Positions 1-64,000 of a stretch of DNA of 64,000 nt are shown here, piece after piece (within the stretch, counting starts at the first letter, position 1; every line of letters starts with the position of its first letter). Both the position numbers and the translations under genes were made by a program. Location: NCBI GenBank assembly GCA_016222805.1, contig JACRQG010000011.1, forward strand, positions 1-64,000, in the 5' to 3' direction. The notes under the pieces are model-generated. The model saw only the letters and a list, made by a program, of their open reading frames with translations. It ran no database searches and had not been told where the DNA came from. This DNA is from Verrucomicrobiota bacterium (GTDB lineage Bacteria; Verrucomicrobiota; Verrucomicrobiia; Opitutales; Opitutaceae).

Positions 1-342
1 CAGCAGCCAGATGGTGCCGGTGTCGCGGTCGACCACGGGACAGGGGTTGCCGCAGGTGTTCGTCGCGTCGTCCCAAACCACCTGGGAGCCGCTCCAGGTG
101 CGGCCGCCGTCGGCCGAGCGTTTGACCAGCAGGTCGATGTCGCCGGCGTCTCCGCCCCCGGACTTTCGCCCTTCGCAGAAGGCGAGGAGCGTTCCGTCCC
201 GCGTCAGGACAATCGCCGGGATGCGATACGTATGATAGCCATCCTGTCCGGAGGTGAAAACGTCCGTCTGTCGGGCAGGCGGGGCGGCGGAGAAGAGGGG
301 GACCAGGCTGAGGGACGCCAGCAGGGCAAAGGTACGGAGCAT
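1..342 (-). CDS. Sialidase (exo-alpha-sialidase, BNR repeat), N-terminal part
   Basis: Only the first 114 codons are in the window; the gene runs off the left edge. The ATG at 342-340 opens a typical signal peptide (MLRTFALLASLSLVPLFSAA), so the protein is probably exported. The mature part has the sialidase hallmark YRIPAIV followed by an acidic, glycine-rich stretch, and a complete Asp-box (SADGGRTWSG). These mark the first blade of a six-bladed beta-propeller neuraminidase that removes terminal sialic acids from glycans. The catalytic Asp, Glu and Tyr residues further along cannot be checked. The amino-sugar catabolic locus at 2388-9013 fits a role in host or environmental glycan use, but that link is inference. 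Confidence 0.85.
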   Translation of the reverse strand, partial: MLRTFALLASLSLVPLFSAAPPARQTDVFTSGQDGYHTYRIPAIVLTRDGTLLAFCEGRKSGGGDAGDIDLLVKRSADGGRTWSGSQVVWDDATNTCGNPCPVVDRDTGTIWLL

Positions 343-552
343 GGTGGGTTTACGCTAACGCCGGACCGGCGGCAGGCGAGGGTGGTTTTGGGGAAACCGA
401 CGGGGCGCCGTCGGGCCGGCGTGGCGGCCGGGGCGACGCCTGCCACCGGTTCCGGCGACGGGCGAAAACGCGGCGCGTCGGTGCGTTATGCACTAAACCC
501 GGGCCGGATCGCGCCGATAAGCGCCTAATCTCCCATAATCCGAGACCTCCTC

Positions 553-1074
553 ATGCCTGCCATCGTGGAAATCACCGAAGAGCTGATCCGCTCGTACATC
601 AACCGGGCGGTCGGCGACGTATTCAAGACCATGTTGGGACGCGAGCCGTCGGCAGTGCGGCACGGCTCAAGCCCCAACGACCCCGCGTTGCCCACCATCG
701 AGGCCCATCGTCCCCAGGTGGTCGGCACCGTCGGTTTCGTCGGTGAAATCAACGGGCTGATCTACCTGCATCTCGACCTGGCGTTCGCGCGCATCTGCAC
801 CTGCCACATGCTCGGCATGACCGATGCGGAGCTCGACGAGGCGGGCGACGACGTGATCAACGACGCCATCGGCGAACTCACCAACATGACGGTGGGCATC
901 TTCAAGAACGGGCTCTGCGACGTCGGCCTGCCCTGCAAGCTGACGATCCCCTCGATCGTGCGCGGCAGCAACTTCGTCATCGAGCCCATCAGCGCCGCGA
1001 CGCGCCACATCTACTACTTCCAGTGCGAAAACCATCGGGTCGTGGCCGACATCCTGATGCAACGGGACGAATAA
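553..1074 (+). CDS. CheX-like chemotaxis phosphatase domain protein
   Basis: 173 residues, about the usual length of CheX. The helix DAIGELTNM contains the E-x-x-N pair (E108, N111) that CheC/CheX/FliY phosphatases use to dephosphorylate CheY-P. The flanking pattern (GxVGF, then GxIYLHLDL) matches the family's repeated beta-alpha layout. The gene ends 18 bp before the double-receiver regulator at 1093, so the two are probably co-transcribed and that regulator is its likely substrate. No flagellar or other che genes are visible, so the pathway controlled is unknown. The start is the ATG at 553; no strong ribosome-binding site is seen. Confidence 0.8.
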   Translation: MPAIVEITEELIRSYINRAVGDVFKTMLGREPSAVRHGSSPNDPALPTIEAHRPQVVGTVGFVGEINGLIYLHLDLAFARICTCHMLGMTDAELDEAGDDVINDAIGELTNMTVGIFKNGLCDVGLPCKLTIPSIVRGSNFVIEPISAATRHIYYFQCENHRVVADILMQRDE

Positions 1075-1092
1075 ACTCCGCCTTTCCTCACC

Positions 1093-2256
1093 ATGCGTTA
1101 CAAAGTGCTCACCGTGGACGATTCGAAGACCGTCCGCATTATCGTCAAGAAGGCCTTCAAGCCCTATGACGTCGAGATCATCGAGGCCGCCAATGGGGTG
1201 GAGGGACTGGCGGTGGCGGCAAAGGAGAGCCCGGACCTCATTCTCCTCGATGTGACGATGCCCGTCATGGATGGCGTCGAGATGTTGACCAAGCTCAAGG
1301 CCGACCCGGCCCTCAAGGGGATGCCGGTGATGATGCTGACGGCGGAAGGCGGTCGCGACAACGTGCTGAAGATCGCCAAGATTGGCGTCCGCGATTACCT
1401 GGTGAAGCCGTTCAAGGAGGAGGTCCTGATCGAGAAGTGCGGCCGCATCATCGATCTCAAGCCGATCACGGAGGGCCCGGCGAAGTCCAAGTCGATCTTC
1501 GATCCCGCGGACGTCCTCGTGCTGGAGGACAAGCCGGCGATCGTCCAGCAGATCAGCGAAGGACTGAAGCACACCCCGTGGAAGGTGCGCGGTGTGGCCT
1601 CCCAGGGCGAGGCGCTCGATGTCTGCACCCGCACCCCGCCCGACGTGATCCTGGTTTCCCTCTCCCTGCCGGAGGAGACGGCGTTTTCCTTCTTCCGCAT
1701 CCTGCGGACCAACGTGAAGACCAAGTACACGCCGGTCTTTGCGCTCGTGGTGAAGACCGAGACGCAGCAGCAGCAGCAGGCGCAGGCGATGGGCTTCAGC
1801 GCCATCATCACCAAGCCGATCGACACGGCGGATCTGGAGTCGAAGATCGCCAAGGCGATGAACCTGGATACGTCGCAGCGTTACTACACCTTCGAGAACG
1901 ACTGCCTGGTGATGCGGTTGCCCGAGAACTGCTCGGCGCCGGTGCTCGCGGAGGCGGCCCACTACCTCAAGGGCAAGCTGACCGAGGCGGTCGATGCCGG
2001 CCAGAACAAGGTCGTGATCGACATCCATCACCTGCGCAACCTGCACATGGGGGTGATCAAGCTGTTGTTCCAGGCGATGCAGACCTGCCGGGAGCTGGCG
2101 CTGCAGTTCGCGCTGGTGGGCAACGCCCAGATCATCTCGGAGTGCAAGGGCTTCGAGGATACGCGCGGCTGGACGTTTTACGAAACGCTGGAGGACGCCA
2201 AGGCGAACCTCGGCAAGTCGGCCGCCGCTCCCCAGCTGGCGACCGCCGGCGTGTGA
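1093..2256 (+). CDS. Response regulator: receiver, degenerate receiver, STAS-like domain
   Basis: 387 residues in three parts. Residues 1-120 are a complete CheY-type receiver with acidic pair D9/D10, phospho-acceptor D53, T83 and K105. Residues about 138-258 are a second receiver fold in which the acceptor position reads VILVSLSLP, so the Asp is replaced and this domain probably cannot be phosphorylated in the usual way. A run of five Gln lies in its fourth helix region. Residues about 268-375 look like a STAS (anti-anti-sigma) or related alpha/beta domain. No DNA-binding or enzymatic output is seen. It follows the CheX-like gene by 18 bp and is followed by a strong terminator. A phosphorylation-controlled partner-binding role is inferred. 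Confidence 0.82.
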   Translation: MRYKVLTVDDSKTVRIIVKKAFKPYDVEIIEAANGVEGLAVAAKESPDLILLDVTMPVMDGVEMLTKLKADPALKGMPVMMLTAEGGRDNVLKIAKIGVRDYLVKPFKEEVLIEKCGRIIDLKPITEGPAKSKSIFDPADVLVLEDKPAIVQQISEGLKHTPWKVRGVASQGEALDVCTRTPPDVILVSLSLPEETAFSFFRILRTNVKTKYTPVFALVVKTETQQQQQAQAMGFSAIITKPIDTADLESKIAKAMNLDTSQRYYTFENDCLVMRLPENCSAPVLAEAAHYLKGKLTEAVDAGQNKVVIDIHHLRNLHMGVIKLLFQAMQTCRELALQFALVGNAQIISECKGFEDTRGWTFYETLEDAKANLGKSAAAPQLATAGV

Positions 2257-2290
2257 CGGATCTTTTCAGGGGGTGTGAAAGTTAGAACCG

Positions 2291-2331
2291 GCGGGCGGTG
2301 CACGGTGTGGGTGCGCCGCCCGCTTCTGTTT
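2291..2331 (+). terminator. Rho-independent terminator after the receiver/STAS gene
   Basis: A 13-bp stem (2291-2303 with 2311-2323) has one G-U wobble and a 7-nt loop, and is followed by the T-rich TTCTGTTT. It lies 34 bp after the stop codon of the response regulator and before the convergent regulator gene that ends at 2388. Confidence 0.75.
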
Positions 2332-2387
2332 GCACGCGGGTAGGCTCCGATCCGCGCCGGAAGCGCGGGATGCCGTCCGCCGGGCGG

Positions 2388-3500
2388 TTAGGTCGTGGCT
2401 CCGGGCCAGACTTCCGGCTCAAAGGTGCGCGCCTCGCCGCCGCCGCGATCCAGCGTCCGGACGGCGGCCTGACCGAGTTGGCGGAAATCGTATCGCAGGC
2501 AGCTGAGTTCCGCGCGGCTGGCCGTGTCGGTGCCCATGACCGACAAGAGGCCCACCGCCGTCGGGCACGCGATGCCGGACTCCTGCAGCGCCGATCGGAG
2601 CAGAACCGCGACGTTGTCCTCCGGGCAGAGCAGGGCGGTCCGCCGGGGGGAGCGGCGCAGTCCCTGGACGAGCTTGCGGCGGTCCGGGGCGGTCGCCGCG
2701 ACCGCGGGCGCGAGCAGGCGGTCGGCGCAACCGAGCTCGTCCGCCACGGTGCGGAGCGACGCCGCGAACTCGTCGACCGCCGGATCCCCGTCAAAGGGGT
2801 GCACCGGCAGGATGCGCTCGAAACCGCGGCCGAGGAGATGTCCGACGGCCTTGAACGCGCCGGCGCGGAAGTCGGCGCGGACATTTCCAAACGGGGCGAC
2901 GGCGCAGGTGCGGAACAGCACGACCGCCGGTTGCAGCCGATCGGCAAAGGCCTGCAGCGCTTCGTCGGACCAGACATGATCGAGGACGTACCCTCCGGCG
3001 GCATCGCCATGGCGGGCGAGGAAGTCCTCCAGGATTGCGCGCTGCTGGGCGACCGGGGCGAACCGCGGCGGCTCGGCCGGATCGGGGTGATTGACGAGCA
3101 ATTCGTCGTGCCAGAGGAGCATGGTGCGGCGGCCGGCTCCGCAGCCGGCGCTGATGCCCTCGAGGAGTTCGCGGTAGAGTTCGCTGCCGAGTTCGAGCCG
3201 GCGGATGAGGCAGGCGACCGGTTTCGGGCGGTCAAGGAGGAGCCGGGCGCCGGCGGGGAAGTACCGGCCGCTTCCCGGCTGCTGCCAGATTTCTCCGGCC
3301 TCAGCCAGCCGGCGGAGGGCGCGAAAGACCGTCGTGTTCGCCACTCCCAGGCGAAGGCCAAGCTCCCGGGTGGTCGGGAGCGGCTCATGCGGTCCCGTTT
3401 CCGCGAGGAGCTGGCGAAGGCGGTCCGGAAGCCCGGCGTCGGCCCGGCGGGAGCGAAGCGGGGAGGGGGAGGCGGGAGAGCGGCGACGGGCCGGGGCCAT
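2388..3500 (-). CDS. GntR/LacI-type transcriptional regulator of the amino-sugar locus
   Basis: 370 residues from the ATG at 3500. In-frame upstream codons allow a longer TTG-started form reaching 3545, but that would run towards the operator. The N-terminal 75 residues form a GntR-type winged helix (LPTTRELGLRLGVANTTVFR, then a wing ending in GSGRYF). The rest resembles the periplasmic-binding-protein effector domain of LacI/AraR-type regulators, including PFDGDPAVDEF and the late GxDTAS segment. It is divergent from the NahK-NagB gene, and a perfect 12-bp palindrome lies between them. A ligand-relieved repressor of the amino-sugar genes and of itself is inferred. The ligand is unknown; an amino sugar or its phosphate is likely. 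Confidence 0.82.
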   Translation of the reverse strand: MAPARRRSPASPSPLRSRRADAGLPDRLRQLLAETGPHEPLPTTRELGLRLGVANTTVFRALRRLAEAGEIWQQPGSGRYFPAGARLLLDRPKPVACLIRRLELGSELYRELLEGISAGCGAGRRTMLLWHDELLVNHPDPAEPPRFAPVAQQRAILEDFLARHGDAAGGYVLDHVWSDEALQAFADRLQPAVVLFRTCAVAPFGNVRADFRAGAFKAVGHLLGRGFERILPVHPFDGDPAVDEFAASLRTVADELGCADRLLAPAVAATAPDRRKLVQGLRRSPRRTALLCPEDNVAVLLRSALQESGIACPTAVGLLSVMGTDTASRAELSCLRYDFRQLGQAAVRTLDRGGGEARTFEPEVWPGATT

Positions 3501-3538
3501 GGAGCGCGGCGGCACCGTGGCCGAGCCGAAGACCTGAT

Positions 3539-3583
3539 GCAACAAGCAAATTTCTGTTGCGCAACAAATGTTCCTACTGTTGT
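3539..3583. promoter_or_regulatory. Candidate operator: palindrome TGTTGCGCAACA with extra half-sites
   Basis: 3555-3566 is a perfect 12-bp palindrome (TGTTGCGCAACA). A further GCAACA lies at 3539-3544 and a TGTTG at 3578-3582, so half-sites repeat around the core. The block is in the short AT-richer divergent gap between the regulator (start 3500) and the amino-sugar enzyme gene (start 3593). This is where a GntR/LacI-type regulator would block both promoters. Confidence 0.65.
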
Positions 3584-3592
3584 GTGGCGCGG

Positions 3593-6500
3593 ATGTCCCC
3601 CCGACCCATCGACTCGACCGAACTTCGTGCCGTGGCCTCCGCTTTCCGCCTCGGCGGCACCTACTGTGGCGGCGCCCCCTACGGCAACGGCCACATCAAC
3701 GATACCTTTGCCGTCTCCTTCGAGCAGGGCGGCGTCACCACCCGGTACATTCTGCAGCGGATCAACGAAAACGTCTTCCGCCAGGTCGACGCGGTGATGG
3801 AAAACGTCGCCCGGGTCACGGCGCACGCCGGGCGCCGCGCGGTCGCCTCGGGCGCCCCGGACGCGATTCGCCGGGCGCTCACGCTCATTCCCACGCGGTC
3901 CGGCGGCAACCTGCACCGCGATGCCATGGGCGCGTGGCGGTGTTACATCTTCATTGAGGGGGCGACATCACACGACCTGATCGAGCATCCCGCCATGGCG
4001 CGCGAGGCCGCGCGGGCCTTTGGCGAGTTCCAGCGCCTCCTCTCCGACCTGCCCGGCGGCCGCCTGCTCGAGACGATCCCGGACTTTCACCACACGCCGA
4101 AACGGCTGGAGGCCCTGCGCCGGGCGATCGCTGCGGACTCCCGTGGCCGGGTGCGCGAGGCGGGGCCGGAAATCGCCTTTGTCCTGGAGCGGGCCGGGAT
4201 GGTCGGAACCCTCCTGGACCTGCAGGCGCGCGGCAAGATGCCGGAGCGCGTCACGCACAACGACACCAAGATCAACAACGTGCTGATCGATGATCAGACG
4301 GGCGCCGGCATCTGCGTGATCGACCTCGACACGGTCATGCCCGGGCTCGCGCTCTACGATTTCGGCGACATGGTGCGTTCGGCCACCAACTCCGCGGCGG
4401 AGGACGAGCCGGACGTTGCGAAGGTGAAGGCGCGCCTGGACATCTTCGACGCGCTCGTCGAGGGGTATCTCGGGGCGACGCGATCCATCCTCACCGAGGC
4501 GGAAATCGATCACCTGGCCTTCTCCGGGCGGCTGATCACCCTGGAGATCGGCATCCGGTTTCTCACCGACTACCTGGAGGGCGACACCTACTTCAAGGTG
4601 CACCGGCCGGGTCACAACCTGGAGCGCGCCCGCACGCAGTTCGCCCTCGTCCGGAGCATGGAGGAGCAGCAGCAGGAGATGGAGGCGATCGTCCGCCGGC
4701 ATGCCAGCCGGCCGGCCGCGATCGCCGCGCGGCATCCCCACCAGCCGGCGATTCCCACCTCGGTGGAGTCCCAGCAGCGCGAGCGGATTCCCACCGAGAT
4801 CTTCGATACGGCCGACGACGCCTGCCGGCGCCTCGCCGGCGAGATTGCCACCCTCATCCGGACCAACACCGCGGCCGGCCGCAACACCGTGCTCGGCCTG
4901 GCGACCGGCTCCACGCCCGTGCGACTCTACAAGCAGCTGATCCGGCTCCACCGCACCGAGGGCCTCAGCTTCTCCCGCGTCCTGACCTTCAACCTCGACG
5001 AATACTATGGCCTGTCGCGGGAGCACCCCGAGAGCTACTGGCGGTTCATGCACGAGCAGCTCTTCAACCACATCGACATCCCGGCGGAGAATATCCACGT
5101 GCCGGACGGCACGGTGGCGCGCTCGGACGTCTTTGCCTGGTGCCGCGCGTACGAGGAGAAGATCCGCGCCGCCGGTGGGCTCGACCTCCAGGTGCTCGGC
5201 ATCGGACGGACGGGACACATCGGCTTCAACGAACCGGGTTCCTCGCGCGAGTCGCGGACACGGTTGGTGACGCTCGACGGCCTGACCCGCCGCGATGCGG
5301 CCCGCGACTTCCTGGGCGAAGCCAACGTGCCGCGACATGCCATCACCATGGGCGTCGGCACGATTCTCGATGCGCGGCGCATCGTGCTGCTGGCCTGGGG
5401 TGAGTCGAAGGCCGGGGTCATCGCGGAAGCAGTCGAAGGCACGCCCACGGACTCGCTGCCGGCCAGTTTCCTTCAGGGGCATCCCCAGGTCCGCTTCCTG
5501 ATCGACCGGGCGGCGGCGGCGGCGCTGACCCGGGTCCGGCACCCGTGGCTCGTGACGCCAATCGAGTGGACGCCGATTGTGACGCGACGCGCCGTCATGT
5601 GGCTGGCCAAGACGGTGAAGAAACCCGTGCTGAAGCTGCTCGACGAGGATTACAGCGAACACGGCATGGCGGACCTCCTGACCGAACACGGCCCGTCCTA
5701 CGGGCTGAACATCCGGATCTTTAACGAGATTCAGCACACGATCACCGGCTGGCCCGGCGGCAAGCCCAACGCGGACGATTCCTTCCGCCCTGAGCGCGCC
5801 TTTCCGTTCCCGAAGCGCGTGGTCGTGTTCAGCCCGGAGCCGTCCCATGATGTGCTGGGGATGGGCGGGACGTTGCGCCGCCTGAAGGACCAGGGACACG
5901 GGGTGACGGTGGTGTACCTGACCTCCGGAAACCTGGCGGTGCCCGACGAGGAGGCGGTGATGGCCGCGGATCTCGTTGGTGAAATCGCCGAGACGCTGGC
6001 GCGCTCCCAGGGGCCGGTGGCGGACTTCGCGCGCACGGCACGGCGCGAACTCCTCGAAAAATCCGCCTTTGCCGGCGACTCCGTCTCGATCCGCCGGTTG
6101 AAGGGCCTGCTGCGGCGCGGGGAGGCGCGTGCCTCGCTGCGGGACTGCGGCTACACGGCGGAGCAGGCGAGATTCCTGGATCTGGCCTTCTACGAACGGG
6201 GCCGGTACCGGCAGTTCGTCCCCGACGACGCTGATGTCGCCGCGGTTGCGTCCGTTTTGCGTGAATACACGCCGAACCAGATCTTCCTGACCGGCGACCG
6301 CGACGATCCCTCCTCGATTCCGGCGGTCTGCTACGACATCGTGCGACGGGCCTGCCGGCTCGTGGCGGAGGAATCGTGGTTCCGCGAGTGCCGGGCCTGG
6401 GTGTACCGTGGGGTGGAGCATCCGTGGGAGGCGGCGGACATCGACATGGCGGTGCCGCTGAGCCCGCGGGAACTTGCCCAAAAGGTGCAGGCGGTGTTCC

Positions 6501-6661
6501 ACCACAAGAGCCAGCGGAGCCAGACGCCGGTCGCCGCGGGCTTGCGCGAGCCCTGGCAGCAGTCCGAACAACAGAACCGCGCCCTGGCGGCCACCTACGA
6601 CGAACTGGGTCTTGCCGACTACGAAGCACTCGAGGGCTTCGCCCGCGCGCGGCTCGAATAG
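3593..6661 (+). CDS. Trifunctional NahK-like kinase / glucosamine-6-P deaminase / PIG-L-like protein
   Basis: 1022 residues from the ATG at 3593. An upstream in-frame GTG-type start lies inside the operator and is less likely. Residues 1-380 match N-acetylhexosamine 1-kinase of the APH fold, with the catalytic loop THNDTKINN (D224) and the metal-binding DLDTVMPG. Residues about 400-655 are glucosamine-6-phosphate deaminase (NagB): LGLATGSTP, FNLDEYYGL and the active-site GIGRTGHIGFNEPGSS. Residues about 745-1022 match the PIG-L/LmbE-like domain found C-terminally in long NagB proteins, but its metal motif reads SPEPSHD (E749-D753) where the family has HPDD. The kinase would make hexosamine-1-P and NagB would convert GlcN-6-P to fructose-6-P plus ammonia. 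The N-terminal kinase fusion is unusual. Confidence 0.88.
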   Translation: MSPRPIDSTELRAVASAFRLGGTYCGGAPYGNGHINDTFAVSFEQGGVTTRYILQRINENVFRQVDAVMENVARVTAHAGRRAVASGAPDAIRRALTLIPTRSGGNLHRDAMGAWRCYIFIEGATSHDLIEHPAMAREAARAFGEFQRLLSDLPGGRLLETIPDFHHTPKRLEALRRAIAADSRGRVREAGPEIAFVLERAGMVGTLLDLQARGKMPERVTHNDTKINNVLIDDQTGAGICVIDLDTVMPGLALYDFGDMVRSATNSAAEDEPDVAKVKARLDIFDALVEGYLGATRSILTEAEIDHLAFSGRLITLEIGIRFLTDYLEGDTYFKVHRPGHNLERARTQFALVRSMEEQQQEMEAIVRRHASRPAAIAARHPHQPAIPTSVESQQRERIPTEIFDTADDACRRLAGEIATLIRTNTAAGRNTVLGLATGSTPVRLYKQLIRLHRTEGLSFSRVLTFNLDEYYGLSREHPESYWRFMHEQLFNHIDIPAENIHVPDGTVARSDVFAWCRAYEEKIRAAGGLDLQVLGIGRTGHIGFNEPGSSRESRTRLVTLDGLTRRDAARDFLGEANVPRHAITMGVGTILDARRIVLLAWGESKAGVIAEAVEGTPTDSLPASFLQGHPQVRFLIDRAAAAALTRVRHPWLVTPIEWTPIVTRRAVMWLAKTVKKPVLKLLDEDYSEHGMADLLTEHGPSYGLNIRIFNEIQHTITGWPGGKPNADDSFRPERAFPFPKRVVVFSPEPSHDVLGMGGTLRRLKDQGHGVTVVYLTSGNLAVPDEEAVMAADLVGEIAETLARSQGPVADFARTARRELLEKSAFAGDSVSIRRLKGLLRRGEARASLRDCGYTAEQARFLDLAFYERGRYRQFVPDDADVAAVASVLREYTPNQIFLTGDRDDPSSIPAVCYDIVRRACRLVAEESWFRECRAWVYRGVEHPWEAADIDMAVPLSPRELAQKVQAVFHHKSQRSQTPVAAGLREPWQQSEQQNRALAATYDELGLADYEALEGFARARLE

Positions 6662-6726
6662 GCCCGGTCCCGACGGCAGCCGGCCGCTCCTCCCGGGCCA
6701 AACCAAGTCAGTCTCCTTTCCCTATC

Positions 6727-8127
6727 ATGCTCGACCTCCGTCCTTCTGTCCGTCCCGCGCTGGAACGGGACTTTCTTCCCGCGGCGCTTTGGAATCGGGC
6801 GTACCGCGCCCTGGTGGCCCGGGATCCCGGCTCGCGGCCCTTCACCATCGTGTTGAGTTCGCCCGGTGGTGCGGTGTCGCGGCACGACAGCCGGGTGCTC
6901 GCCGCCGCGCATCCCGCAGCGCCGCTGACCCTCACCTATGCGGAGCGGCTGCTCAAGTTCCTGCTCTGGCAAAAGGGCGGATGCCACGTGAGGATCGCGG
7001 GCGCCGACGAGATTGCCCGGGCGCTGGCCGCCCTCTACGCGCCCGGCGGACGGCGGGCCTTCGATCATGGGTTCATGGGAGAAAAGACCTATCGCGCACC
7101 GTTCACCGTGGAAGCGGTGCCGGCGGAGGGTCTGCCCGAGGAGGTCGTGCCGTCGCTGCCGGTGGGCCGACACCTGGAGGGGTGCCGCATCGGTTTCGAT
7201 CTCGGTGGAAGTGATCGGAAAGCCGCGGCGGTCATCGACGGCAAGGTGGTCTTTTCGGAGGAGATTCCGTGGGATCCCTATTTCCAGAAAGACCCGAGCT
7301 ACCATCTCGAGGGGGTGCATGATTCGCTGCAACGGGCGGCCGCGCACCTGCCCCGGGTGGATGCGATTGGCGGCAGTTCGGCTGGTATCTACGTGAACAA
7401 CGAGGTGCGCGTGGCCTCGCTCTTCCGCGGGGTGCCGCCGGAGTTGTTCGAACGCCACGTGCGGCGGATGTTCTTCACTCTGCAGGAGCGGTGGGGCGGG
7501 ATCCCCTTCGAGGTGGCCAACGACGGCGAGGTCACGGCCCTGGCCGGGTCGATGTCGCTCGGCGACGGCGCGGTGCTGGGCGTGGCGATGGGCACGAGCA
7601 CGGCCGCAGGTTACGTCACGCCGCGGGGCGGGATCACCCCGTGGTTAAACGAACTCGCCTTTGCCCCGGTGGACTACCACGAGGCTGCGCCGAGAGACGA
7701 ATGGTCCGGCGACACGGGCTGCGGCGTGCAGTACTTTTCGCAGCAGGGTGTCGGCCGGCTGGCCAAGGTCGCGGGCTTTGAGTTTCCCGCGGGCCTGCCG
7801 CTGCCGGAGCAGTTGATCGCGGTGCAAAAGGCAATGGCGGCGGGCGATCCCCGCGCACGGACGATTTACGATTCCATCGGCGTGGCCTTCGGCTACGCGA
7901 TCGCCCACTACGCGGACTTCTACGAACTGCGGCACGTGCTGGTGCTCGGCCGCGTCACCAGTGGTGCCGGCGGCGACTTGATCCTCGCCCGGGCGCGTGA
8001 CGTGCTGCGCGTGGAGTTCCCGGCGCTGGCGGCCCGCGTCCAATTGCATACGCCGGATGAAAAGGACAAGCGACACGGCCAGGCGATCGCCGCCGCGAGC
8101 CTGCCGCCCCTCCGCCCGGTCCGCTGA
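6727..8127 (+). CDS. ROK-family sugar kinase-like protein
   Basis: 466 residues, longer than the 300-400 usual for ROK kinases because about 155 N-terminal residues precede the ROK fold. That extension carries no motif I recognise. The ROK core starts at IGFDLGGSDRKAA (phosphate-1 loop), continues through the ANDGE segment and GVAMGTSTAAGYV (second glycine loop), and ends with a VLGRVTSG-type adenosine region. The classical ROK zinc signature (CxCGxxGC) is not evident; GDTGCGVQYF sits in that region instead. The gene lies 65 bp after the NagB fusion and 34 bp before the PIG-L deacetylase, so an operon is likely. A hexosamine kinase or a sugar sensor are both possible. Confidence 0.78.
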   Translation: MLDLRPSVRPALERDFLPAALWNRAYRALVARDPGSRPFTIVLSSPGGAVSRHDSRVLAAAHPAAPLTLTYAERLLKFLLWQKGGCHVRIAGADEIARALAALYAPGGRRAFDHGFMGEKTYRAPFTVEAVPAEGLPEEVVPSLPVGRHLEGCRIGFDLGGSDRKAAAVIDGKVVFSEEIPWDPYFQKDPSYHLEGVHDSLQRAAAHLPRVDAIGGSSAGIYVNNEVRVASLFRGVPPELFERHVRRMFFTLQERWGGIPFEVANDGEVTALAGSMSLGDGAVLGVAMGTSTAAGYVTPRGGITPWLNELAFAPVDYHEAAPRDEWSGDTGCGVQYFSQQGVGRLAKVAGFEFPAGLPLPEQLIAVQKAMAAGDPRARTIYDSIGVAFGYAIAHYADFYELRHVLVLGRVTSGAGGDLILARARDVLRVEFPALAARVQLHTPDEKDKRHGQAIAAASLPPLRPVR

Positions 8128-8161
8128 CCTCCACCGATTCCAACTTCAAGCCCTTCTCCGT

Positions 8162-9013
8162 ATGAAACTCTCCCATCCGAAAGCCGACCTGTACGTCCCC
8201 GCTGGTGATTCCGCTCCGGAAGCGGCGCTCGCCCGCGTCACCCACCTGTGCGTCGCGGCCCACCAGGACGACATCGAAATCATGGCCCACGCCGGCATCA
8301 GCGACTGCCTCGACACGCCCGGAAAGGCGTTCGGCGGGGTGGTGGTGACCAACGGCGCGGGTTCTCCCCGCACCGGGGCCTATGCCCACATGACCGACGA
8401 GGAGATGCAGGACGTGCGCCGGCAGGAGCAGCGGGCGGCGGCGAAACTGGGCCGCTACGCGATCCAGCTGCAGCTCGCCCACCCGAGTTCCGTGGTGAAG
8501 AAGGCCGGAGACCCCGGCGTGGCGGCGGACCTCGCGCTGATTTTCGGCGGATGCAGCGCGGAGGTCGTTTACCTGCACAACCCGGCGGACAAACACGACA
8601 CCCACGTCGCCGTGATGCTGCGCTGTCTCGAGGCGATGCGAGCGCTCCCGGCCGGAAAGCGGCCGCGCCGCGTGTTGGGCTGCGAAGTCTGGCGGGACCT
8701 CGATTGGGTGGTGGATTCCGACAAGGTGCTGCTCGACGCCGGGCGCCATCCCGAACTCGCGGTGGAGTTGCTGAAAGTCTTCGATTCCCAGGTGACGGGT
8801 GGCAAACGGTACGATCTCGCCACGATGGGGCGCCGGATGGCCCACGCGACCTACCATACGTCGCATGCGACCGACAAGGTGGCGGGCATCACTTGGGCCA
8901 TGGACCTCACGCCACTGATCACGAACCCAGGTCTTTCCGTGGAGGAGTACACTCTGGGTTACCTCCGCCGCCTGCAGGACGATGTGGTGGCTCGCGTGAG
9001 GAAGTTCTCGTAA
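8162..9013 (+). CDS. PIG-L/LmbE family N-deacetylase
   Basis: 283 residues. The motif AAHQDDIE (H34, D36, D37) is the zinc and catalytic signature of the PIG-L/LmbE family, which removes the N-acetyl group from GlcNAc-containing substrates. The late His pair in NPADKHDTHV supplies the remaining metal ligand region. It is the last gene of the amino-sugar run. Unlike the PIG-L-like domain at the end of the NagB fusion, its metal motif is intact, so it could supply the deacetylation step (GlcNAc or GlcNAc-phosphate to the glucosamine form) that NagB needs. The exact substrate is not determined. Confidence 0.85.
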   Translation: MKLSHPKADLYVPAGDSAPEAALARVTHLCVAAHQDDIEIMAHAGISDCLDTPGKAFGGVVVTNGAGSPRTGAYAHMTDEEMQDVRRQEQRAAAKLGRYAIQLQLAHPSSVVKKAGDPGVAADLALIFGGCSAEVVYLHNPADKHDTHVAVMLRCLEAMRALPAGKRPRRVLGCEVWRDLDWVVDSDKVLLDAGRHPELAVELLKVFDSQVTGGKRYDLATMGRRMAHATYHTSHATDKVAGITWAMDLTPLITNPGLSVEEYTLGYLRRLQDDVVARVRKFS

Positions 9014-9063
9014 GCGACGGCGGCGTCGATCGGCAGGATCGCGCCGCCCCGCTGTTGGCAGTC

Positions 9064-10656
9064 TCAACGGCGGGGAGCCATCTGGATTCCGCCGGAGGAA
9101 TTCATCGCCACCTCGTGCACCACCGTGCCGTCGACCGCATGGTGGCGCAGCATCAGCCGGGGCGCGCCGTCCACCCGTTCGGCGGACACGATCAGGAAAC
9201 CGCCGAGGAGGCGGAAGAACTTCTGGACCGCTTCGTCTCCCGGTTGCGGCTTGTAACCGCCGGCGTGGACGTCCGACATCGGGCCGCAGCCGAATTCGCG
9301 GGTGCCGGTGGCGGGATCCACCGAGAAATACTGCCAGTGGCGATCGCCACAGGTCACCACGAGGTTCTTCTGGCGGCCGAGGAAGGTCCGTAGTTCGTCA
9401 CCTTCATGCCGGAAGCCGGTGTTCGCGTGATTGTCGTTCTTGCTGTCGCGGTCCGGTCCCACGATCGGAGTCGGGGTGACCAGTACCTTGAAGGTCGCGT
9501 CGGACTCCGCGATCGTGCGGAGCAGCCAGGCTTTCTGCGCGGGTCCCAGGATCGTCTTGGCGGGCCCGTCCGGTGCGGAGTTGGGGCTGCGGTAGCGGCG
9601 GCCCTCGATGACCCAGACCTGCAGGTCGCGGCCGTGGCGAAACGTGCGGTACGGCAGGGGCGAGGTGGGAGTTTGTTCGGCGAAGATCGCGACGCCTTCT
9701 TCCCACGTCAGGGATCCATAGGTCTGGCCGGGCCAGCAGTCGTTCTTCAGCAGATCGTGATCGTCATTGGTGAAGTAGGCAGCGGTGTGGTTGTAGAAGG
9801 TGCGCGGGAAGGGTAGCGCGAAGAGCCGGTTCCATTTCACGCGCGCCAGCGCCGCCGAGGTCGCCCACGGGTCGGGCTTGTCGTAGTACTCGACGTCTCC
9901 CGTGTGCACCAGGAAGTCGACCTGCATCCGGTGCAGCGTATCGTAAATCCGGTGGCCGTTGGCGGGGTCGTCCCTCCGTGGATAGTCGCCGCAGGTGATG
10001 ACGGCAAAGCGCACTGGGGTGGGCGTGCTGGCTGCCGGGGCCGTACGAAAACCGCCGGTCACTGCGGCGCCCGGTTTCCCGTCGGGTGCACGGGATTCCA
10101 CCCGGACCACATAGGCGGTACCCGGGGAGAGCGCGCCGAGGCTGAATTGCCGGGTGTGGTCGCGCGTCGGATCGACCTCGGCCCAGGGAGTGGCGCGCTC
10201 GGCCCCGCCCGCGGCGGGGCGGTACAGCACCCGGACGCTGCCTCGTGCTCCGGGCAGGGTGCCGTGCATGTCTGGGAGGGTCTTGCCCGGGGCGATTTGC
10301 GTGCGCCAATCCGCGCGGTTCACGATTTCGCGAAGTTCGGCAGCGGTGAGTCGCGTGGCGCCATCCGCCGCCGATTTCTCGGCGCGGGAGGCGGCGGCAC
10401 TCATGGCGGATTCCCGGGCGACGGCGGTGGCTCGTTTCACGGCCTCGCGATCGGCACCCAGGCTCGGCTCCACCCAGGGAGCGCCACTCCAGTTGGCCTC
10501 TGCGGCGACGGTCAGGCGGGTCCAGACGACGGCTGAATCCGCGGAAACTTCACCGATCTTGATTCCATTGCCTTGGTGGGGGATGGCGCCGGAAGCAGTC
10601 GGCAGGAAGAGGGCAAGGAGAGTCAGGGCAACGGGCCAGCGGTTAAGGAGGGGCAT
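9064..10656 (-). CDS. Secreted PhoD-like metallophosphatase
   Basis: 530 residues from the ATG at 10656, opening with a clear signal peptide (MPLLNRWPVALTLLALFLPT). The N-terminal half has the PhoD-type fibronectin-like region (IKIGEVSADSAVVWTRL). The C-terminal half has calcineurin-type metal motifs: ITCGDYP, HTGDVEYYDK, TNDDHD and CGDRHWQ. Alkaline phosphatase D-type enzymes hydrolyse phosphomono- or diesters outside the cytoplasm. It converges with the PIG-L gene across 50 bp and diverges from the membrane protein gene at 10988. No Pho-box-like repeat is evident upstream. Confidence 0.85.
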   Translation of the reverse strand: MPLLNRWPVALTLLALFLPTASGAIPHQGNGIKIGEVSADSAVVWTRLTVAAEANWSGAPWVEPSLGADREAVKRATAVARESAMSAAASRAEKSAADGATRLTAAELREIVNRADWRTQIAPGKTLPDMHGTLPGARGSVRVLYRPAAGGAERATPWAEVDPTRDHTRQFSLGALSPGTAYVVRVESRAPDGKPGAAVTGGFRTAPAASTPTPVRFAVITCGDYPRRDDPANGHRIYDTLHRMQVDFLVHTGDVEYYDKPDPWATSAALARVKWNRLFALPFPRTFYNHTAAYFTNDDHDLLKNDCWPGQTYGSLTWEEGVAIFAEQTPTSPLPYRTFRHGRDLQVWVIEGRRYRSPNSAPDGPAKTILGPAQKAWLLRTIAESDATFKVLVTPTPIVGPDRDSKNDNHANTGFRHEGDELRTFLGRQKNLVVTCGDRHWQYFSVDPATGTREFGCGPMSDVHAGGYKPQPGDEAVQKFFRLLGGFLIVSAERVDGAPRLMLRHHAVDGTVVHEVAMNSSGGIQMAPRR

Positions 10657-10987
10657 GGGGCGGCAAGGGTCGATGGAACGTGCCGAGCGCACGATTCGAA
10701 TGCAACCCCCGGGGGCCGGCCGGGTGAATCGGCGTGGCTGCACGCCAGGGAGCACGGCGGGTTCCCACCGTGGCAGGCAGGGCGTTCGGCGGCAGGCTTG
10801 AACCTGACCGGAAAGTCATCTTCATCGTCCGCCGGTCTCCGACTTTCGCGCGCGACCGATCTTCAGATTCTCACAACCACGGACGAACAAATGAACACCG
10901 ATGGGTCGATCTTCCTCCGCGGTTGTCGGTGTGCCGCGGGTCCGACGCGGCGGGAGTCCGGGTCGGGTGAAAACTCCGCCTGAACTG
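10657..10987. other. 331-bp divergent intergenic region
   Basis: Non-coding gap between the phosphatase (leftward) and the membrane protein gene (rightward). It should hold promoters for both. I see no convincing -35/-10 pair, repeat or RNA gene in it. Confidence 0.4.
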
Positions 10988-13243
10988 ATGCCGCCGCTAC
11001 GGAGATGGCTGGAAATCGGTGCGGTCGTGGCCGCCGTGCTGCTGGTGGTGGGTTACTTTCATTGGGTGGTCGCGGCCAACAGTGGCTTCGATGACCGCGG
11101 GGATCTGGAGTACTACAAACTGCTGGTCCGGGGTTGGAAGAAAGGGCAGCTCTCTCTCGACCGCGATCCGGCTCCCGAACTGCTGGCCCTGAAGGACCCC
11201 TACGATCCCGAGCAGAACCAACCCTACAAGCTCGGCGATGTCTCCCTCTACAAAGGGAAGTATTATCTCTACTTCGGGCCGGCACCGGCGCTGACGCTGA
11301 TGTTGCCGTACGCGCTGCTCACGGGGCGTGAACTCGTCTCGGGTGACGCCACTTGGGTCTTTGCCAGTCTGGCCTTCGTGGCGGCGAGCGGGGTCTGGCT
11401 GGGGATTCGTCGGCGCTATTTTCCGGAAAGCCGCTGGTGGACGGCTCCGCTGGGGGTGTTGGCGATTGGTTTTGGCACGCAACTCCTGTCGCTGGTGCAA
11501 CGTCCGATGATGTGGGAACTCGCCATCTCGGCGGGCGTCGCGTTCACCTGCCTGGCCGTGCTGGCGTGCGAGCGGGCGGTGCACGGGAGCCGCCCGCTTT
11601 TGGCGATGGCCGGGGCGGGGCTGTGCCTGGGCCTGGCCGTCGCGTCGCGACCCACCTGCCTGCTTGCGTGCGGCCTCCTGATGGTGCCCGTCTGGTTCGC
11701 GTGGAGGGAGCGGTCGCCCGGGCGGGTGTGGTGGAAGATGGGCTTGGCGGGTCTTGGGCCGTTGGTGGCTTGCGGGGTGGCCATCATGATCCACAACTAC
11801 GCCCGCTTCGACAATCCGCTGGAGTGGGGGCAGAACTACCAGCTTTCGGGGGCCTACGAGAGCAAGCTGGTGCATTTCAGCCCGCGCTTCTTCCTGCACA
11901 ATTTTTCCGTCTATTTTTTCCAGCCGCTGCAGTGGACGTCGGAGTTTCCCTTTGCGCTCGCGCAGGCGATCGAGATTTCGCACATCCCCGACTACTTCGG
12001 GACGGAGGAGGTGTGCGGAATGGCGGTCACGTTTCCGTTCACCTGGTTTGTCCTGGCGCTGCCCCTGGCGTGGTGGCGGCGCGACGCGCTGGAGCGGGCG
12101 CGCCTGGGAACGGCGATCGGGACCGTTGCCGCCTACGCGCTGCCGGTCGGGGCGGTGGTGCTTTGCTACTTTTCCACGACAATGCGCTACCAGGCGGACT
12201 ATGCGGTGGCGGTGGCCGTGCTGGCGATGACGGGGATGCTCGCGGCGGAGCGGGCTTGGTGCCTGCGCGAATGGCGCGTCGGCGGCTTCGTGCCGGGACT
12301 GGCGGCACTGACGGTGGCCGTGACGCTCGTCGTCGGGGTCCTGGTGACCTTCGACTACCACGGCCGATCGATGCGGATGGCGTCGACCGAACGGTGGCGG
12401 GAATACGCGCGCACGGCCAATGCCGCCGTTGCCGTCGTCGGGAACTGGCTGGGCCAGGTCGATGGACCGCGGGTGTACAAGTTGCGGTTCCAGCCGCGAC
12501 CTGTCGGGACCATAGAGGCGTTTTGGCAGCCAAGGGACCCGCAGTTTGGCGATCGCATCATGGTGGAACACCTCGGCGAGCAGCTGATTCGCTTTGGCTA
12601 TGCGGCTCCGGGAGGCGACCCCGCGTGGGGGCGCCCGCTGCGCTGGGAACGCAACCACACGCACACGGTTTCCGTGCAGCACCCGGCCCTTTATGCCCCA
12701 ATGGGAAGCAGCTGGTGGAGCGGAGCGCGGCGGGACTATGAGTTCCAGGAGCGCTCCGGAGTGGCGGTGTGGTTCAGCGGTGGCAGGGCACTGGCAGCCG
12801 TGCGTAAGCCTGTCCGTGACGGGATCACGCGGGGCGGGTCCGTGGGTCGTGAGTTTTCCGGCGAGGTACGGAGCGAGTCGTGGCGCCTGTTTCGGGAGGA
12901 TGAACTGCCGGTCGGGCTGGTGGAACCGATGGCGCCGCGCGGGGGGACGCTCCGCCTGAAGATTGTCTTTGCCGACAATCTGCGACCTGAGGGGGAACCC
13001 ATCTTTGCGGCCGGGGCGCGTTTCCGATCCAACATCCTCTTTGCGGAACCCTCGGAGGGTGGGGTGCGGGTCACCTATGAGACCTACACGGTGCCGCGGG
13101 TGAGTTCACCGGTAATCCCGTGGAAGGCCGACGGACATTGGCTGGAGCTGGAGATGCCGAGTTTCCAGCCGGAAAAGTACGCGAGCCGCACGTCGCTCGC
13201 GTCGCTGTTGGGGAAGTTGGAGCGCTGCACCATCAGGACGTAG
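10988..13243 (+). CDS. Large multi-pass membrane protein of unknown function
   Basis: 751 residues from the ATG at 10988; a longer form from 10901 adds a basic, low-complexity stretch and is unlikely. About 11-12 hydrophobic segments fill residues 5-490, beginning with IGAVVAAVLLVVGYFHWVV. A soluble tail of about 250 residues follows. An early extracytoplasmic loop (DPYDPEQNQPYKLGDVS, then YYLYFGPAPA) recalls glycosyltransferase-family membrane proteins of the GT-C kind, but no catalytic motif is certain. The last 53 codons overlap the 3' end of the convergent serine hydrolase gene, and the final residues after PSFQPEKYAS look like read-out rather than a designed C-terminus. Confidence 0.7.
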   Translation: MPPLRRWLEIGAVVAAVLLVVGYFHWVVAANSGFDDRGDLEYYKLLVRGWKKGQLSLDRDPAPELLALKDPYDPEQNQPYKLGDVSLYKGKYYLYFGPAPALTLMLPYALLTGRELVSGDATWVFASLAFVAASGVWLGIRRRYFPESRWWTAPLGVLAIGFGTQLLSLVQRPMMWELAISAGVAFTCLAVLACERAVHGSRPLLAMAGAGLCLGLAVASRPTCLLACGLLMVPVWFAWRERSPGRVWWKMGLAGLGPLVACGVAIMIHNYARFDNPLEWGQNYQLSGAYESKLVHFSPRFFLHNFSVYFFQPLQWTSEFPFALAQAIEISHIPDYFGTEEVCGMAVTFPFTWFVLALPLAWWRRDALERARLGTAIGTVAAYALPVGAVVLCYFSTTMRYQADYAVAVAVLAMTGMLAAERAWCLREWRVGGFVPGLAALTVAVTLVVGVLVTFDYHGRSMRMASTERWREYARTANAAVAVVGNWLGQVDGPRVYKLRFQPRPVGTIEAFWQPRDPQFGDRIMVEHLGEQLIRFGYAAPGGDPAWGRPLRWERNHTHTVSVQHPALYAPMGSSWWSGARRDYEFQERSGVAVWFSGGRALAAVRKPVRDGITRGGSVGREFSGEVRSESWRLFREDELPVGLVEPMAPRGGTLRLKIVFADNLRPEGEPIFAAGARFRSNILFAEPSEGGVRVTYETYTVPRVSSPVIPWKADGHWLELEMPSFQPEKYASRTSLASLLGKLERCTIRT

Positions 13244-14322
13244 GCCACACCCTTGGTCGGGTCGATCCAAGCCTGGGTTCCCCACGCGCCGCCGTGACCG
13301 TAACTCCCGGGCGAAAGCATGGCGGCCACTCCATCATGCGGGGTGCGGAGAATGCAGGTGCCGACTCCCCAACCGTAATTGGTCCCGTGCCGCCCATAGG
13401 CCTCCGCCTGGAAGAATCCGGTGGGAAGGTCTCCCGTGTGCACCGTCGACAGCAGGGCAACTGCCTCGGGGCTGAGGTAGCGCCGGCCCTCGAGAGTCCC
13501 GCGGTTGAGCAGCATCTGGCAGAGGCGGGCGTAGTCCGTCGCGGTGGAAAACAAACCCCCGTTGCCCTGGGGCGGCCGGTTCCGCGATCCATAGTCCGCC
13601 CGGGCCGGCGCGGCTTCGAGGAGGCCGGAGGTCTTGTTCTTCGCGTAACCGGTGGCGAGGCGGGCCCGCTGGGCGTCCGAGGGATAGAAGGTCGTGTCCT
13701 TCATGCCGAGGGGATCAAAGAGTCGGCGCTGGAGGAACGTGTCGAAACTCTGGCCGCTGATCACCTCGACGATCCGACCGGCCAGGTTGATGCCGGATTG
13801 GCAGTACTTCCATTGGGCCCCCGGCTCGAACTGCATCGGTGCGGCCAGCCAGACCGGCACGAGATCCGCCAGCGTGCGCGCCGCCTGCGCGGCCGGACCT
13901 GTGGCTTCGCCCAGGCCGGAGGTATGCGTCAGGATCTGGGTGACCGTGAGGTTGGCGGGGCGGCCGGAAGGTGTCTTGAGGCCGGCGAACTCCGGCAAGA
14001 ACTTGGCGACGGGATCGGAGAGGCGGAGTTTGCCTTCGTCGTGCAGCATCATCACGGCGATGCCGGTCACCGGCTTGGTCATGGAAGCGATCCAGCCGAG
14101 GGTATCCGGGGTCATCGGGCGCTTGGAGGCGAGATCGGCAAGACCGGTGGCCTCCACGTGCAGCGTGCGCTCGCGCGAGACGACCACGGTCACGGCCCCG
14201 GCCACCTCCTGGCGCGTCACCATTTCCTGCATCGCGGTGCCGATGCCCGGCAATTGCGGGGCGGCGGAGGCGCCAAGGGCGGCGGCCAGGGGCAGAACAC
14301 GCGAAAGGGTGGCGAGGTTCAT
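13084..14322 (-). CDS. Secreted serine beta-lactamase-like hydrolase
   Basis: 412 residues from the ATG at 14322 with a signal peptide (MNLATLSRVLPLAAALGASA). The active-site tetrad SMTK (S-x-x-K), a Tyr motif KYCQSGIN, and the HGG box (SYGHGGAWGT) place it in the class C beta-lactamase/DD-peptidase/esterase superfamily. Members outside the resistance enzymes usually act as esterases or peptidases, so antibiotic resistance should not be assumed. The last 50 or so residues, after RSNFPNSDASDVRLAY, are encoded opposite the end of the membrane protein gene and do not look family-like. The authentic C-terminus may have been replaced by read-through. Confidence 0.85.
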   Translation of the reverse strand: MNLATLSRVLPLAAALGASAAPQLPGIGTAMQEMVTRQEVAGAVTVVVSRERTLHVEATGLADLASKRPMTPDTLGWIASMTKPVTGIAVMMLHDEGKLRLSDPVAKFLPEFAGLKTPSGRPANLTVTQILTHTSGLGEATGPAAQAARTLADLVPVWLAAPMQFEPGAQWKYCQSGINLAGRIVEVISGQSFDTFLQRRLFDPLGMKDTTFYPSDAQRARLATGYAKNKTSGLLEAAPARADYGSRNRPPQGNGGLFSTATDYARLCQMLLNRGTLEGRRYLSPEAVALLSTVHTGDLPTGFFQAEAYGRHGTNYGWGVGTCILRTPHDGVAAMLSPGSYGHGGAWGTQAWIDPTKGVAYVLMVQRSNFPNSDASDVRLAYFSGWKLGISSSSQCPSAFHGITGELTRGTV

Positions 14323-14641
14323 CGGGAATGGAGCTGCCGTGGTGGCGGCACCGGCAGGCTGAAGCCACCGGGCCCAGGCTCGCAAGTCTGCACCAACGGG
14401 CGTTCACTCCCGGTCGCAGCGGGGAAAATCGCCGGCGGGGTATGGGCGGAGGCTGGCGACGTCACGCGCGCCGATAGGGTGGCAACCGATCCGCGTTGCG
14501 GTCGCTGGGGCATGATGCTCCGCAGCTTGCCTCAGGGATGGCCCGGCGAAGGCCGGAGTTTTCCCTTTCGTGTGAACAACCTGGCAGGTTTTTCCATTGC
14601 GGGGCGATGCGCCCCCCCTTCAATCGGCCGTTTCCACCTGC
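14323..14641. other. 319-bp divergent intergenic region before smc
   Basis: Gap between the serine hydrolase (leftward) and smc (rightward). No gene, repeat or strong promoter match is visible. Confidence 0.4.
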
Positions 14642-17600
14642 ATGTATCTCAAGGCGCTCAAGCTGCATGGCTTTAAAAGCTTCGCGGATCCAACCACGCT
14701 GCGGTTCGAGCCCGGCGTGACGGCCGTCGTGGGGCCGAACGGCTGCGGCAAGTCGAACATCGCCGATTCCATCCGGTGGGTGCTCGGCGAACAAAGTGCG
14801 AAGGCCTTGCGCGGCGGAAAGATGCAGGACGTGATTTTCGAGGGCGCCGACACCCGCAAGCCGGCGCAGATCTGCGAGGTCTCGCTCCTCCTCACCGAGT
14901 GCGAGAAGCAGCTCGGCAGCGAATACCACGAAATCGAGATCACGCGGCGCGTGCACCGGGATGGCCAGAGCGAGTACGCCTTCAACGGCCAGCCGTGCCG
15001 GCTGAAGGACATCCAGAAACTCTTCATGGACACCGGCGTGGGCCGGACGAGTTACTCGATCATGGCGCAGGGCCAGATCGATCAAATCCTCTCGTCGAAG
15101 CCGGAGGAGCGGCGGTCGGTGTTCGAGGAGGCGGCCGGAATCACCAAGTACAAGTCGCAGCGCCGGGAAGCGATGCAGAAGCTGGCCCTGACGGACCAGA
15201 ACCTTGCGCGTGTGGCCGACGTGATCGGGGAGGTCTCGCGGCAGATTGGCAGCCTGCGACGGCAGGCCTCGAAGGCGATGCGCTACAAGCGTCTCAACCA
15301 TCGCCTGCGTCATCTGGCGCTCGGCTGGAGCGGATTCCACCATGTGCAGCTCGCGTCCACGCTCGAAGACCTCGAGGCGCGGGTGGGGGTGCTGCGCGCG
15401 GCGGCCAACGAGCGGCGCGCAAATTTCGAGAACCAGGAGGCGGCGCTGGCCGAGCGGCGCGCGCAACGGGGCCGGCTCAACCAGCGGGTCCAGGACGCGC
15501 AGCAGGCGGTCTTCGACGTGCGGTCGCAGAAGGAGGCGGCGGAAAACGCGGCCAGCCTGGCGCAGATCCGCCGCAGCGGGCTCGACGATCGCCTGGCCTC
15601 CTCGCGGGAAAATCTCGGCGAGATCGAGATGCAGCTGCGCGAAGTGTCCGCCCAGGTCGACGCCGGGGCGCAGGACAAGCAGCTGCAGCTGGAACTGCTC
15701 GGCGGCAGCGACGCGGTCTTCCAGCAGCGGAACCGCGAGCTCTCGATCGTCGAGGGGGAGTTGAGCCGCCTGGAACAGGAACTCAACCAGGCGAAATTCC
15801 AGCTCCTGCAGCTGGAGAGCACGGTGGCCCGCCTGCGGACCGACTGCTCGGGCTACGAGGTCGACCAGAAGACGAGCGTGCACAAACACGACTCCCTGGC
15901 CCAGGATCTCGAGGGCGTGCGGCAGCAGCGGACGGCGGCGGAGCAGCTGACCCGCGAGGCGGAAACCCGGGTCGAGGAGGCGGCGGCGGAGAAGTCGCGC
16001 GCCCACAACGAGGCGGCCGGGGCGCAGCAGGCGATCACGGATCTCACGCGGGAGTTTCGCGACGGCCAGCGCCGGTTGCAGGAAATCGATCGGCATCTCG
16101 CCCAGCGCACCGCGCGCCTGCGGCTGCTGCAGCAGCTGCAGGAGAAATGGGAGGGCTTCGGCGAAGGGGCCAAGGCGGTGCTCCAGGGACGGCTCGATGC
16201 AGCGCTGGCCGGGGCAAAGGTGACGCCGATCACGCAGGGCCTCGCGGTCCGGGCCGAGTTCGGCAAGGCGGTCGAGGCGATTCTCGGATCGGCGGCCGAG
16301 GCGATCAGCGTGGCCGACCTGGCCACGGCGCAGCGAATCCTGACGCAGCTCGAGACCGAACAAATCGGATCGGCGGTGCTCCGGGTGACCGAGATTGGCC
16401 TGCGCACCGAGGGGTTTTTCGAACTGCCGCCGGGACTCGCCCCCGCGGTGGACGCGGTGAGTGAGACCGAACCGGGGCACCCGGCCCTCGGGGTGCTGCG
16501 CGAGTCCTACATCGCGGAGGATCTGGGCGCCTTCCTTGACTTCTGGAAGGCGAACCCCGCGTTTCCGTTTTTGGCGGTGGCCACCCGCAAGGGAGATCTC
16601 GTCGACCGGCGGGGATTGATTTTCGGCGGACACCACAGCAGCCGGCGGGCCGCGCACAGCATCGTGCAGCGCGAGATCGATCTGCGCGAGACGGCCCGGG
16701 CCCTCGCGGACGACCAGAAGGCGCACGACGATCAGAAGGCAGTGCTGGATGCGCTCAACGCGCGCCTCCTGGAGGCGGAGCAGGCCCTCGAGCAGCGGCG
16801 CGCGGAGGTCCTCACGGCCACGCAGCACCTCGCCTCGATGCAGGCGGAGCAACGCAACGCGCAGCGGAATCTCGACGACGTGGCCCAGCGGCTCGCGCGG
16901 ATGGAAAACGAGCTCGCGGCGCTGGAACAGGCCCGCAACGAGGCGCACGCCCGGTGGGAGCGCGCCCAGGCCGGGCTGGCCGAGGCGGACGCGACCGCCA
17001 CCGCCCAGCGCGAGAAGATCCGCCAGCTGGAGGTCCGCCTCGTGGAGGTGCGCACCGAGCGCGACGTGAAACGCGAGACGCTGGCACAGGCGCGGCTGGA
17101 ATTGGCCGAGCGTCGCCAAAAGGTCGAGGTGATCGACCGCGGTCTCGGCGAGATGGAGCGGCGGCGGCAGCAGCTGAGCGAGTTGCTGGTGCAGCGGCAG
17201 ACCGAGATCGAGTCCTGGAGCGAACAGACGGCGCAGCTCGAACAGGAGGCCGGCCAGCAGCGGGCCCGGGCGGCCCAGCTCGCGGAGACGCTGGTGGTGA
17301 CCCAGGAGCAGGTGGAGAAGCTCCGGATCGAGCTGAGCGACGTGGAGCGCGAGATCGGTGGGCTCGAGTCCGCGCAGCACGCGGTGCGCGAGGAGTCCGA
17401 AAGCGCCCACGAGGAGCTGAGTTCCCACGAGGTGAAGCTGGCCGAGAACCGCCAGCGGGTGCAGTTCCTGTCGGAGGAGGTCATGCGGGAGTTTCAGACC
17501 GCCGTGGCGGCCATCGACTGGAAGCTGCAGTTGTGGCGGGCGGACGACGAGCCCGAGGGAGTGAAACCCCTCGATCTCGACGAGGACGAGGATGAGGGTG

Positions 17601-18511
17601 GCGAGGCGCGTCCCGCGGAGGCAGTGCAACCGGCGGTCGCCGAAGGCGCGACCGAGGCGCCACCGCCCGAAGCGGCGCCGAAGCGGCGGCGGCGGAAGAA
17701 GGAAGTGCGGGGCGAGCCCACGGCCGACGACTTGCAGGCCCTCGATTCGACCGACTGGACGGCGATCAAGACGGAGGTCGACGCGCTGCGCCAGCGGCTG
17801 GCCAGCATGGGCGCGGTGAACCTCGTGGCGATCGAGGAGTACGCCGAGCTGAAGCAACGGTATGATTTCCTCTCCGGGCAGGTGAACGATCTGACCACCG
17901 CGAAGACTTCCTTGCTGAAGGCGATCGACGAGATCAACCAGACCTCGCTCCAGCAGTTCCAGGTGACATTCGAGCAGATCCGGAAGAACTTCGAATACAC
18001 CTTCCACACGCTCTTTGGCGGCGGTCGGGCGCATCTGGAGCTGATCCAGGCGGAGGACATCCTCGAGAGCGGCATCGAAATCGTGGCGCAGCCGCCCGGC
18101 ACCAAGCTGAAGGGAATCAGCCTGCTCTCCGGCGGCCAAAAGACGCTCACGGCCGTGGCGCTGCTGTTCGCGCTCTACATGGTGAAGCCGTCGCCTTTCT
18201 GCCTGCTGGACGAACTCGACGCGCCGCTCGACGAATCGAACATCGGCCGGTTCACGGACCTGTTGAAGAAGTTCGTGAAGGACTCCCAGTTCATCATCAT
18301 CACGCACAACAAGCGGACGGTCTCGGCCGCCCAGGCGATCTACGGCGTGACGATGGAGGAGCGGGGGGTGTCCAAGACGGTGTCGATGCGCTTCAACCAG
18401 GAGCGGGGGGAAGCCGAGGCGCACGCCCCCAACCTGGCAGAGTCCGTGCGCGGAGCGCGGGCGCCGGTGAATCCGGCCGCGGCCGGGGATCCGGCCGGCG
18501 GTGCGGCCTAA
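14642..18511 (+). CDS. smc: Chromosome segregation protein SMC
   Basis: 1289 residues from the ATG at 14642 (MYLKALKLHGFKSFADPT, a classic SMC start). The order is Walker A GPNGCGKSN (about residues 31-40), Q-loop and first coiled coil, hinge near residues 520-680, second coiled coil, then signature LLSGGQKTL and Walker B FCLLDELDAPLDESN. SMC dimers organise and segregate the chromosome, normally with ScpA and ScpB, whose genes are not in this window. Before the C-terminal head there is a highly charged insert of about 60 residues, acidic (DEDEDEGG), then Ala/Pro-rich, then basic (KRRRRKK). It makes the protein about 100 residues longer than usual. Confidence 0.97.
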   Translation: MYLKALKLHGFKSFADPTTLRFEPGVTAVVGPNGCGKSNIADSIRWVLGEQSAKALRGGKMQDVIFEGADTRKPAQICEVSLLLTECEKQLGSEYHEIEITRRVHRDGQSEYAFNGQPCRLKDIQKLFMDTGVGRTSYSIMAQGQIDQILSSKPEERRSVFEEAAGITKYKSQRREAMQKLALTDQNLARVADVIGEVSRQIGSLRRQASKAMRYKRLNHRLRHLALGWSGFHHVQLASTLEDLEARVGVLRAAANERRANFENQEAALAERRAQRGRLNQRVQDAQQAVFDVRSQKEAAENAASLAQIRRSGLDDRLASSRENLGEIEMQLREVSAQVDAGAQDKQLQLELLGGSDAVFQQRNRELSIVEGELSRLEQELNQAKFQLLQLESTVARLRTDCSGYEVDQKTSVHKHDSLAQDLEGVRQQRTAAEQLTREAETRVEEAAAEKSRAHNEAAGAQQAITDLTREFRDGQRRLQEIDRHLAQRTARLRLLQQLQEKWEGFGEGAKAVLQGRLDAALAGAKVTPITQGLAVRAEFGKAVEAILGSAAEAISVADLATAQRILTQLETEQIGSAVLRVTEIGLRTEGFFELPPGLAPAVDAVSETEPGHPALGVLRESYIAEDLGAFLDFWKANPAFPFLAVATRKGDLVDRRGLIFGGHHSSRRAAHSIVQREIDLRETARALADDQKAHDDQKAVLDALNARLLEAEQALEQRRAEVLTATQHLASMQAEQRNAQRNLDDVAQRLARMENELAALEQARNEAHARWERAQAGLAEADATATAQREKIRQLEVRLVEVRTERDVKRETLAQARLELAERRQKVEVIDRGLGEMERRRQQLSELLVQRQTEIESWSEQTAQLEQEAGQQRARAAQLAETLVVTQEQVEKLRIELSDVEREIGGLESAQHAVREESESAHEELSSHEVKLAENRQRVQFLSEEVMREFQTAVAAIDWKLQLWRADDEPEGVKPLDLDEDEDEGGEARPAEAVQPAVAEGATEAPPPEAAPKRRRRKKEVRGEPTADDLQALDSTDWTAIKTEVDALRQRLASMGAVNLVAIEEYAELKQRYDFLSGQVNDLTTAKTSLLKAIDEINQTSLQQFQVTFEQIRKNFEYTFHTLFGGGRAHLELIQAEDILESGIEIVAQPPGTKLKGISLLSGGQKTLTAVALLFALYMVKPSPFCLLDELDAPLDESNIGRFTDLLKKFVKDSQFIIITHNKRTVSAAQAIYGVTMEERGVSKTVSMRFNQERGEAEAHAPNLAESVRGARAPVNPAAAGDPAGGAA

Positions 18512-18514
18512 GTC

Positions 18515-20722
18515 GTGGAAAGGCGCGTCAAGTTCATCTGGGGCGCCTCCAAGGTCATCCGGGGAAAGTGGTTCCTCGGGCTGGTCGGATTGTACAACCG
18601 GCGGGAAGGAGCCCGGGAGGACGGCATCGCGATCAGCGTGCGGGGCCTGCTGATCTGGAGCGGCCTGGCCCTTGGGCTGGCCTGGGTGGCGCTGGCGAGC
18701 TTCGGGTACTGGATGTGGCAGCGCAACCCGTACACGACCCTGACCTACGCCGATGCGCTGCTCTACCCGCTGCGCCGGTCCGCGATCACGGAGAAAAAGG
18801 GCCAGGCGTTCATCGCGCAGGGTTTGGAGCTGGCGCGGGCGGGGAAGTGGACCGACGCCGTGAACCTCCTGCGGCTCGGGTTGGCACGCGCCCCGCGCGA
18901 GATGCGCGCCCGGCTCACCCTGGGGCAGTTCTACCAGGCGACCAACCAACACACCCTCGCCGTGCGGGTGCTGGAAGAGGGATTGGGTGCGGAGTATCCG
19001 GGACGTTCGTACCTCGAAGCGTTGTTCCGGCTGGCCGGGCAGGGGGAGGATTTCGACACCGCCCTGCGCATCATCGAGCGGTATCTCCCCGTCGTCCGGA
19101 AGAACGGGCCAACCGCGGAACAGCAGTGGCTGGAGGACAAGCGTTACGCGGCGTTGACCGGTGCCGGGCGGCACGCGGAGGCGCTGGCGGCGGTCGACAC
19201 CGGTGACGGCAACACGGCAGCGGAACGGCGGGTACTCAGCCTCCTGGCGCTGGGGCGGGCCGAGGAGGCCCTCCAGTTCCTCGCGGAATGGTCCCGCCGG
19301 CCCGGAGCCGATCCCAAGGTGATTGTCCGTCTCGAGGTCCGGGCGTACCGGGACGCGCGGCGTTTCCCGGAGATGGAGCGGTCCCTGGCGGAACTGCGAC
19401 GACGCTCCCCCGGCGAACCCTCCGCGCTGGTCTACGCCGTCGTGCAACAGGCGCTGGCCGGACGGAAGGCGGAGGCGGCCGCGGCGCTGGAGGACTTCCT
19501 GTTCCGATTCGGCGGCTTCGTCGGAAACCTGTCGCTCGTGGCCGCACCGCTGGCGGAGATCAACGCCACGGAACTGGTGACGCGGTGCGCCCAAGCCGCC
19601 CGGGAGCGGGGCTTCCCGTCGGCGCGCTTTTCGGTCTTCGAAGTCGACGCCCTGGTTGGGACTGGTCAATGGGAGGACGCGGCGCAGGTGCTGGAACGCC
19701 TGGCGCCTGCCGTGGAGAAGGACCCCAACGACAAGGTATGGCGGGACTGGATGCAGGCCCTGGTGGACGCCGCCCGCAATCCCGCGGAGGCGCCGCAGCG
19801 CAGTCTCATCGAGTTCCTCCGCGGGCGGGCCTGGGGCATCGGGGTCTTTAGCCGGACTGCCGCAGTGCTCGTCCGGGCCGGGCGGCACGAGACCGCCCAG
19901 GAGGTTTTGGCCCTCGGGATTCGCGCCTTTCCCGCGAGCGCTTCGTTGCAGCGAGCCGCCGCGGAGGTGCGGACGAAACGGCAGGAACAGGAAGCGGCGC
20001 GGTCGCCCGAGGCGCCGGTCGTCGGGGTGACGGCGGCGGAAACCGCCTTTGTGCAACGTCTCGACTATCTCCTGCGCGCGAAGCAATGGGACGAAGCCGC
20101 CCGGCACGTCGCCAAGGTCGCGGCAGAGACGCCGCCGCCGGCCTGGTGGGCCGCGCGCCTGCCCGCGATCCAACTGGCGGGAGTCCGGATCGCGCAGGGA
20201 CGCCGCGATGCGGAGGCGCTGCGGCGCGCGACCGCCGGCTGCGTGGAGGGGCAGCCGACGCGCGTACCCGAGGTCCTGGAACTGGCCCGGGGATTTGTGC
20301 AGGCGGGAGACACGGAGAGCGCCCTCGCGGTCGCACGCGAGGTGGCGAGAATTCTGCCCGGACACGCGGCCACCCAGCGCCTGATCCGCGAATGGGAGGG
20401 TGGGGGCGTCGAAGCGGATGGAGTCGCCGCCCGGCCCGCCGCGCCGGTTGCGCCGGCCGAGGGCGAGTCCCTGCTGGCGCAGCTGCGAGCGCGCCAGGCG
20501 GAAAAGGACTCCCCGGGCATCCTGCGGGTGGCGCGGCTGTTGCTTACCGGCGAACGCAAACGCGCCGAGCAGGCGGTCGCACTGGCCCGGGAGTGGGCCG
20601 GGGCGGGCGATCGGGCCGCGGCGGAACTGCTGCTGCGGGAAGTCTTCCGCAAGCACGAGGGATTCCCGCCGGCCCGCCGGCTCCAGGCGGAGTTCGGTCT
20701 GGCGGCGGAAAACCGGAAATAG
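18515..20722 (+). CDS. Membrane-anchored TPR-repeat protein
   Basis: 735 residues from the GTG at 18515, three bases after the smc stop, so it is probably translated with smc. One membrane segment lies near residues 45-67 (GLLIWSGLALGLAWVALA). The rest is helical and alanine-rich with degenerate tetratricopeptide repeats (for example GQAFIAQGLELARAGKWTDA, then the next repeat with LTLGQFYQATNQH). TPR proteins are scaffolds. A link to SMC or envelope assembly is suggested only by position. No catalytic motif is visible. Confidence 0.78.
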   Translation: MERRVKFIWGASKVIRGKWFLGLVGLYNRREGAREDGIAISVRGLLIWSGLALGLAWVALASFGYWMWQRNPYTTLTYADALLYPLRRSAITEKKGQAFIAQGLELARAGKWTDAVNLLRLGLARAPREMRARLTLGQFYQATNQHTLAVRVLEEGLGAEYPGRSYLEALFRLAGQGEDFDTALRIIERYLPVVRKNGPTAEQQWLEDKRYAALTGAGRHAEALAAVDTGDGNTAAERRVLSLLALGRAEEALQFLAEWSRRPGADPKVIVRLEVRAYRDARRFPEMERSLAELRRRSPGEPSALVYAVVQQALAGRKAEAAAALEDFLFRFGGFVGNLSLVAAPLAEINATELVTRCAQAARERGFPSARFSVFEVDALVGTGQWEDAAQVLERLAPAVEKDPNDKVWRDWMQALVDAARNPAEAPQRSLIEFLRGRAWGIGVFSRTAAVLVRAGRHETAQEVLALGIRAFPASASLQRAAAEVRTKRQEQEAARSPEAPVVGVTAAETAFVQRLDYLLRAKQWDEAARHVAKVAAETPPPAWWAARLPAIQLAGVRIAQGRRDAEALRRATAGCVEGQPTRVPEVLELARGFVQAGDTESALAVAREVARILPGHAATQRLIREWEGGGVEADGVAARPAAPVAPAEGESLLAQLRARQAEKDSPGILRVARLLLTGERKRAEQAVALAREWAGAGDRAAAELLLREVFRKHEGFPPARRLQAEFGLAAENRK

Positions 20723-20757
20723 CCCCGGTCGCCCCCGCGCCGGCGGAGCGCCCCGCC

Positions 20758-22950
20758 TCAGAGAATCAAGTCCGGCGGGACGTTGCTCAGGGCCTCCTCG
20801 ACGGTGGTGAGCCCCATCTTGACCTTGAGCATCGAGTCCTGGTGCAGCGTCTTCATGCCGTTCTTCATCGCGATGCGCTTCAGCTCGGCGACCTCGATCT
20901 CCTTGTTGATGCCCTCGGTCAGTTCCTCGCTGTTGGTCATCAATTCATGGATACCCACGCGGCCCTTGTAGCCGGTGCCGCTGCAGGTCGGGCAGCCGTG
21001 CGGGTTGGCCTTGTAGACCTGGCCGCTCCAGCCGAGGGCCTTTTCCATGATCTCCTTTTCGCGCCCCTGCGGTTCGTAGGGCAGCTTGCAGTTCTTGCAG
21101 ACGCGCCGCAGCAGCCGCTGGGCGCAGACACACACGAGGGAGGCGGAGATGTTGAAGGGTTCGACGCCCATCTCGCCAATGCGGGCGACCGTCGAGGGCG
21201 CGTCGTTGGTGTGAAGGGTGGAGACGAGAAGGTGGCCGGTCAGCGCGGCCTCCACGGCGATGCCCGCGGTCTCCTCGTCGCGGATTTCGCCGACGAGGAT
21301 GATGTCGGGGTCCATGCGCAGGTAGCACCGCAGGGCCCGGGCGAAGGTCAGGCCGATCTGGCGGTTCATCTGCATCTGGTTCAGTCCCGGCAGAGTGTAC
21401 TCGATCGGGTCCTCGGCGGTCTGGATGTTGACGTCGGGCGTGTTGATTTCGGCGAGCGCCGCGTAGAGCGTCATCGACTTGCCCGAGCCGGTGGGGCCGC
21501 AGTGCAGGATCATGCCGTAGGGCTGGCGGATGCACTCCCGGTACTTGGCCAGGTTTTCGTCGGAGAATCCGAGGACCGGGAGCGGCAGCGTGCTCTTCTG
21601 CTTGTCGAGAATACGCATGACGACCTTTTCGCCGTCCTTCATCGGCCCGGTCGCCACGCGCAGGTCGAGGTCCATGTTCTTCTTCGTAAAATGCTTGAAC
21701 ACGATGCGGCCGTCCTGGGGGAGCCGGCGCTCCGAGATATCCAGGTTGCACATGATCTTCAGGCGCGCCACGAGGGCCCCGGTGACCTGCTTGGGCAGGC
21801 GCAGTTTCTCCTGGCAGAGGCCGTCGATGCGGTAGCGGACGCAGAGATCCTTTTCCTGCGGCTCGATGTGGATGTCGGAGGCGCCGCTGATGTAGGCGTC
21901 CTCGATGATCCGGTTGGCGAGCTGGACAATGGGAGCGGATTCCTCGCTCTCGAGATCCTTGGCGCTGACCTCCTTGCCCTCGCCCTCGACGGAGTAGGCG
22001 TTCTGGATGACCTCGGTGACCGCGGAAATGTCGACATCTCCCTGCTGCGCCGGTCCGGCGGCCTTGGAATCCTTGAAGTACTTCTTGAGGAGCGAATCGA
22101 ACAACGTCGCCGACACGACGCTGACCTCCTCGATGGAGAGCTCGGTGGTCTGGGTGAACGACTCGCGCTTGGCGTAGTCGAGGGGGTTGGTCATCACGAC
22201 CGCAACCGAACTCGGGCTCAGGCGCTTGTGCGGGAAGACGCCTTCGCGGCGGATGATGGCGTCGCCCGTCACCTCGATCAGCTTGTCGTCGATTTCAATC
22301 TCCTCGACCTTGGTGACCAGGGGCAGATCGGTGAGCTTGGCGATGAACCGCGCCGTATCCTCGGCGTTGGGAACGAACTTCGGATCCACCATCCGGTGGA
22401 TGAGCGTCGAGGAGTACTCGGCGACCTCCTTGAGGAGGTTCAAGTCCTTCTCGGTGAACTCGCCGTCGGTGCCGGCCGAGAGCTCTTTGTTCAGCACCTG
22501 GATCGCACCCAGGGTGATCGTCGTCTTCAGCGGCACCGTCAGCATCGACCGGACCTCGAAACCGGTGGTCTGGGTCATCGACGCCATGAACGGCGCCTGG
22601 CTCTCGGAGTTGCGGAAGAAGACGGGCTCCCCCGTCTCCACCACCTTGCCGACGATGCCCTTGCCGACGGGAACCTTCAGGGAAAGGAGCTTGGCCGCGG
22701 TGTCCTGGAATTTCTTCTCCTTGGCGGGATTCCCGGCCCAGAGGGTGGGCGAGTAGTAAACCTGCTTGAAGGCGATCTCGTTGCCTTCGACGAGATAGAA
22801 CGTCATCGACTGCGCCTGCAGCGCCTCGACGACCTTCGACGCGGTGAGCTCGATGACCGACGCGACATCCTCCCGGCTCGGCGCCGGCTTGGAAATCACC
22901 TTGATGAGCAGGGAGCGTCGCAGGGTACTGGCAAGGGAGGAGGATGCCAT
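20758..22950 (-). CDS. GspE/PilB-type secretion ATPase with N-terminal GAF domain
   Basis: 730 residues from the ATG at 22950. Residues about 30-180 form a GAF-type sensor domain ([17 protein letters not shown] and MLTVPLKTT). Residues about 330-720 are the assembly ATPase: Walker [10 protein letters not shown], Asp-box, Walker [15 protein letters not shown], His box [14 protein letters not shown], and the PilB/GspE four-cysteine zinc loop (CKNC and CPTC). Such ATPases drive type IV pilus or type II secretion pseudopilus assembly. No other pilus genes lie nearby. A GAF domain in front of the ATPase instead of the usual N1 (MshEN) domain suggests ligand or redox control, which is inference. 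Confidence 0.93.
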
Positions 22951-23067
22951 GACGGGAAGGCGGCAGGTTCGGATCCAGGTCCGGGATTGTCAAAGCCGGG
23001 GAGCAGTGCGGCAATGCGAATTGTCCGCGACGCACTCCGTATCTCTACGGCCCGGCCCGGGCGACTC

Positions 23068-23499
23068 ATGTGGGACTGGATCAAAGGCAAACTGCGCTCC
23101 GCCGGGGCGCCGGGCGATATTGGCGCCCGCGGCGAGGCGGCGGCGGCGGCCTGGCTGCGGCGCCACCGCGGGGTGACCCTCCTCGAACGCAACTGGCGCA
23201 ACCCGCGCGACCGTCGCGATGAGATCGATCTGATTTGCCGGGAGGACGACGTGGTCGTGTTCGTGGAGGTGAAGGCACGCGCCGCCGGGGCGCTCGTGCC
23301 AGGGTATTATGCGGTAGACGAACGCAAAAAGCGGGTGCTACGGCGGGCGATCAAGGCCTACCTTGCCCAACTCCCGGTCAAGCCGCGGACGTTTCGTTTC
23401 GACGTCGTCGAGGTGATTTGGCGCGCAGACGCCGCGGACGCGGCGGAGGTCCTTCATTTCGAAAACGTCCCGTTGTTTTCGAAGCACTTCCGCCCGTGA
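23068..23499 (+). CDS. yraN: YraN family (UPF0102) endonuclease-like protein
   Basis: 143 residues from the ATG at 23068; an alternative ATG at 23014 would add 18 residues. The YraN pattern is complete: GARGEAAAAAWL, then NWRNPRDRRDEIDLIC and VVFVEVKAR, which together hold the E-D-ExK nuclease-fold residues. The family has a restriction-endonuclease-like fold and is found beside replication and translation genes; its exact role is not settled. It is divergent from the pilB-like gene and lies 79 bp before zwf. Confidence 0.9.
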   Translation: MWDWIKGKLRSAGAPGDIGARGEAAAAAWLRRHRGVTLLERNWRNPRDRRDEIDLICREDDVVVFVEVKARAAGALVPGYYAVDERKKRVLRRAIKAYLAQLPVKPRTFRFDVVEVIWRADAADAAEVLHFENVPLFSKHFRP

Positions 23500-23578
23500 C
23501 CGGCCGCGCGCCGCCGGCGGTTCGTCGGACGTCATTTCCCTTGCCGTGCGCGGGGCGGCGCCGGAAAAGTGCGGGCGC

Positions 23579-25120
23579 ATGCCTGAGACTTCCCGCCATC
23601 CGTTCCTCCACGGGCTGAGCAAGCACCGGGGGGCGCCACCCACCGTCGTGGTGATCTTCGGTGCGTCCGGGGACCTCACGGCGCGCAAGCTCATCCCGGC
23701 GGTGTACAACCTGGGCCATGACGGCCTTCTGCCGGCGGACTTCTTCCTCGTCGGTTACGGGCGGAAGGAAATCCCCGACGAGGAGTTTCGCGGCCTGGCG
23801 GCGGCGGCGATCCGGGAACACTCCCGCCGCGAACTCGAACCGGCCAGCTGGGAGCGGGTGGCAGCCCACACCACCTATGTGGCGGGCGGCTACGACGACC
23901 CGGCCGCTTTCACGCGGCTAGCGGCGCACATCGACGCCATCGAGGCGCGCCTGGGGCGGGACGTGCAGCGGCTGTTCTACATCTCCACGCCGCCGTCCGT
24001 GTTCGTCCCGATCGTCCGCCACCTCGGGGCCAGCGGGCTGGCGGCCCGCCACCTCGGGTCGCCGTTGCACGCCAAGGTGATCGTGGAGAAGCCGTTCGGG
24101 AAGGACCTGCCGTCGGCCCGCGAACTCAATTCCGCGATCCGCGCGGTGTTCCAGGAGCACCAGGTGTATCGCATCGATCACTACCTAGGCAAGGAGACGG
24201 TCCAGGACCTGCTGGTGCAGCGGTTCGCCAACGCCATCTTCGAGCCCCTGTGGAACCGGAACTTCATCGACAGCGTGCAGATCACCGTCGCGGAGGAGGT
24301 GGGGGTGGGGACGCGCGGGGGCTATTACGAGCAAAGCGGCTGCCTGCGGGACATGATCCAGAACCACACGATGCAGCTGCTCGCGCTGACGGCGATGGAG
24401 CCCCCGGGCTCGCTGGAGCCGGAGGCGATCCGGGACGAAAAGGTCAAGGTGCTGAACGCGATCCAGCCACTGACGATCGGGCCGGGCGGGGACGTGGCCC
24501 GCGCGCAGTACGCGGCGGGCCTGGTCGCCGGCAAGGCCGTGCCGGGCTACCTGGAGGAGGAGGGGATCGCCTCGCAGTCGGCGACCGAGACCTATGCGGC
24601 GCTCCGCCTCTCCATCAACAATTGGCGCTGGCAGGGGGTGCCGTTCTACCTGCGCTCCGGCAAGCGGATGGCACGCCGCGTCTCGGAGATCGCGATCAAC
24701 TTCCGGCGGCCGCCCGGGACGCTGTTCGCCGGGGAGACCGCGCGCTTCGATCTCGCGGCCAATACGCTCTCGTTCCAGATCCAGCCCGACGAGGGCCTGA
24801 GCCTCATCCTCAACACGAAGGTGCCGGGCCTGGAGACGCGCACCCAGCCGGTGAAGATGAGCTTCCGCTATGCGACGACCTTCGGCTCCAACACTGCCGA
24901 GGCGTACGAACGGCTTGTCCTCGATGCGATGGTGGGCGACGGCACGCTTTTCATCCGGGGCGACGAAGCGGAGGCCTCCTGGCGGCTCTACACGCCGGTG
25001 CTCGACTACTGGCGCAGCGTCGGCCGGGCCGGGATGGACGAATACGCCGCCGGCGGCTGGGGCCCGCCGAGTGCCGACGCGCTGCTGGCTCGCCAGGGCC
25101 ATCGCTGGCGCCAGCCCTGA
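23579..25120 (+). CDS. zwf: Glucose-6-phosphate 1-dehydrogenase
   Basis: 513 residues, the usual length. The N-terminal Rossmann motif is GASGDLTARK, and the active-site stretch is RIDHYLGKETVQ, with the catalytic His-Asp dyad region and substrate Lys. It oxidises glucose-6-phosphate to 6-phosphogluconolactone with NAD(P)+, the first step of the oxidative pentose phosphate pathway. It is followed after five bases by the OpcA-like gene, so the pair is one transcript. The start is the ATG at 23579. Confidence 0.97.
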   Translation: MPETSRHPFLHGLSKHRGAPPTVVVIFGASGDLTARKLIPAVYNLGHDGLLPADFFLVGYGRKEIPDEEFRGLAAAAIREHSRRELEPASWERVAAHTTYVAGGYDDPAAFTRLAAHIDAIEARLGRDVQRLFYISTPPSVFVPIVRHLGASGLAARHLGSPLHAKVIVEKPFGKDLPSARELNSAIRAVFQEHQVYRIDHYLGKETVQDLLVQRFANAIFEPLWNRNFIDSVQITVAEEVGVGTRGGYYEQSGCLRDMIQNHTMQLLALTAMEPPGSLEPEAIRDEKVKVLNAIQPLTIGPGGDVARAQYAAGLVAGKAVPGYLEEEGIASQSATETYAALRLSINNWRWQGVPFYLRSGKRMARRVSEIAINFRRPPGTLFAGETARFDLAANTLSFQIQPDEGLSLILNTKVPGLETRTQPVKMSFRYATTFGSNTAEAYERLVLDAMVGDGTLFIRGDEAEASWRLYTPVLDYWRSVGRAGMDEYAAGGWGPPSADALLARQGHRWRQP

Positions 25121-25125
25121 GCGCC

Positions 25126-26121
25126 ATGGGTGCCGTTTTTCAGGCCCTGCCCGGGTTGGAGGTGCCGGTCGGTGCGATCGGCCGGAGCCTCGCGCAGATG
25201 TGGACGGAGAGCGCTGCTGGTGGGCGCCCGGCCCCCGAGGCCGACGATGCGCGGGCCACGCAGGTGAACTTCGTGCTGCACCTCGGGCTCAACTCGACGC
25301 CGGAGGATGCGTTGGAGCAGTTCGCGACCGTGGTCCGATTCTCGCGACGTTACCCGGGCCGGGTCGTGGTGCTCTGTCCCCTGCATGAGGACGTGCCGCA
25401 ACCGGAGATCCGGGCGAAAATCTACGGCGAGTGTTTCCTGGGAAAATCCCGATCCGACAAGCGGTGTGTCGAGTTCGTGATGCTCAGCTATTCGCGTAGC
25501 GCGCGCCGCCACCTCGAGAACCAGGTATCGATCTGTCTCTCCACCGACCTTCCCCTCTATTACTGGGCCCACCGGTTCTCCGCCAGCGGGCGGCTTGCCG
25601 ATTATCGGTACCTCCTTTCGCAGGCGAAGCGGGTGCTGCTCGACAGTGCGATCGCGCCCGCGGACGCGCTGGCCTACCCATGGCCCAATCCGGCCGCCAC
25701 GCGAGATCTGGTCCACTGCCGCCTGCTGCCGTTCCGGCAGAGTCTCGGGCAATTCCTCGCCGCGTACCGGCGCGAGATCCTGATCGACGGCTTGCGGGAG
25801 GTCACAGTCACCCATGGCACAGCCCTGACGGCGGAGGCGCGCGTGGCGCTGGGATGGCTCGAGGCGCGCCTGACCGATTGCGGTTTGCGCGCGGGCCAGA
25901 CGGTCTTCCGTCACACGCCGGCCGCGGAGGACGAGCCCGTGTCCCATCTCGGGGTTGCGATGACCTACGAGGAATCGGCGCGGTACTTCCGCTGGCGCGG
26001 CGATGTGAGGTCCGGTCAGGCCTTGTTCGAGGCGGACCTCGGGGCGGGCCGCACCACGCTGTCGGCGGGGATCAGCCTGCTTTCGCCGGAAAACGCGTTG
26101 AGCGAGGCGATGTTCTTCTGA
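25126..26121 (+). CDS. opcA: OpcA-like glucose-6-phosphate dehydrogenase assembly protein
   Basis: 331 residues, starting five bases after zwf. The features fit the OpcA family: a mixed alpha/beta protein with a central LPLYYWAHRF (the usual LPLVLWW-type strand), then YLLSQAKRVLLDS and a late repeat of beta strands. In cyanobacteria and actinobacteria OpcA activates or stabilises G6PDH and mediates redox control. Its position directly behind zwf strongly supports the same job here. Sequence similarity is moderate, so the family call rests on layout plus motif pattern. Confidence 0.8.
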   Translation: MGAVFQALPGLEVPVGAIGRSLAQMWTESAAGGRPAPEADDARATQVNFVLHLGLNSTPEDALEQFATVVRFSRRYPGRVVVLCPLHEDVPQPEIRAKIYGECFLGKSRSDKRCVEFVMLSYSRSARRHLENQVSICLSTDLPLYYWAHRFSASGRLADYRYLLSQAKRVLLDSAIAPADALAYPWPNPAATRDLVHCRLLPFRQSLGQFLAAYRREILIDGLREVTVTHGTALTAEARVALGWLEARLTDCGLRAGQTVFRHTPAAEDEPVSHLGVAMTYEESARYFRWRGDVRSGQALFEADLGAGRTTLSAGISLLSPENALSEAMFF

Positions 26122-26181
26122 CCCGCCCGGAAGCGTTCGGTCGACGGCCCCCCGTGACCGCGGCGCCGGTGGAACGACGAA

Positions 26182-26216
26182 ACCCGGGGCCTGGCGCAGT
26201 GCGCCCGACCCCGGGT
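26182..26216. terminator. Strong nested hairpin between convergent genes
   Basis: An outer 8-bp perfect stem ACCCGGGG/CCCCGGGT (26182-26189 with 26209-26216) encloses an inner GGCGC/GCGCC stem (26193-26197 with 26201-26205). It sits between the convergent opcA-like and actin-like genes. No T-run follows on either strand, so its role as a bidirectional terminator is likely but not certain. Confidence 0.45.
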
Positions 26217-26242
26217 CCGATCCACAATATTGCCGGGCCAAC

Positions 26243-27358
26243 TCAGCCGAGCAAAGTCTGCCACTGGTTGTCGCGCGCCATGCGTGCGACCTTGAGCGCG
26301 CCCGCGGCGACGAAGTCCTTGTAATTTTCCCCGAGCACCCGCACCTGCGGGCTGTCGAAACCCTCCTCAAGGAGCTTGGCTTGGAGGGCCACGCCAAACC
26401 CGCGGATGAGGCTGCCGCCGCCGGTGACGATCACGTTGCGGAGCAGTTCGGCAACCGTGTCGGGATCCGCTCGGGAAATGAGTTCGCGGGTCATCTCGAA
26501 GGCCTTTTGCAGGAGCGCCTCGCAGCCCGCTCCGACCTGCGCGGAGACGTCGATCTTCCGGGCCTTGCCCCCGACCATCACCGTCGCGATGGCTGGCGCT
26601 GCGCCGTCCTCGGCCAACACCCAGGAGTGGCGCTCCTTGATCTCGCGGATGCGCGAAACGGTGAGCCCGGACTCCGGATACTCGGCGAGCACGCGGTCGA
26701 GGATGATCTGGTCGATGGCGTCGCCGGCGAAAGGCACGCTGAGCTGATCCTCCACCGTCGGATAGTGGCCCTGCACGAGGCACACGTCGATGGAACCGGC
26801 GCCGATGTCGACGTAGATGGAGTTGAGCACCGGGTCCTGATAGTCGGGATCGTTGAGGCGGGCCTCGTTGCGCACGCCGAGGGCGGCGAGGAAGGGCTCC
26901 GGGACGAAGATGACCTTCTGGAACACTCCCCGCACGGCGCTCCGGGCGTTTTCGCGCGCCACCAGGTCGGAACTGGCGGGCATGCCGATCACGGCGCGGG
27001 TTTCGCGGCCCCGGGTGTCGAGCAGTTCGCCGAGGTGGCGGGCAAAAGCGGTTGCGACGTCGAGATCGTCGATGACGCCGCCGCGCAGCGGGCGGACGAG
27101 GCGGAGGTTGGTCTTGTGCTTCAGGGCCATGCGGCCGAAGAGGATCTTCGCGTCGCCGGGCAGCACGCCGGGCAGCACATCCTCGTGCGCATAGCCGACC
27201 ACGGTCGGCACGAGTTCGCGGTGCAGGATGGGCTCCGCGCCGCGGACGGCAGTCATGACGCTGGAGATGTTCGTGCCCCAGTCGAGTCCGACCAGGAGGG
27301 TTTCAGTGGTGGCTTCGGCGGTGGCAACGCCGCCGGACTTGGACGAGCTGGCTTTCAT
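26243..27358 (-). CDS. MamK/MreB-like bacterial actin
   Basis: 371 residues from the ATG at 27358. Actin-fold ATPase motifs are in order: phosphate-1 GLDWGTNIS, connect-1 region AVIGMPASS, phosphate-2 YVDIGAGSIDVCLV, adenosine motif NVIVTGGGSLIRG, and a late helix. Middle-segment features (GGVIDDLDVATAFARHL and VPEPFLAALG) are closer to MamK than to cell-shape MreB. About 25 extra Ser/Ala/Thr-rich N-terminal residues are likely disordered. It follows the small helical gene at 27410-27844 by 51 bp on the same strand. The filament's cargo is unknown; no magnetosome genes are present. Confidence 0.82.
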   Translation of the reverse strand: MKASSSKSGGVATAEATTETLLVGLDWGTNISSVMTAVRGAEPILHRELVPTVVGYAHEDVLPGVLPGDAKILFGRMALKHKTNLRLVRPLRGGVIDDLDVATAFARHLGELLDTRGRETRAVIGMPASSDLVARENARSAVRGVFQKVIFVPEPFLAALGVRNEARLNDPDYQDPVLNSIYVDIGAGSIDVCLVQGHYPTVEDQLSVPFAGDAIDQIILDRVLAEYPESGLTVSRIREIKERHSWVLAEDGAAPAIATVMVGGKARKIDVSAQVGAGCEALLQKAFEMTRELISRADPDTVAELLRNVIVTGGGSLIRGFGVALQAKLLEEGFDSPQVRVLGENYKDFVAAGALKVARMARDNQWQTLLG

Positions 27359-27409
27359 GCGGATGGTGGATCGGATGTTGGTACTTCTACTGTGGATTCG
27401 GACGAAAGT

Positions 27410-27844
27410 TCAGGCGGCGACCAGCGCCCGGCGACCCATCGCCGGGGTGGGGTGGTCGACTCCGAGCGCGTCGAGCATGCCCGGGATGTCGTCGATGGGG
27501 ATGCGGCGGCGGAGCTGGAAACCACCCGAGGCGGCCGGCGGGGAGTCAGCGCGGCCGAGACTGTGCAGGACGAGCCGGCGGGACAGCCAGGCATCGGCAA
27601 CCTGGCGTTGGACGCGGGTGAAGAGGTCCCGCAGGGCCTGCTGGGCGGCTGGCACGGCCAGACCGCATCCGCGCGACCATTCCGCAATGAGTGGCGGCAA
27701 CTCCTGCTGCAGCAGCCGGGCGGCCTCGCGTTCACGGGCTTCCGCCCGCAGCAGGCAGGCCTCGCGCACACCCTCCTCGATCGCGTTCCAGAGTTCGCCA
27801 CATCGGGCGGAACTCGCGGGGGCGGGAGGGGCGGAAAGAGACAT
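27410..27844 (-). CDS. Small helical protein upstream of the actin-like gene
   Basis: 144 residues from the ATG at 27844. An in-frame extension to 28078 lacks protein-like composition and is rejected. The sequence is mostly amphipathic helix rich in Ala, Arg, Leu and Glu (for example EGVREACLLRAEAREREAAR). It ends in a short Gly/Pro-containing segment (DDIPGMLDALGVDHPTPAMG). No family is recognised. Being first in a two-gene unit with the MamK-like actin, 51 bp apart, it could be a filament regulator or adaptor; this is inferred from position only. Confidence 0.6.
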   Translation of the reverse strand: MSLSAPPAPASSARCGELWNAIEEGVREACLLRAEAREREAARLLQQELPPLIAEWSRGCGLAVPAAQQALRDLFTRVQRQVADAWLSRRLVLHSLGRADSPPAASGGFQLRRRIPIDDIPGMLDALGVDHPTPAMGRRALVAA

Positions 27845-28182
27845 GCCCCGGGGAAAAGCATCGCATGCGCCAACCGCCGGATGTCTCTCCTTAGACGCGA
27901 AGCGACAGGAGCTTAAAATTTCATTGGATTCGCTCTGCCTCGCCCGGTCGCGGTGAGATTTCCGCCGGGGGAAATTATTTCCTACCGGCAGAAGGAACCC
28001 TGAAATCATGACGAGCGCGATTCGGTGCGCGCCCCGGCGGCCCAGACGCGAGAGGCCGGATTCCGTCGCCGGCCGCATCCTGGCCCAATCCGTTCTCGGC
28101 GGCGTTTTTTCGATGGGGTGAGTACCAAAGGTTCGACACCTTCGCCTGTGGTGTGGACGCTACCTTTGAACCCCGTTTTTGC
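27845..28182. other. 338-bp divergent intergenic region
   Basis: This gap separates the actin unit (leftward) from the ceramidase-like unit (rightward). It includes AT-richer patches (AAAATTTCATT near 27915 and AAATTATTTCC near 27970), which are unusual for this genome and probably mark promoters. A 7-bp inverted pair CAAAGGT/ACCTTTG lies near 28128-28167. No RNA gene is recognised. Confidence 0.45.
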
Positions 28183-29580
28183 ATGCTTTCCCCCCGCTGG
28201 TTTTTGCTGGCTTCCTTGGTTGCAGTTGCCGGTCACGTTCGCGCCGACGGTGAGCCCGGTCCGCTCGTGCCCGTCGGAGCTGCCCGGATCGACATCACGC
28301 CAGACCTGCCGATTCGCCTGAGTGGCTACCAGTCGCGGGCGACGGAGGCGGAGCGAGTCGAGATGAGCCTCACGGCACGGGCGCTGGCGATTGGCGCGGA
28401 TGGCGAGAAGCCGGTGGTGGTGATTGCCGCGGAGTTGATCGGAATCGGCGAGCCGACCCGCGCCGCCGTCGTGGCGGCGCTGCGTGCCTCGCATGGAATT
28501 GAGGAGAGCCGGGTGGCCGTTTGCGCGACCCACACGCACACCGGCCCGGCGTTGGCGGATGTGATCCCCTACATGTTTTCCCGCGACCTCCCGGAGGCGG
28601 AGACGGCGCGGATTGCCGCCTACACGGAAGCGCTTCGCGGCAAGTTGATCGCCGTGGCTCGCGCGGCGCTGGCCGACCGGAAGCCGGCCCGTCTCGCGTG
28701 GGGGGAAGGGCGCGTGGATTTCGCGACCCAGCGACGGGTGGTTGTCGACGGGCAATGGAAGGCCTTCGGCCTGGTGGCCGCCGGTCCGGTGGATCACGCG
28801 CTGCCGGTGTTGCGGGTGACCGATGCCGCGGGAGGCGTCCGCGCCGTGTGGGTCAATTACGCCTGCCACTGCACGACCCTCGGCGGGGCCGATAATTTCG
28901 TGCATGCCGACTGGGCGGGCGACGCGGCGCAACGCCTGGAGGCGGCTCACGCCGGCGCCGCCGTGCTGGTGACGATTGGCTGTGGTGCGGATGCCAACCC
29001 CGGCCTGCCGCGCGGCCTGCCGGGCGTGCCGGTGCACGGGGAGAAGGTGGCACGGGAAACGGCCCGCCTTCTGGCCGGTCCGCTGCGGGCCCTGGGGCCG
29101 GTGACGACTGCGAACTTCCGGCGGATCGAATTGACCTTCGACCGTGCCGTTACGCGGGAGGAACTGGAGCGGCGCCGGGGGAAGGGGGCGCGGGTCCAGA
29201 CAGCCTACGCGGCCACCAAGCTGCTGGAGCAACTCGACCAGGGCAGAGCGTTGCCGGCCACGGTGCCGTACCCGGTGCAAACGTGGCAGTTTGGCCGCGA
29301 CCTCGCGATGGTGTTTCTCGGCGGCGAAGTGGTGTCGGAGTATTCCCTGCGCCTGAAGCGCGAACTCGACGCCTCGCGTCTGTGGGTTCACGCCTACGCC
29401 AACCACGTCCCGTGCTACATCCCGTCGGCGCGGATGTTTCCGGAAGGTGGATACGAGGTCGACGGCTCGATGGACTACTATGGCTGGCCCACGCGGCTGG
29501 CGCGCACCACCGAGGACCAGATTGTCGGGGAAGTGCGGGCGCTGCTGCCCCCGGAAATGGCGGCGCGCGGCCGGCCATGA
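28183..29580 (+). CDS. Secreted neutral/alkaline ceramidase-like protein
   Basis: 465 residues from the ATG at 28183 with a signal peptide (MLSPRWFLLASLVAVAGHVR). It carries the N-terminal neutral/alkaline non-lysosomal ceramidase domain: GAARIDITPD near the start, the zinc-binding THTHTGP, and YACHCTTL. True ceramidases are longer. Short forms like this are common in Planctomycetota and Verrucomicrobiota and their substrate is unproven, so hydrolysis of an amide or lipid is only a guess. Its stop overlaps the ATG of the next gene (ATGA), indicating translational coupling. Confidence 0.8.
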   Translation: MLSPRWFLLASLVAVAGHVRADGEPGPLVPVGAARIDITPDLPIRLSGYQSRATEAERVEMSLTARALAIGADGEKPVVVIAAELIGIGEPTRAAVVAALRASHGIEESRVAVCATHTHTGPALADVIPYMFSRDLPEAETARIAAYTEALRGKLIAVARAALADRKPARLAWGEGRVDFATQRRVVVDGQWKAFGLVAAGPVDHALPVLRVTDAAGGVRAVWVNYACHCTTLGGADNFVHADWAGDAAQRLEAAHAGAAVLVTIGCGADANPGLPRGLPGVPVHGEKVARETARLLAGPLRALGPVTTANFRRIELTFDRAVTREELERRRGKGARVQTAYAATKLLEQLDQGRALPATVPYPVQTWQFGRDLAMVFLGGEVVSEYSLRLKRELDASRLWVHAYANHVPCYIPSARMFPEGGYEVDGSMDYYGWPTRLARTTEDQIVGEVRALLPPEMAARGRP

Positions 29581-32507
29581 ACCGGCGGTTGGGACGGGTG
29601 GCGGCGGGCCTGGCGGCCATGCTGCTGGGGTGCGGTTACCAGGAGGTGCCGCCCCCGGCCAAGGTCGTGCTGCCCAAGCCCCTGGCGCCGGAGCCGTCCC
29701 GCGCGGCCATCCGGATGCCGGCCGGCCTCGAGGTCGAGCTGGTGGCGGCGGAGCCGCAGGTCATGGACCCTGTCGACGTGGCCTGGGGACCGGATGGGCG
29801 AATGTGGGTCGTGGAAATGGCGGACTATCCCTCGGGCCTCGATGGCCGGGGCAAACCGGGCGGCCGGGTGCGCTTCCTGGCGTCGACCCGCGGCGACGGC
29901 CGGTATGACCGGTCGACCCTGTTTGCCGACGGATTGCGGACCCCGACCACGGCGGTGCCATGGCGGAACGGTGTGCTGGTGGTGACCGTGCCGGAGATCG
30001 TGTATCTGGAAGACACGGACGGGGATGGCCGGGCCGACCGCCGGGAGGTCCTCTTTCGCGGCCTCGCCGAAGGCAACGAACAGCATCTCAGCAACGGTCT
30101 CCAATGGGGGCTTGAGGGCTGGCTCCACCTGGCCAACGGCAACAGCGGCGGGCGGATCGCTTCCGTGCGCACGGGGCAGGTGGTGGAGGTTGGCCAGCGG
30201 GACTTCCGGGTCCATCCGGATACCGGCGCGATCGAGGTGCTGGCGGGCGCCTCGCAGGCCGGGCGCAACCGCGACGACTGGGGAAATTGGTTTGGCTGCA
30301 ATAACTCGAATCCCGCTTGGCATTTCGCCCTGGAGGAACGCTACCTGCGGCGCAACCCACACCTCGTGCCGCCCAATCCGGCGGTGACGATCGCGGCGGT
30401 CCCGGGGGCGGCGCGCGTGTACCCGCTGAGCGAGACGCTGGCCCGCTTCAATGACGGCTTTGCCGCCAACCATTTCACCTCGGCCTGTGGAGCAATGGTC
30501 TATCGCGACGAGTTTCTCGGGCCGGAGTACGAGAACTCGTTCCTGGTTTGCGAACCGGTACACAACCTCGTGCACCGGGAGCGCCTGCGGCCACTGGGGG
30601 CGACGTTTCGCAGCGAACGCGTGGCTGGCGAGGAAACGGCGGAGTTTCTCGCGTCGACCGACAACTGGTCGCGCTTTGTGGCCGTGCGGGCGGGGCCGGA
30701 CGGGGCGTTATACGTCGTGGACATGTACCGTCTCGTCATCGAGCACCCGAAGTGGATTCCGGAGGCCTGGCAGCGGCAACTTGGCGACGTGCGGGCCGGG
30801 GCGGATCGGGGCCGGATCTTCCGGGTGCGGCCGAAGGGGCGCACGCTGCGACCCATCCCGAACCTCGCCCACGCCGACTCGCGGGGGTTGCTGGCCGCGC
30901 TGGAGAGCCCGAGCGGTATCGTGCGTGACCTGGCGCAGCAGCAGTTGCTGTGGCGCGGCGCGCGCGAGGTGGCGCCGGAACTGACGCGCTTGGCGGCCGA
31001 GGCGGCGCGGCCGGAGGCGCGCGGCCAGGCGTTGTGGACCCTGCACGGGCTCGGGGAGCTGACCGCGGCCGTGGTGGCGCAGGCCTTGCAGGATCCCCAT
31101 CCCGGCGTCCGGCGGCAGGCCGTGCGTTTGAGCGAAGGTTTCGCGAACCGCGAGGCAACGCTTGGGCTTCGGGTCGCGGCGCTGGCAGAGGATTCCGATG
31201 CCGCTGTACGTCTGCAGGTGGCGGGGACACTCGGCGAATGGCCGGGAGAGGCCGCGGGGCGCGCCCTGGCGCAGCTGCTGCAGCACGATCCCGATCGGTT
31301 GATCCGGGCGGCGGCGATGAGTTCGGCCTTGCCGCACGCGGAGACGATTCTCGCGACCCTGGCGACGGCGGAAGCTGGCGCTCGCGCGGTGGTGATGGAG
31401 ATCGCCGCAGCGACCGCGCATACGCGGACCCTCGCGACGCTGTTGACCCAGGTGGCCAAGGGGGAGGACGGAGCCGCGGGCGCGCGTTTCGCCGCCGTCG
31501 GTGAACTGCTGGACTGGTTGCAGCGCAACAACCAGAGCCTGGCCAAGCTGCGGGTCGGGGCCGGGGAGGAACTCCGCCGGGCCCTGACCGCGACGGAGCA
31601 GGTGTTTGAGGCCGCCCGGAAAGTGGCGGTGGATCCGGAGTCGGCGGAGACGGTGCGTCTGGCGGCGGTCCGGCTGCTTGGCCGGGGCCCTGGAGGGCAG
31701 GAGCAAGATGTCGAGATCCTCCTTTCGCTCCTGGCACCCCAGGTGCCAGCCGCAGTGCAGCTGGCCGGGGTGGCCGCGTTGGGGCGGCAGAACCGATCCA
31801 CCGTGCCGGAGCGCCTGCTGGCAGGTTGGTCGCAGTACAGCCCAAAGGTGCGCGCGGCGGTGCTGGATCTCCTGGTCGGCCGGGCTGCCTGGGCGCAGGT
31901 GTTGTTGGATGCCGCGGAGAAGGATCCCGCGCTGCGCGCCCAGATCGATCCGGCGCGGCGCACGGTGCTCACACAGCACAGCAATCCCAAGCTTTCCGCG
32001 CGGGCTGCGGCGGTGTTCCAGATGGGAGGCGGGGCCGACCGTCGGAAAGTGGTCGACCAACAGTTGGTGGCGATGAGGGGCTTGAAAGGGGAGGCGAAGC
32101 GAGGGGAGGCCGGGTTTGCGAACGTGTGCAGTGCTTGCCACCGCTTCGGCGAAACCCCGGGGCGGGACGTCGGGCCCGATCTTGCCGTCGTGAAGGATCG
32201 CAGCGCGGAGTACCTGGTGACCCACATCCTGGATCCGAACCGGGCGGTCGAGGATCGCTACGTCTTCTATACGGCGACGCTGCACGACGGACGCACTCCC
32301 GTCGGCATGCTCGCACGCGAAAGCAGCGGCAGCATCACGCTGGTGGGGCTGGACGGGGCGGAGCAGGTGGTGCTCCGGAGCGAGTTGCGGTCCTTGATCA
32401 GTTCCGGCCGTTCGCTGATGCCGGAGGGGCTGGAAGGGGCGCTGGATCCGCAGGCGATGGCGGACCTCGTGACCTTTCTGGCCGGCAGCGGGAAGCGGGA
32501 TCGCTAA
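29577..32507 (+). CDS. PVC-type lipoprotein: dehydrogenase-like propeller, HEAT repeats, cytochrome c
   Basis: 976 residues from the ATG at 29577, overlapping the previous stop by 4 bp. The N-terminus has a lipoprotein signal ending in LLGC, so it is probably membrane-anchored and extracytoplasmic. Residues about 45-430 form a sugar-dehydrogenase-like beta-propeller (VDVAWGPDGRMWVVEMADYP). Residues about 440-830 are HEAT-like helical repeats. Residues about 840-970 form a cytochrome c domain with haem motif CSACH (C851, C854, H855) and a distal Met region. This architecture is typical of Verrucomicrobiota and Planctomycetota. It probably passes electrons from an unknown organic substrate. Confidence 0.88.
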   Translation: MNRRLGRVAAGLAAMLLGCGYQEVPPPAKVVLPKPLAPEPSRAAIRMPAGLEVELVAAEPQVMDPVDVAWGPDGRMWVVEMADYPSGLDGRGKPGGRVRFLASTRGDGRYDRSTLFADGLRTPTTAVPWRNGVLVVTVPEIVYLEDTDGDGRADRREVLFRGLAEGNEQHLSNGLQWGLEGWLHLANGNSGGRIASVRTGQVVEVGQRDFRVHPDTGAIEVLAGASQAGRNRDDWGNWFGCNNSNPAWHFALEERYLRRNPHLVPPNPAVTIAAVPGAARVYPLSETLARFNDGFAANHFTSACGAMVYRDEFLGPEYENSFLVCEPVHNLVHRERLRPLGATFRSERVAGEETAEFLASTDNWSRFVAVRAGPDGALYVVDMYRLVIEHPKWIPEAWQRQLGDVRAGADRGRIFRVRPKGRTLRPIPNLAHADSRGLLAALESPSGIVRDLAQQQLLWRGAREVAPELTRLAAEAARPEARGQALWTLHGLGELTAAVVAQALQDPHPGVRRQAVRLSEGFANREATLGLRVAALAEDSDAAVRLQVAGTLGEWPGEAAGRALAQLLQHDPDRLIRAAAMSSALPHAETILATLATAEAGARAVVMEIAAATAHTRTLATLLTQVAKGEDGAAGARFAAVGELLDWLQRNNQSLAKLRVGAGEELRRALTATEQVFEAARKVAVDPESAETVRLAAVRLLGRGPGGQEQDVEILLSLLAPQVPAAVQLAGVAALGRQNRSTVPERLLAGWSQYSPKVRAAVLDLLVGRAAWAQVLLDAAEKDPALRAQIDPARRTVLTQHSNPKLSARAAAVFQMGGGADRRKVVDQQLVAMRGLKGEAKRGEAGFANVCSACHRFGETPGRDVGPDLAVVKDRSAEYLVTHILDPNRAVEDRYVFYTATLHDGRTPVGMLARESSGSITLVGLDGAEQVVLRSELRSLISSGRSLMPEGLEGALDPQAMADLVTFLAGSGKRDR

Positions 32508-32672
32508 GATCGGCGACCAGCGGACTCCTCGCGACCACGATCGCCCTCGCCAAAGCACGGGGAAAGAGCCAGAGTCCCGGCGGTCCGCGACGCTCACCCG
32601 GGATCGCGGTGCCGGTGCGCTGTTTTGCCAGCCGGACGAAGGTCGCGGCCGGTGCAGCGTGCAGCGACTTTC

Positions 32673-34142
32673 ATGAACCCCCAATCCAAGACCCCGATGT
32701 CGCCTGGCCTGTCCCGGCGAAGCTTCCTTGGCCGCACCGCGCTGGCGACCGGATACCTTGCCGCCGCGCCGGCCTTCCTGCGCGGCCGCAACCTCAACAA
32801 CAAGCTGAACATCGCCTTCATCGGCTGCGGGGGGCGGGGAAATGCCAGCCTGTCGGAACTTACCCTTCCCGCCGGCGGTGCCAGCGCCGGCGCCAAGGCG
32901 AAGAACCGTCCCTCTGCGAGCGGGATTGCCGCGCCGGGACCGCACCCCGACGAGAATGTCGCCGTCGTCTGCGATGTGAACCAGACGGCCGTGGATGCGG
33001 CGTTGAAACGCTTTCCGCAGGCCAAGTCGTACCGGGATTTCCGCCGGGTGTTTGACCGGCCCGGTGAATTCGACGCGGTGGTTGTCAGCACGACCGAACA
33101 CACTCACGCGTTTGCGACCTACCTCGCGCTGACCCTCGGGAAGCACGTCTACTGCGAGAAGCCGCTCACGTACAATATCTGGGAGGCGCGGCTGATCCGC
33201 GAGACCGCCGCCAAGTATCCGAAGCTCTCGACCCAGATGGGGAATCAGGGTCACGCCTCGGACTCGCGGCGGCTGTTGAAGGAGATCCTGGATACCGGCG
33301 TCATCGGCGCTGTGCGGGAGGTGCAGGTGTGGGCGGACCGGGCGTGGGGTCTGCAGGATGCCGCCTCGGCCGAGCGTTTCGACAAGGCGCACGGGTTCTA
33401 CAATGGTGTGCCGATTACCGGGCGTTTCCCGGAGGAGATGCCCGTGCCCCCGAACATCGACTGGGACCTGTGGCTCGGGCCGGCGCCGGCACGGCCGTTC
33501 CACGCGACCTACCTGCCCGGACCGCGCTGGTACCGGTGGTGGGATTTCGCCAACGGGACGATGAGCGACCTCGGCTGCCACGACAACGACGTGCCCTTCA
33601 CCGTGCTCGGCCTGCGCCGCCCGCGGACGGTCGAGGCGTGGTCGCCGAATGGCCGAGCCCATCCCGAACTGGCGCCGGCGACGATGCGGGTGACCTTCGA
33701 GTTCGAGCCGGTGGGCTCCGCGCCGCCGGTGAAGCTGGTCTGGCATCAGGGGGACAGCAAGCCGCCGCAGTGGACCCCGGAGATGGGCGGTCGGTCGCAG
33801 CTCTTCATCGGGGAAAAGGGGATGTTGCACGGCACCGGAAAGCTCTTTCCGGCGGAGAAGTTCCAAGGCTGGCAACCGCCGGCCCCGACGCTGCCGCGCT
33901 CCCCGGGGCACTGGGTCGAGTGGGTGAACTACGCCAAAGGCGAGGGCCCCGTGCCCGGCTCGAACTTCCAATACTCGGGTTGGACGACGGAGGCGAATCA
34001 CCTCGGCAACGTCGCCTACCGGACCGGCCGGAAGATCGCTTGGGATTACGCGGCGCTGCGAGCGAGCAATGCCCCCGAGGCGGCGCCGTTCATCCGGCGC
34101 CCGCAGTATCGCCCGGGCTGGCAGGGAATTCTCCCCGGATGA
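32673..34142 (+). CDS. Tat-exported Gfo/Idh/MocA family oxidoreductase
   Basis: 489 residues from the ATG at 32673. A twin-arginine signal (LSRRSFLGRTALA) precedes an NAD(P)-binding Rossmann domain (IAFIGCGGRGNA). The substrate-domain motif HVYCEKPLTYN supplies the conserved E-K-P. Such exported members are frequent in Planctomycetota and Verrucomicrobiota and act on sugars or sugar derivatives. The downstream DegT gene overlaps it by 4 bp (ATGA), so the two are translated together. It lies 165 bp after the cytochrome lipoprotein, and probably belongs to the same functional set. Confidence 0.88.
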   Translation: MNPQSKTPMSPGLSRRSFLGRTALATGYLAAAPAFLRGRNLNNKLNIAFIGCGGRGNASLSELTLPAGGASAGAKAKNRPSASGIAAPGPHPDENVAVVCDVNQTAVDAALKRFPQAKSYRDFRRVFDRPGEFDAVVVSTTEHTHAFATYLALTLGKHVYCEKPLTYNIWEARLIRETAAKYPKLSTQMGNQGHASDSRRLLKEILDTGVIGAVREVQVWADRAWGLQDAASAERFDKAHGFYNGVPITGRFPEEMPVPPNIDWDLWLGPAPARPFHATYLPGPRWYRWWDFANGTMSDLGCHDNDVPFTVLGLRRPRTVEAWSPNGRAHPELAPATMRVTFEFEPVGSAPPVKLVWHQGDSKPPQWTPEMGGRSQLFIGEKGMLHGTGKLFPAEKFQGWQPPAPTLPRSPGHWVEWVNYAKGEGPVPGSNFQYSGWTTEANHLGNVAYRTGRKIAWDYAALRASNAPEAAPFIRRPQYRPGWQGILPG

Positions 34143-35488
34143 ACGCGACTCCGCTTCCCGCCGGAGGAGACCGCACTCCCGCGCGGGCCACGCGGCGCCG
34201 CTTCCTGGCCGCCGCGGGTGCGACGGCGGTGCTGTCTCCGGCATCGCTGTCGGGGGCGGCGTCCGGGTCTGCTCCCCGCGAGAAACTCGCGCTGCAGGGC
34301 GGGCCCAAGGCCGTGACCCTGCCGCCGGGGGAGGCGACTCGTTGGCCGGTCTTCGGGGAGGAGGAGGAACGCGCGGTGCTCGCGGTCCTGCGCGACCCCG
34401 GCTATGCGCCCATCCCGCTCCTCGAGTCGGAATGGAAGGAGCACTTCCGCGTGCCGTTCGCCCGGGCGTACTGCAACGGCACCAGTGCCCTGACCACGAT
34501 GTTCTTCGCCCTGGACCTGCCGCCGGGCAGCGAGATCCTGGTGCCGAGTTACACCTTCTTCTCCACCGTCGCGCCGATGCGGTTCTTCGGCCTCGTGCCG
34601 GTCTTCGTCGATATCGATCCCCACACGCTGAACCTCGACGTGGACGACGCCCGCCGCCGGCTGACCAAGCACACGCGGGCCATCCTGCCGGTGCATTTCA
34701 ACGGGCTGCCCTGCGAGATGGACCGGATTGGCGAACTGGCGCGGGAAAAGGGACTAATCGTGCTGGAGAATGCCTGCCATGCGGATGGCGCCACCCTGCA
34801 GGGCCGCAGCATGGGCTCGTGGGGCAGCATGGCGGCATTCAGCTTCCAGTTCAGCAAGCCGCTGCCGACGATCGAGGGCGGGCTCGCGGTGTATCACCAA
34901 CGGGAATACTACGAGCGCGGCTCAACCCTGGCCGACACCTTCAACCAGCAGACCTTCGCCCCGGACAGTCCCTACCGCCGGTACAACGGCTCCGGCCTCG
35001 GGCTGAAGCTGCGCATCCACCCGATGTCGGCCGCCCTCGCGCGCGTGCAGCTGCGCAAACTCGATCGCCACAACGCAGACAAACTGGCGGCCATCCGGCG
35101 ACTCAACGATCGCCTGCGCGGCCTGCCCGGACTGCGGGAGCAGTCGGCGCGGGCGGACATGCAGCGCACCTACTTCTCCTGGAATCTCTTCCTGCTGGAC
35201 GAAGCGGAGGCGGGCATGTCGCGCGAGGCGTGCGTGAAGGCCCTGAAGGCGGAGGGCGTGCCGGCCACGGCCCACGTCTACACCCTGCAGCACAAACTGA
35301 CCCTCTATGCCGAGTCGCAGTGGTGGCATCACCTGCCGGCGCTCCCCGAACTGCCGGCGTCAGAGAAGGCCAACCGCTGCGCGATCGCGCTGCCGCGCTT
35401 CACGCGCGATTCGCCGGAACTCGTCGACCAATACGTCCGCGCGTTCGAGAAGGTGTGGGCGCATCGCCGCGAACTCGGGTCGGGTTGA
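34139..35488 (+). CDS. DegT/DnrJ/EryC1/StrS-type aminotransferase with Tat-like signal
   Basis: 449 residues from the ATG at 34139. It opens with a twin-arginine-like signal (ATRRRFLAAAGATAVL), unexpected for a PLP enzyme. The family core is present: FARAYCNGTSALTTM, the strand VPSYTFFSTVAPM, VLENACHADGA in the cofactor region, and the FSKPLPTIEGG segment with the Schiff-base Lys. The family makes amino sugars from keto sugars. Translational overlap with the upstream sugar oxidoreductase suggests an oxidise-then-transaminate pair. Where PLP loading and the reaction occur is unclear if the protein is exported by Tat. Confidence 0.86.
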   Translation: MNATPLPAGGDRTPARATRRRFLAAAGATAVLSPASLSGAASGSAPREKLALQGGPKAVTLPPGEATRWPVFGEEEERAVLAVLRDPGYAPIPLLESEWKEHFRVPFARAYCNGTSALTTMFFALDLPPGSEILVPSYTFFSTVAPMRFFGLVPVFVDIDPHTLNLDVDDARRRLTKHTRAILPVHFNGLPCEMDRIGELAREKGLIVLENACHADGATLQGRSMGSWGSMAAFSFQFSKPLPTIEGGLAVYHQREYYERGSTLADTFNQQTFAPDSPYRRYNGSGLGLKLRIHPMSAALARVQLRKLDRHNADKLAAIRRLNDRLRGLPGLREQSARADMQRTYFSWNLFLLDEAEAGMSREACVKALKAEGVPATAHVYTLQHKLTLYAESQWWHHLPALPELPASEKANRCAIALPRFTRDSPELVDQYVRAFEKVWAHRRELGSG

Positions 35489-35526
35489 ACTGCAGGGAAT
35501 CCGCTCTCGCCCGAGCAAAGATCGGC

Positions 35527-35601
35527 TGTAGCCGTCCTCGCTGAGGCCGGTTTGGACCGGGAGATCAAACGTGCCCGCCGGGGTCGGCGCCTCCGGCTAC
35601 A
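35527..35601. repeat. Imperfect inverted repeat, REP-like
   Basis: TGTAGCCG at 35527-35534 pairs with CGGCTACA at 35594-35601, with further GC-rich partial matches between. It lies in the 208-bp convergent gap between the DegT gene and tyrS. It could be a palindromic repetitive element or a terminator for either gene. Other genomic copies cannot be checked here. Confidence 0.4.
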
Positions 35602-35696
35602 ACCGAGGCGGCGCGAGACGGTGTGAAGACGATCGCCGATGACACCCGTCGAAGGGTGCGGTTCGCGCCCCCACCAGCCGGGCCGGTCCGAATGGA

Positions 35697-36980
35697 CTAT
35701 GATTCGAGTTTCAGGACGGTGTAGGTGCGCTTGCCCTTGCGGAGCAGCACATACTGGCCGAAGAGCACGTCCGCCTCGCTGATCGTGCGGGTGATGTCGG
35801 CGGCGCGGACGTTGTTCACGTAGATGCCTCCGCCTTCGACATCCTTGCGGGCCTGGCCCTTCGACGGGCACAGGCCGGAGAGCACGAGTGCGTCGATGAG
35901 CGGGGCACCGGGGCCGGCGAGCAGCGTTCGCGAGACGGGCTTGCACGGAGCTTCGGCGATCACGTCCTGGAAATCCTCCGCCGACAACCCATCGAGGGAG
36001 CCCCCGAAGAGGGCCTCACTGGCCTTGAGGGCTCCGGCCAGCCGGTCGGGGCCGTGGACGAGCAGGGTCATTTCGCGGGCCAGGGCCTTCTGGGCGCCCC
36101 GGGCCCCGGGGTTGGCCCGGACCTCGGCCTCGAGGGCGGCGATCTCCTCGGCGGAAAGGAAGGTGAGCGTCTTGAGGAGCTTGACGACATCGGCGTCGTC
36201 GGAGTTCACGAAGAACTGGTAGAAGCGGTACGGCGAGGTGCGCTTGGGATCGAGCCACACGGTGCCGGTGGCGGTTTTGCCGTACTTGGAACCATCCGCC
36301 TTGGTGAGGAGCGGGAAGACCAGGCCCCAGACGGTGGCGCCGAGCTTCTTTCGAGTCAGTTCGGTCCCAACCGTGATGTTGCCCCACTGGTCGGTGGCGC
36401 CGATCTGGAGTTCGCAGTGGAACGTCTTGCGCAGGTGGTAGAAGTCGAATCCCTGCAGCAGCATGTAGCTGAACTCGGTGAAGCTGATGCCGGCGTCGCG
36501 ATCCTCCATCCGGCTGCGCACGGAATCCTTCGCCACCATCGAATTGACCGAGATGTGTTTGCCGACATCGCGCAGGAATTCGAGCACCGAGACCGGGGCG
36601 GTCCAGTCGTAGTTGTTGACCAGGCGGGCCGGGTTGGCCTTGGCGTCGAAATCGAGAAACTGCGTGAGCTGTCGGCGGACGCTGGCGATGTTGTGCTCCA
36701 CCTGTTCCGGGGTCTGGAGGTTGCGTTCCGCGGACTTGCCCGAGGGGTCGCCGACCATGCCGGTGGCGCCGCCGGCGAGGGCGATGGGGTGGTGGCCCTG
36801 CAGCTGGAATCGGCGCAGTGCCAGCAGGGGCACGAGGTTCCCGACATGCAGGGAGTCGGCAGTGGGATCGAACCCGCAGTACAGGGTCAGCGGCCCGGTG
36901 GCGACGCGCTGCGTGAGCGCCTCGAGGTCGGTGCAGTCGGCGAGAAGGCCGCGCCAGCGGAGTTCGTCGAGGATGTTCAT
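35697..36980 (-). CDS. tyrS: Tyrosyl-tRNA synthetase
   Basis: 427 residues from the ATG at 36980 (MNILDELRWRGLLADCTDLE). The class I signature is SLHVGNLVPL, and the KMSKS-type loop reads KYGKTATGTVWLD, as in E. coli-type TyrRS. The C-terminal S4 RNA-binding domain (LIDALVLSGLCPSKGQARKD) is complete. It charges tRNA-Tyr with tyrosine. It is divergent from the peroxiredoxin gene. Confidence 0.97.
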   Translation of the reverse strand: MNILDELRWRGLLADCTDLEALTQRVATGPLTLYCGFDPTADSLHVGNLVPLLALRRFQLQGHHPIALAGGATGMVGDPSGKSAERNLQTPEQVEHNIASVRRQLTQFLDFDAKANPARLVNNYDWTAPVSVLEFLRDVGKHISVNSMVAKDSVRSRMEDRDAGISFTEFSYMLLQGFDFYHLRKTFHCELQIGATDQWGNITVGTELTRKKLGATVWGLVFPLLTKADGSKYGKTATGTVWLDPKRTSPYRFYQFFVNSDDADVVKLLKTLTFLSAEEIAALEAEVRANPGARGAQKALAREMTLLVHGPDRLAGALKASEALFGGSLDGLSAEDFQDVIAEAPCKPVSRTLLAGPGAPLIDALVLSGLCPSKGQARKDVEGGGIYVNNVRAADITRTISEADVLFGQYVLLRKGKRTYTVLKLES

Positions 36981-37171
36981 CGGAAGCCGGGGAGTAAACG
37001 GCGCGGCTCGGGGGGCGGGCAAGAGCGATTCTAATCGGTCGGTCGCGCCAGATAGAAAGCCCACTGCTACGCGGAAAAACGATTTGCGGCGGTGCGGGCC
37101 GGGTCTCAACTTCGCTGTCCCATCCGGGCGCACCTCGCCCGAACGGAACTCAACCACGACCCATATCACCC

Positions 37172-37645
37172 ATGCCCATCGCAGTCGGATCGAAAGCCCC
37201 TGATTTCACCCTCAAGTCCAAGGCCGCCGACGGCCTCAAGGACGTCAAGCTGAGCGACAACTTCGGCAAGAAGCAGACGGTCCTGCTTTTCTTCCCCCTG
37301 GCCTTCACCGGGGTGTGCACGCAGGAAATGTGCGACATGACGGCGGGGCTTAGCCAGTACGCGAGTCTCGGGGCCGACGTGATTGGCGTGAGCGTGGACA
37401 GCCCGTTTGCCCAGGAGGCCTGGGCCAAGGCCCACAAGATCGGCATCACGCTGGCGAGCGACCTGAACAAGGACGTGACCAAGGCCTACGGAGTGCTGTT
37501 CCCGATGCTGGCGGGCGTGGGCGACACCTCGGCGCGGGCCGCGTTCGTGATCGGCAAGGACGGCGTGGTGAAGTACGCCGAGCAGACGCCGACGCCGAAG
37601 GATCTCCCGAACTTCGCGGCGGTGCAGGCCGCGTTGGCGAAGTAG
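37172..37645 (+). CDS. Peroxiredoxin (AhpE/redoxin type)
   Basis: 157 residues. The thioredoxin-fold peroxidase core reads FFPLAFTGVCTQEMCDM: Pro, Thr and the peroxidatic Cys of the P-x-x-x-T-x-x-C motif, with a second Cys five residues later that may resolve it. It reduces hydrogen peroxide or organic peroxides with thiol donors. It lies between tyrS (divergent) and the aconitase gene, whose Fe-S cluster is oxidant-sensitive; that pairing may be coincidental. Confidence 0.92.
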   Translation: MPIAVGSKAPDFTLKSKAADGLKDVKLSDNFGKKQTVLLFFPLAFTGVCTQEMCDMTAGLSQYASLGADVIGVSVDSPFAQEAWAKAHKIGITLASDLNKDVTKAYGVLFPMLAGVGDTSARAAFVIGKDGVVKYAEQTPTPKDLPNFAAVQAALAK

Positions 37646-37759
37646 TTTATTCCCGGGGCGGGAGGGGCGGGGCCGTGCGGGTCACGGCGCGAGGCTGCTC
37701 CTCCACTTCCGAGGCCGGGTGGGGCCAGGGTGCCCCATCCACCGCTCTTTCATTCCACC

Positions 37760-40462
<2,703 letters not shown>

Positions 40463-40485
40463 CGTTGATCGCTGGCGGGTGGGCG

Positions 40486-40544
40486 GGGCCCGAAGCCCGG
40501 TCCGGGCTCTTGGGCCCGGTCACCGGGAGGCCCCCCCGCCTCCC
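40486..40544 (+). terminator. Double hairpin after acnA
   Basis: Two consecutive GC stems lie downstream of aconitase. The first is a near-perfect palindromic block at 40486-40517 with outer arms GGGCCC. The second has arms GGGAGGC/GCCTCCC (40525-40531 with 40538-40544) and is followed by pyrimidine-rich GTCCTTCTCTC. Only a weak T-tract follows, so termination is probable rather than certain. Confidence 0.5.
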
Positions 40545-40599
40545 GTCCTTCTCTCAAAACCTCAGCCAAATACCACTGCGCCGCTCGCCTTCTCCGCAC

Positions 40600-41118
40600 A
40601 TGGCGGATCTCCCTCACAAGCCGGTTTTTCTCGTCGACGCCTATTCCGACCCGATTGTCGTCCGGGTGGAGGGGCGGGCGAGTTTCCAGAACAGCGGCTG
40701 CCTGCGGGATTTCGTCTCCGAGATGCTCCGGCAGGGGCGCAAGCGCTTCATCCTGGATTTCAAGACCTGCGCGAGCATGGACAGCACCTTCCTCGGGGTG
40801 CTGGCGGGAGCGGCCCTGGAGATGAGGAAATCCGCGCCGGAGGGGAGTTTCGTCGTCGCCCGGGCCGGGGCGCGCAACCTGGAGCTGATGCGTAATCTGG
40901 GCTTGCACCGGTTGCTGACCATCGATGCCGGCGATGCGCCCGTGAGCTACCAGAACTGCGACACGGCTTTGGTCTGCAAGCGGCAGAGTGAGGTGGAGAG
41001 TGCCCGCCTGGTGCTCGAGGCGCACGAAAACCTCGTGGCGGCCGACGAGGCCAATCGCTCGAAATTTCAGGACGTCCTGGCCTACCTGCGCAACCGGGTG
41101 GAGAAACCCCCGTCCTAG
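40600..41118 (+). CDS. STAS-domain (anti-anti-sigma factor-like) protein
   Basis: 172 residues from the ATG at 40600. The STAS fold is evident: VVRVEGRASFQ, then FILDFKTCASMDSTFLGVL, where the Ser of MDSTFLG is the usual phosphorylation site. An extra helical tail of about 50 residues follows. Such proteins are switched by a kinase and re-activated by PP2C phosphatases. The SpoIIE-type phosphatase gene starts 342 bp downstream on the same strand and is its likely partner. The anti-sigma kinase is not in the window. Confidence 0.85.
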   Translation: MADLPHKPVFLVDAYSDPIVVRVEGRASFQNSGCLRDFVSEMLRQGRKRFILDFKTCASMDSTFLGVLAGAALEMRKSAPEGSFVVARAGARNLELMRNLGLHRLLTIDAGDAPVSYQNCDTALVCKRQSEVESARLVLEAHENLVAADEANRSKFQDVLAYLRNRVEKPPS

Positions 41119-41460
41119 GATTGCTTGGCTGCGCTGCGCTCGTGTCGGCGGGCGACCCCCCCCACAGCCGTGGTTTCAGCGCCCGCGTGGCGCGGGGCGA
41201 AGTCGGCCCGCCGACAGCGAAGCCAGGAAGAAGTGGCTCCAAGTAGGAGGGTATGTCGGTTCGTGTTTCGGCAGGCGCAGCCATAGGCTCACTCGGTCGG
41301 AATGATGGCGCCGGGCGCGGCGCGCCCGGCCGAACCGCCTCCGCCGTGCGTTCACGCGGGGGTTGGCACCTTTGCGATTCGGCAGGTAAGACCAAGGCCA
41401 GCCGCGGCGGGCCACGTTTGCGTTGCCGGAGGTGCGGGCCCCTGCCACATCCGGGGGCGC
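41119..41460. other. Structured 342-bp intergenic region between STAS and SpoIIE-type genes
   Basis: The gap contains an 11-bp perfect inverted repeat TGTCGGCGGGC/GCCCGCCGACA (41143-41153 with 41206-41216), with further partial pairing outside it (CTTGGCT and AGCCAGG). It also has a 9-bp GC hairpin GCCGGGCGC/GCGCCCGGC (41310-41318 with 41322-41330, 3-nt loop). No coding sequence is convincing. It may hold the STAS terminator, a REP-like element and the promoter of the phosphatase gene. Confidence 0.55.
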
Positions 41461-42903
41461 ATGTGGTGGATACTCCTGCTTGGAATGCTCGCCGGCGTCC
41501 TTCCGGTGCTGGGGTTGTTGGTGCGCGCGCGCCGGGAAAGCGACCGGCTGACCGTGGAGAACCAGCAACTCGCGCAGGATCGGCAGCGCCTGGTGGATTT
41601 CATGCACCACATGACGGAAGCCCTCGGGGAGGGACTGTCGCAGCAGGAACTGCATCAGCGGATCGTGCATGCCTCGATCCTGTGCACCGGGGCCCTGAGC
41701 GCCTGCATCTTCCAGGAGACCGAGCGCCGGACGATGCGGGGCGTGGCGGTGGAGGGATTGTTCCCGCCGCACCGGCCGCTGAGCGACGAGCAGAAGGCCA
41801 GGCTTGTCACCCGGGCGCGCTTCATCGAGCAGGTGCTGAAGTCGGAGGAGTTCCCGGTGGGCGAGGGGGTCGTTGGTCGGGTGGCGCGGAGCGGGCAGGG
41901 GGAACTTCTCGTCGACGCTGCGGCCGACCCGCGGATGGTGCGGCACGACGATCCGGCCCTCGTCGTTCGGTCGGTGATCGCGGTGCCGCTGCGGTTCCGC
42001 GACCGGGTGTTTGGCGTGCTCGCCGTGACCAACCCGGCGGGCGATCAGCGGTTCACCGAGGCGGATTTCACGCTCCTTCAGTCGCTGGCGGAGCAGGCCG
42101 CCCTGGCCCTGCACAACGCGGAGTTCCTCCACCTGCAGATCGAGAAGCGCCAGCTCGACGTGGACCTGTCCATTGCGAGCGGCGTGCAGCAGATGCTGCT
42201 GCCGGGATCGACGCCTGCGGTGGCGGGCCTGAGGCTCGATGCCCGTTATGCGGCGGCCCAGCGGATCGGCGGGGATCTCTATGACTTCTTCACCCTGGGC
42301 GAACGCCGGCTGGGGGTCGTGGTCGCCGACGTGTCGGGCAAGGGGATCGCGGCCTCGCTGTTGATGGCGATCTGCCGGACCAACCTGCGGCAAATTGCCC
42401 CGCGTCACGAGTCGCCGGTGGGGGCGTTGGTGGAACTGAACCGGGTGATGTCGGCCAACCTGCAGCCGGGGCTCTACATCACCCTGCTGTACGCCATCAT
42501 CGATCTGGATCGAGAGACGGTGTCCCTGGCCCGCGCCGGCCACGAGCAGCCCCTGTTTGTCCGTCGCGAGGCGGCGGACGGCTTGGTGCGGGCGGAGTAT
42601 GTGCCCTCCGAGGGTATGGCGGTGGGCATGGTCCCGGGCGATCTCTTCGATGGGTGCGTGGAGGAGCGGGTGGAGCCGCTGCGACGCGGCGACGTCCTGG
42701 TCCTCTATACCGACGGCATCACCGAGGCGGCCAACGAGGAGGGCAAGGAGTTCTCGGGTTCGCGCCTGGCCGACAGCGTGCGGGCCCTGTACGGCCGCCC
42801 GCCGCGGGAGATCAACGACGCCGTGCTGGAGGCGGTGCACCGTTTTGCCGGGGAAACCCCGCAGCGCGACGACTACACGTTGGTGACCCTGGTGCGGGAG
42901 TAG
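41461..42903 (+). CDS. GAF-SpoIIE/RsbU-type PP2C serine phosphatase
   Basis: 480 residues from the ATG at 41461. Upstream in-frame codons back to 41302 have non-coding composition. An N-terminal membrane segment ([20 protein letters not shown]) is followed by a short coiled region, a GAF domain (about residues 60-215) and a PP2C-type phosphatase domain. The metal-binding acidic residues are in [18 protein letters not shown] and [10 protein letters not shown]. It probably dephosphorylates a STAS protein, most simply the one encoded just upstream, in response to a signal sensed by the GAF domain. Confidence 0.9.
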
Positions 42904-43003
42904 CGGGGCGCCCGTTGCCGCACGGGCGGGAGCGGCCGGGCTGGCCACCGTTCCATGGAAAACGGATTTGCATTTGCCGGGACCGGACTATCCCGTTGAC
43001 GGG

Positions 43004-44245
<1,242 letters not shown>

Positions 44246-44279
44246 CCGGACTCCGAAATCCCCGCGACCACTTCCGACG

Positions 44280-45152
44280 ATGAAAAGCATGACTGGATAC
44301 GGACGGGCGGTGGCGGGGGTCGAGGGTTTCACGGTGACCGTCCAGGTGAGCTCGGTGAACCGGAAGTCCCTGGATCTGACGGTGTCCCTCCCGGAGGAGT
44401 GGGAGAGTCTCGAATCGCAAATGGGTGAGCTGGTCCGTCGATTCGCCACGCGGGGCAAGGTTCACATCGACATCGACGTGAGCGGCGACAAGACGGTGAC
44501 GGAGCTGGCCTGGGACGAGGAGGCGGCGACGGCGGCGCTGGATCGCCTGCAGATGTTTGCGGCGAAGGAGAACATCGAATTCCGGCCGAGTGCGGACCTG
44601 CTCTGGCAGATTGCGAACGCGCAGCGCCGGGTGGTGAAGCTTCCCACTGCGGAAGTGGCCTGGCCCGGCCTCGTGGCCGCACTGACCGAGGCGTTGCGCG
44701 GGTTTGCGGCGATGCGGGCGAAGGAAGGAGAGTCCCTGCTGGTCGACTTCATCCGCCGCGGTGAGAGCCTGCACCGGCTCGTCGAGGGCATCGCCACCCG
44801 GGCCCCGCAGGTGCCGGCCAACTACCGGGAGCAGTTGATGAGGCGCCTGCGGGAGGCCGGCCTCGAACTGGATCTCAACGACGAACGGGTGTTGCGGGAG
44901 ATCGCCCTGTTTGCCGACCGGTGTGATGTTTCCGAGGAAATCACGCGCCTCCGCAGCCATTTCGAACAGTTCACGGCGCTCCTTAAGTCCGACGGGGAGA
45001 TCGGCCGGAAGGCGGAGTTCATCCTCCAGGAGATTGGCCGTGAGGTGAACACGATTGGGAGCAAGGCCAACGACGTGACGATTGCACGCGCGGTGATCGA
45101 GCTGAAGAACGAGCTGGAGCGCGTGCGGGAGCAGATGGCCAACGTCGAGTGA
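44280..45152 (+). CDS. YicC/YloC family endoribonuclease
   Basis: 290 residues from the ATG at 44280 (MKSMTGYGRA, the family's typical opening). VNRKSLDL and the C-terminal helix EVNTIGSKANDVTIA are conserved YicC features. Family members have been shown to act as RNases involved in small-RNA turnover. It follows trpB by 34 bp. Confidence 0.93.
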   Translation: MKSMTGYGRAVAGVEGFTVTVQVSSVNRKSLDLTVSLPEEWESLESQMGELVRRFATRGKVHIDIDVSGDKTVTELAWDEEAATAALDRLQMFAAKENIEFRPSADLLWQIANAQRRVVKLPTAEVAWPGLVAALTEALRGFAAMRAKEGESLLVDFIRRGESLHRLVEGIATRAPQVPANYREQLMRRLREAGLELDLNDERVLREIALFADRCDVSEEITRLRSHFEQFTALLKSDGEIGRKAEFILQEIGREVNTIGSKANDVTIARAVIELKNELERVREQMANVE

Positions 45153-45227
45153 TTGGGTTCGCCGGCAGGCCGCGGGAGAGGGCAGCGGCCGTCGGACCCT
45201 GAGCGCCGCCACGATCGGTCCGGCCAC

Positions 45228-45250
45228 GCGCTCGCTTTCGGCGCGAGCGC
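45228..45250. terminator. Hairpin between convergent yicC and lspA
   Basis: A perfect 8-bp stem GCGCTCGC/GCGAGCGC (45228-45235 with 45243-45250) with a 7-nt loop lies in the convergent gap. No T-run follows, so this is a tentative terminator. Confidence 0.35.
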
Positions 45251-45291
45251 GGCTGGCGGAATCGCCCAAGGCGCCGCGCCCCAAGGGCGGC

Positions 45292-45903
45292 TCACTTTTC
45301 CGGCGGGGGGGCGTCTGCCGGTGTTTCCTCAGCTGGCGTGCGCAGGGAGTGCCAGAGGTAGAGGATCACGCCGACGCAGATGCCCGAATCGGCGACGTTG
45401 AAGGTCGGGTAGATGTACGTGCCGAAGTGCAGGTCCAGGAAATCGATCACGTGCTTGTGGACGATGCGATCGACGAGGTTGCCGGTGACCCCGCCGCAAA
45501 GCAGACCGAAGCAGACCTGCACGATGCGGAGGCGCAGGCCGAGGGAATGGCGCCAGAAGAAGATGGCGATGAGGGTGGCGACGGCGAGGCACGCCAGGAG
45601 CACACTGCGTCCGGCGAACATGCTCCACGCCGCCCCGGTGTTGCCGACGTGGATGAGGTAGAAGAAGCCGCGGATGACTTCGATGTCGTGCATCGGCCCG
45701 TGTGCGTGCAGCGGGTTATAGGGAATCCGCGCGACCACCCAGGCCTTGGTGAGTTGATCAAGGGCAAACACCCCGACCGCGATGCCCCAGAGGAGTCGGT
45801 ATGCCCGCAGTCGGGTCGTCCATCCGACGGCCGATGGCGGCGGGGGCTCGGAGCCGGGAAGTCCGGAGGGAGACTGCGGAGGAGATTCCGGTTCGGCCGG
45901 CAT
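45292..45903 (-). CDS. lspA: Lipoprotein signal peptidase (signal peptidase II)
   Basis: 203 residues from the ATG at 45903; a GTG at 45921 is an alternative. A Pro/Ser-rich N-terminal tail of about 28 residues precedes the four-helix membrane domain (LLWGIAVGVFALDQLTKAWV). The catalytic aspartates are in GNLVDRIVHKHVIDF and FNVADSGI. It cleaves prolipoprotein signal peptides, such as that of the lipoprotein at 29577. It is last in the run ileS, DksA-like, lspA, a widely conserved linkage. Confidence 0.95.
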   Translation of the reverse strand: MPAEPESPPQSPSGLPGSEPPPPSAVGWTTRLRAYRLLWGIAVGVFALDQLTKAWVVARIPYNPLHAHGPMHDIEVIRGFFYLIHVGNTGAAWSMFAGRSVLLACLAVATLIAIFFWRHSLGLRLRIVQVCFGLLCGGVTGNLVDRIVHKHVIDFLDLHFGTYIYPTFNVADSGICVGVILYLWHSLRTPAEETPADAPPPEK

Positions 45904-45948
45904 GAGGAAAGGGCGGGCCACCCCGGGGGTGGTCGCGCGACGACGGGC

Positions 45949-46839
45949 TTACTCGTCGCCGCCGCCGTCGTCCATCATCTTGCCGCCGTCCTCGCCCATC
46001 TCGCCGAAAAGCCCGGCCTGGGTGCGGGAGCGGTGGCGGTTGCGCTCGAGGTCCTTCTGCGCCTCGGCCGAGTAGCGGGTGAAGGGCACGGCGAGCAGGC
46101 GCTCCTTGGCGATCGGCTTCTGGGTGATTTCGCAGATGCCGTAGGTGCCGTCGTGGATTCGCTTGATCGCGGCGTCGATTTCCGAAAGCGCCTCCTGCTC
46201 GCTGGCCACCATGCTGAGGGCGAAGTCGCGGTCAAAGGTGTCGGTGCCGGCGTCCGCCATGTGCTGGCCGTAGGCAGAGAGGTCGCCGGCGTCATCCTTG
46301 GAGGATCGCTTCAAGGTCTCTTCGGAATGACGCTCGATCTCCTCGGTGAGGTGGGAGCGGAGATCGATGAGGAGTTTGTAGTACCGCTTGAATTTCTCGG
46401 GCACGTCCTTGTCCGAGAGCGTGGGGGCGGGCTTTCCGGACTTGGGATTGAAGCCGAGGATGTCGGCGAGGGACGCGGCCTTGACGTGCTGGGGCTTGGC
46501 CTTGCTGGCGGTGTCGCCATTGGCCGCCTTGCCGGTGGCGCCGTTCTTCGCCACTGTCTTGGTCGGGAAGGGATGGACCGTCTTGGTCGTGACGGTCTGC
46601 GCGATGGCGCGCACTTCGTCGAGGCTGAAGGCGATGGGCTTGGACGCGGACTTGCGCTTCAGGATGCTGTCGCGCAGGGCGGTCTTCTTGGAGGGTTTGT
46701 CCATGGAGGGAGGCTCTGATTGAGCGGTCTTGCGGGCCGGCTCCGCCTTGGCCGCGGGCCGGGCGTGGTGTTTTTCGGCCGCCTTCGGGGCGGACGCGGC
46801 GGCGGGTTTCTTTGCGGTCGGTTTCTTGTGTTTGGCCAT
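45949..46839 (-). CDS. TraR/DksA-family protein with long Lys/Ala-rich N-terminus and reduced zinc motif
   Basis: 296 residues from the ATG at 46839. About 150 N-terminal residues are Lys/Ala/Pro-rich and probably disordered. Residues about 160-275 carry the DksA coiled coil and finger region (LSEIDAAIKRIHDGTYGICE). The canonical CxxC...CxxC zinc finger is largely lost: one Cys remains in YGICEITQKPI, and the second pair position reads FTRYSAEAQ. DksA-like proteins bind the RNA polymerase secondary channel, and some zinc-less forms still work. It sits between ileS (25-bp gap) and lspA (45-bp gap), a typical place for this family. Confidence 0.85.
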   Translation of the reverse strand: MAKHKKPTAKKPAAASAPKAAEKHHARPAAKAEPARKTAQSEPPSMDKPSKKTALRDSILKRKSASKPIAFSLDEVRAIAQTVTTKTVHPFPTKTVAKNGATGKAANGDTASKAKPQHVKAASLADILGFNPKSGKPAPTLSDKDVPEKFKRYYKLLIDLRSHLTEEIERHSEETLKRSSKDDAGDLSAYGQHMADAGTDTFDRDFALSMVASEQEALSEIDAAIKRIHDGTYGICEITQKPIAKERLLAVPFTRYSAEAQKDLERNRHRSRTQAGLFGEMGEDGGKMMDDGGGDE

Positions 46840-46864
46840 GGGGTTCCTTTTGGGGCGGAAATGC

Positions 46865-49701
46865 TCAGGATTGCAGGGCGTCGGCGCAGCGGGGGCAGAC
46901 CTCGCCGGCGGAAATCGTAACCACGGAGGGCACCCAGCGCCAGCAGCGCGGGCAGCGCCTGTTGCCGGTGTCGGCACACGGTTGAATGGTAACCTGAAGC
47001 TTGTCCCCGGAGGGTGCCGCGAGGTGCACGCGGGACACGATGAAGAGTTCGGCGAGGGACTCCGCGTGCCGCGCGAGCAGGTCCGTCAGGCCGGAACCTT
47101 CGCCGGAGAGGGGCGGGGTGAGCGTGACGGCGGCGTCGAGGGATTTGCCCAGTTTGCCGGCGGCGCGCTGCGGCTCGATCGCCTCGTTGACCTGGCTGCG
47201 CACCCGGAGCATGGCGGCAACTTCAGCCTCCACGGCCGGATGGAACCACTCGGCTGGCACGACCGGCCAGTCCTCGAGGTGCACGGAGCCGTCGGTGAAT
47301 TCCCGGCCGGACGTGGCGAAGCTCCAGGCTTCGTCACAGGTGAAGGTCAGCACTGGGGCGAGAATCCGCACCAGCGAATGGAAGAGGTGGTGGAGGACGG
47401 TTTGCGAGGAGCGGCGCAGGCGCGCGCGGGTGCCAAGCGTGTAGAGCCGATCCTTCAGGATGTCGTGGTAGATCGCCGACAGCGTGACGGAGCAGAACTG
47501 GTTGCAGAGTTGGTAGACCCGGTGGAACTCGTAAGCTTCGTAGGCGGCGGTGCAGTCGCGCACGAGCACGGCGACCTGGTGGAGCGCCCAGCGATCGAGG
47601 AGGTCGAGCTCGGCGACCGGCACGGCATCCTTCGTCGGATCGAAGTCGAACAGGTTGGAAAGCTGGTACCGCAGCGTGTTGCGGATCAGCCGGTAGCTTT
47701 CCGCCACGACATTGAGGATGCTGCTCGGATTCTTGAGGTCCTTGTCGAGATCGGAGACCCGGATGTCTTCGCGGAAATCCTGGGAGGCGATCCACCAGCG
47801 GATGACGTCCGCGCCGTACTGGGCGATGTAGTTGTCGGAGGTTGGCGGCTTCTCGTACTGGCCGGACTTGGAGATCTTCTTACCGTCCTTGCCCACGATG
47901 AATCCATGGGTGAGCACCGCCTTGTAGGGTGCGGCATTGAACGCGATCGCACTGGTCCAGAGGGATGACTGAAACCAGCCACGATGCTGGTCGCTGCCCT
48001 CGAGGTAGAGATCGGCGGGCCAGTGGGTGCCGCCCTGGGCGCGCCGGAGAACCGCCGCGTGGGTCGAGCCGGAATCGATCCAGACATCGAGCGTGTCGCG
48101 GCCGCAGGTGAGGGCGGTGGCCGAAGGCCAATGGGCGGGAAGGGTTACGCCGGCGAGGAGTTCCGCGGCGGTGCCGTTGTACCACAGGTTGGTCCCGTGG
48201 ACGGCAAACTTCTCCGCCACGGCCCGGGCGACGCCGGCGTCGAGGTAGGCGTTCTTCTTTTCGTCGTAGAAAGCCGGGATCGGGACACCCCAGGCCCGCT
48301 GGCGGCTGATGCACCAATCGGGGCGCGACTCCACGGCGGCGCGGATCCGCGCCTCGCCCCACGCCGGAAGCCAGCCGTGCGCCGCGGCCATCGCGGAAAT
48401 CTCCCGCAGGGCCACCTGGCGATGGCCGGCCTTGTCGAGCGAGACGAACCACTGGTCGACGGCGCGGAAGACAATCGGGGTCTTCGAGCGCCAGCAGTGC
48501 GGGTAGCTGTGGGTGAGTTTCTGTTTCGCGAAGAGCGCGTTCACGCCCGCGAGTTTCTTCAGGACCGCCAGGTTCGCGGGCGACGGCTTCTTCGCCGCGA
48601 GGTCCTCCACGGACTCGAGGGTCGATAGTCCCACGAGATCGGCCGGGATGCGGCCGTCATCGAGATACCGGCCGTCGTCCCCGACCGGGCCGTAGGCGCG
48701 GTGTGCACGCAGCCGGTGCCGCTGTCCGTGGTGACGTAGTCGGCCAGCACGACCGGGGAGGCGCGATCGATGAAGGGATGCCGCGGCGCCAGGCCTTCGA
48801 GGCTCGCGCCTTTCGTCGTGTGCACGACCGCGGGCGGGGTTGCGAGGCCGGCGGCTGCAGCCACGGCGGCGAGCAGGGCACCGGCCACCAGAATGCGTTC
48901 GTTTCCGAGATCGGCCACGACGTAGTCGACCTCCGGATGCACCGCGATGGCGAGGTTGGCGGGAATTGTCCAGGGGGTCGTCGTCCAGATCAGGACGAAG
49001 AGCGGCTTGTCCGCCGGGAGCCCGCGCGCCGCCGCCTGGTCCGGGGGGACGGCAAACTTCACCCAGATCGACGGGGAGACATGGTCGCGGTACTCGATCT
49101 CGGCTTCCGCCAGCGCCGTCTCGAAGGGGATGCTCCAATAGACCGGCTTCTTGCTGCGATAGACGAGGTCCTGCTCGATGAAGGCGGCAAACGTGCGGAT
49201 GATGTCCGCTTCGAACGCGGGCGCCTTGGTCTTGTATTCGTGCGCCCAGTCAGCGAGCACGCCGAGGCGCTTGAATTGCGCCGTCTGCTTCGCGATCCAC
49301 TGCTCGGAAAACGCATCGCACCGGGCCCGCAGTTCGGCGGTGGAAAGCGTGAGCTTCTTCTCCTGCAGCTCGCGCGAGACCTTTTGTTCGATCGGTAGTC
49401 CGTGACAATCCCAGCCGGGGACGTACGGCGTCCGGTAGCCCCGCATGGATTTGTAGCGGTTGACGAAGTCCTTCAGCGACTTGTTCAGCGCGGTACCGAT
49501 GTGGACGTCGCCGTTGGTGAACGGCGGACCGTCGTGCAGGACAAACACCCGGTCGCTGTTGGCCCGCCGTTCCTGGATGCGCGCGTGGAGGCCCAGTTTC
49601 TCCCAGTGCGCCACGCGCCCGGGCTCTCGCTGGGCGAGGGCCGCCCGCATCGGAAAATCCGTCCGCGGAAGCTGCAACGTATCTTTCAGGTCTTGGGCCA
49701 T
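46865..49701 (-). pseudogene. ileS: Isoleucyl-tRNA synthetase, interrupted by an apparent deletion and frameshift
   Basis: Read from the ATG at 49701. The first frame covers about residues 1-337 and includes the HIGH-type motif (GDVHIGTALNKS), the editing domain and TGCVHTAP. At about 48680-48696 the family continues with a segment of 15-20 residues (GHG..DY..G..YG), but here HTAP joins almost directly to PVGDDGRYLDDG, and only in another frame. The rest is intact to 46865: DWCISRQRAWGVP, the KMSKS-type KKISKSGQ, and a C-terminal zinc finger (CPRCW...CPRC). The missing length is about 49 nt if compared with E. coli. The enzyme is normally essential, so either the gene is broken and complemented elsewhere, or the sequence has an error. 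Confidence 0.85.
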
Positions 49702-49856
49702 GCCAAACAAAAGGGGGCGAAGCTAGGACGCTCCAGAGGAGAGTCAAGGGTGGCTTGGGTATGGGAAGTACCCGCGGACGAACGCCCGCGGCAAACCGGA
49801 GGCCGGTCGGCGGGCTCCGGGTGGATCGGCAGGCGAACCGGGGGGAGCCGCGGCGG

Positions 49857-52717
<2,861 letters not shown>

Positions 52718-52795
52718 GGTCACTGTCAGGACTTCGCCTGCCGGCAGCGGGCAGGTGAATCCGCTGGAACGGGCGCAGGCCAGACGGACCTGGGC

Positions 52796-53815
52796 TCAGC
52801 GCTTGGGGATCGAGAACTTGATCACCGCGTCGCCTTCGGCGGCGGCCGGGGCTTTCGCGGGCGCCGGCGGCGGAGGGGGCGGGGTGACGCGCGGCGCGGG
52901 TTGGATCGGAGAATTCGACGGAGCCTGGAACGGGGCCGCGACGGGCAGGGCCGAGAAACCCTTTTCGATCAGCTCCGCGATCTTGATGTCGCGGGACTTG
53001 CTGTCCGGCGAGCCCATCGTCACGACCACCACGCGGCGGTTGTTGCGGTAGGCGGTGGCGGCGAGGCAGAAGCCCGCACCGCGCGTGAAGCCTGTCTTCA
53101 AGCCGTCCACGCCGGCGACCTTGCCGAGCAGGTGGTTGTGGTTGACCATGTCGATCTGCTTGGGGCCGGGGCGGAACGTCCTCGTCTTCACCGAGGTGTA
53201 CTTGAGGATGTCGGTGTGGCGCAGGAGGTGAAGGGAGAGCTTGGCGAGATCGCGCGGACTCGTGACGTCGCTGTCGGAAAGCTGCCGGCTGGACGGGGGG
53301 AGTCCGTGGGGCGAACGAAAGGTGGTCTGGGCCATCCCGAGTTCGCGGGCGCGCGCATTCATCGCCTCGACAAAGGCGGCGCGCGACCCGGCAACATGGA
53401 TGGCCAGGGCCGTCGCGGCGTCGTTCGCGGAGGCAATCATGAGGGCGTAGAGCAATTCCTCGACTGGGAAGACCTCCTTTTCGGCCAGGTAGACTTGCGA
53501 GCCCCCCGTCTTCGCCGCCTCGGCGGTCGTGAGCACGGGGGTCTGCAGCGACAGGTCCCCCCGCTGCAGGCGGTCGTGCACGACGAGAAAGGTCATGAGC
53601 TTGGCCACGCTGGCAGGGGGGCCGACGTAGTCCGCCCGGTCTTCGAACACGACGTTGCCGGTCGCGGCATCGAGCACGATGGCGCCCTTGTAATTGGCCG
53701 TTCCGTCGGACTCGGGGCGGGTGGGCGCGGCCCGTTTGGTGGTCGCGGCAAAGACCAGGGTCGGCAGCAGCGCGGCCAGACAGAAGACCACTCCCAGGCG
53801 GCAAGAAAGGCGCAT
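52796..53815 (-). CDS. D-alanyl-D-alanine carboxypeptidase (peptidase S11, PBP5-type)
   Basis: 339 residues from the ATG at 53815 with a signal peptide (MRLSCRLGVVFCLAALLPTL). All three penicilloyl-serine transferase motifs are intact: SVAK (nucleophile), SAND and KTGFT. It trims the terminal D-Ala of peptidoglycan stem peptides. The C-terminus is Pro/Ala-rich (PPPPPPAPAKAPA) instead of the amphipathic membrane anchor of PBP5, so membrane attachment is uncertain. Confidence 0.94.
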   Translation of the reverse strand: MRLSCRLGVVFCLAALLPTLVFAATTKRAAPTRPESDGTANYKGAIVLDAATGNVVFEDRADYVGPPASVAKLMTFLVVHDRLQRGDLSLQTPVLTTAEAAKTGGSQVYLAEKEVFPVEELLYALMIASANDAATALAIHVAGSRAAFVEAMNARARELGMAQTTFRSPHGLPPSSRQLSDSDVTSPRDLAKLSLHLLRHTDILKYTSVKTRTFRPGPKQIDMVNHNHLLGKVAGVDGLKTGFTRGAGFCLAATAYRNNRRVVVVTMGSPDSKSRDIKIAELIEKGFSALPVAAPFQAPSNSPIQPAPRVTPPPPPPAPAKAPAAAEGDAVIKFSIPKR

Positions 53816-53907
53816 CGGCGGGAGAAAGGGAAATTTGCCGGTCGCGGCGAGACGAAAGATGTCGCCTTCGGATGGCACGGGAGTCGGTGGCCGCGGCGGG
53901 CGGCGGG

Positions 53908-54468
53908 TCAGAGCAGGCGCCGGCCGGCGGCCGAAAGTCCGATCACCTTCTGGAGCCGGTGGAGGCGAGTTTCCGGCCGTTTCGCGGAGGCAATGTAGTG
54001 GAGCATGGCCCGCTGGTACGACGGCGCCTGTCGGGAAAAGAAACTCCAGGCCGCGCGTTGGGCGCGAAACTGCCGGGCGAGTTCCGGGGGGAGGGCTGTC
54101 TTGCGCCGGGCTTCGTAGGAATAGGCCGCGTCACGCGCCGGATCGCGGGCGGCGAAGGCCGCCCGGCCGGCCGGCTGGATCCGTCCGGCCCGCGAGAGGC
54201 GCCGGAAACGGTCGAGGTTGACGATGCTCCAGAAACTCCGCGGCTGGCGCGGGGTGAAGCGGTGCATATAACTGTCGCCGTCGATCCGTTTGATGATCCC
54301 GTCGATCCAGCCAAAGCACAGGGCCTCTTCAACGGCCTCGTCGTAGGTGAGGCCGCCGCGGCCCGAGTGCTTCTTGTAGAAGCCGACCCAGAGCGCTTTC
54401 TCGGAGGCGTGATGGCCCTGCAGCCAGGCGTGGAACTCCGCGGCGGAGGCGAAGAACGTGGGGTTCAC
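53908..54468 (-). CDS. YdeI/OmpD-associated family protein
   Basis: 186 residues from a GTG at 54468 that overlaps the upstream stop (GTGA), which makes this start far likelier than the longer Arg-rich frame reaching 54705. The family core is clear: FHAWLQGHHASEKALWVGFYKK, GLTYDEAVEEALCFGWIDG, and RQPRSFWSIVN. YdeI-type proteins have been linked to bacteriocin protection, but the biochemical role is unknown. Coupled with the TfoX-like gene. Confidence 0.86.
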   Translation of the reverse strand: MNPTFFASAAEFHAWLQGHHASEKALWVGFYKKHSGRGGLTYDEAVEEALCFGWIDGIIKRIDGDSYMHRFTPRQPRSFWSIVNLDRFRRLSRAGRIQPAGRAAFAARDPARDAAYSYEARRKTALPPELARQFRAQRAAWSFFSRQAPSYQRAMLHYIASAKRPETRLHRLQKVIGLSAAGRRLL

Positions 54469-54896
54469 GGATGCGAGTCCAGTCCGGCGCGACGCCGAGT
54501 GGAGGTGCGACGGCGGGCGCGTTCGGGTTTGGGTACGACGCCGATTCGGGGATCGCGCCGCCGCGCGAGCGCGACCAACCGGGAGGCAATCGACTCGAAC
54601 CGATCGGTGCCGGCCGAAAGGTAAAGCCACTTGGGCAGGATGGGGTGCGGTGACAGCTCCGGGAACTCGCGTTGCAGAGAGGCGTGCTGCGTGCGATCGG
54701 TGCACACCAGCACTCCGCTCCAGGGTTCGGCCTTCGCCGCAAAGTAGAGCATCAGTTTGCCATCGAGGTACGCGGACTTGCCGCCAAACATGGGGCGGAG
54801 CACGAACGTCGGATCACCCTGCAGGGGCTCCCAGAGCCACTGCAGCGGGTGGAGGGAAGCCACCCGATCGAGCGCGAAAGGAGAGCGGGCGCGCAT
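54465..54896 (-). CDS. TfoX/YjbR-like small protein
   Basis: 143 residues. The pattern RPMFGGKSAYLDGKLMLYFA resembles the N-terminal domain of TfoX/Sxy or a MmcQ/YjbR-type double-wing fold, both common in small conserved hypotheticals. The Arg-rich tail is probably disordered. It is translationally coupled to the YdeI-like gene by a 4-base overlap. Function is unknown. Confidence 0.68.
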   Translation of the reverse strand: MRARSPFALDRVASLHPLQWLWEPLQGDPTFVLRPMFGGKSAYLDGKLMLYFAAKAEPWSGVLVCTDRTQHASLQREFPELSPHPILPKWLYLSAGTDRFESIASRLVALARRRDPRIGVVPKPERARRRTSTRRRAGLDSHP

Positions 54897-54963
54897 GGGG
54901 TCTGAAGGACGTGAGGTGCCGCGGGGCGGCGCCGGCCGCCGCTGGCGCTGGCCGGCGGGTCAA

Positions 54964-55206
54964 TCAGTGCGAACAAACGCGCTGCGGATCGATGGTGAAC
55001 CCGGCGCCGAGAGGCATGAACTTGCCCCTTTCCTCGAGAAAGGTGACCAGCTCGGCGGCCGTCATACCCTCGGCGGAGCAGGTATAAAAACGGGTGGCGG
55101 CGCCGAAACGCGCCTCGATCGCCGCGGCCAGCGATTCGCGGGTGTAAGCCTGCTTCGACTCGTAGATCATCGCGATCACCTCGTGCCCGTGGACTTGGGT
55201 CTGCAT
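54964..55206 (-). CDS. yecH: YecH-family metal-binding protein
   Basis: 80 residues, nearly collinear with E. coli YecH: HGHEVIAMI, ARFGAATRFYTCSAEGMTAAELV and a final VCSH. His and Cys residues at both ends are the presumed metal ligands. The family's function is not established. It lies 58 bp downstream of prfC and 67 bp upstream of the TfoX-like gene, all on the minus strand. Confidence 0.9.
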   Translation of the reverse strand: MQTQVHGHEVIAMIYESKQAYTRESLAAAIEARFGAATRFYTCSAEGMTAAELVTFLEERGKFMPLGAGFTIDPQRVCSH

Positions 55207-55264
55207 GCCACCTGGAAAGCCGGGCGGAAGTCCGGAGGCAAGCCCACGGTGTGGCTCCCGACGC

Positions 55265-56908
55265 TCAACCCTCGACCGGCTTGGCCTGTTCGAGCGGGAG
55301 TTCGTGGAGCACGAGTTCCGGGTTCTTTTCCTGGAAATACCGCATCGTCCACTCGCTCGGGAACAGCACGACCGGGTGGTCGAACTTGTCTGCGCCGAAG
55401 CTGACGCCGCTGGCCACGATCAGGGAGGCCGGGTTCGCCAGGCTCGGGTGAGGCTCGAGCCAGCGGAGGAGGGTCCAGGGCGTGGGCGAGAGGCGCGATT
55501 CGGCGCCGTACTCGCTCTGCAGCCGCCACTGCACGACTTCGAATTGGAGAGGGCCCACGGCCGCGAGGAGCGTGGCCCCGGGCGGCGAGTTCCGGGCGGT
55601 AAAGGCCTGCACGACGCCCTCCTGCAGCAACTGTTCGAGGCCGGCCCGGTACTTCTTCGCGTCGGAGGAGTTCGGGTTCGTGATGTACGTGAAGACCTCC
55701 GGTGGAAAGCGCGGGATCTCATCGTAGAGGATGGTCTTGTCCTCCGTCAGGGTGTCGCCGATGCCAAATTCGCTGTGGCCGACGAGGCCGATGACGTCGC
55801 CGGGCCACGCCTCATCCACGGTTTCCCGATCCTGCCCGAAGAGCTTGTGCGACGAGGAAAGGCGCACGGTCTTCCCCGAGCGCTGATGGGTGACCATCAT
55901 GTCGCGCTCGAACTTGCCGGAGCAGATGCGCACGAAGGCGATGCGGTCGCGGTGCTTCGGATCCATGTTCGCCTGGATCTTGAAGACGAACCCGGAAAAC
56001 TTGTCGTGCGTCACGGGGACGATGGCGGCGTCCGGAGCGGCCGGCTCTGCGGCGGGCATTGCCGCCCGGCGGCGCGGAGCGGGTGGGACCGAATCCTGCA
56101 GGAAACCGTCGAGCAGGAGCTGGATGCCGAAATTGTTCACCGCGCTGCCGAAGTAGACCGGGGTCTGGCGCCCGGTGCGGATCGCCTCGAGGTCGAAGGG
56201 GTGCCCCGCGCCGTCGAGCATCGCGAGCTGCTCTGTCACCTCGTGGTAGGTGTGGTCGTCGAGTTTCTCGCGGACGGAAGGATCCTCCAGGGATGCGACA
56301 TTGACCGGGGCCCGGAACTTGCCGCCGGGCACCCGCTCAAAGAGGTGCACTTGCCGCGTGCGTCGGTCAAACACCCCGCGGAAGCTGGGGCCGTTGCCGA
56401 GGGGCCAGACGACCGGCGATGACTGGAGGCCGAGCACGGTCTCCAGCTCGTCGAGCAGCTCGAGCGCGTTTCGCGTCGGCCGGTCGCATTTGTTCATGAA
56501 GGTGAAGATGGGCACGCCGCGGCGTCGGCAGACCTCGAAGAGCTTGCGGGTCTGGGATTCGACGCCCTTGGCGGCGTCGATCACCATGAGCGCGGCGTCG
56601 ACGGCGGTCAGCACGCGGTAGGTGTCTTCCGAAAAGTCCTTGTGGCCCGGGGTGTCGAGCAGGTTGACCGCGTACCCGCCGTAGTCGAACTGGAGCACCG
56701 TCGAGCTGATCGAGATGCCGCGCTGCTTTTCCAGCTCCATCCAGTCGGAGGTCGTGGCGCGCTGGTTCTTGCGGGCGGTCACCGCGCCGGCGAGGTGAAT
56801 GGCGTTGCCGTAGAGAAGGAACTTCTCGGTCAACGTCGTCTTGCCAGCATCCGGGTGGGAGATGATGGCGAAGGTGCGGCGGCGGGCGATTTCCTGGGCA
56901 GGAGGCAC
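55265..56908 (-). CDS. prfC: Peptide chain release factor 3
   Basis: 547 residues starting from a GTG at 56908 (the family usually opens ...EIARRRTFAIISHPDAGK). GTPase motifs: P-loop SHPDAGKTT, DTPGHKDFSED, and NKCD. The switch region QRGISISSTVLQF identifies RF3 rather than EF-G. It recycles RF1/RF2 from the ribosome after termination. It is divergent from the small ORF at 57095. Confidence 0.96.
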   Translation of the reverse strand: MPPAQEIARRRTFAIISHPDAGKTTLTEKFLLYGNAIHLAGAVTARKNQRATTSDWMELEKQRGISISSTVLQFDYGGYAVNLLDTPGHKDFSEDTYRVLTAVDAALMVIDAAKGVESQTRKLFEVCRRRGVPIFTFMNKCDRPTRNALELLDELETVLGLQSSPVVWPLGNGPSFRGVFDRRTRQVHLFERVPGGKFRAPVNVASLEDPSVREKLDDHTYHEVTEQLAMLDGAGHPFDLEAIRTGRQTPVYFGSAVNNFGIQLLLDGFLQDSVPPAPRRRAAMPAAEPAAPDAAIVPVTHDKFSGFVFKIQANMDPKHRDRIAFVRICSGKFERDMMVTHQRSGKTVRLSSSHKLFGQDRETVDEAWPGDVIGLVGHSEFGIGDTLTEDKTILYDEIPRFPPEVFTYITNPNSSDAKKYRAGLEQLLQEGVVQAFTARNSPPGATLLAAVGPLQFEVVQWRLQSEYGAESRLSPTPWTLLRWLEPHPSLANPASLIVASGVSFGADKFDHPVVLFPSEWTMRYFQEKNPELVLHELPLEQAKPVEG

Positions 56909-57094
56909 GGTGGAGACGGAGGGACGGGCGGTAGGAGGCGGCGGAAACGGGAGAGCAAACGGACCCGCGAGCGTCGAGGGAAGAGGAAAAATGGCCCTTC
57001 CCGCTCTCCGCGGGCCAGTCGGTCGCGCGCCCTGCGGAACGGCTGTCCGAGCGATTGAGGTTCATTTCCGGCGGTTTGTGCCGATGGGAGCGCC

Positions 57095-57214
57095 ATGAAG
57101 CTGTTGCTGTGGGCTGCGCTTTACCTGGCGATGGTCGCCATTTTGGGGTACGTGCTGGAGCGCCAGGCAAGGCACAACGTGCTCGCCGACGAACACGGCG
57201 ACGACGAGTTCTGA
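57095..57214 (+). CDS. Candidate 39-residue single-span membrane protein
   Basis: ATG at 57095 to TGA at 57214. It encodes a hydrophobic stretch (LLLWAALYLAMVAILGYVL) followed by a charged tail ending HGDDEF. The hydrophobic-then-charged layout looks real, but no homologue is recognised and no clear ribosome-binding site is seen. It lies between prfC (divergent) and the rRNA methyltransferase. Confidence 0.45.
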   Translation: MKLLLWAALYLAMVAILGYVLERQARHNVLADEHGDDEF

Positions 57215-57373
57215 GCGGAGCGGGGCCGGTGGGCGTTCCACGGGGCGCGCAGGATGTCGCGAGGAAGTCGGTGCTGTCGACTGACAGGGCGCGGAGGATC
57301 ACGTGTGCGGAGAGGGCTGCGGCGTCGGCCACTTTTTCGTGGCGGTGGCGCGGCGTCGCGCAAGACTGCCATC

Positions 57374-58540
57374 GTGGCTGCGCTCCCCTTCCTCAAACTT
57401 CGTCCCAATGTCCGCGCCCGGGCATTGCGCGGGCATCCCTGGGTCTTCGTCAATGAGGTCGAGGCGCTGTTGCCGGCGGAACACGACGGGGAGGTGGTGG
57501 AGTGCCGGGATCGCACCGGGAGGCTTCTTGGGACGGGGATCTACAACTCGCGGTCGCAGATTGTCTGGCGGCGCCTCAACCGCGAGCGGGTTGTGTTGGA
57601 TGCCGGTTACTTTAGGGGAGCGGTGGAACGCGCGGTGGGACGCCGAGGAACCGAGTCCATCCGCCGGCTGGTGTGGAGCGAATCAGATGACCTTCCGGGA
57701 GTGGTCGTGGATCAGTTCGGGGACACCCTCGTCGTCCAGGTGCAGACCCTGGCGATGGAGAAGCGGGCCGGGGTGCTGGGCGACGTCCTGGCGGAGGTGC
57801 TGAAGCCGGCCGAGATTATCTTTCGCAACGACGCGACGATCCGGCGGCTCGAGGGGTTGCCACTGGAAGTGCACACCCGCTCCGGACGGCCTTGGGAACC
57901 TCGCTGGATGAAGATCGAAGGGCTGGAATACTGGCTGGACCTGGAGCGCGCGCAGAAGACGGGGTTTTACCTCGACCAGCGGGCGCAGCACCTGGCGGTG
58001 GCAAAATACTGCCGGGGGGCGCGCGTGCTCGATGCCTTTTGCAACCAGGGCGCCTTTGCCCTGCAGGCGGCGCGGGCGGGCGCCGGGGAGGTGCTGGGCC
58101 TCGACAGCGCCGAGGACGCCGTGGCGGCGGCGCGGCGCAACGCGGAGCACAACGGATTGGCCGCCGAATTTGCGGTGACCAACGTCTTTGACTGGCTCAA
58201 CGATCCGGCTCGCGGCGTCGAGCCCCTGTGGGACGTCATCGTGCTCGATCCTCCGCCCTTCGCGAAATCGAAGGCGGCGCTGGAGGGGGCACTGCGCGGC
58301 TACAAGGAGATCAATCTCCGCGCCGTGAAGCGGCTGGCGCCGGGCGGGTTGCTGGCCACGTACACCTGCTCCCATCACATGCAGGATGCGGAGCTGCGCG
58401 AGGTGCTGGCGGAGGTGGCGGTGGATGCGCGGCGCAAGCTGCGGGTGCTGGAATGGGCACACCAGCCGCCGGACCATCCCGTGCTCCCGACCATGCCGGA
58501 AAGCGAGTACCTGCGCGGGTATCTGTTGCGCGCCGAGTAG
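57374..58540 (+). CDS. Class I SAM-dependent rRNA methyltransferase (RlmI-type, PUA domain)
   Basis: 388 residues from a GTG at 57374; earlier codons look non-coding. An N-terminal PUA-like domain (LKLRPNVRARALRGHPWVFV) is followed by a linker and a Rossmann methyltransferase domain with the AdoMet motif VLDAFCNQGAFAL and catalytic-loop VIVLDPPPFAKSK. The layout is that of RlmI, which makes m5C in 23S rRNA. Which base is modified here cannot be read from sequence. The substrate-loop GFYLDQR is conserved. Confidence 0.92.
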   Translation: MAALPFLKLRPNVRARALRGHPWVFVNEVEALLPAEHDGEVVECRDRTGRLLGTGIYNSRSQIVWRRLNRERVVLDAGYFRGAVERAVGRRGTESIRRLVWSESDDLPGVVVDQFGDTLVVQVQTLAMEKRAGVLGDVLAEVLKPAEIIFRNDATIRRLEGLPLEVHTRSGRPWEPRWMKIEGLEYWLDLERAQKTGFYLDQRAQHLAVAKYCRGARVLDAFCNQGAFALQAARAGAGEVLGLDSAEDAVAAARRNAEHNGLAAEFAVTNVFDWLNDPARGVEPLWDVIVLDPPPFAKSKAALEGALRGYKEINLRAVKRLAPGGLLATYTCSHHMQDAELREVLAEVAVDARRKLRVLEWAHQPPDHPVLPTMPESEYLRGYLLRAE

Positions 58541-58748
58541 GGGCGGGGCCACCTGCGAGGAAAAGGTGGGGTGGCCGCCTGGCGCGGGGCGGGAGGCACT
58601 GGCCCCGGCTGGCGCCATCGATTGCTTCGTCCCGGCCGGCCTCAGCGCGGCCGGCGATTCCAGGCGTATGTCGGTTTCGGCTGCGCCCTTCGTCCGCGTT
58701 GGGGCGCTGCAGACTTAAGACCCGGCGGCGATGTGCCGAAAAGAAGGA

Positions 58749-59186
58749 ATGAACTCCTCCGGTTCCCCTTCGGCCCCGGTCGAAACGGTGCGCCCGGACC
58801 GTCGCGACATCACCGCGCTGCTGATCGACGACGAGGCGCATGCTCGGCTGTATTTTCGCCTGCTGCTGCAGCGGCTCGGGGTCACAACGATCTGGGAGGC
58901 GGCCAACGGCGAGGACGGGGTGGCGATGTTCGAGCAGCACCGCCCGGTGGTCGTGTTCATGGATCACAACATGCCCGTGATGCCCGGCGAGGAGGCCCTG
59001 GCGCGGATCCGCGCAATCGATCCCGAGGCGGCTGTCGTCGTCATTACGGCGGAGAGCAATCTCGCCACGGTGCAGCGCTACGTTTCCCGCGGTGCGATCA
59101 GCTATCTCTTGAAGTTCAGTCCGGCGACGGAACTGGTCCGGATGGTCGACGAATTGCTGAACGGCTTCGTGGTCGAGACGGCCTGA
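58749..59186 (+). CDS. Single-domain response regulator
   Basis: 145 residues from the ATG at 58749; an in-frame ATG at 58731 is possible. It is a stand-alone CheY-like receiver with the acidic pair in LLIDDEAHA, phospho-acceptor in VVFMDHNMPVMPG, Thr/Ser switch at VVITAESN, and Lys in YLLKFSP. No output domain exists, so it likely works by protein contact. No kinase gene is adjacent. Confidence 0.93.
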   Translation: MNSSGSPSAPVETVRPDRRDITALLIDDEAHARLYFRLLLQRLGVTTIWEAANGEDGVAMFEQHRPVVVFMDHNMPVMPGEEALARIRAIDPEAAVVVITAESNLATVQRYVSRGAISYLLKFSPATELVRMVDELLNGFVVETA

Positions 59187-59225
59187 GGACCCTCGCATCC
59201 GACATGCCGCCGCCGCAGTCTGACG

Positions 59226-59327
59226 TTATTTGGTGACGTCATATGGGCGGCGCGCCCTTGCCCCGCGTGTACCGGGCGCCGGCGCGAGGACCAGCGCGAG
59301 AGCGGCGAGGGAAGTGGCAGCCTTCAT
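59226..59327 (-). pseudogene. Truncated duplicate of the secreted-protein gene start
   Basis: The left copy of the 80-bp repeat carries the same start and signal-peptide codons (MKAATSLAALALVLAPA) as the gene at 59324-59821. It then runs into unrelated sequence and stops after 33 residues. Its ATG overlaps the stop of the intact copy by four bases. It is best read as a remnant of a partial duplication. Confidence 0.65.
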
Positions 59328-59355
59328 GGGAGTGTGCGGCAGTTTAACCGGAAGC
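59276..59355. repeat. 80-bp perfect direct repeat, left copy
   Basis: Identical at every base to 59770-59849, 494 bp away and in the same orientation. It covers the upstream region and signal-peptide codons of the minus-strand secreted protein gene. Confidence 0.95.
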
Positions 59356-59821
59356 CGCCTCCGAAGATGGCCAGGGGCTTGGCCAGTTTGGAGTCGTTGA
59401 GGGCGAGATCGGTCTCCGAGACCTGCAGGTTCTTCTTCTCGCGCTCGATGTCCTGCTCCTGCTTGTGGAGGTCGAGGGCGAGCTTGCGGTCGCGTTCGGA
59501 GTATTTGCCCTTCTTGACCTCGACGCGTGGAAGCACGGTGGGCTTCGCCTTGGCGGGATCGGCCTTCGCGGTGGCAGTATCCGGGGCCGCGGTGTCGGCG
59601 GGCGCAGCGGGCTCCGCCGGCGCGGCCTCGGCCGGCTTGGCCTCGGCGGGTTTGGCGGCGGCGGGGGTTGTCTTTGGTGGCGGGGCCTTGCGGGCGTCCT
59701 CGGCCAGCTTGGCGCGGAGCGCCTCCTTCATCTTCGAGGGAGGCGGGGCGTCGTCGGCTGCGGAGCAAAGCGCCGGCGCGAGGACCAGCGCGAGAGCGGC
59801 GAGGGAAGTGGCAGCCTTCAT
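59324..59821 (-). CDS. Small secreted Ala/Pro-rich protein, 3' end replaced by duplication
   Basis: 165 residues from the ATG at 59821. After a signal peptide (MKAATSLAALALVLAPALCS), the protein has a long Ala/Pro/Lys linker (KPAEAKPAEAAPAEPAAPAD type) and a charged helical part (KYSERDRKLALDLHKQEQ). The last nine residues (FRLNCRTLP) are encoded by the left 80-bp repeat, that is, by DNA that is upstream sequence in the other copy, so the native C-terminus is probably lost or altered. No family is recognised. Confidence 0.6.
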   Translation of the reverse strand: MKAATSLAALALVLAPALCSAADDAPPPSKMKEALRAKLAEDARKAPPPKTTPAAAKPAEAKPAEAAPAEPAAPADTAAPDTATAKADPAKAKPTVLPRVEVKKGKYSERDRKLALDLHKQEQDIEREKKNLQVSETDLALNDSKLAKPLAIFGGGFRLNCRTLP

Positions 59822-59849
59822 GGGAGTGTGCGGCAGTTTAACCGGAAGC
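59770..59849. repeat. 80-bp perfect direct repeat, right copy
   Basis: Partner of 59276-59355. Contains the start region and signal-peptide codons of the minus-strand secreted protein gene. Confidence 0.95.
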
Positions 59850-59877
59850 GGCGCAGTGTCGAGCGGGGCGGAAGGAC

Positions 59878-59905
59878 AAAAAAAGGGCCGGTCGTGGACC
59901 GGCCC
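59878..59905 (-). terminator. Intrinsic terminator of enolase
   Basis: Read on the minus strand: a perfect 9-bp stem GGGCCGGTC/GACCGGCCC with a 3-nt loop, followed by seven T residues (plus-strand A-run 59878-59884). It lies 24 bp beyond the enolase stop codon. It is the clearest terminator in the window. Confidence 0.92.
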
Positions 59906-59929
59906 CGGGGAAGGCATGAGCAGCTGCGC

Positions 59930-61372
<1,443 letters not shown>

Positions 61373-61386
61373 TTATTAAGCCGACC

Positions 61387-61614
61387 ATGCCCGACCCCGA
61401 AGCGAAACTAATCAGTGAGGCGAAGCGTTACCTGAAGCGGACTTACGGCGAGGACACGGTGGCGATGACCGTGACCCGCAATGCGGTGCAGGAAGGAAAC
61501 GGAACACTGGCAGTGGACTGCACCGTGGCGGTGGGAGGTGAGCGCTCCGATTGGAGCAAGGTGTTTCACTTTGATCGCGACGCGATCGTTGCGATGGACT
61601 ATCGGCGACGGTGA
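61387..61614 (+). CDS. Small conserved hypothetical protein
   Basis: 75 residues, charged and soluble (LISEAKRYLKRTYGEDTVAM near the start). It has a beta-rich second half (GTLAVDCTVAVGGERSDWSK). No family is recognised. Its stop overlaps the ATG of the DUF3472 gene (TGATG), so the two are coupled. Confidence 0.62.
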   Translation: MPDPEAKLISEAKRYLKRTYGEDTVAMTVTRNAVQEGNGTLAVDCTVAVGGERSDWSKVFHFDRDAIVAMDYRRR

Positions 61615-62519
61615 TGAGCCTTCGAATCCTCCGGTTGCGGTTTCTGCTGGTGGCGGCTGCGATCCTCCCGGGTCGGCTGCCCGCGGCCACTGAGAGCATC
61701 GGGGGGCGGGAGCCGCCGCGGGCGGCCCGTTCGGTCCATCTCCAATGGGTCGCGCCGGAAAGCGACGCGTTCTACCTGGAAATGGCGGTGCAGGAATCCA
61801 CGCCGGGAAGCTACTTCATGGCCTGTGGCTGGAGCGGGGGCTACTTTGGCATCCAGGAGCTGCGGGATCGACGGAAAGTGGCGATTTTCTCGGTCTGGGA
61901 TCCGACCAAGGGTGATGACCCGAAGGCGGTCAGGCCCGAAGACCGCGTGGAACTGCTGCACGAAGGGGAAGGCGTGCGGGTGCGGCGCTTTGGCGGTGAG
62001 GGCACGGGCGGACAGTGCCTGGTGGATTTTCCGTGGGAGGTCGGGGTAGTGCAGCGCTTCCTGGTCCGGGCGGAGACGCATGGGGAGAAGACCGCGTATT
62101 CAGGGTGGCTGTACGACCCCGCGGCCCGGGGCTGGCGCCACCTCGTCACGTTCCGGACCCGGAATGCCGGCCGGCGGTTGCGCGGGCTTTACTCCTTCGT
62201 GGAGGATTTCCGCCGCGACGGCCGGAGTGTGGAGGAAGTGCGACGGGCGCGGTTCCTCGGCGGGGCGGTCCGGAACTCCGCCGGCGAATGGCGTCCGCTG
62301 ACGGAGGCGAAGTTCACGGCCTCGCGGGCGGCCTGGGAGGCGCGGGACAACATCAACGCCGGCGTCGAGTCCGGCTCGTTCTTTCTGGCCACCGGAGGAG
62401 AGACACGCCGCGGGCCCGAACTGAGTACGTTGCTGGTCGAGCCGGCGGCGGGAGGTACGGGGCCGGCCGATCTTCCGGCGGCGGTCTGGGCCTCGACCGC
62501 GGAAGCGAAGCCCAGGTAA
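61614..62519 (+). CDS. Secreted DUF3472-containing protein
   Basis: 301 residues from the ATG at 61614, with a GTG one codon upstream. A signal peptide (RLRFLLVAAAILPGRLPA) precedes a DUF3472-type domain: SYFMACGWSGGYFGIQELR followed by FSVWDPTK. DUF3472 proteins are mostly exported and occur in carbohydrate-degrading Bacteroidota and Verrucomicrobiota, with no known activity. Translationally coupled to the small gene at 61387. Confidence 0.78.
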   Translation: MSLRILRLRFLLVAAAILPGRLPAATESIGGREPPRAARSVHLQWVAPESDAFYLEMAVQESTPGSYFMACGWSGGYFGIQELRDRRKVAIFSVWDPTKGDDPKAVRPEDRVELLHEGEGVRVRRFGGEGTGGQCLVDFPWEVGVVQRFLVRAETHGEKTAYSGWLYDPAARGWRHLVTFRTRNAGRRLRGLYSFVEDFRRDGRSVEEVRRARFLGGAVRNSAGEWRPLTEAKFTASRAAWEARDNINAGVESGSFFLATGGETRRGPELSTLLVEPAAGGTGPADLPAAVWASTAEAKPR

Positions 62520-62606
62520 GGCGGAGAGTGAGAGGCGGTGGGCCGTGCGGCGAGGCAAGGGTGCCGGGTGGCGGGCCGAGCCCGCCGCTTCTCCGGGTTG
62601 CGCCCC

Positions 62607-63344
62607 CTACCGTTTCTTCATCGTCACGCTGATGCCGGACGTGCCGAGATTGAGGAACACCGTTTCGAGTGCAGGGTTGGTGGTGATGGCCCGGATATAG
62701 GCGGGGTCCGCCTGCTGACGGCTGATGTTGTGGGCCACGACCAGGCCTCCCGGGCGCAGGAGCGGCAGGAGTTTGTTCAGGTAGTCGACGTAGCCTTCCT
62801 TGTCCGCATCGAGGAACATGAGGTCGATAGGATCCTTGACCTCCTTCACCTTCTCGTGGGCGTCGCCCATGACGAGCGTGACGCGGTGAGCCACCCCGGC
62901 GCGCTGGAAGTTCTCGCGAGCGAGGGCGGCCCGGCCCTCATCGATTTCAAAGGTGGTGAGTCGGCCGCCCGTTTTCTGCAGGGCGAGGCACAACCAGGTG
63001 CCGGAGTAACCCACGGAGGTTCCGAGTTCGACGACGTGCTGGGCGTTGAGGGACTCCGCGAGCAGGCGCAGAATCCGGCCATCCTCCTCCGGCACACTCA
63101 TGCTGCCGCGGCGCTGGCGCGCGGAAATGTCGGCCAGGACGTCGAGGATCTTCTTCTCGGCGGCGTCCGCCGGGAGGGTGGTGGCGCTGAAGGCACCGGC
63201 ACTGTCGCCGCCGGGGCCGCGGCCCTTCCCCGGGGGACGGGTCCCTCGCGGTGGAGGTTCACCGGCTGGTTGGGCCGGAAGGAGCGAGCTCAGACTTCCG
63301 AGCATCGCCAGTGAAAGAACGAGGAGGCGGAGCGGAGTTTTCAT
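62607..63344 (-). CDS. O-methyltransferase family protein with signal peptide
   Basis: 245 residues from the ATG at 63344. An N-terminal signal-like segment (LRLLVLSLAMLGSLSSLLPA) and a Pro/Gly-rich linker come before a class I O-methyltransferase domain: AdoMet motif VVELGTSVGYSG, acidic FEIDEGR, and MFLDADKEGYVDYL, the catechol-O-methyltransferase-like signature. Export of an AdoMet-dependent enzyme is unexpected, since AdoMet is cytoplasmic. Confidence 0.85.
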   Translation of the reverse strand: MKTPLRLLVLSLAMLGSLSSLLPAQPAGEPPPRGTRPPGKGRGPGGDSAGAFSATTLPADAAEKKILDVLADISARQRRGSMSVPEEDGRILRLLAESLNAQHVVELGTSVGYSGTWLCLALQKTGGRLTTFEIDEGRAALARENFQRAGVAHRVTLVMGDAHEKVKEVKDPIDLMFLDADKEGYVDYLNKLLPLLRPGGLVVAHNISRQQADPAYIRAITTNPALETVFLNLGTSGISVTMKKR

Positions 63345-63398
63345 GCGGAAGGAGGAAGTGGCTTGGCAAAGGGCGGGACGCATGGGCGGGAAGGAAGT

Positions 63399-64000
63399 TC
63401 AACCAACGACGGGCGATTTGGCGCCGGAGGCGGAGGGATTCGGCTCGTCGAACTGGAGGGGCCGGGTGAAACCCCGCGTGCGCCACGCGCCGTACACCAG
63501 GCCGGCGGTCATCCAGCCGGCACCGCCCAGAATGGCCGCGGGTCCGAGATTGAGCCAGAGGCCGAGGCAGATGAGGAAGCCGCCCAGCGGGGCGAGGGCA
63601 TCGCGAAGACGCCGGTGGGAGGCGCGGAGGTAGAAACGGGTAAAGGCCGCCGCGTTCACCCCCATGAAGGCGAGCAGGGCACCGAAATTCAGCAACTCGG
63701 CCCCGGTGCCGAACGAGACGAGATGGGAGCCGGTCAGCACGAGCGCGCCGACCAGGAGGACATTCCAGTGCGGCACGCCGGAGGCCGGATGGACCTCGCC
63801 GAAGAAACGGCGCGGAAGGGCGCCGCTGCGGCCCATGCCGTAGAGCAACCGCGCCGCCCCGAGGTGCGCGCCGAGGCCGGAGCCGAGATTGGCGACGAGG
63901 AGCGTGAGCCCCACCACGCCAAGGAGCGGCGCCCACGCTCGGCCGGCGACTGCGACGTAGGCAGTGTCGACGTTGGGGAATGGTTCCGACGCGGGCCAGA
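63399..64000 (-). CDS. APC-family amino acid permease, C-terminal part
   Basis: About 199 residues are in the window and the gene runs off the right edge, so the start is not seen. The visible part has several membrane helices typical of the amino acid-polyamine-organocation family, with the conserved loop AARLLYGMGRSGALPRRFFG followed by VHPASGVPHWNVLLVGA. It imports an amino acid or polyamine; the substrate cannot be told. It ends with a Pro/Ser-rich cytoplasmic tail. Confidence 0.85.
   Translation of the reverse strand, partial: WPASEPFPNVDTAYVAVAGRAWAPLLGVVGLTLLVANLGSGLGAHLGAARLLYGMGRSGALPRRFFGEVHPASGVPHWNVLLVGALVLTGSHLVSFGTGAELLNFGALLAFMGVNAAAFTRFYLRASHRRLRDALAPLGGFLICLGLWLNLGPAAILGGAGWMTAGLVYGAWRTRGFTRPLQFDEPNPSASGAKSPVVG

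Follow-up and report, generated by a model that had tools for sequence, protein, structure and literature searches.

The window analysed here, a 64,000-nucleotide stretch of Verrucomicrobiota DNA, carries on its forward strand a gene (3593–6661) that begins with ATG, contains 0 internal stops and encodes a 1022-residue protein joining an N-acetylhexosamine 1-kinase (NahK)-type domain, a NagB deaminase domain and a PIG-L-like pseudo-domain. The initial annotation had described this three-domain make-up in a single polypeptide, and Pfam agrees, with APH at residues 29–281, Glucosamine_iso at 406–629 and PIG-L at 745–905, each above its curated cut-off. The kinase domain spans approximately residues 9–371 (3617–4705) and retains the motifs HND (222–224) and DLD (244–246). 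A linker (residues 372–386; 4706–4750), delimited using pLDDT, evolutionary rate and comparison of junctions, leads from the end of the kinase to the site of the former NagB start codon; it is followed by the NagB domain (residues ~399–651; 4787–5545), a largely helical segment (651–738; 5543–5806) that lies within the family model NF002557, and the PIG-L/LmbE-like pseudo-domain (740–1020; 5810–6652), all on the forward strand. Residues 385–1019 match nearly the whole of NF002557 (PRK02122, NagB-PIG-L; positions 15–650 of 653), scoring 827 bits (cut-off 384).

The N-acetylhexosamine kinase assignment made in the initial annotation is supported by full-length similarity to biochemically characterised NahK, from which the N-terminal domain is predicted to be a 1-kinase that phosphorylates GlcNAc or GalNAc at C1. 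NahK of Bifidobacterium longum (PDB 4ocj, 4ocu, 4wh1–3) is free-standing and belongs to the LNB/GNB cluster, whereas here the kinase precedes a deaminase on the same chain. The NagB domain scored 272.8 bits against the equivalog model TIGR00502 (cut-off 236.9). We take the catalytic residues of E. coli NagB to be D72, D141, H143 and E148; the window protein retains D469, H542 and E547 and has Thr540 at the position of D141 (Asn in B. subtilis NagB), a Thr shared by 46 of 46 rows of the NagB alignment (A6).

The PIG-L fold is present in the C-terminal part of the fusion, and the HXDD + H motif, which provides the metal ligands and base of PIG-L/LmbE deacetylases (PMC4101496), is absent. SPHPDDD is replaced in the alignment by SPEPSHD (residues 747–753; 5831–5851; EPSH at 749–752), such that the first metal ligand changes from His to Glu749, the general base from Asp to Ser751 and the second metal ligand from Asp to His752. 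This much of the zinc motif loss had been recognised in the initial annotation, but the account was incomplete; the second half of the site is lost as well, with DDPSSIP (904–910; 6302–6322) in place of DDPHGTH and no histidine at 907 or 910. Compared with PIG-L/LmbE deacetylases (BshB, 6p2t; diacetylchitobiose deacetylase, 8bgn), both metal histidines are gone, the first having become Glu in all clade members that were inspected. Lacking its zinc site, the domain is not expected to be a classical deacetylase.

The loss had been linked to the unusual fusion protein, but it is clade-wide and extends to ordinary NagB-PIG-L proteins (about 640 amino acids) that carry no kinase. Glu-Pro occupies the ligand-1 site in 121 of 121 rows of the top matches, fused and unfused (two of these rows are the window's own), and likewise in all 37 Verrucomicrobiota rows among 80 named GTDB loci (the best 80 of 579). 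Within this dead clade Glu stands in for the first metal histidine in 68/68 rows (61 once rows at least 99% identical are merged) and the DPHGTH histidine pair (907, 910) is lost in all 68, one of which (L024) carries a lone His at 910; the intact clade keeps both histidine features in 52/52 rows. Because unfused relatives share the loss, we reject the fusion as its cause. Judged from these alignments, the loss is characteristic of one NagB-PIG-L clade in Verrucomicrobiota and is unlinked to the fusion, the metal site having been lost before the joining to the kinase. This clade differs from the rest of the NF002557 family in its missing zinc site, and the kinase was found attached in a single genus, not in all of its members. 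Matches to NF002557 above cut-off occur in 26 genomes of a 288-genome phylum sample; G132 has a longer frame of 1596 amino acids (60 residues upstream inspected). In eight close pairs, all from five genomes (G007, G009, G010, G015 and G020), dN/dS was 0.033–0.087 for the dead domain, 0.041–0.079 for NagB, 0.047–0.097 for the kinase and 0.125–0.592 for the linker; the dead domain is under purifying selection about as strong as that on both enzyme domains. We infer that it serves NagB structurally or as a ligand sensor.

Downstream of the fusion, after 65 bp, lies a gene for a ROK-like sugar kinase (6727–8127, forward strand, start checked), and 34 bp further on the intact PIG-L/LmbE deacetylase gene (8162–9013, forward strand, start checked) that the initial annotation had correctly placed two genes downstream. 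A plain sequence search of the PDB with these two proteins returned no match; profile searches did, linking the ROK-like kinase to glucokinase 2qm1 (3.5e-6). The fold of the deacetylase matches BshB and diacetylchitobiose deacetylase. The kinase motifs DLGGSD and NDG are invariant in 14 sequences, while the deacetylase has the HXDD + H motif, with HQDD and DKHxxH invariant in 15 sequences, and scores 47 bits against PF02585. The fusion probably heads an operon with these two genes: the order fusion, ROK-like, PIG-L is found in 8 of 9 fused genomes, window included, and a ROK-like gene also stands beside the fusion or NagB-PIG-L in relatives. In the ninth fused genome (G019) the ROK-like and PIG-L genes lie elsewhere. 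Among 29 genomes with a ROK-like match, a PIG-L match lies less than 200 bp away in 19 and does not in the other 10. A tblastn search with the window proteins around the best 80 of 579 loci, which would miss distant homologues, found nearby ROK-like or PIG-L homologues only at Verrucomicrobiota loci. This pattern suggested that the separate PIG-L gene had simply replaced the dead domain, a reading that we reject: many Verrucomicrobiota loci had neither gene within the stretch examined, and G031 keeps an intact HPDD domain beside adjacent ROK-like and PIG-L genes.

Divergent from the fusion, on the reverse strand, is a gene (2388–3545) for a protein with a GntR-type HTH and a LacI-type sensor domain (GntR and Peripla_BP_3), which is likely the regulator of the cluster; a homologue occupies the same place in G003 and the start of the Rariglobus cluster described below. 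Between the two genes lies a perfect zero-loop palindrome, TGTTGCGCAACA (3555–3566), the sole copy in the window and a candidate operator. It was spotted by eye and confirmed by script, an inverted-repeat search of the promoter having found none, and it is also present upstream of the fusion in G003 and absent from eight other upstream regions compared. A sigma-70 promoter scan gave no match, with 0.5 expected.

Nor is the fusion unique. Complete copies without stops occur in 9 of 27 genus genomes (window included), at identities down to 72%, and public databases already contain several, the named ones labelled glucosamine-6-phosphate deaminase. Among the papers listed by our literature searches none describes a kinase-NagB-PIG-L protein, in line with the earlier suspicion that it is undescribed. 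We conclude that the fusion is a real, conserved arrangement of familiar parts within one genus, and apparently undescribed. Its parts are unfused neighbours in G002, where the kinase stop is followed 61 bases on by the NagB start; the NagB start Met persists within the junction of P0004, P0009, P0011 and P0012/P0122, and it is at the equivalent position that unfused NagB proteins start. A kinase gene directly upstream of a NagB-PIG-L gene would have been joined to it in frame, presumably through loss of the kinase stop.

The phylogenies conflict on the number of fusion events, and we do not claim independent origins. A first quick tree of 109 rows included the aberrant P0122 (branch length 9.59); this row was dropped from the 56-row NagB-PIG-L tree together with 52 further rows, including the HPDD outgroup. 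In the NagB-PIG-L part, P0011, which equals the G019 fusion in length, groups with the unfused P0045 (99/95) and P0049 (100/100), and P0012 falls apart from the main fused clade (93/83). A single group of all fused rows was rejected (p-AU 9.5e-48), and constraining the main clade with P0011 or with P0012 gave p values of 5e-4 and 0.023, respectively. The kinase-part tree, by contrast, which includes only 14 unfused kinases and none from the nearest unfused relatives, united all 12 fused rows (89/77) and placed P0012 and P0122 within the main clade. These two are metagenome rows and could be chimeras or broken sequences. We set aside the mixed alignments A2 and A4, as their kinase-only rows were misaligned (identity 13–24% versus the ~47–66% expected).

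Rariglobus and G054 each carry NahK together with a nucleotidyltransferase and an epimerase-family gene; one Rariglobus cluster has the order nucleotidyltransferase, NahK, epimerase, NagB-PIG-L, ROK-like, PIG-L. This trio is shared with the bifidobacterial LNB/GNB cluster (NahK, GalT and GalE; PMC8106489), but here the nucleotidyltransferase is of another family (closest solved chain, 3pnn), the epimerases fall short of the cut-off for galE (166 and 173 bits versus 262.3), and NagB, ROK-like and PIG-L genes are added. In the window's own genome (G000) the nucleotidyltransferase gene that partners NahK sits elsewhere, and its neighbourhood there is without the NahK and PIG-L genes found directly after it in G013. 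Of 110 further long NahK-domain proteins (the new ones in the best 120 of 482 matches, chains 0.55–1.75 times the query length only), a further match is to the nucleotidyltransferase in 87, to the ROK-like kinase in 3, and to the epimerase and to NagB in 1 each. NahK-nucleotidyltransferase fusions (~670 amino acids, PF01636 + PF00483) likewise join NahK to a pathway partner, albeit a different enzyme; not many of these entries carry a name, and one that does is from Lachnospiraceae (P0160). As for NagA, the cut-off of TIGR00221 (225.65) was exceeded in 3 of 57 genomes. Gene content suggests a GlcNAc route in Verrucomicrobiota that would be independent of NagA, although two NagA-like proteins of G000 that fall below this cut-off, at about 177 and 160 bits (best 177–178), count against this. 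A survey of gut genomes (PMC5583593) lists the GlcNAc catabolic pathway as absent from Verrucomicrobiota, with one genome analysed.

The explanation that we favour, with about even confidence, is that the fusion is a two-enzyme hub joining amino-sugar salvage through NahK to breakdown through NagB, the dead domain being structural or sensory. The NahK domain would phosphorylate GlcNAc or GalNAc at C1 to give a UDP-HexNAc precursor, and the NagB domain would convert glucosamine-6-phosphate to fructose-6-phosphate and ammonia; deacetylation would come from the separate PIG-L gene and 6-phosphorylation from the ROK-like kinase, for a route GlcNAc to GlcN to GlcN-6-P to Fru-6-P, or with the kinase step first. 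The benefit may be that salvage and breakdown of one sugar sit on a single chain in a fixed 1:1 ratio. The product of NahK (a 1-phosphate) and the substrate of NagB (a 6-phosphate) are not consecutive, so channelling would need a mutase, and none is found among the 20 annotated neighbour genes. Thr540, the dispersed genes of G019 and the 10 of 29 genomes without a close PIG-L also speak against this hub. The protein offers an example, open to testing, of two branches from the same metabolite, salvage and breakdown, being tied together by gene fusion.

A distinctly less probable alternative is that gene order produced the fusion as a neutral side effect: two operon genes merged, the domains kept their functions, and co-expression was the only gain. 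Consistent with this, linker residues 375–385 have pLDDT below 50, residues 368–392 are the fastest-evolving stretch of the protein, the whole-chain model (pTM 0.64) predicts no firm domain arrangement, and 18 of 27 genus genomes are without the complete fusion, one of them (G022) ending at a contig edge. Against a neutral merger, the joint is kept across nine genomes that diverge as far as 72% identity, and NahK is fused to other cluster enzymes elsewhere, which suggests that physical linkage was repeatedly favoured.

Somewhat less probable again is that the PIG-L-like domain has gained a new catalytic or ligand-binding activity via Glu749; it might, for instance, regulate NagB as a sensor of GlcN-6-P, GlcNAc-1-P or ammonia. 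Glu749 is fixed in the 68 dead-clade rows while positions 751–753 vary, and 749 and 908 are the sole positions of the PIG-L-like part that swap one nearly fixed residue for another between clades; the strong purifying selection would fit too, but a purely structural role also predicts conservation. Moreover, columns at least 95% conserved are fewer in the pseudo-domain than in its catalytic counterpart (52 versus 89), the reverse of NagB (94 versus 78). With 68 dead and 52 intact rows, the two clades make a natural comparison for finding out how a deacetylase domain that is dead yet conserved serves NagB. A broader version, which we regard as unlikely, would combine a NagA-free GlcNAc module (PIG-L deacetylase, ROK-like kinase and NagB), the dead PIG-L domain as a sensor through its His-to-Glu change, and a fusion of NahK to this regulated NagB that would choose whether amino sugar is recycled to UDP-HexNAc or burnt.

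It is more doubtful still that NahK feeds breakdown directly, with GlcNAc-1-P deacetylated by PIG-L to GlcN-1-P, isomerised by phosphoglucosamine mutase to GlcN-6-P and passed to the fused NagB. The kinase and the deaminase would then open and close a single pathway. In G006, G008 and G013 the NahK and PIG-L genes adjoin each other with no NagB nearby, and PIG-L often lies close to the nucleotidyltransferase (within 300 bp in 13 of 57 genomes); however, the ROK-like gene is the commoner close neighbour of PIG-L, and the lack of a mutase among the 20 annotated neighbours weighs against this route as well. Finally, the sequencing or assembly error near 4720–4790 that the initial annotation had raised as a possible cause is excluded with near certainty, because the joint is clean sequence and the fusion is uninterrupted in eight further genus genomes as well as in metagenome proteins.

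We found that the joining of an N-acetylhexosamine 1-kinase (NahK), a glucosamine-6-phosphate deaminase (NagB) and a PIG-L-like domain in one polypeptide (3593–6661, forward strand), as proposed in the initial annotation, is not an artefact: the fusion is complete and stop-free in 9 of 27 same-genus genomes, the window's included. A sequencing error at the joint between two separate genes, which that annotation had raised as an alternative, is excluded by the uninterrupted frame in the 8 other genomes, whose proteins share 72–83% identity with that of the window. In a tenth case, genome G022, a contig end cuts the frame inside the PIG-L part, and the same two downstream genes are present. A full-length match to the fusion was absent from all 30 further relatives covered by the search, and no second NahK appeared among the matches of the fusion search in the nine fused genomes. 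All three Pfam domains occur in 11 of the best 120 of 7957 protein matches, one being the window's own entry. Of the 80 top-ranked loci (out of 579) from named genomes, two are fused (L106, Opitutae metagenome genome ErkenSummer; L107, Opitutaceae metagenome genome), so the window genome probably falls in or near Opitutaceae. The same-genus genomes G001, G004, G008, G011, G013, G014, G016, G018, G021, G024 and G025 gave a NagB match (~47–55% identity) over the deaminase part only, with no complete NagB-PIG-L match. NahK, NagB and the NagB-PIG-L proteins are already known families, and their three-part arrangement is apparently undescribed; a literature search, with most subscription papers outside its coverage, found no paper that treats the fusion or the dead PIG-L clade described below. 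The available text of a Bacteroidetes study reports that its NagB failed to express in E. coli (PMC5127042).

According to the available portion of PMC4101496, zinc in LmbE/PIG-L enzymes is held by an HXD1D2 + H motif, in which D1 is the general base in most. We aligned this site in 120 NagB-PIG-L rows (the window protein, 80 GTDB loci and 39 loci from relatives' genomes), some genomes entering twice. In 52 of 52 rows of an intact kind, the first-ligand His is followed by Asp-Asp, and His is present at positions 907 and 910. The other 68 rows form a dead kind that all carry Glu at the first ligand, and the window protein is among them, in agreement with the loss of the zinc motif noted earlier in its PIG-L part; His is found at 907 in none of the 68 and at 910 in one (L024), and the second-ligand Asp is present in 44. 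After merging rows at least 99% identical, 61 dead and 52 intact rows remained. Among the best 80 of 579 GTDB loci, the 43 from Bacteroidota, Balneolota and Ignavibacteriota are without exception intact and the 37 from Verrucomicrobiota without exception dead; nine sequences from relatives' genomes of the window's phylum, eight of them from its own family, are intact, so the intact kind occurs in this phylum too. Intact rows fall on one side of a tree branch (SH-aLRT 100). As the dead clade holds unfused proteins of several families, the zinc-site loss is older than the fusion. Across 8 close pairs of fused genes, all from five genomes, dN/dS was 0.033–0.087 in the PIG-L-like part, 0.041–0.079 in NagB, 0.047–0.097 in the kinase and 0.125–0.592 in the linker; the PIG-L-like domain is thus under maintenance rather than in decay.

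The joint itself may be compared with genome G002, in which the kinase and NagB-PIG-L are unfused and the kinase stop codon is followed 61 bases on by the NagB-PIG-L start on the same strand. The start stretch of unfused NagB-PIG-L proteins (N-terminus of P0014, MIPTTVEAQQRERI) recurs inside fused proteins, where a short linker (about 14 residues in the window protein) separates it from the kinase end. Met at the former NagB start is kept in the database proteins P0004, P0009, P0011 and P0012/P0122, and is Ala in the window protein; the quickest-evolving part of the fused protein is residues 368–392. One fusion event or several may have taken place: a single fused clade is rejected by the tree of the NagB-PIG-L part and is not rejected by the kinase tree.

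Two genes follow the fusion on the same strand, a ROK-like kinase gene (6727–8127) after 65 bases and, 34 bases further, the separate intact PIG-L gene that had been annotated there (8162–9013). All fused genomes but G019 (8 of 9) share this order; in genome G009 the ROK-like match is split into two pieces (L046, 9336–10723). No Pfam model matched the ROK-like protein at E 0.1; by profile comparison it matches glucokinase 2qm1 (3.5e-6), and its homologue in the relative G054 has a sub-threshold ROK match. The HQDD and DKHxxH motifs of the downstream PIG-L protein are invariant across the 15 sequences compared, and its predicted model (pLDDT 89.5) resembles BshB and diacetylchitobiose deacetylase. 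Upstream lies a divergent regulator that combines a GntR-type HTH with a LacI-type sensor domain, and between it and the fusion gene is a perfect 12-bp palindrome, TGTTGCGCAACA (3555–3566), also found upstream of the fusion in genome G003 and absent from the other 8 upstream regions compared. A 780-residue protein further along (10901–13243) had no Pfam match at E 0.1.

In relatives, similar genes are clustered. The Rariglobus cluster, accompanied by a divergent homologue of the window's regulator, runs nucleotidyltransferase, NahK, epimerase, dead NagB-PIG-L, ROK-like, PIG-L, and that of G054 runs NagB, ROK-like, PIG-L, nucleotidyltransferase, NahK, epimerase. By hand count across 57 relatives, a PIG-L match lies at most 200 bp from a ROK-like match in 19 of the 29 genomes having the latter, and at most 300 bp from a nucleotidyltransferase match in 13 of the 57. 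In G013, an amidohydrolase and what we take, from its sequence, to be a dehydratase-like gene precede a nucleotidyltransferase, NahK and PIG-L group; the window's genome has the same amidohydrolase, dehydratase-like gene and nucleotidyltransferase, but without NahK and PIG-L there.

We infer that HexNAc-1-phosphate, given as the NahK product in the available text of PMC6264712 and PMC8106489, can be converted to UDP-HexNAc by a nucleotidyltransferase, and that PIG-L, the ROK-like kinase and NagB together could take GlcNAc to fructose-6-phosphate without NagA. NagA scored above the curated cut-off in 3 of 57 relatives; in the window genome none did so, and two weaker NagA-like proteins are present. 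The fusion would couple the putative first enzyme of salvage with the final one of breakdown. Direct observation covers the gene structure, its conservation, the predicted folds and the missing zinc residues; all activities, the sequence of pathway steps and the part played by the dead domain are inferred. Fusions of NahK elsewhere link the same enzyme set, independently of the window: among 110 further long NahK-domain proteins, taken from the best 120 of 482 matches, the second match was a nucleotidyltransferase in 87, a ROK-like kinase in 3, an epimerase in 1 and NagB in 1, with the kinase only in 18 and none fused to an intact PIG-L. Many proteins of ~670 residues among these best 120 combine NahK and a homologue of a sugar-1-phosphate nucleotidyltransferase in one chain, and would form a natural two-enzyme route to UDP-HexNAc. 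P0123, P0125 and P0133 naturally join a NahK domain to a homologue of the window's ROK-like kinase, in both orders, and P0128 is a natural epimerase–NahK fusion whose epimerase is 62% identical to that of the G054 cluster.
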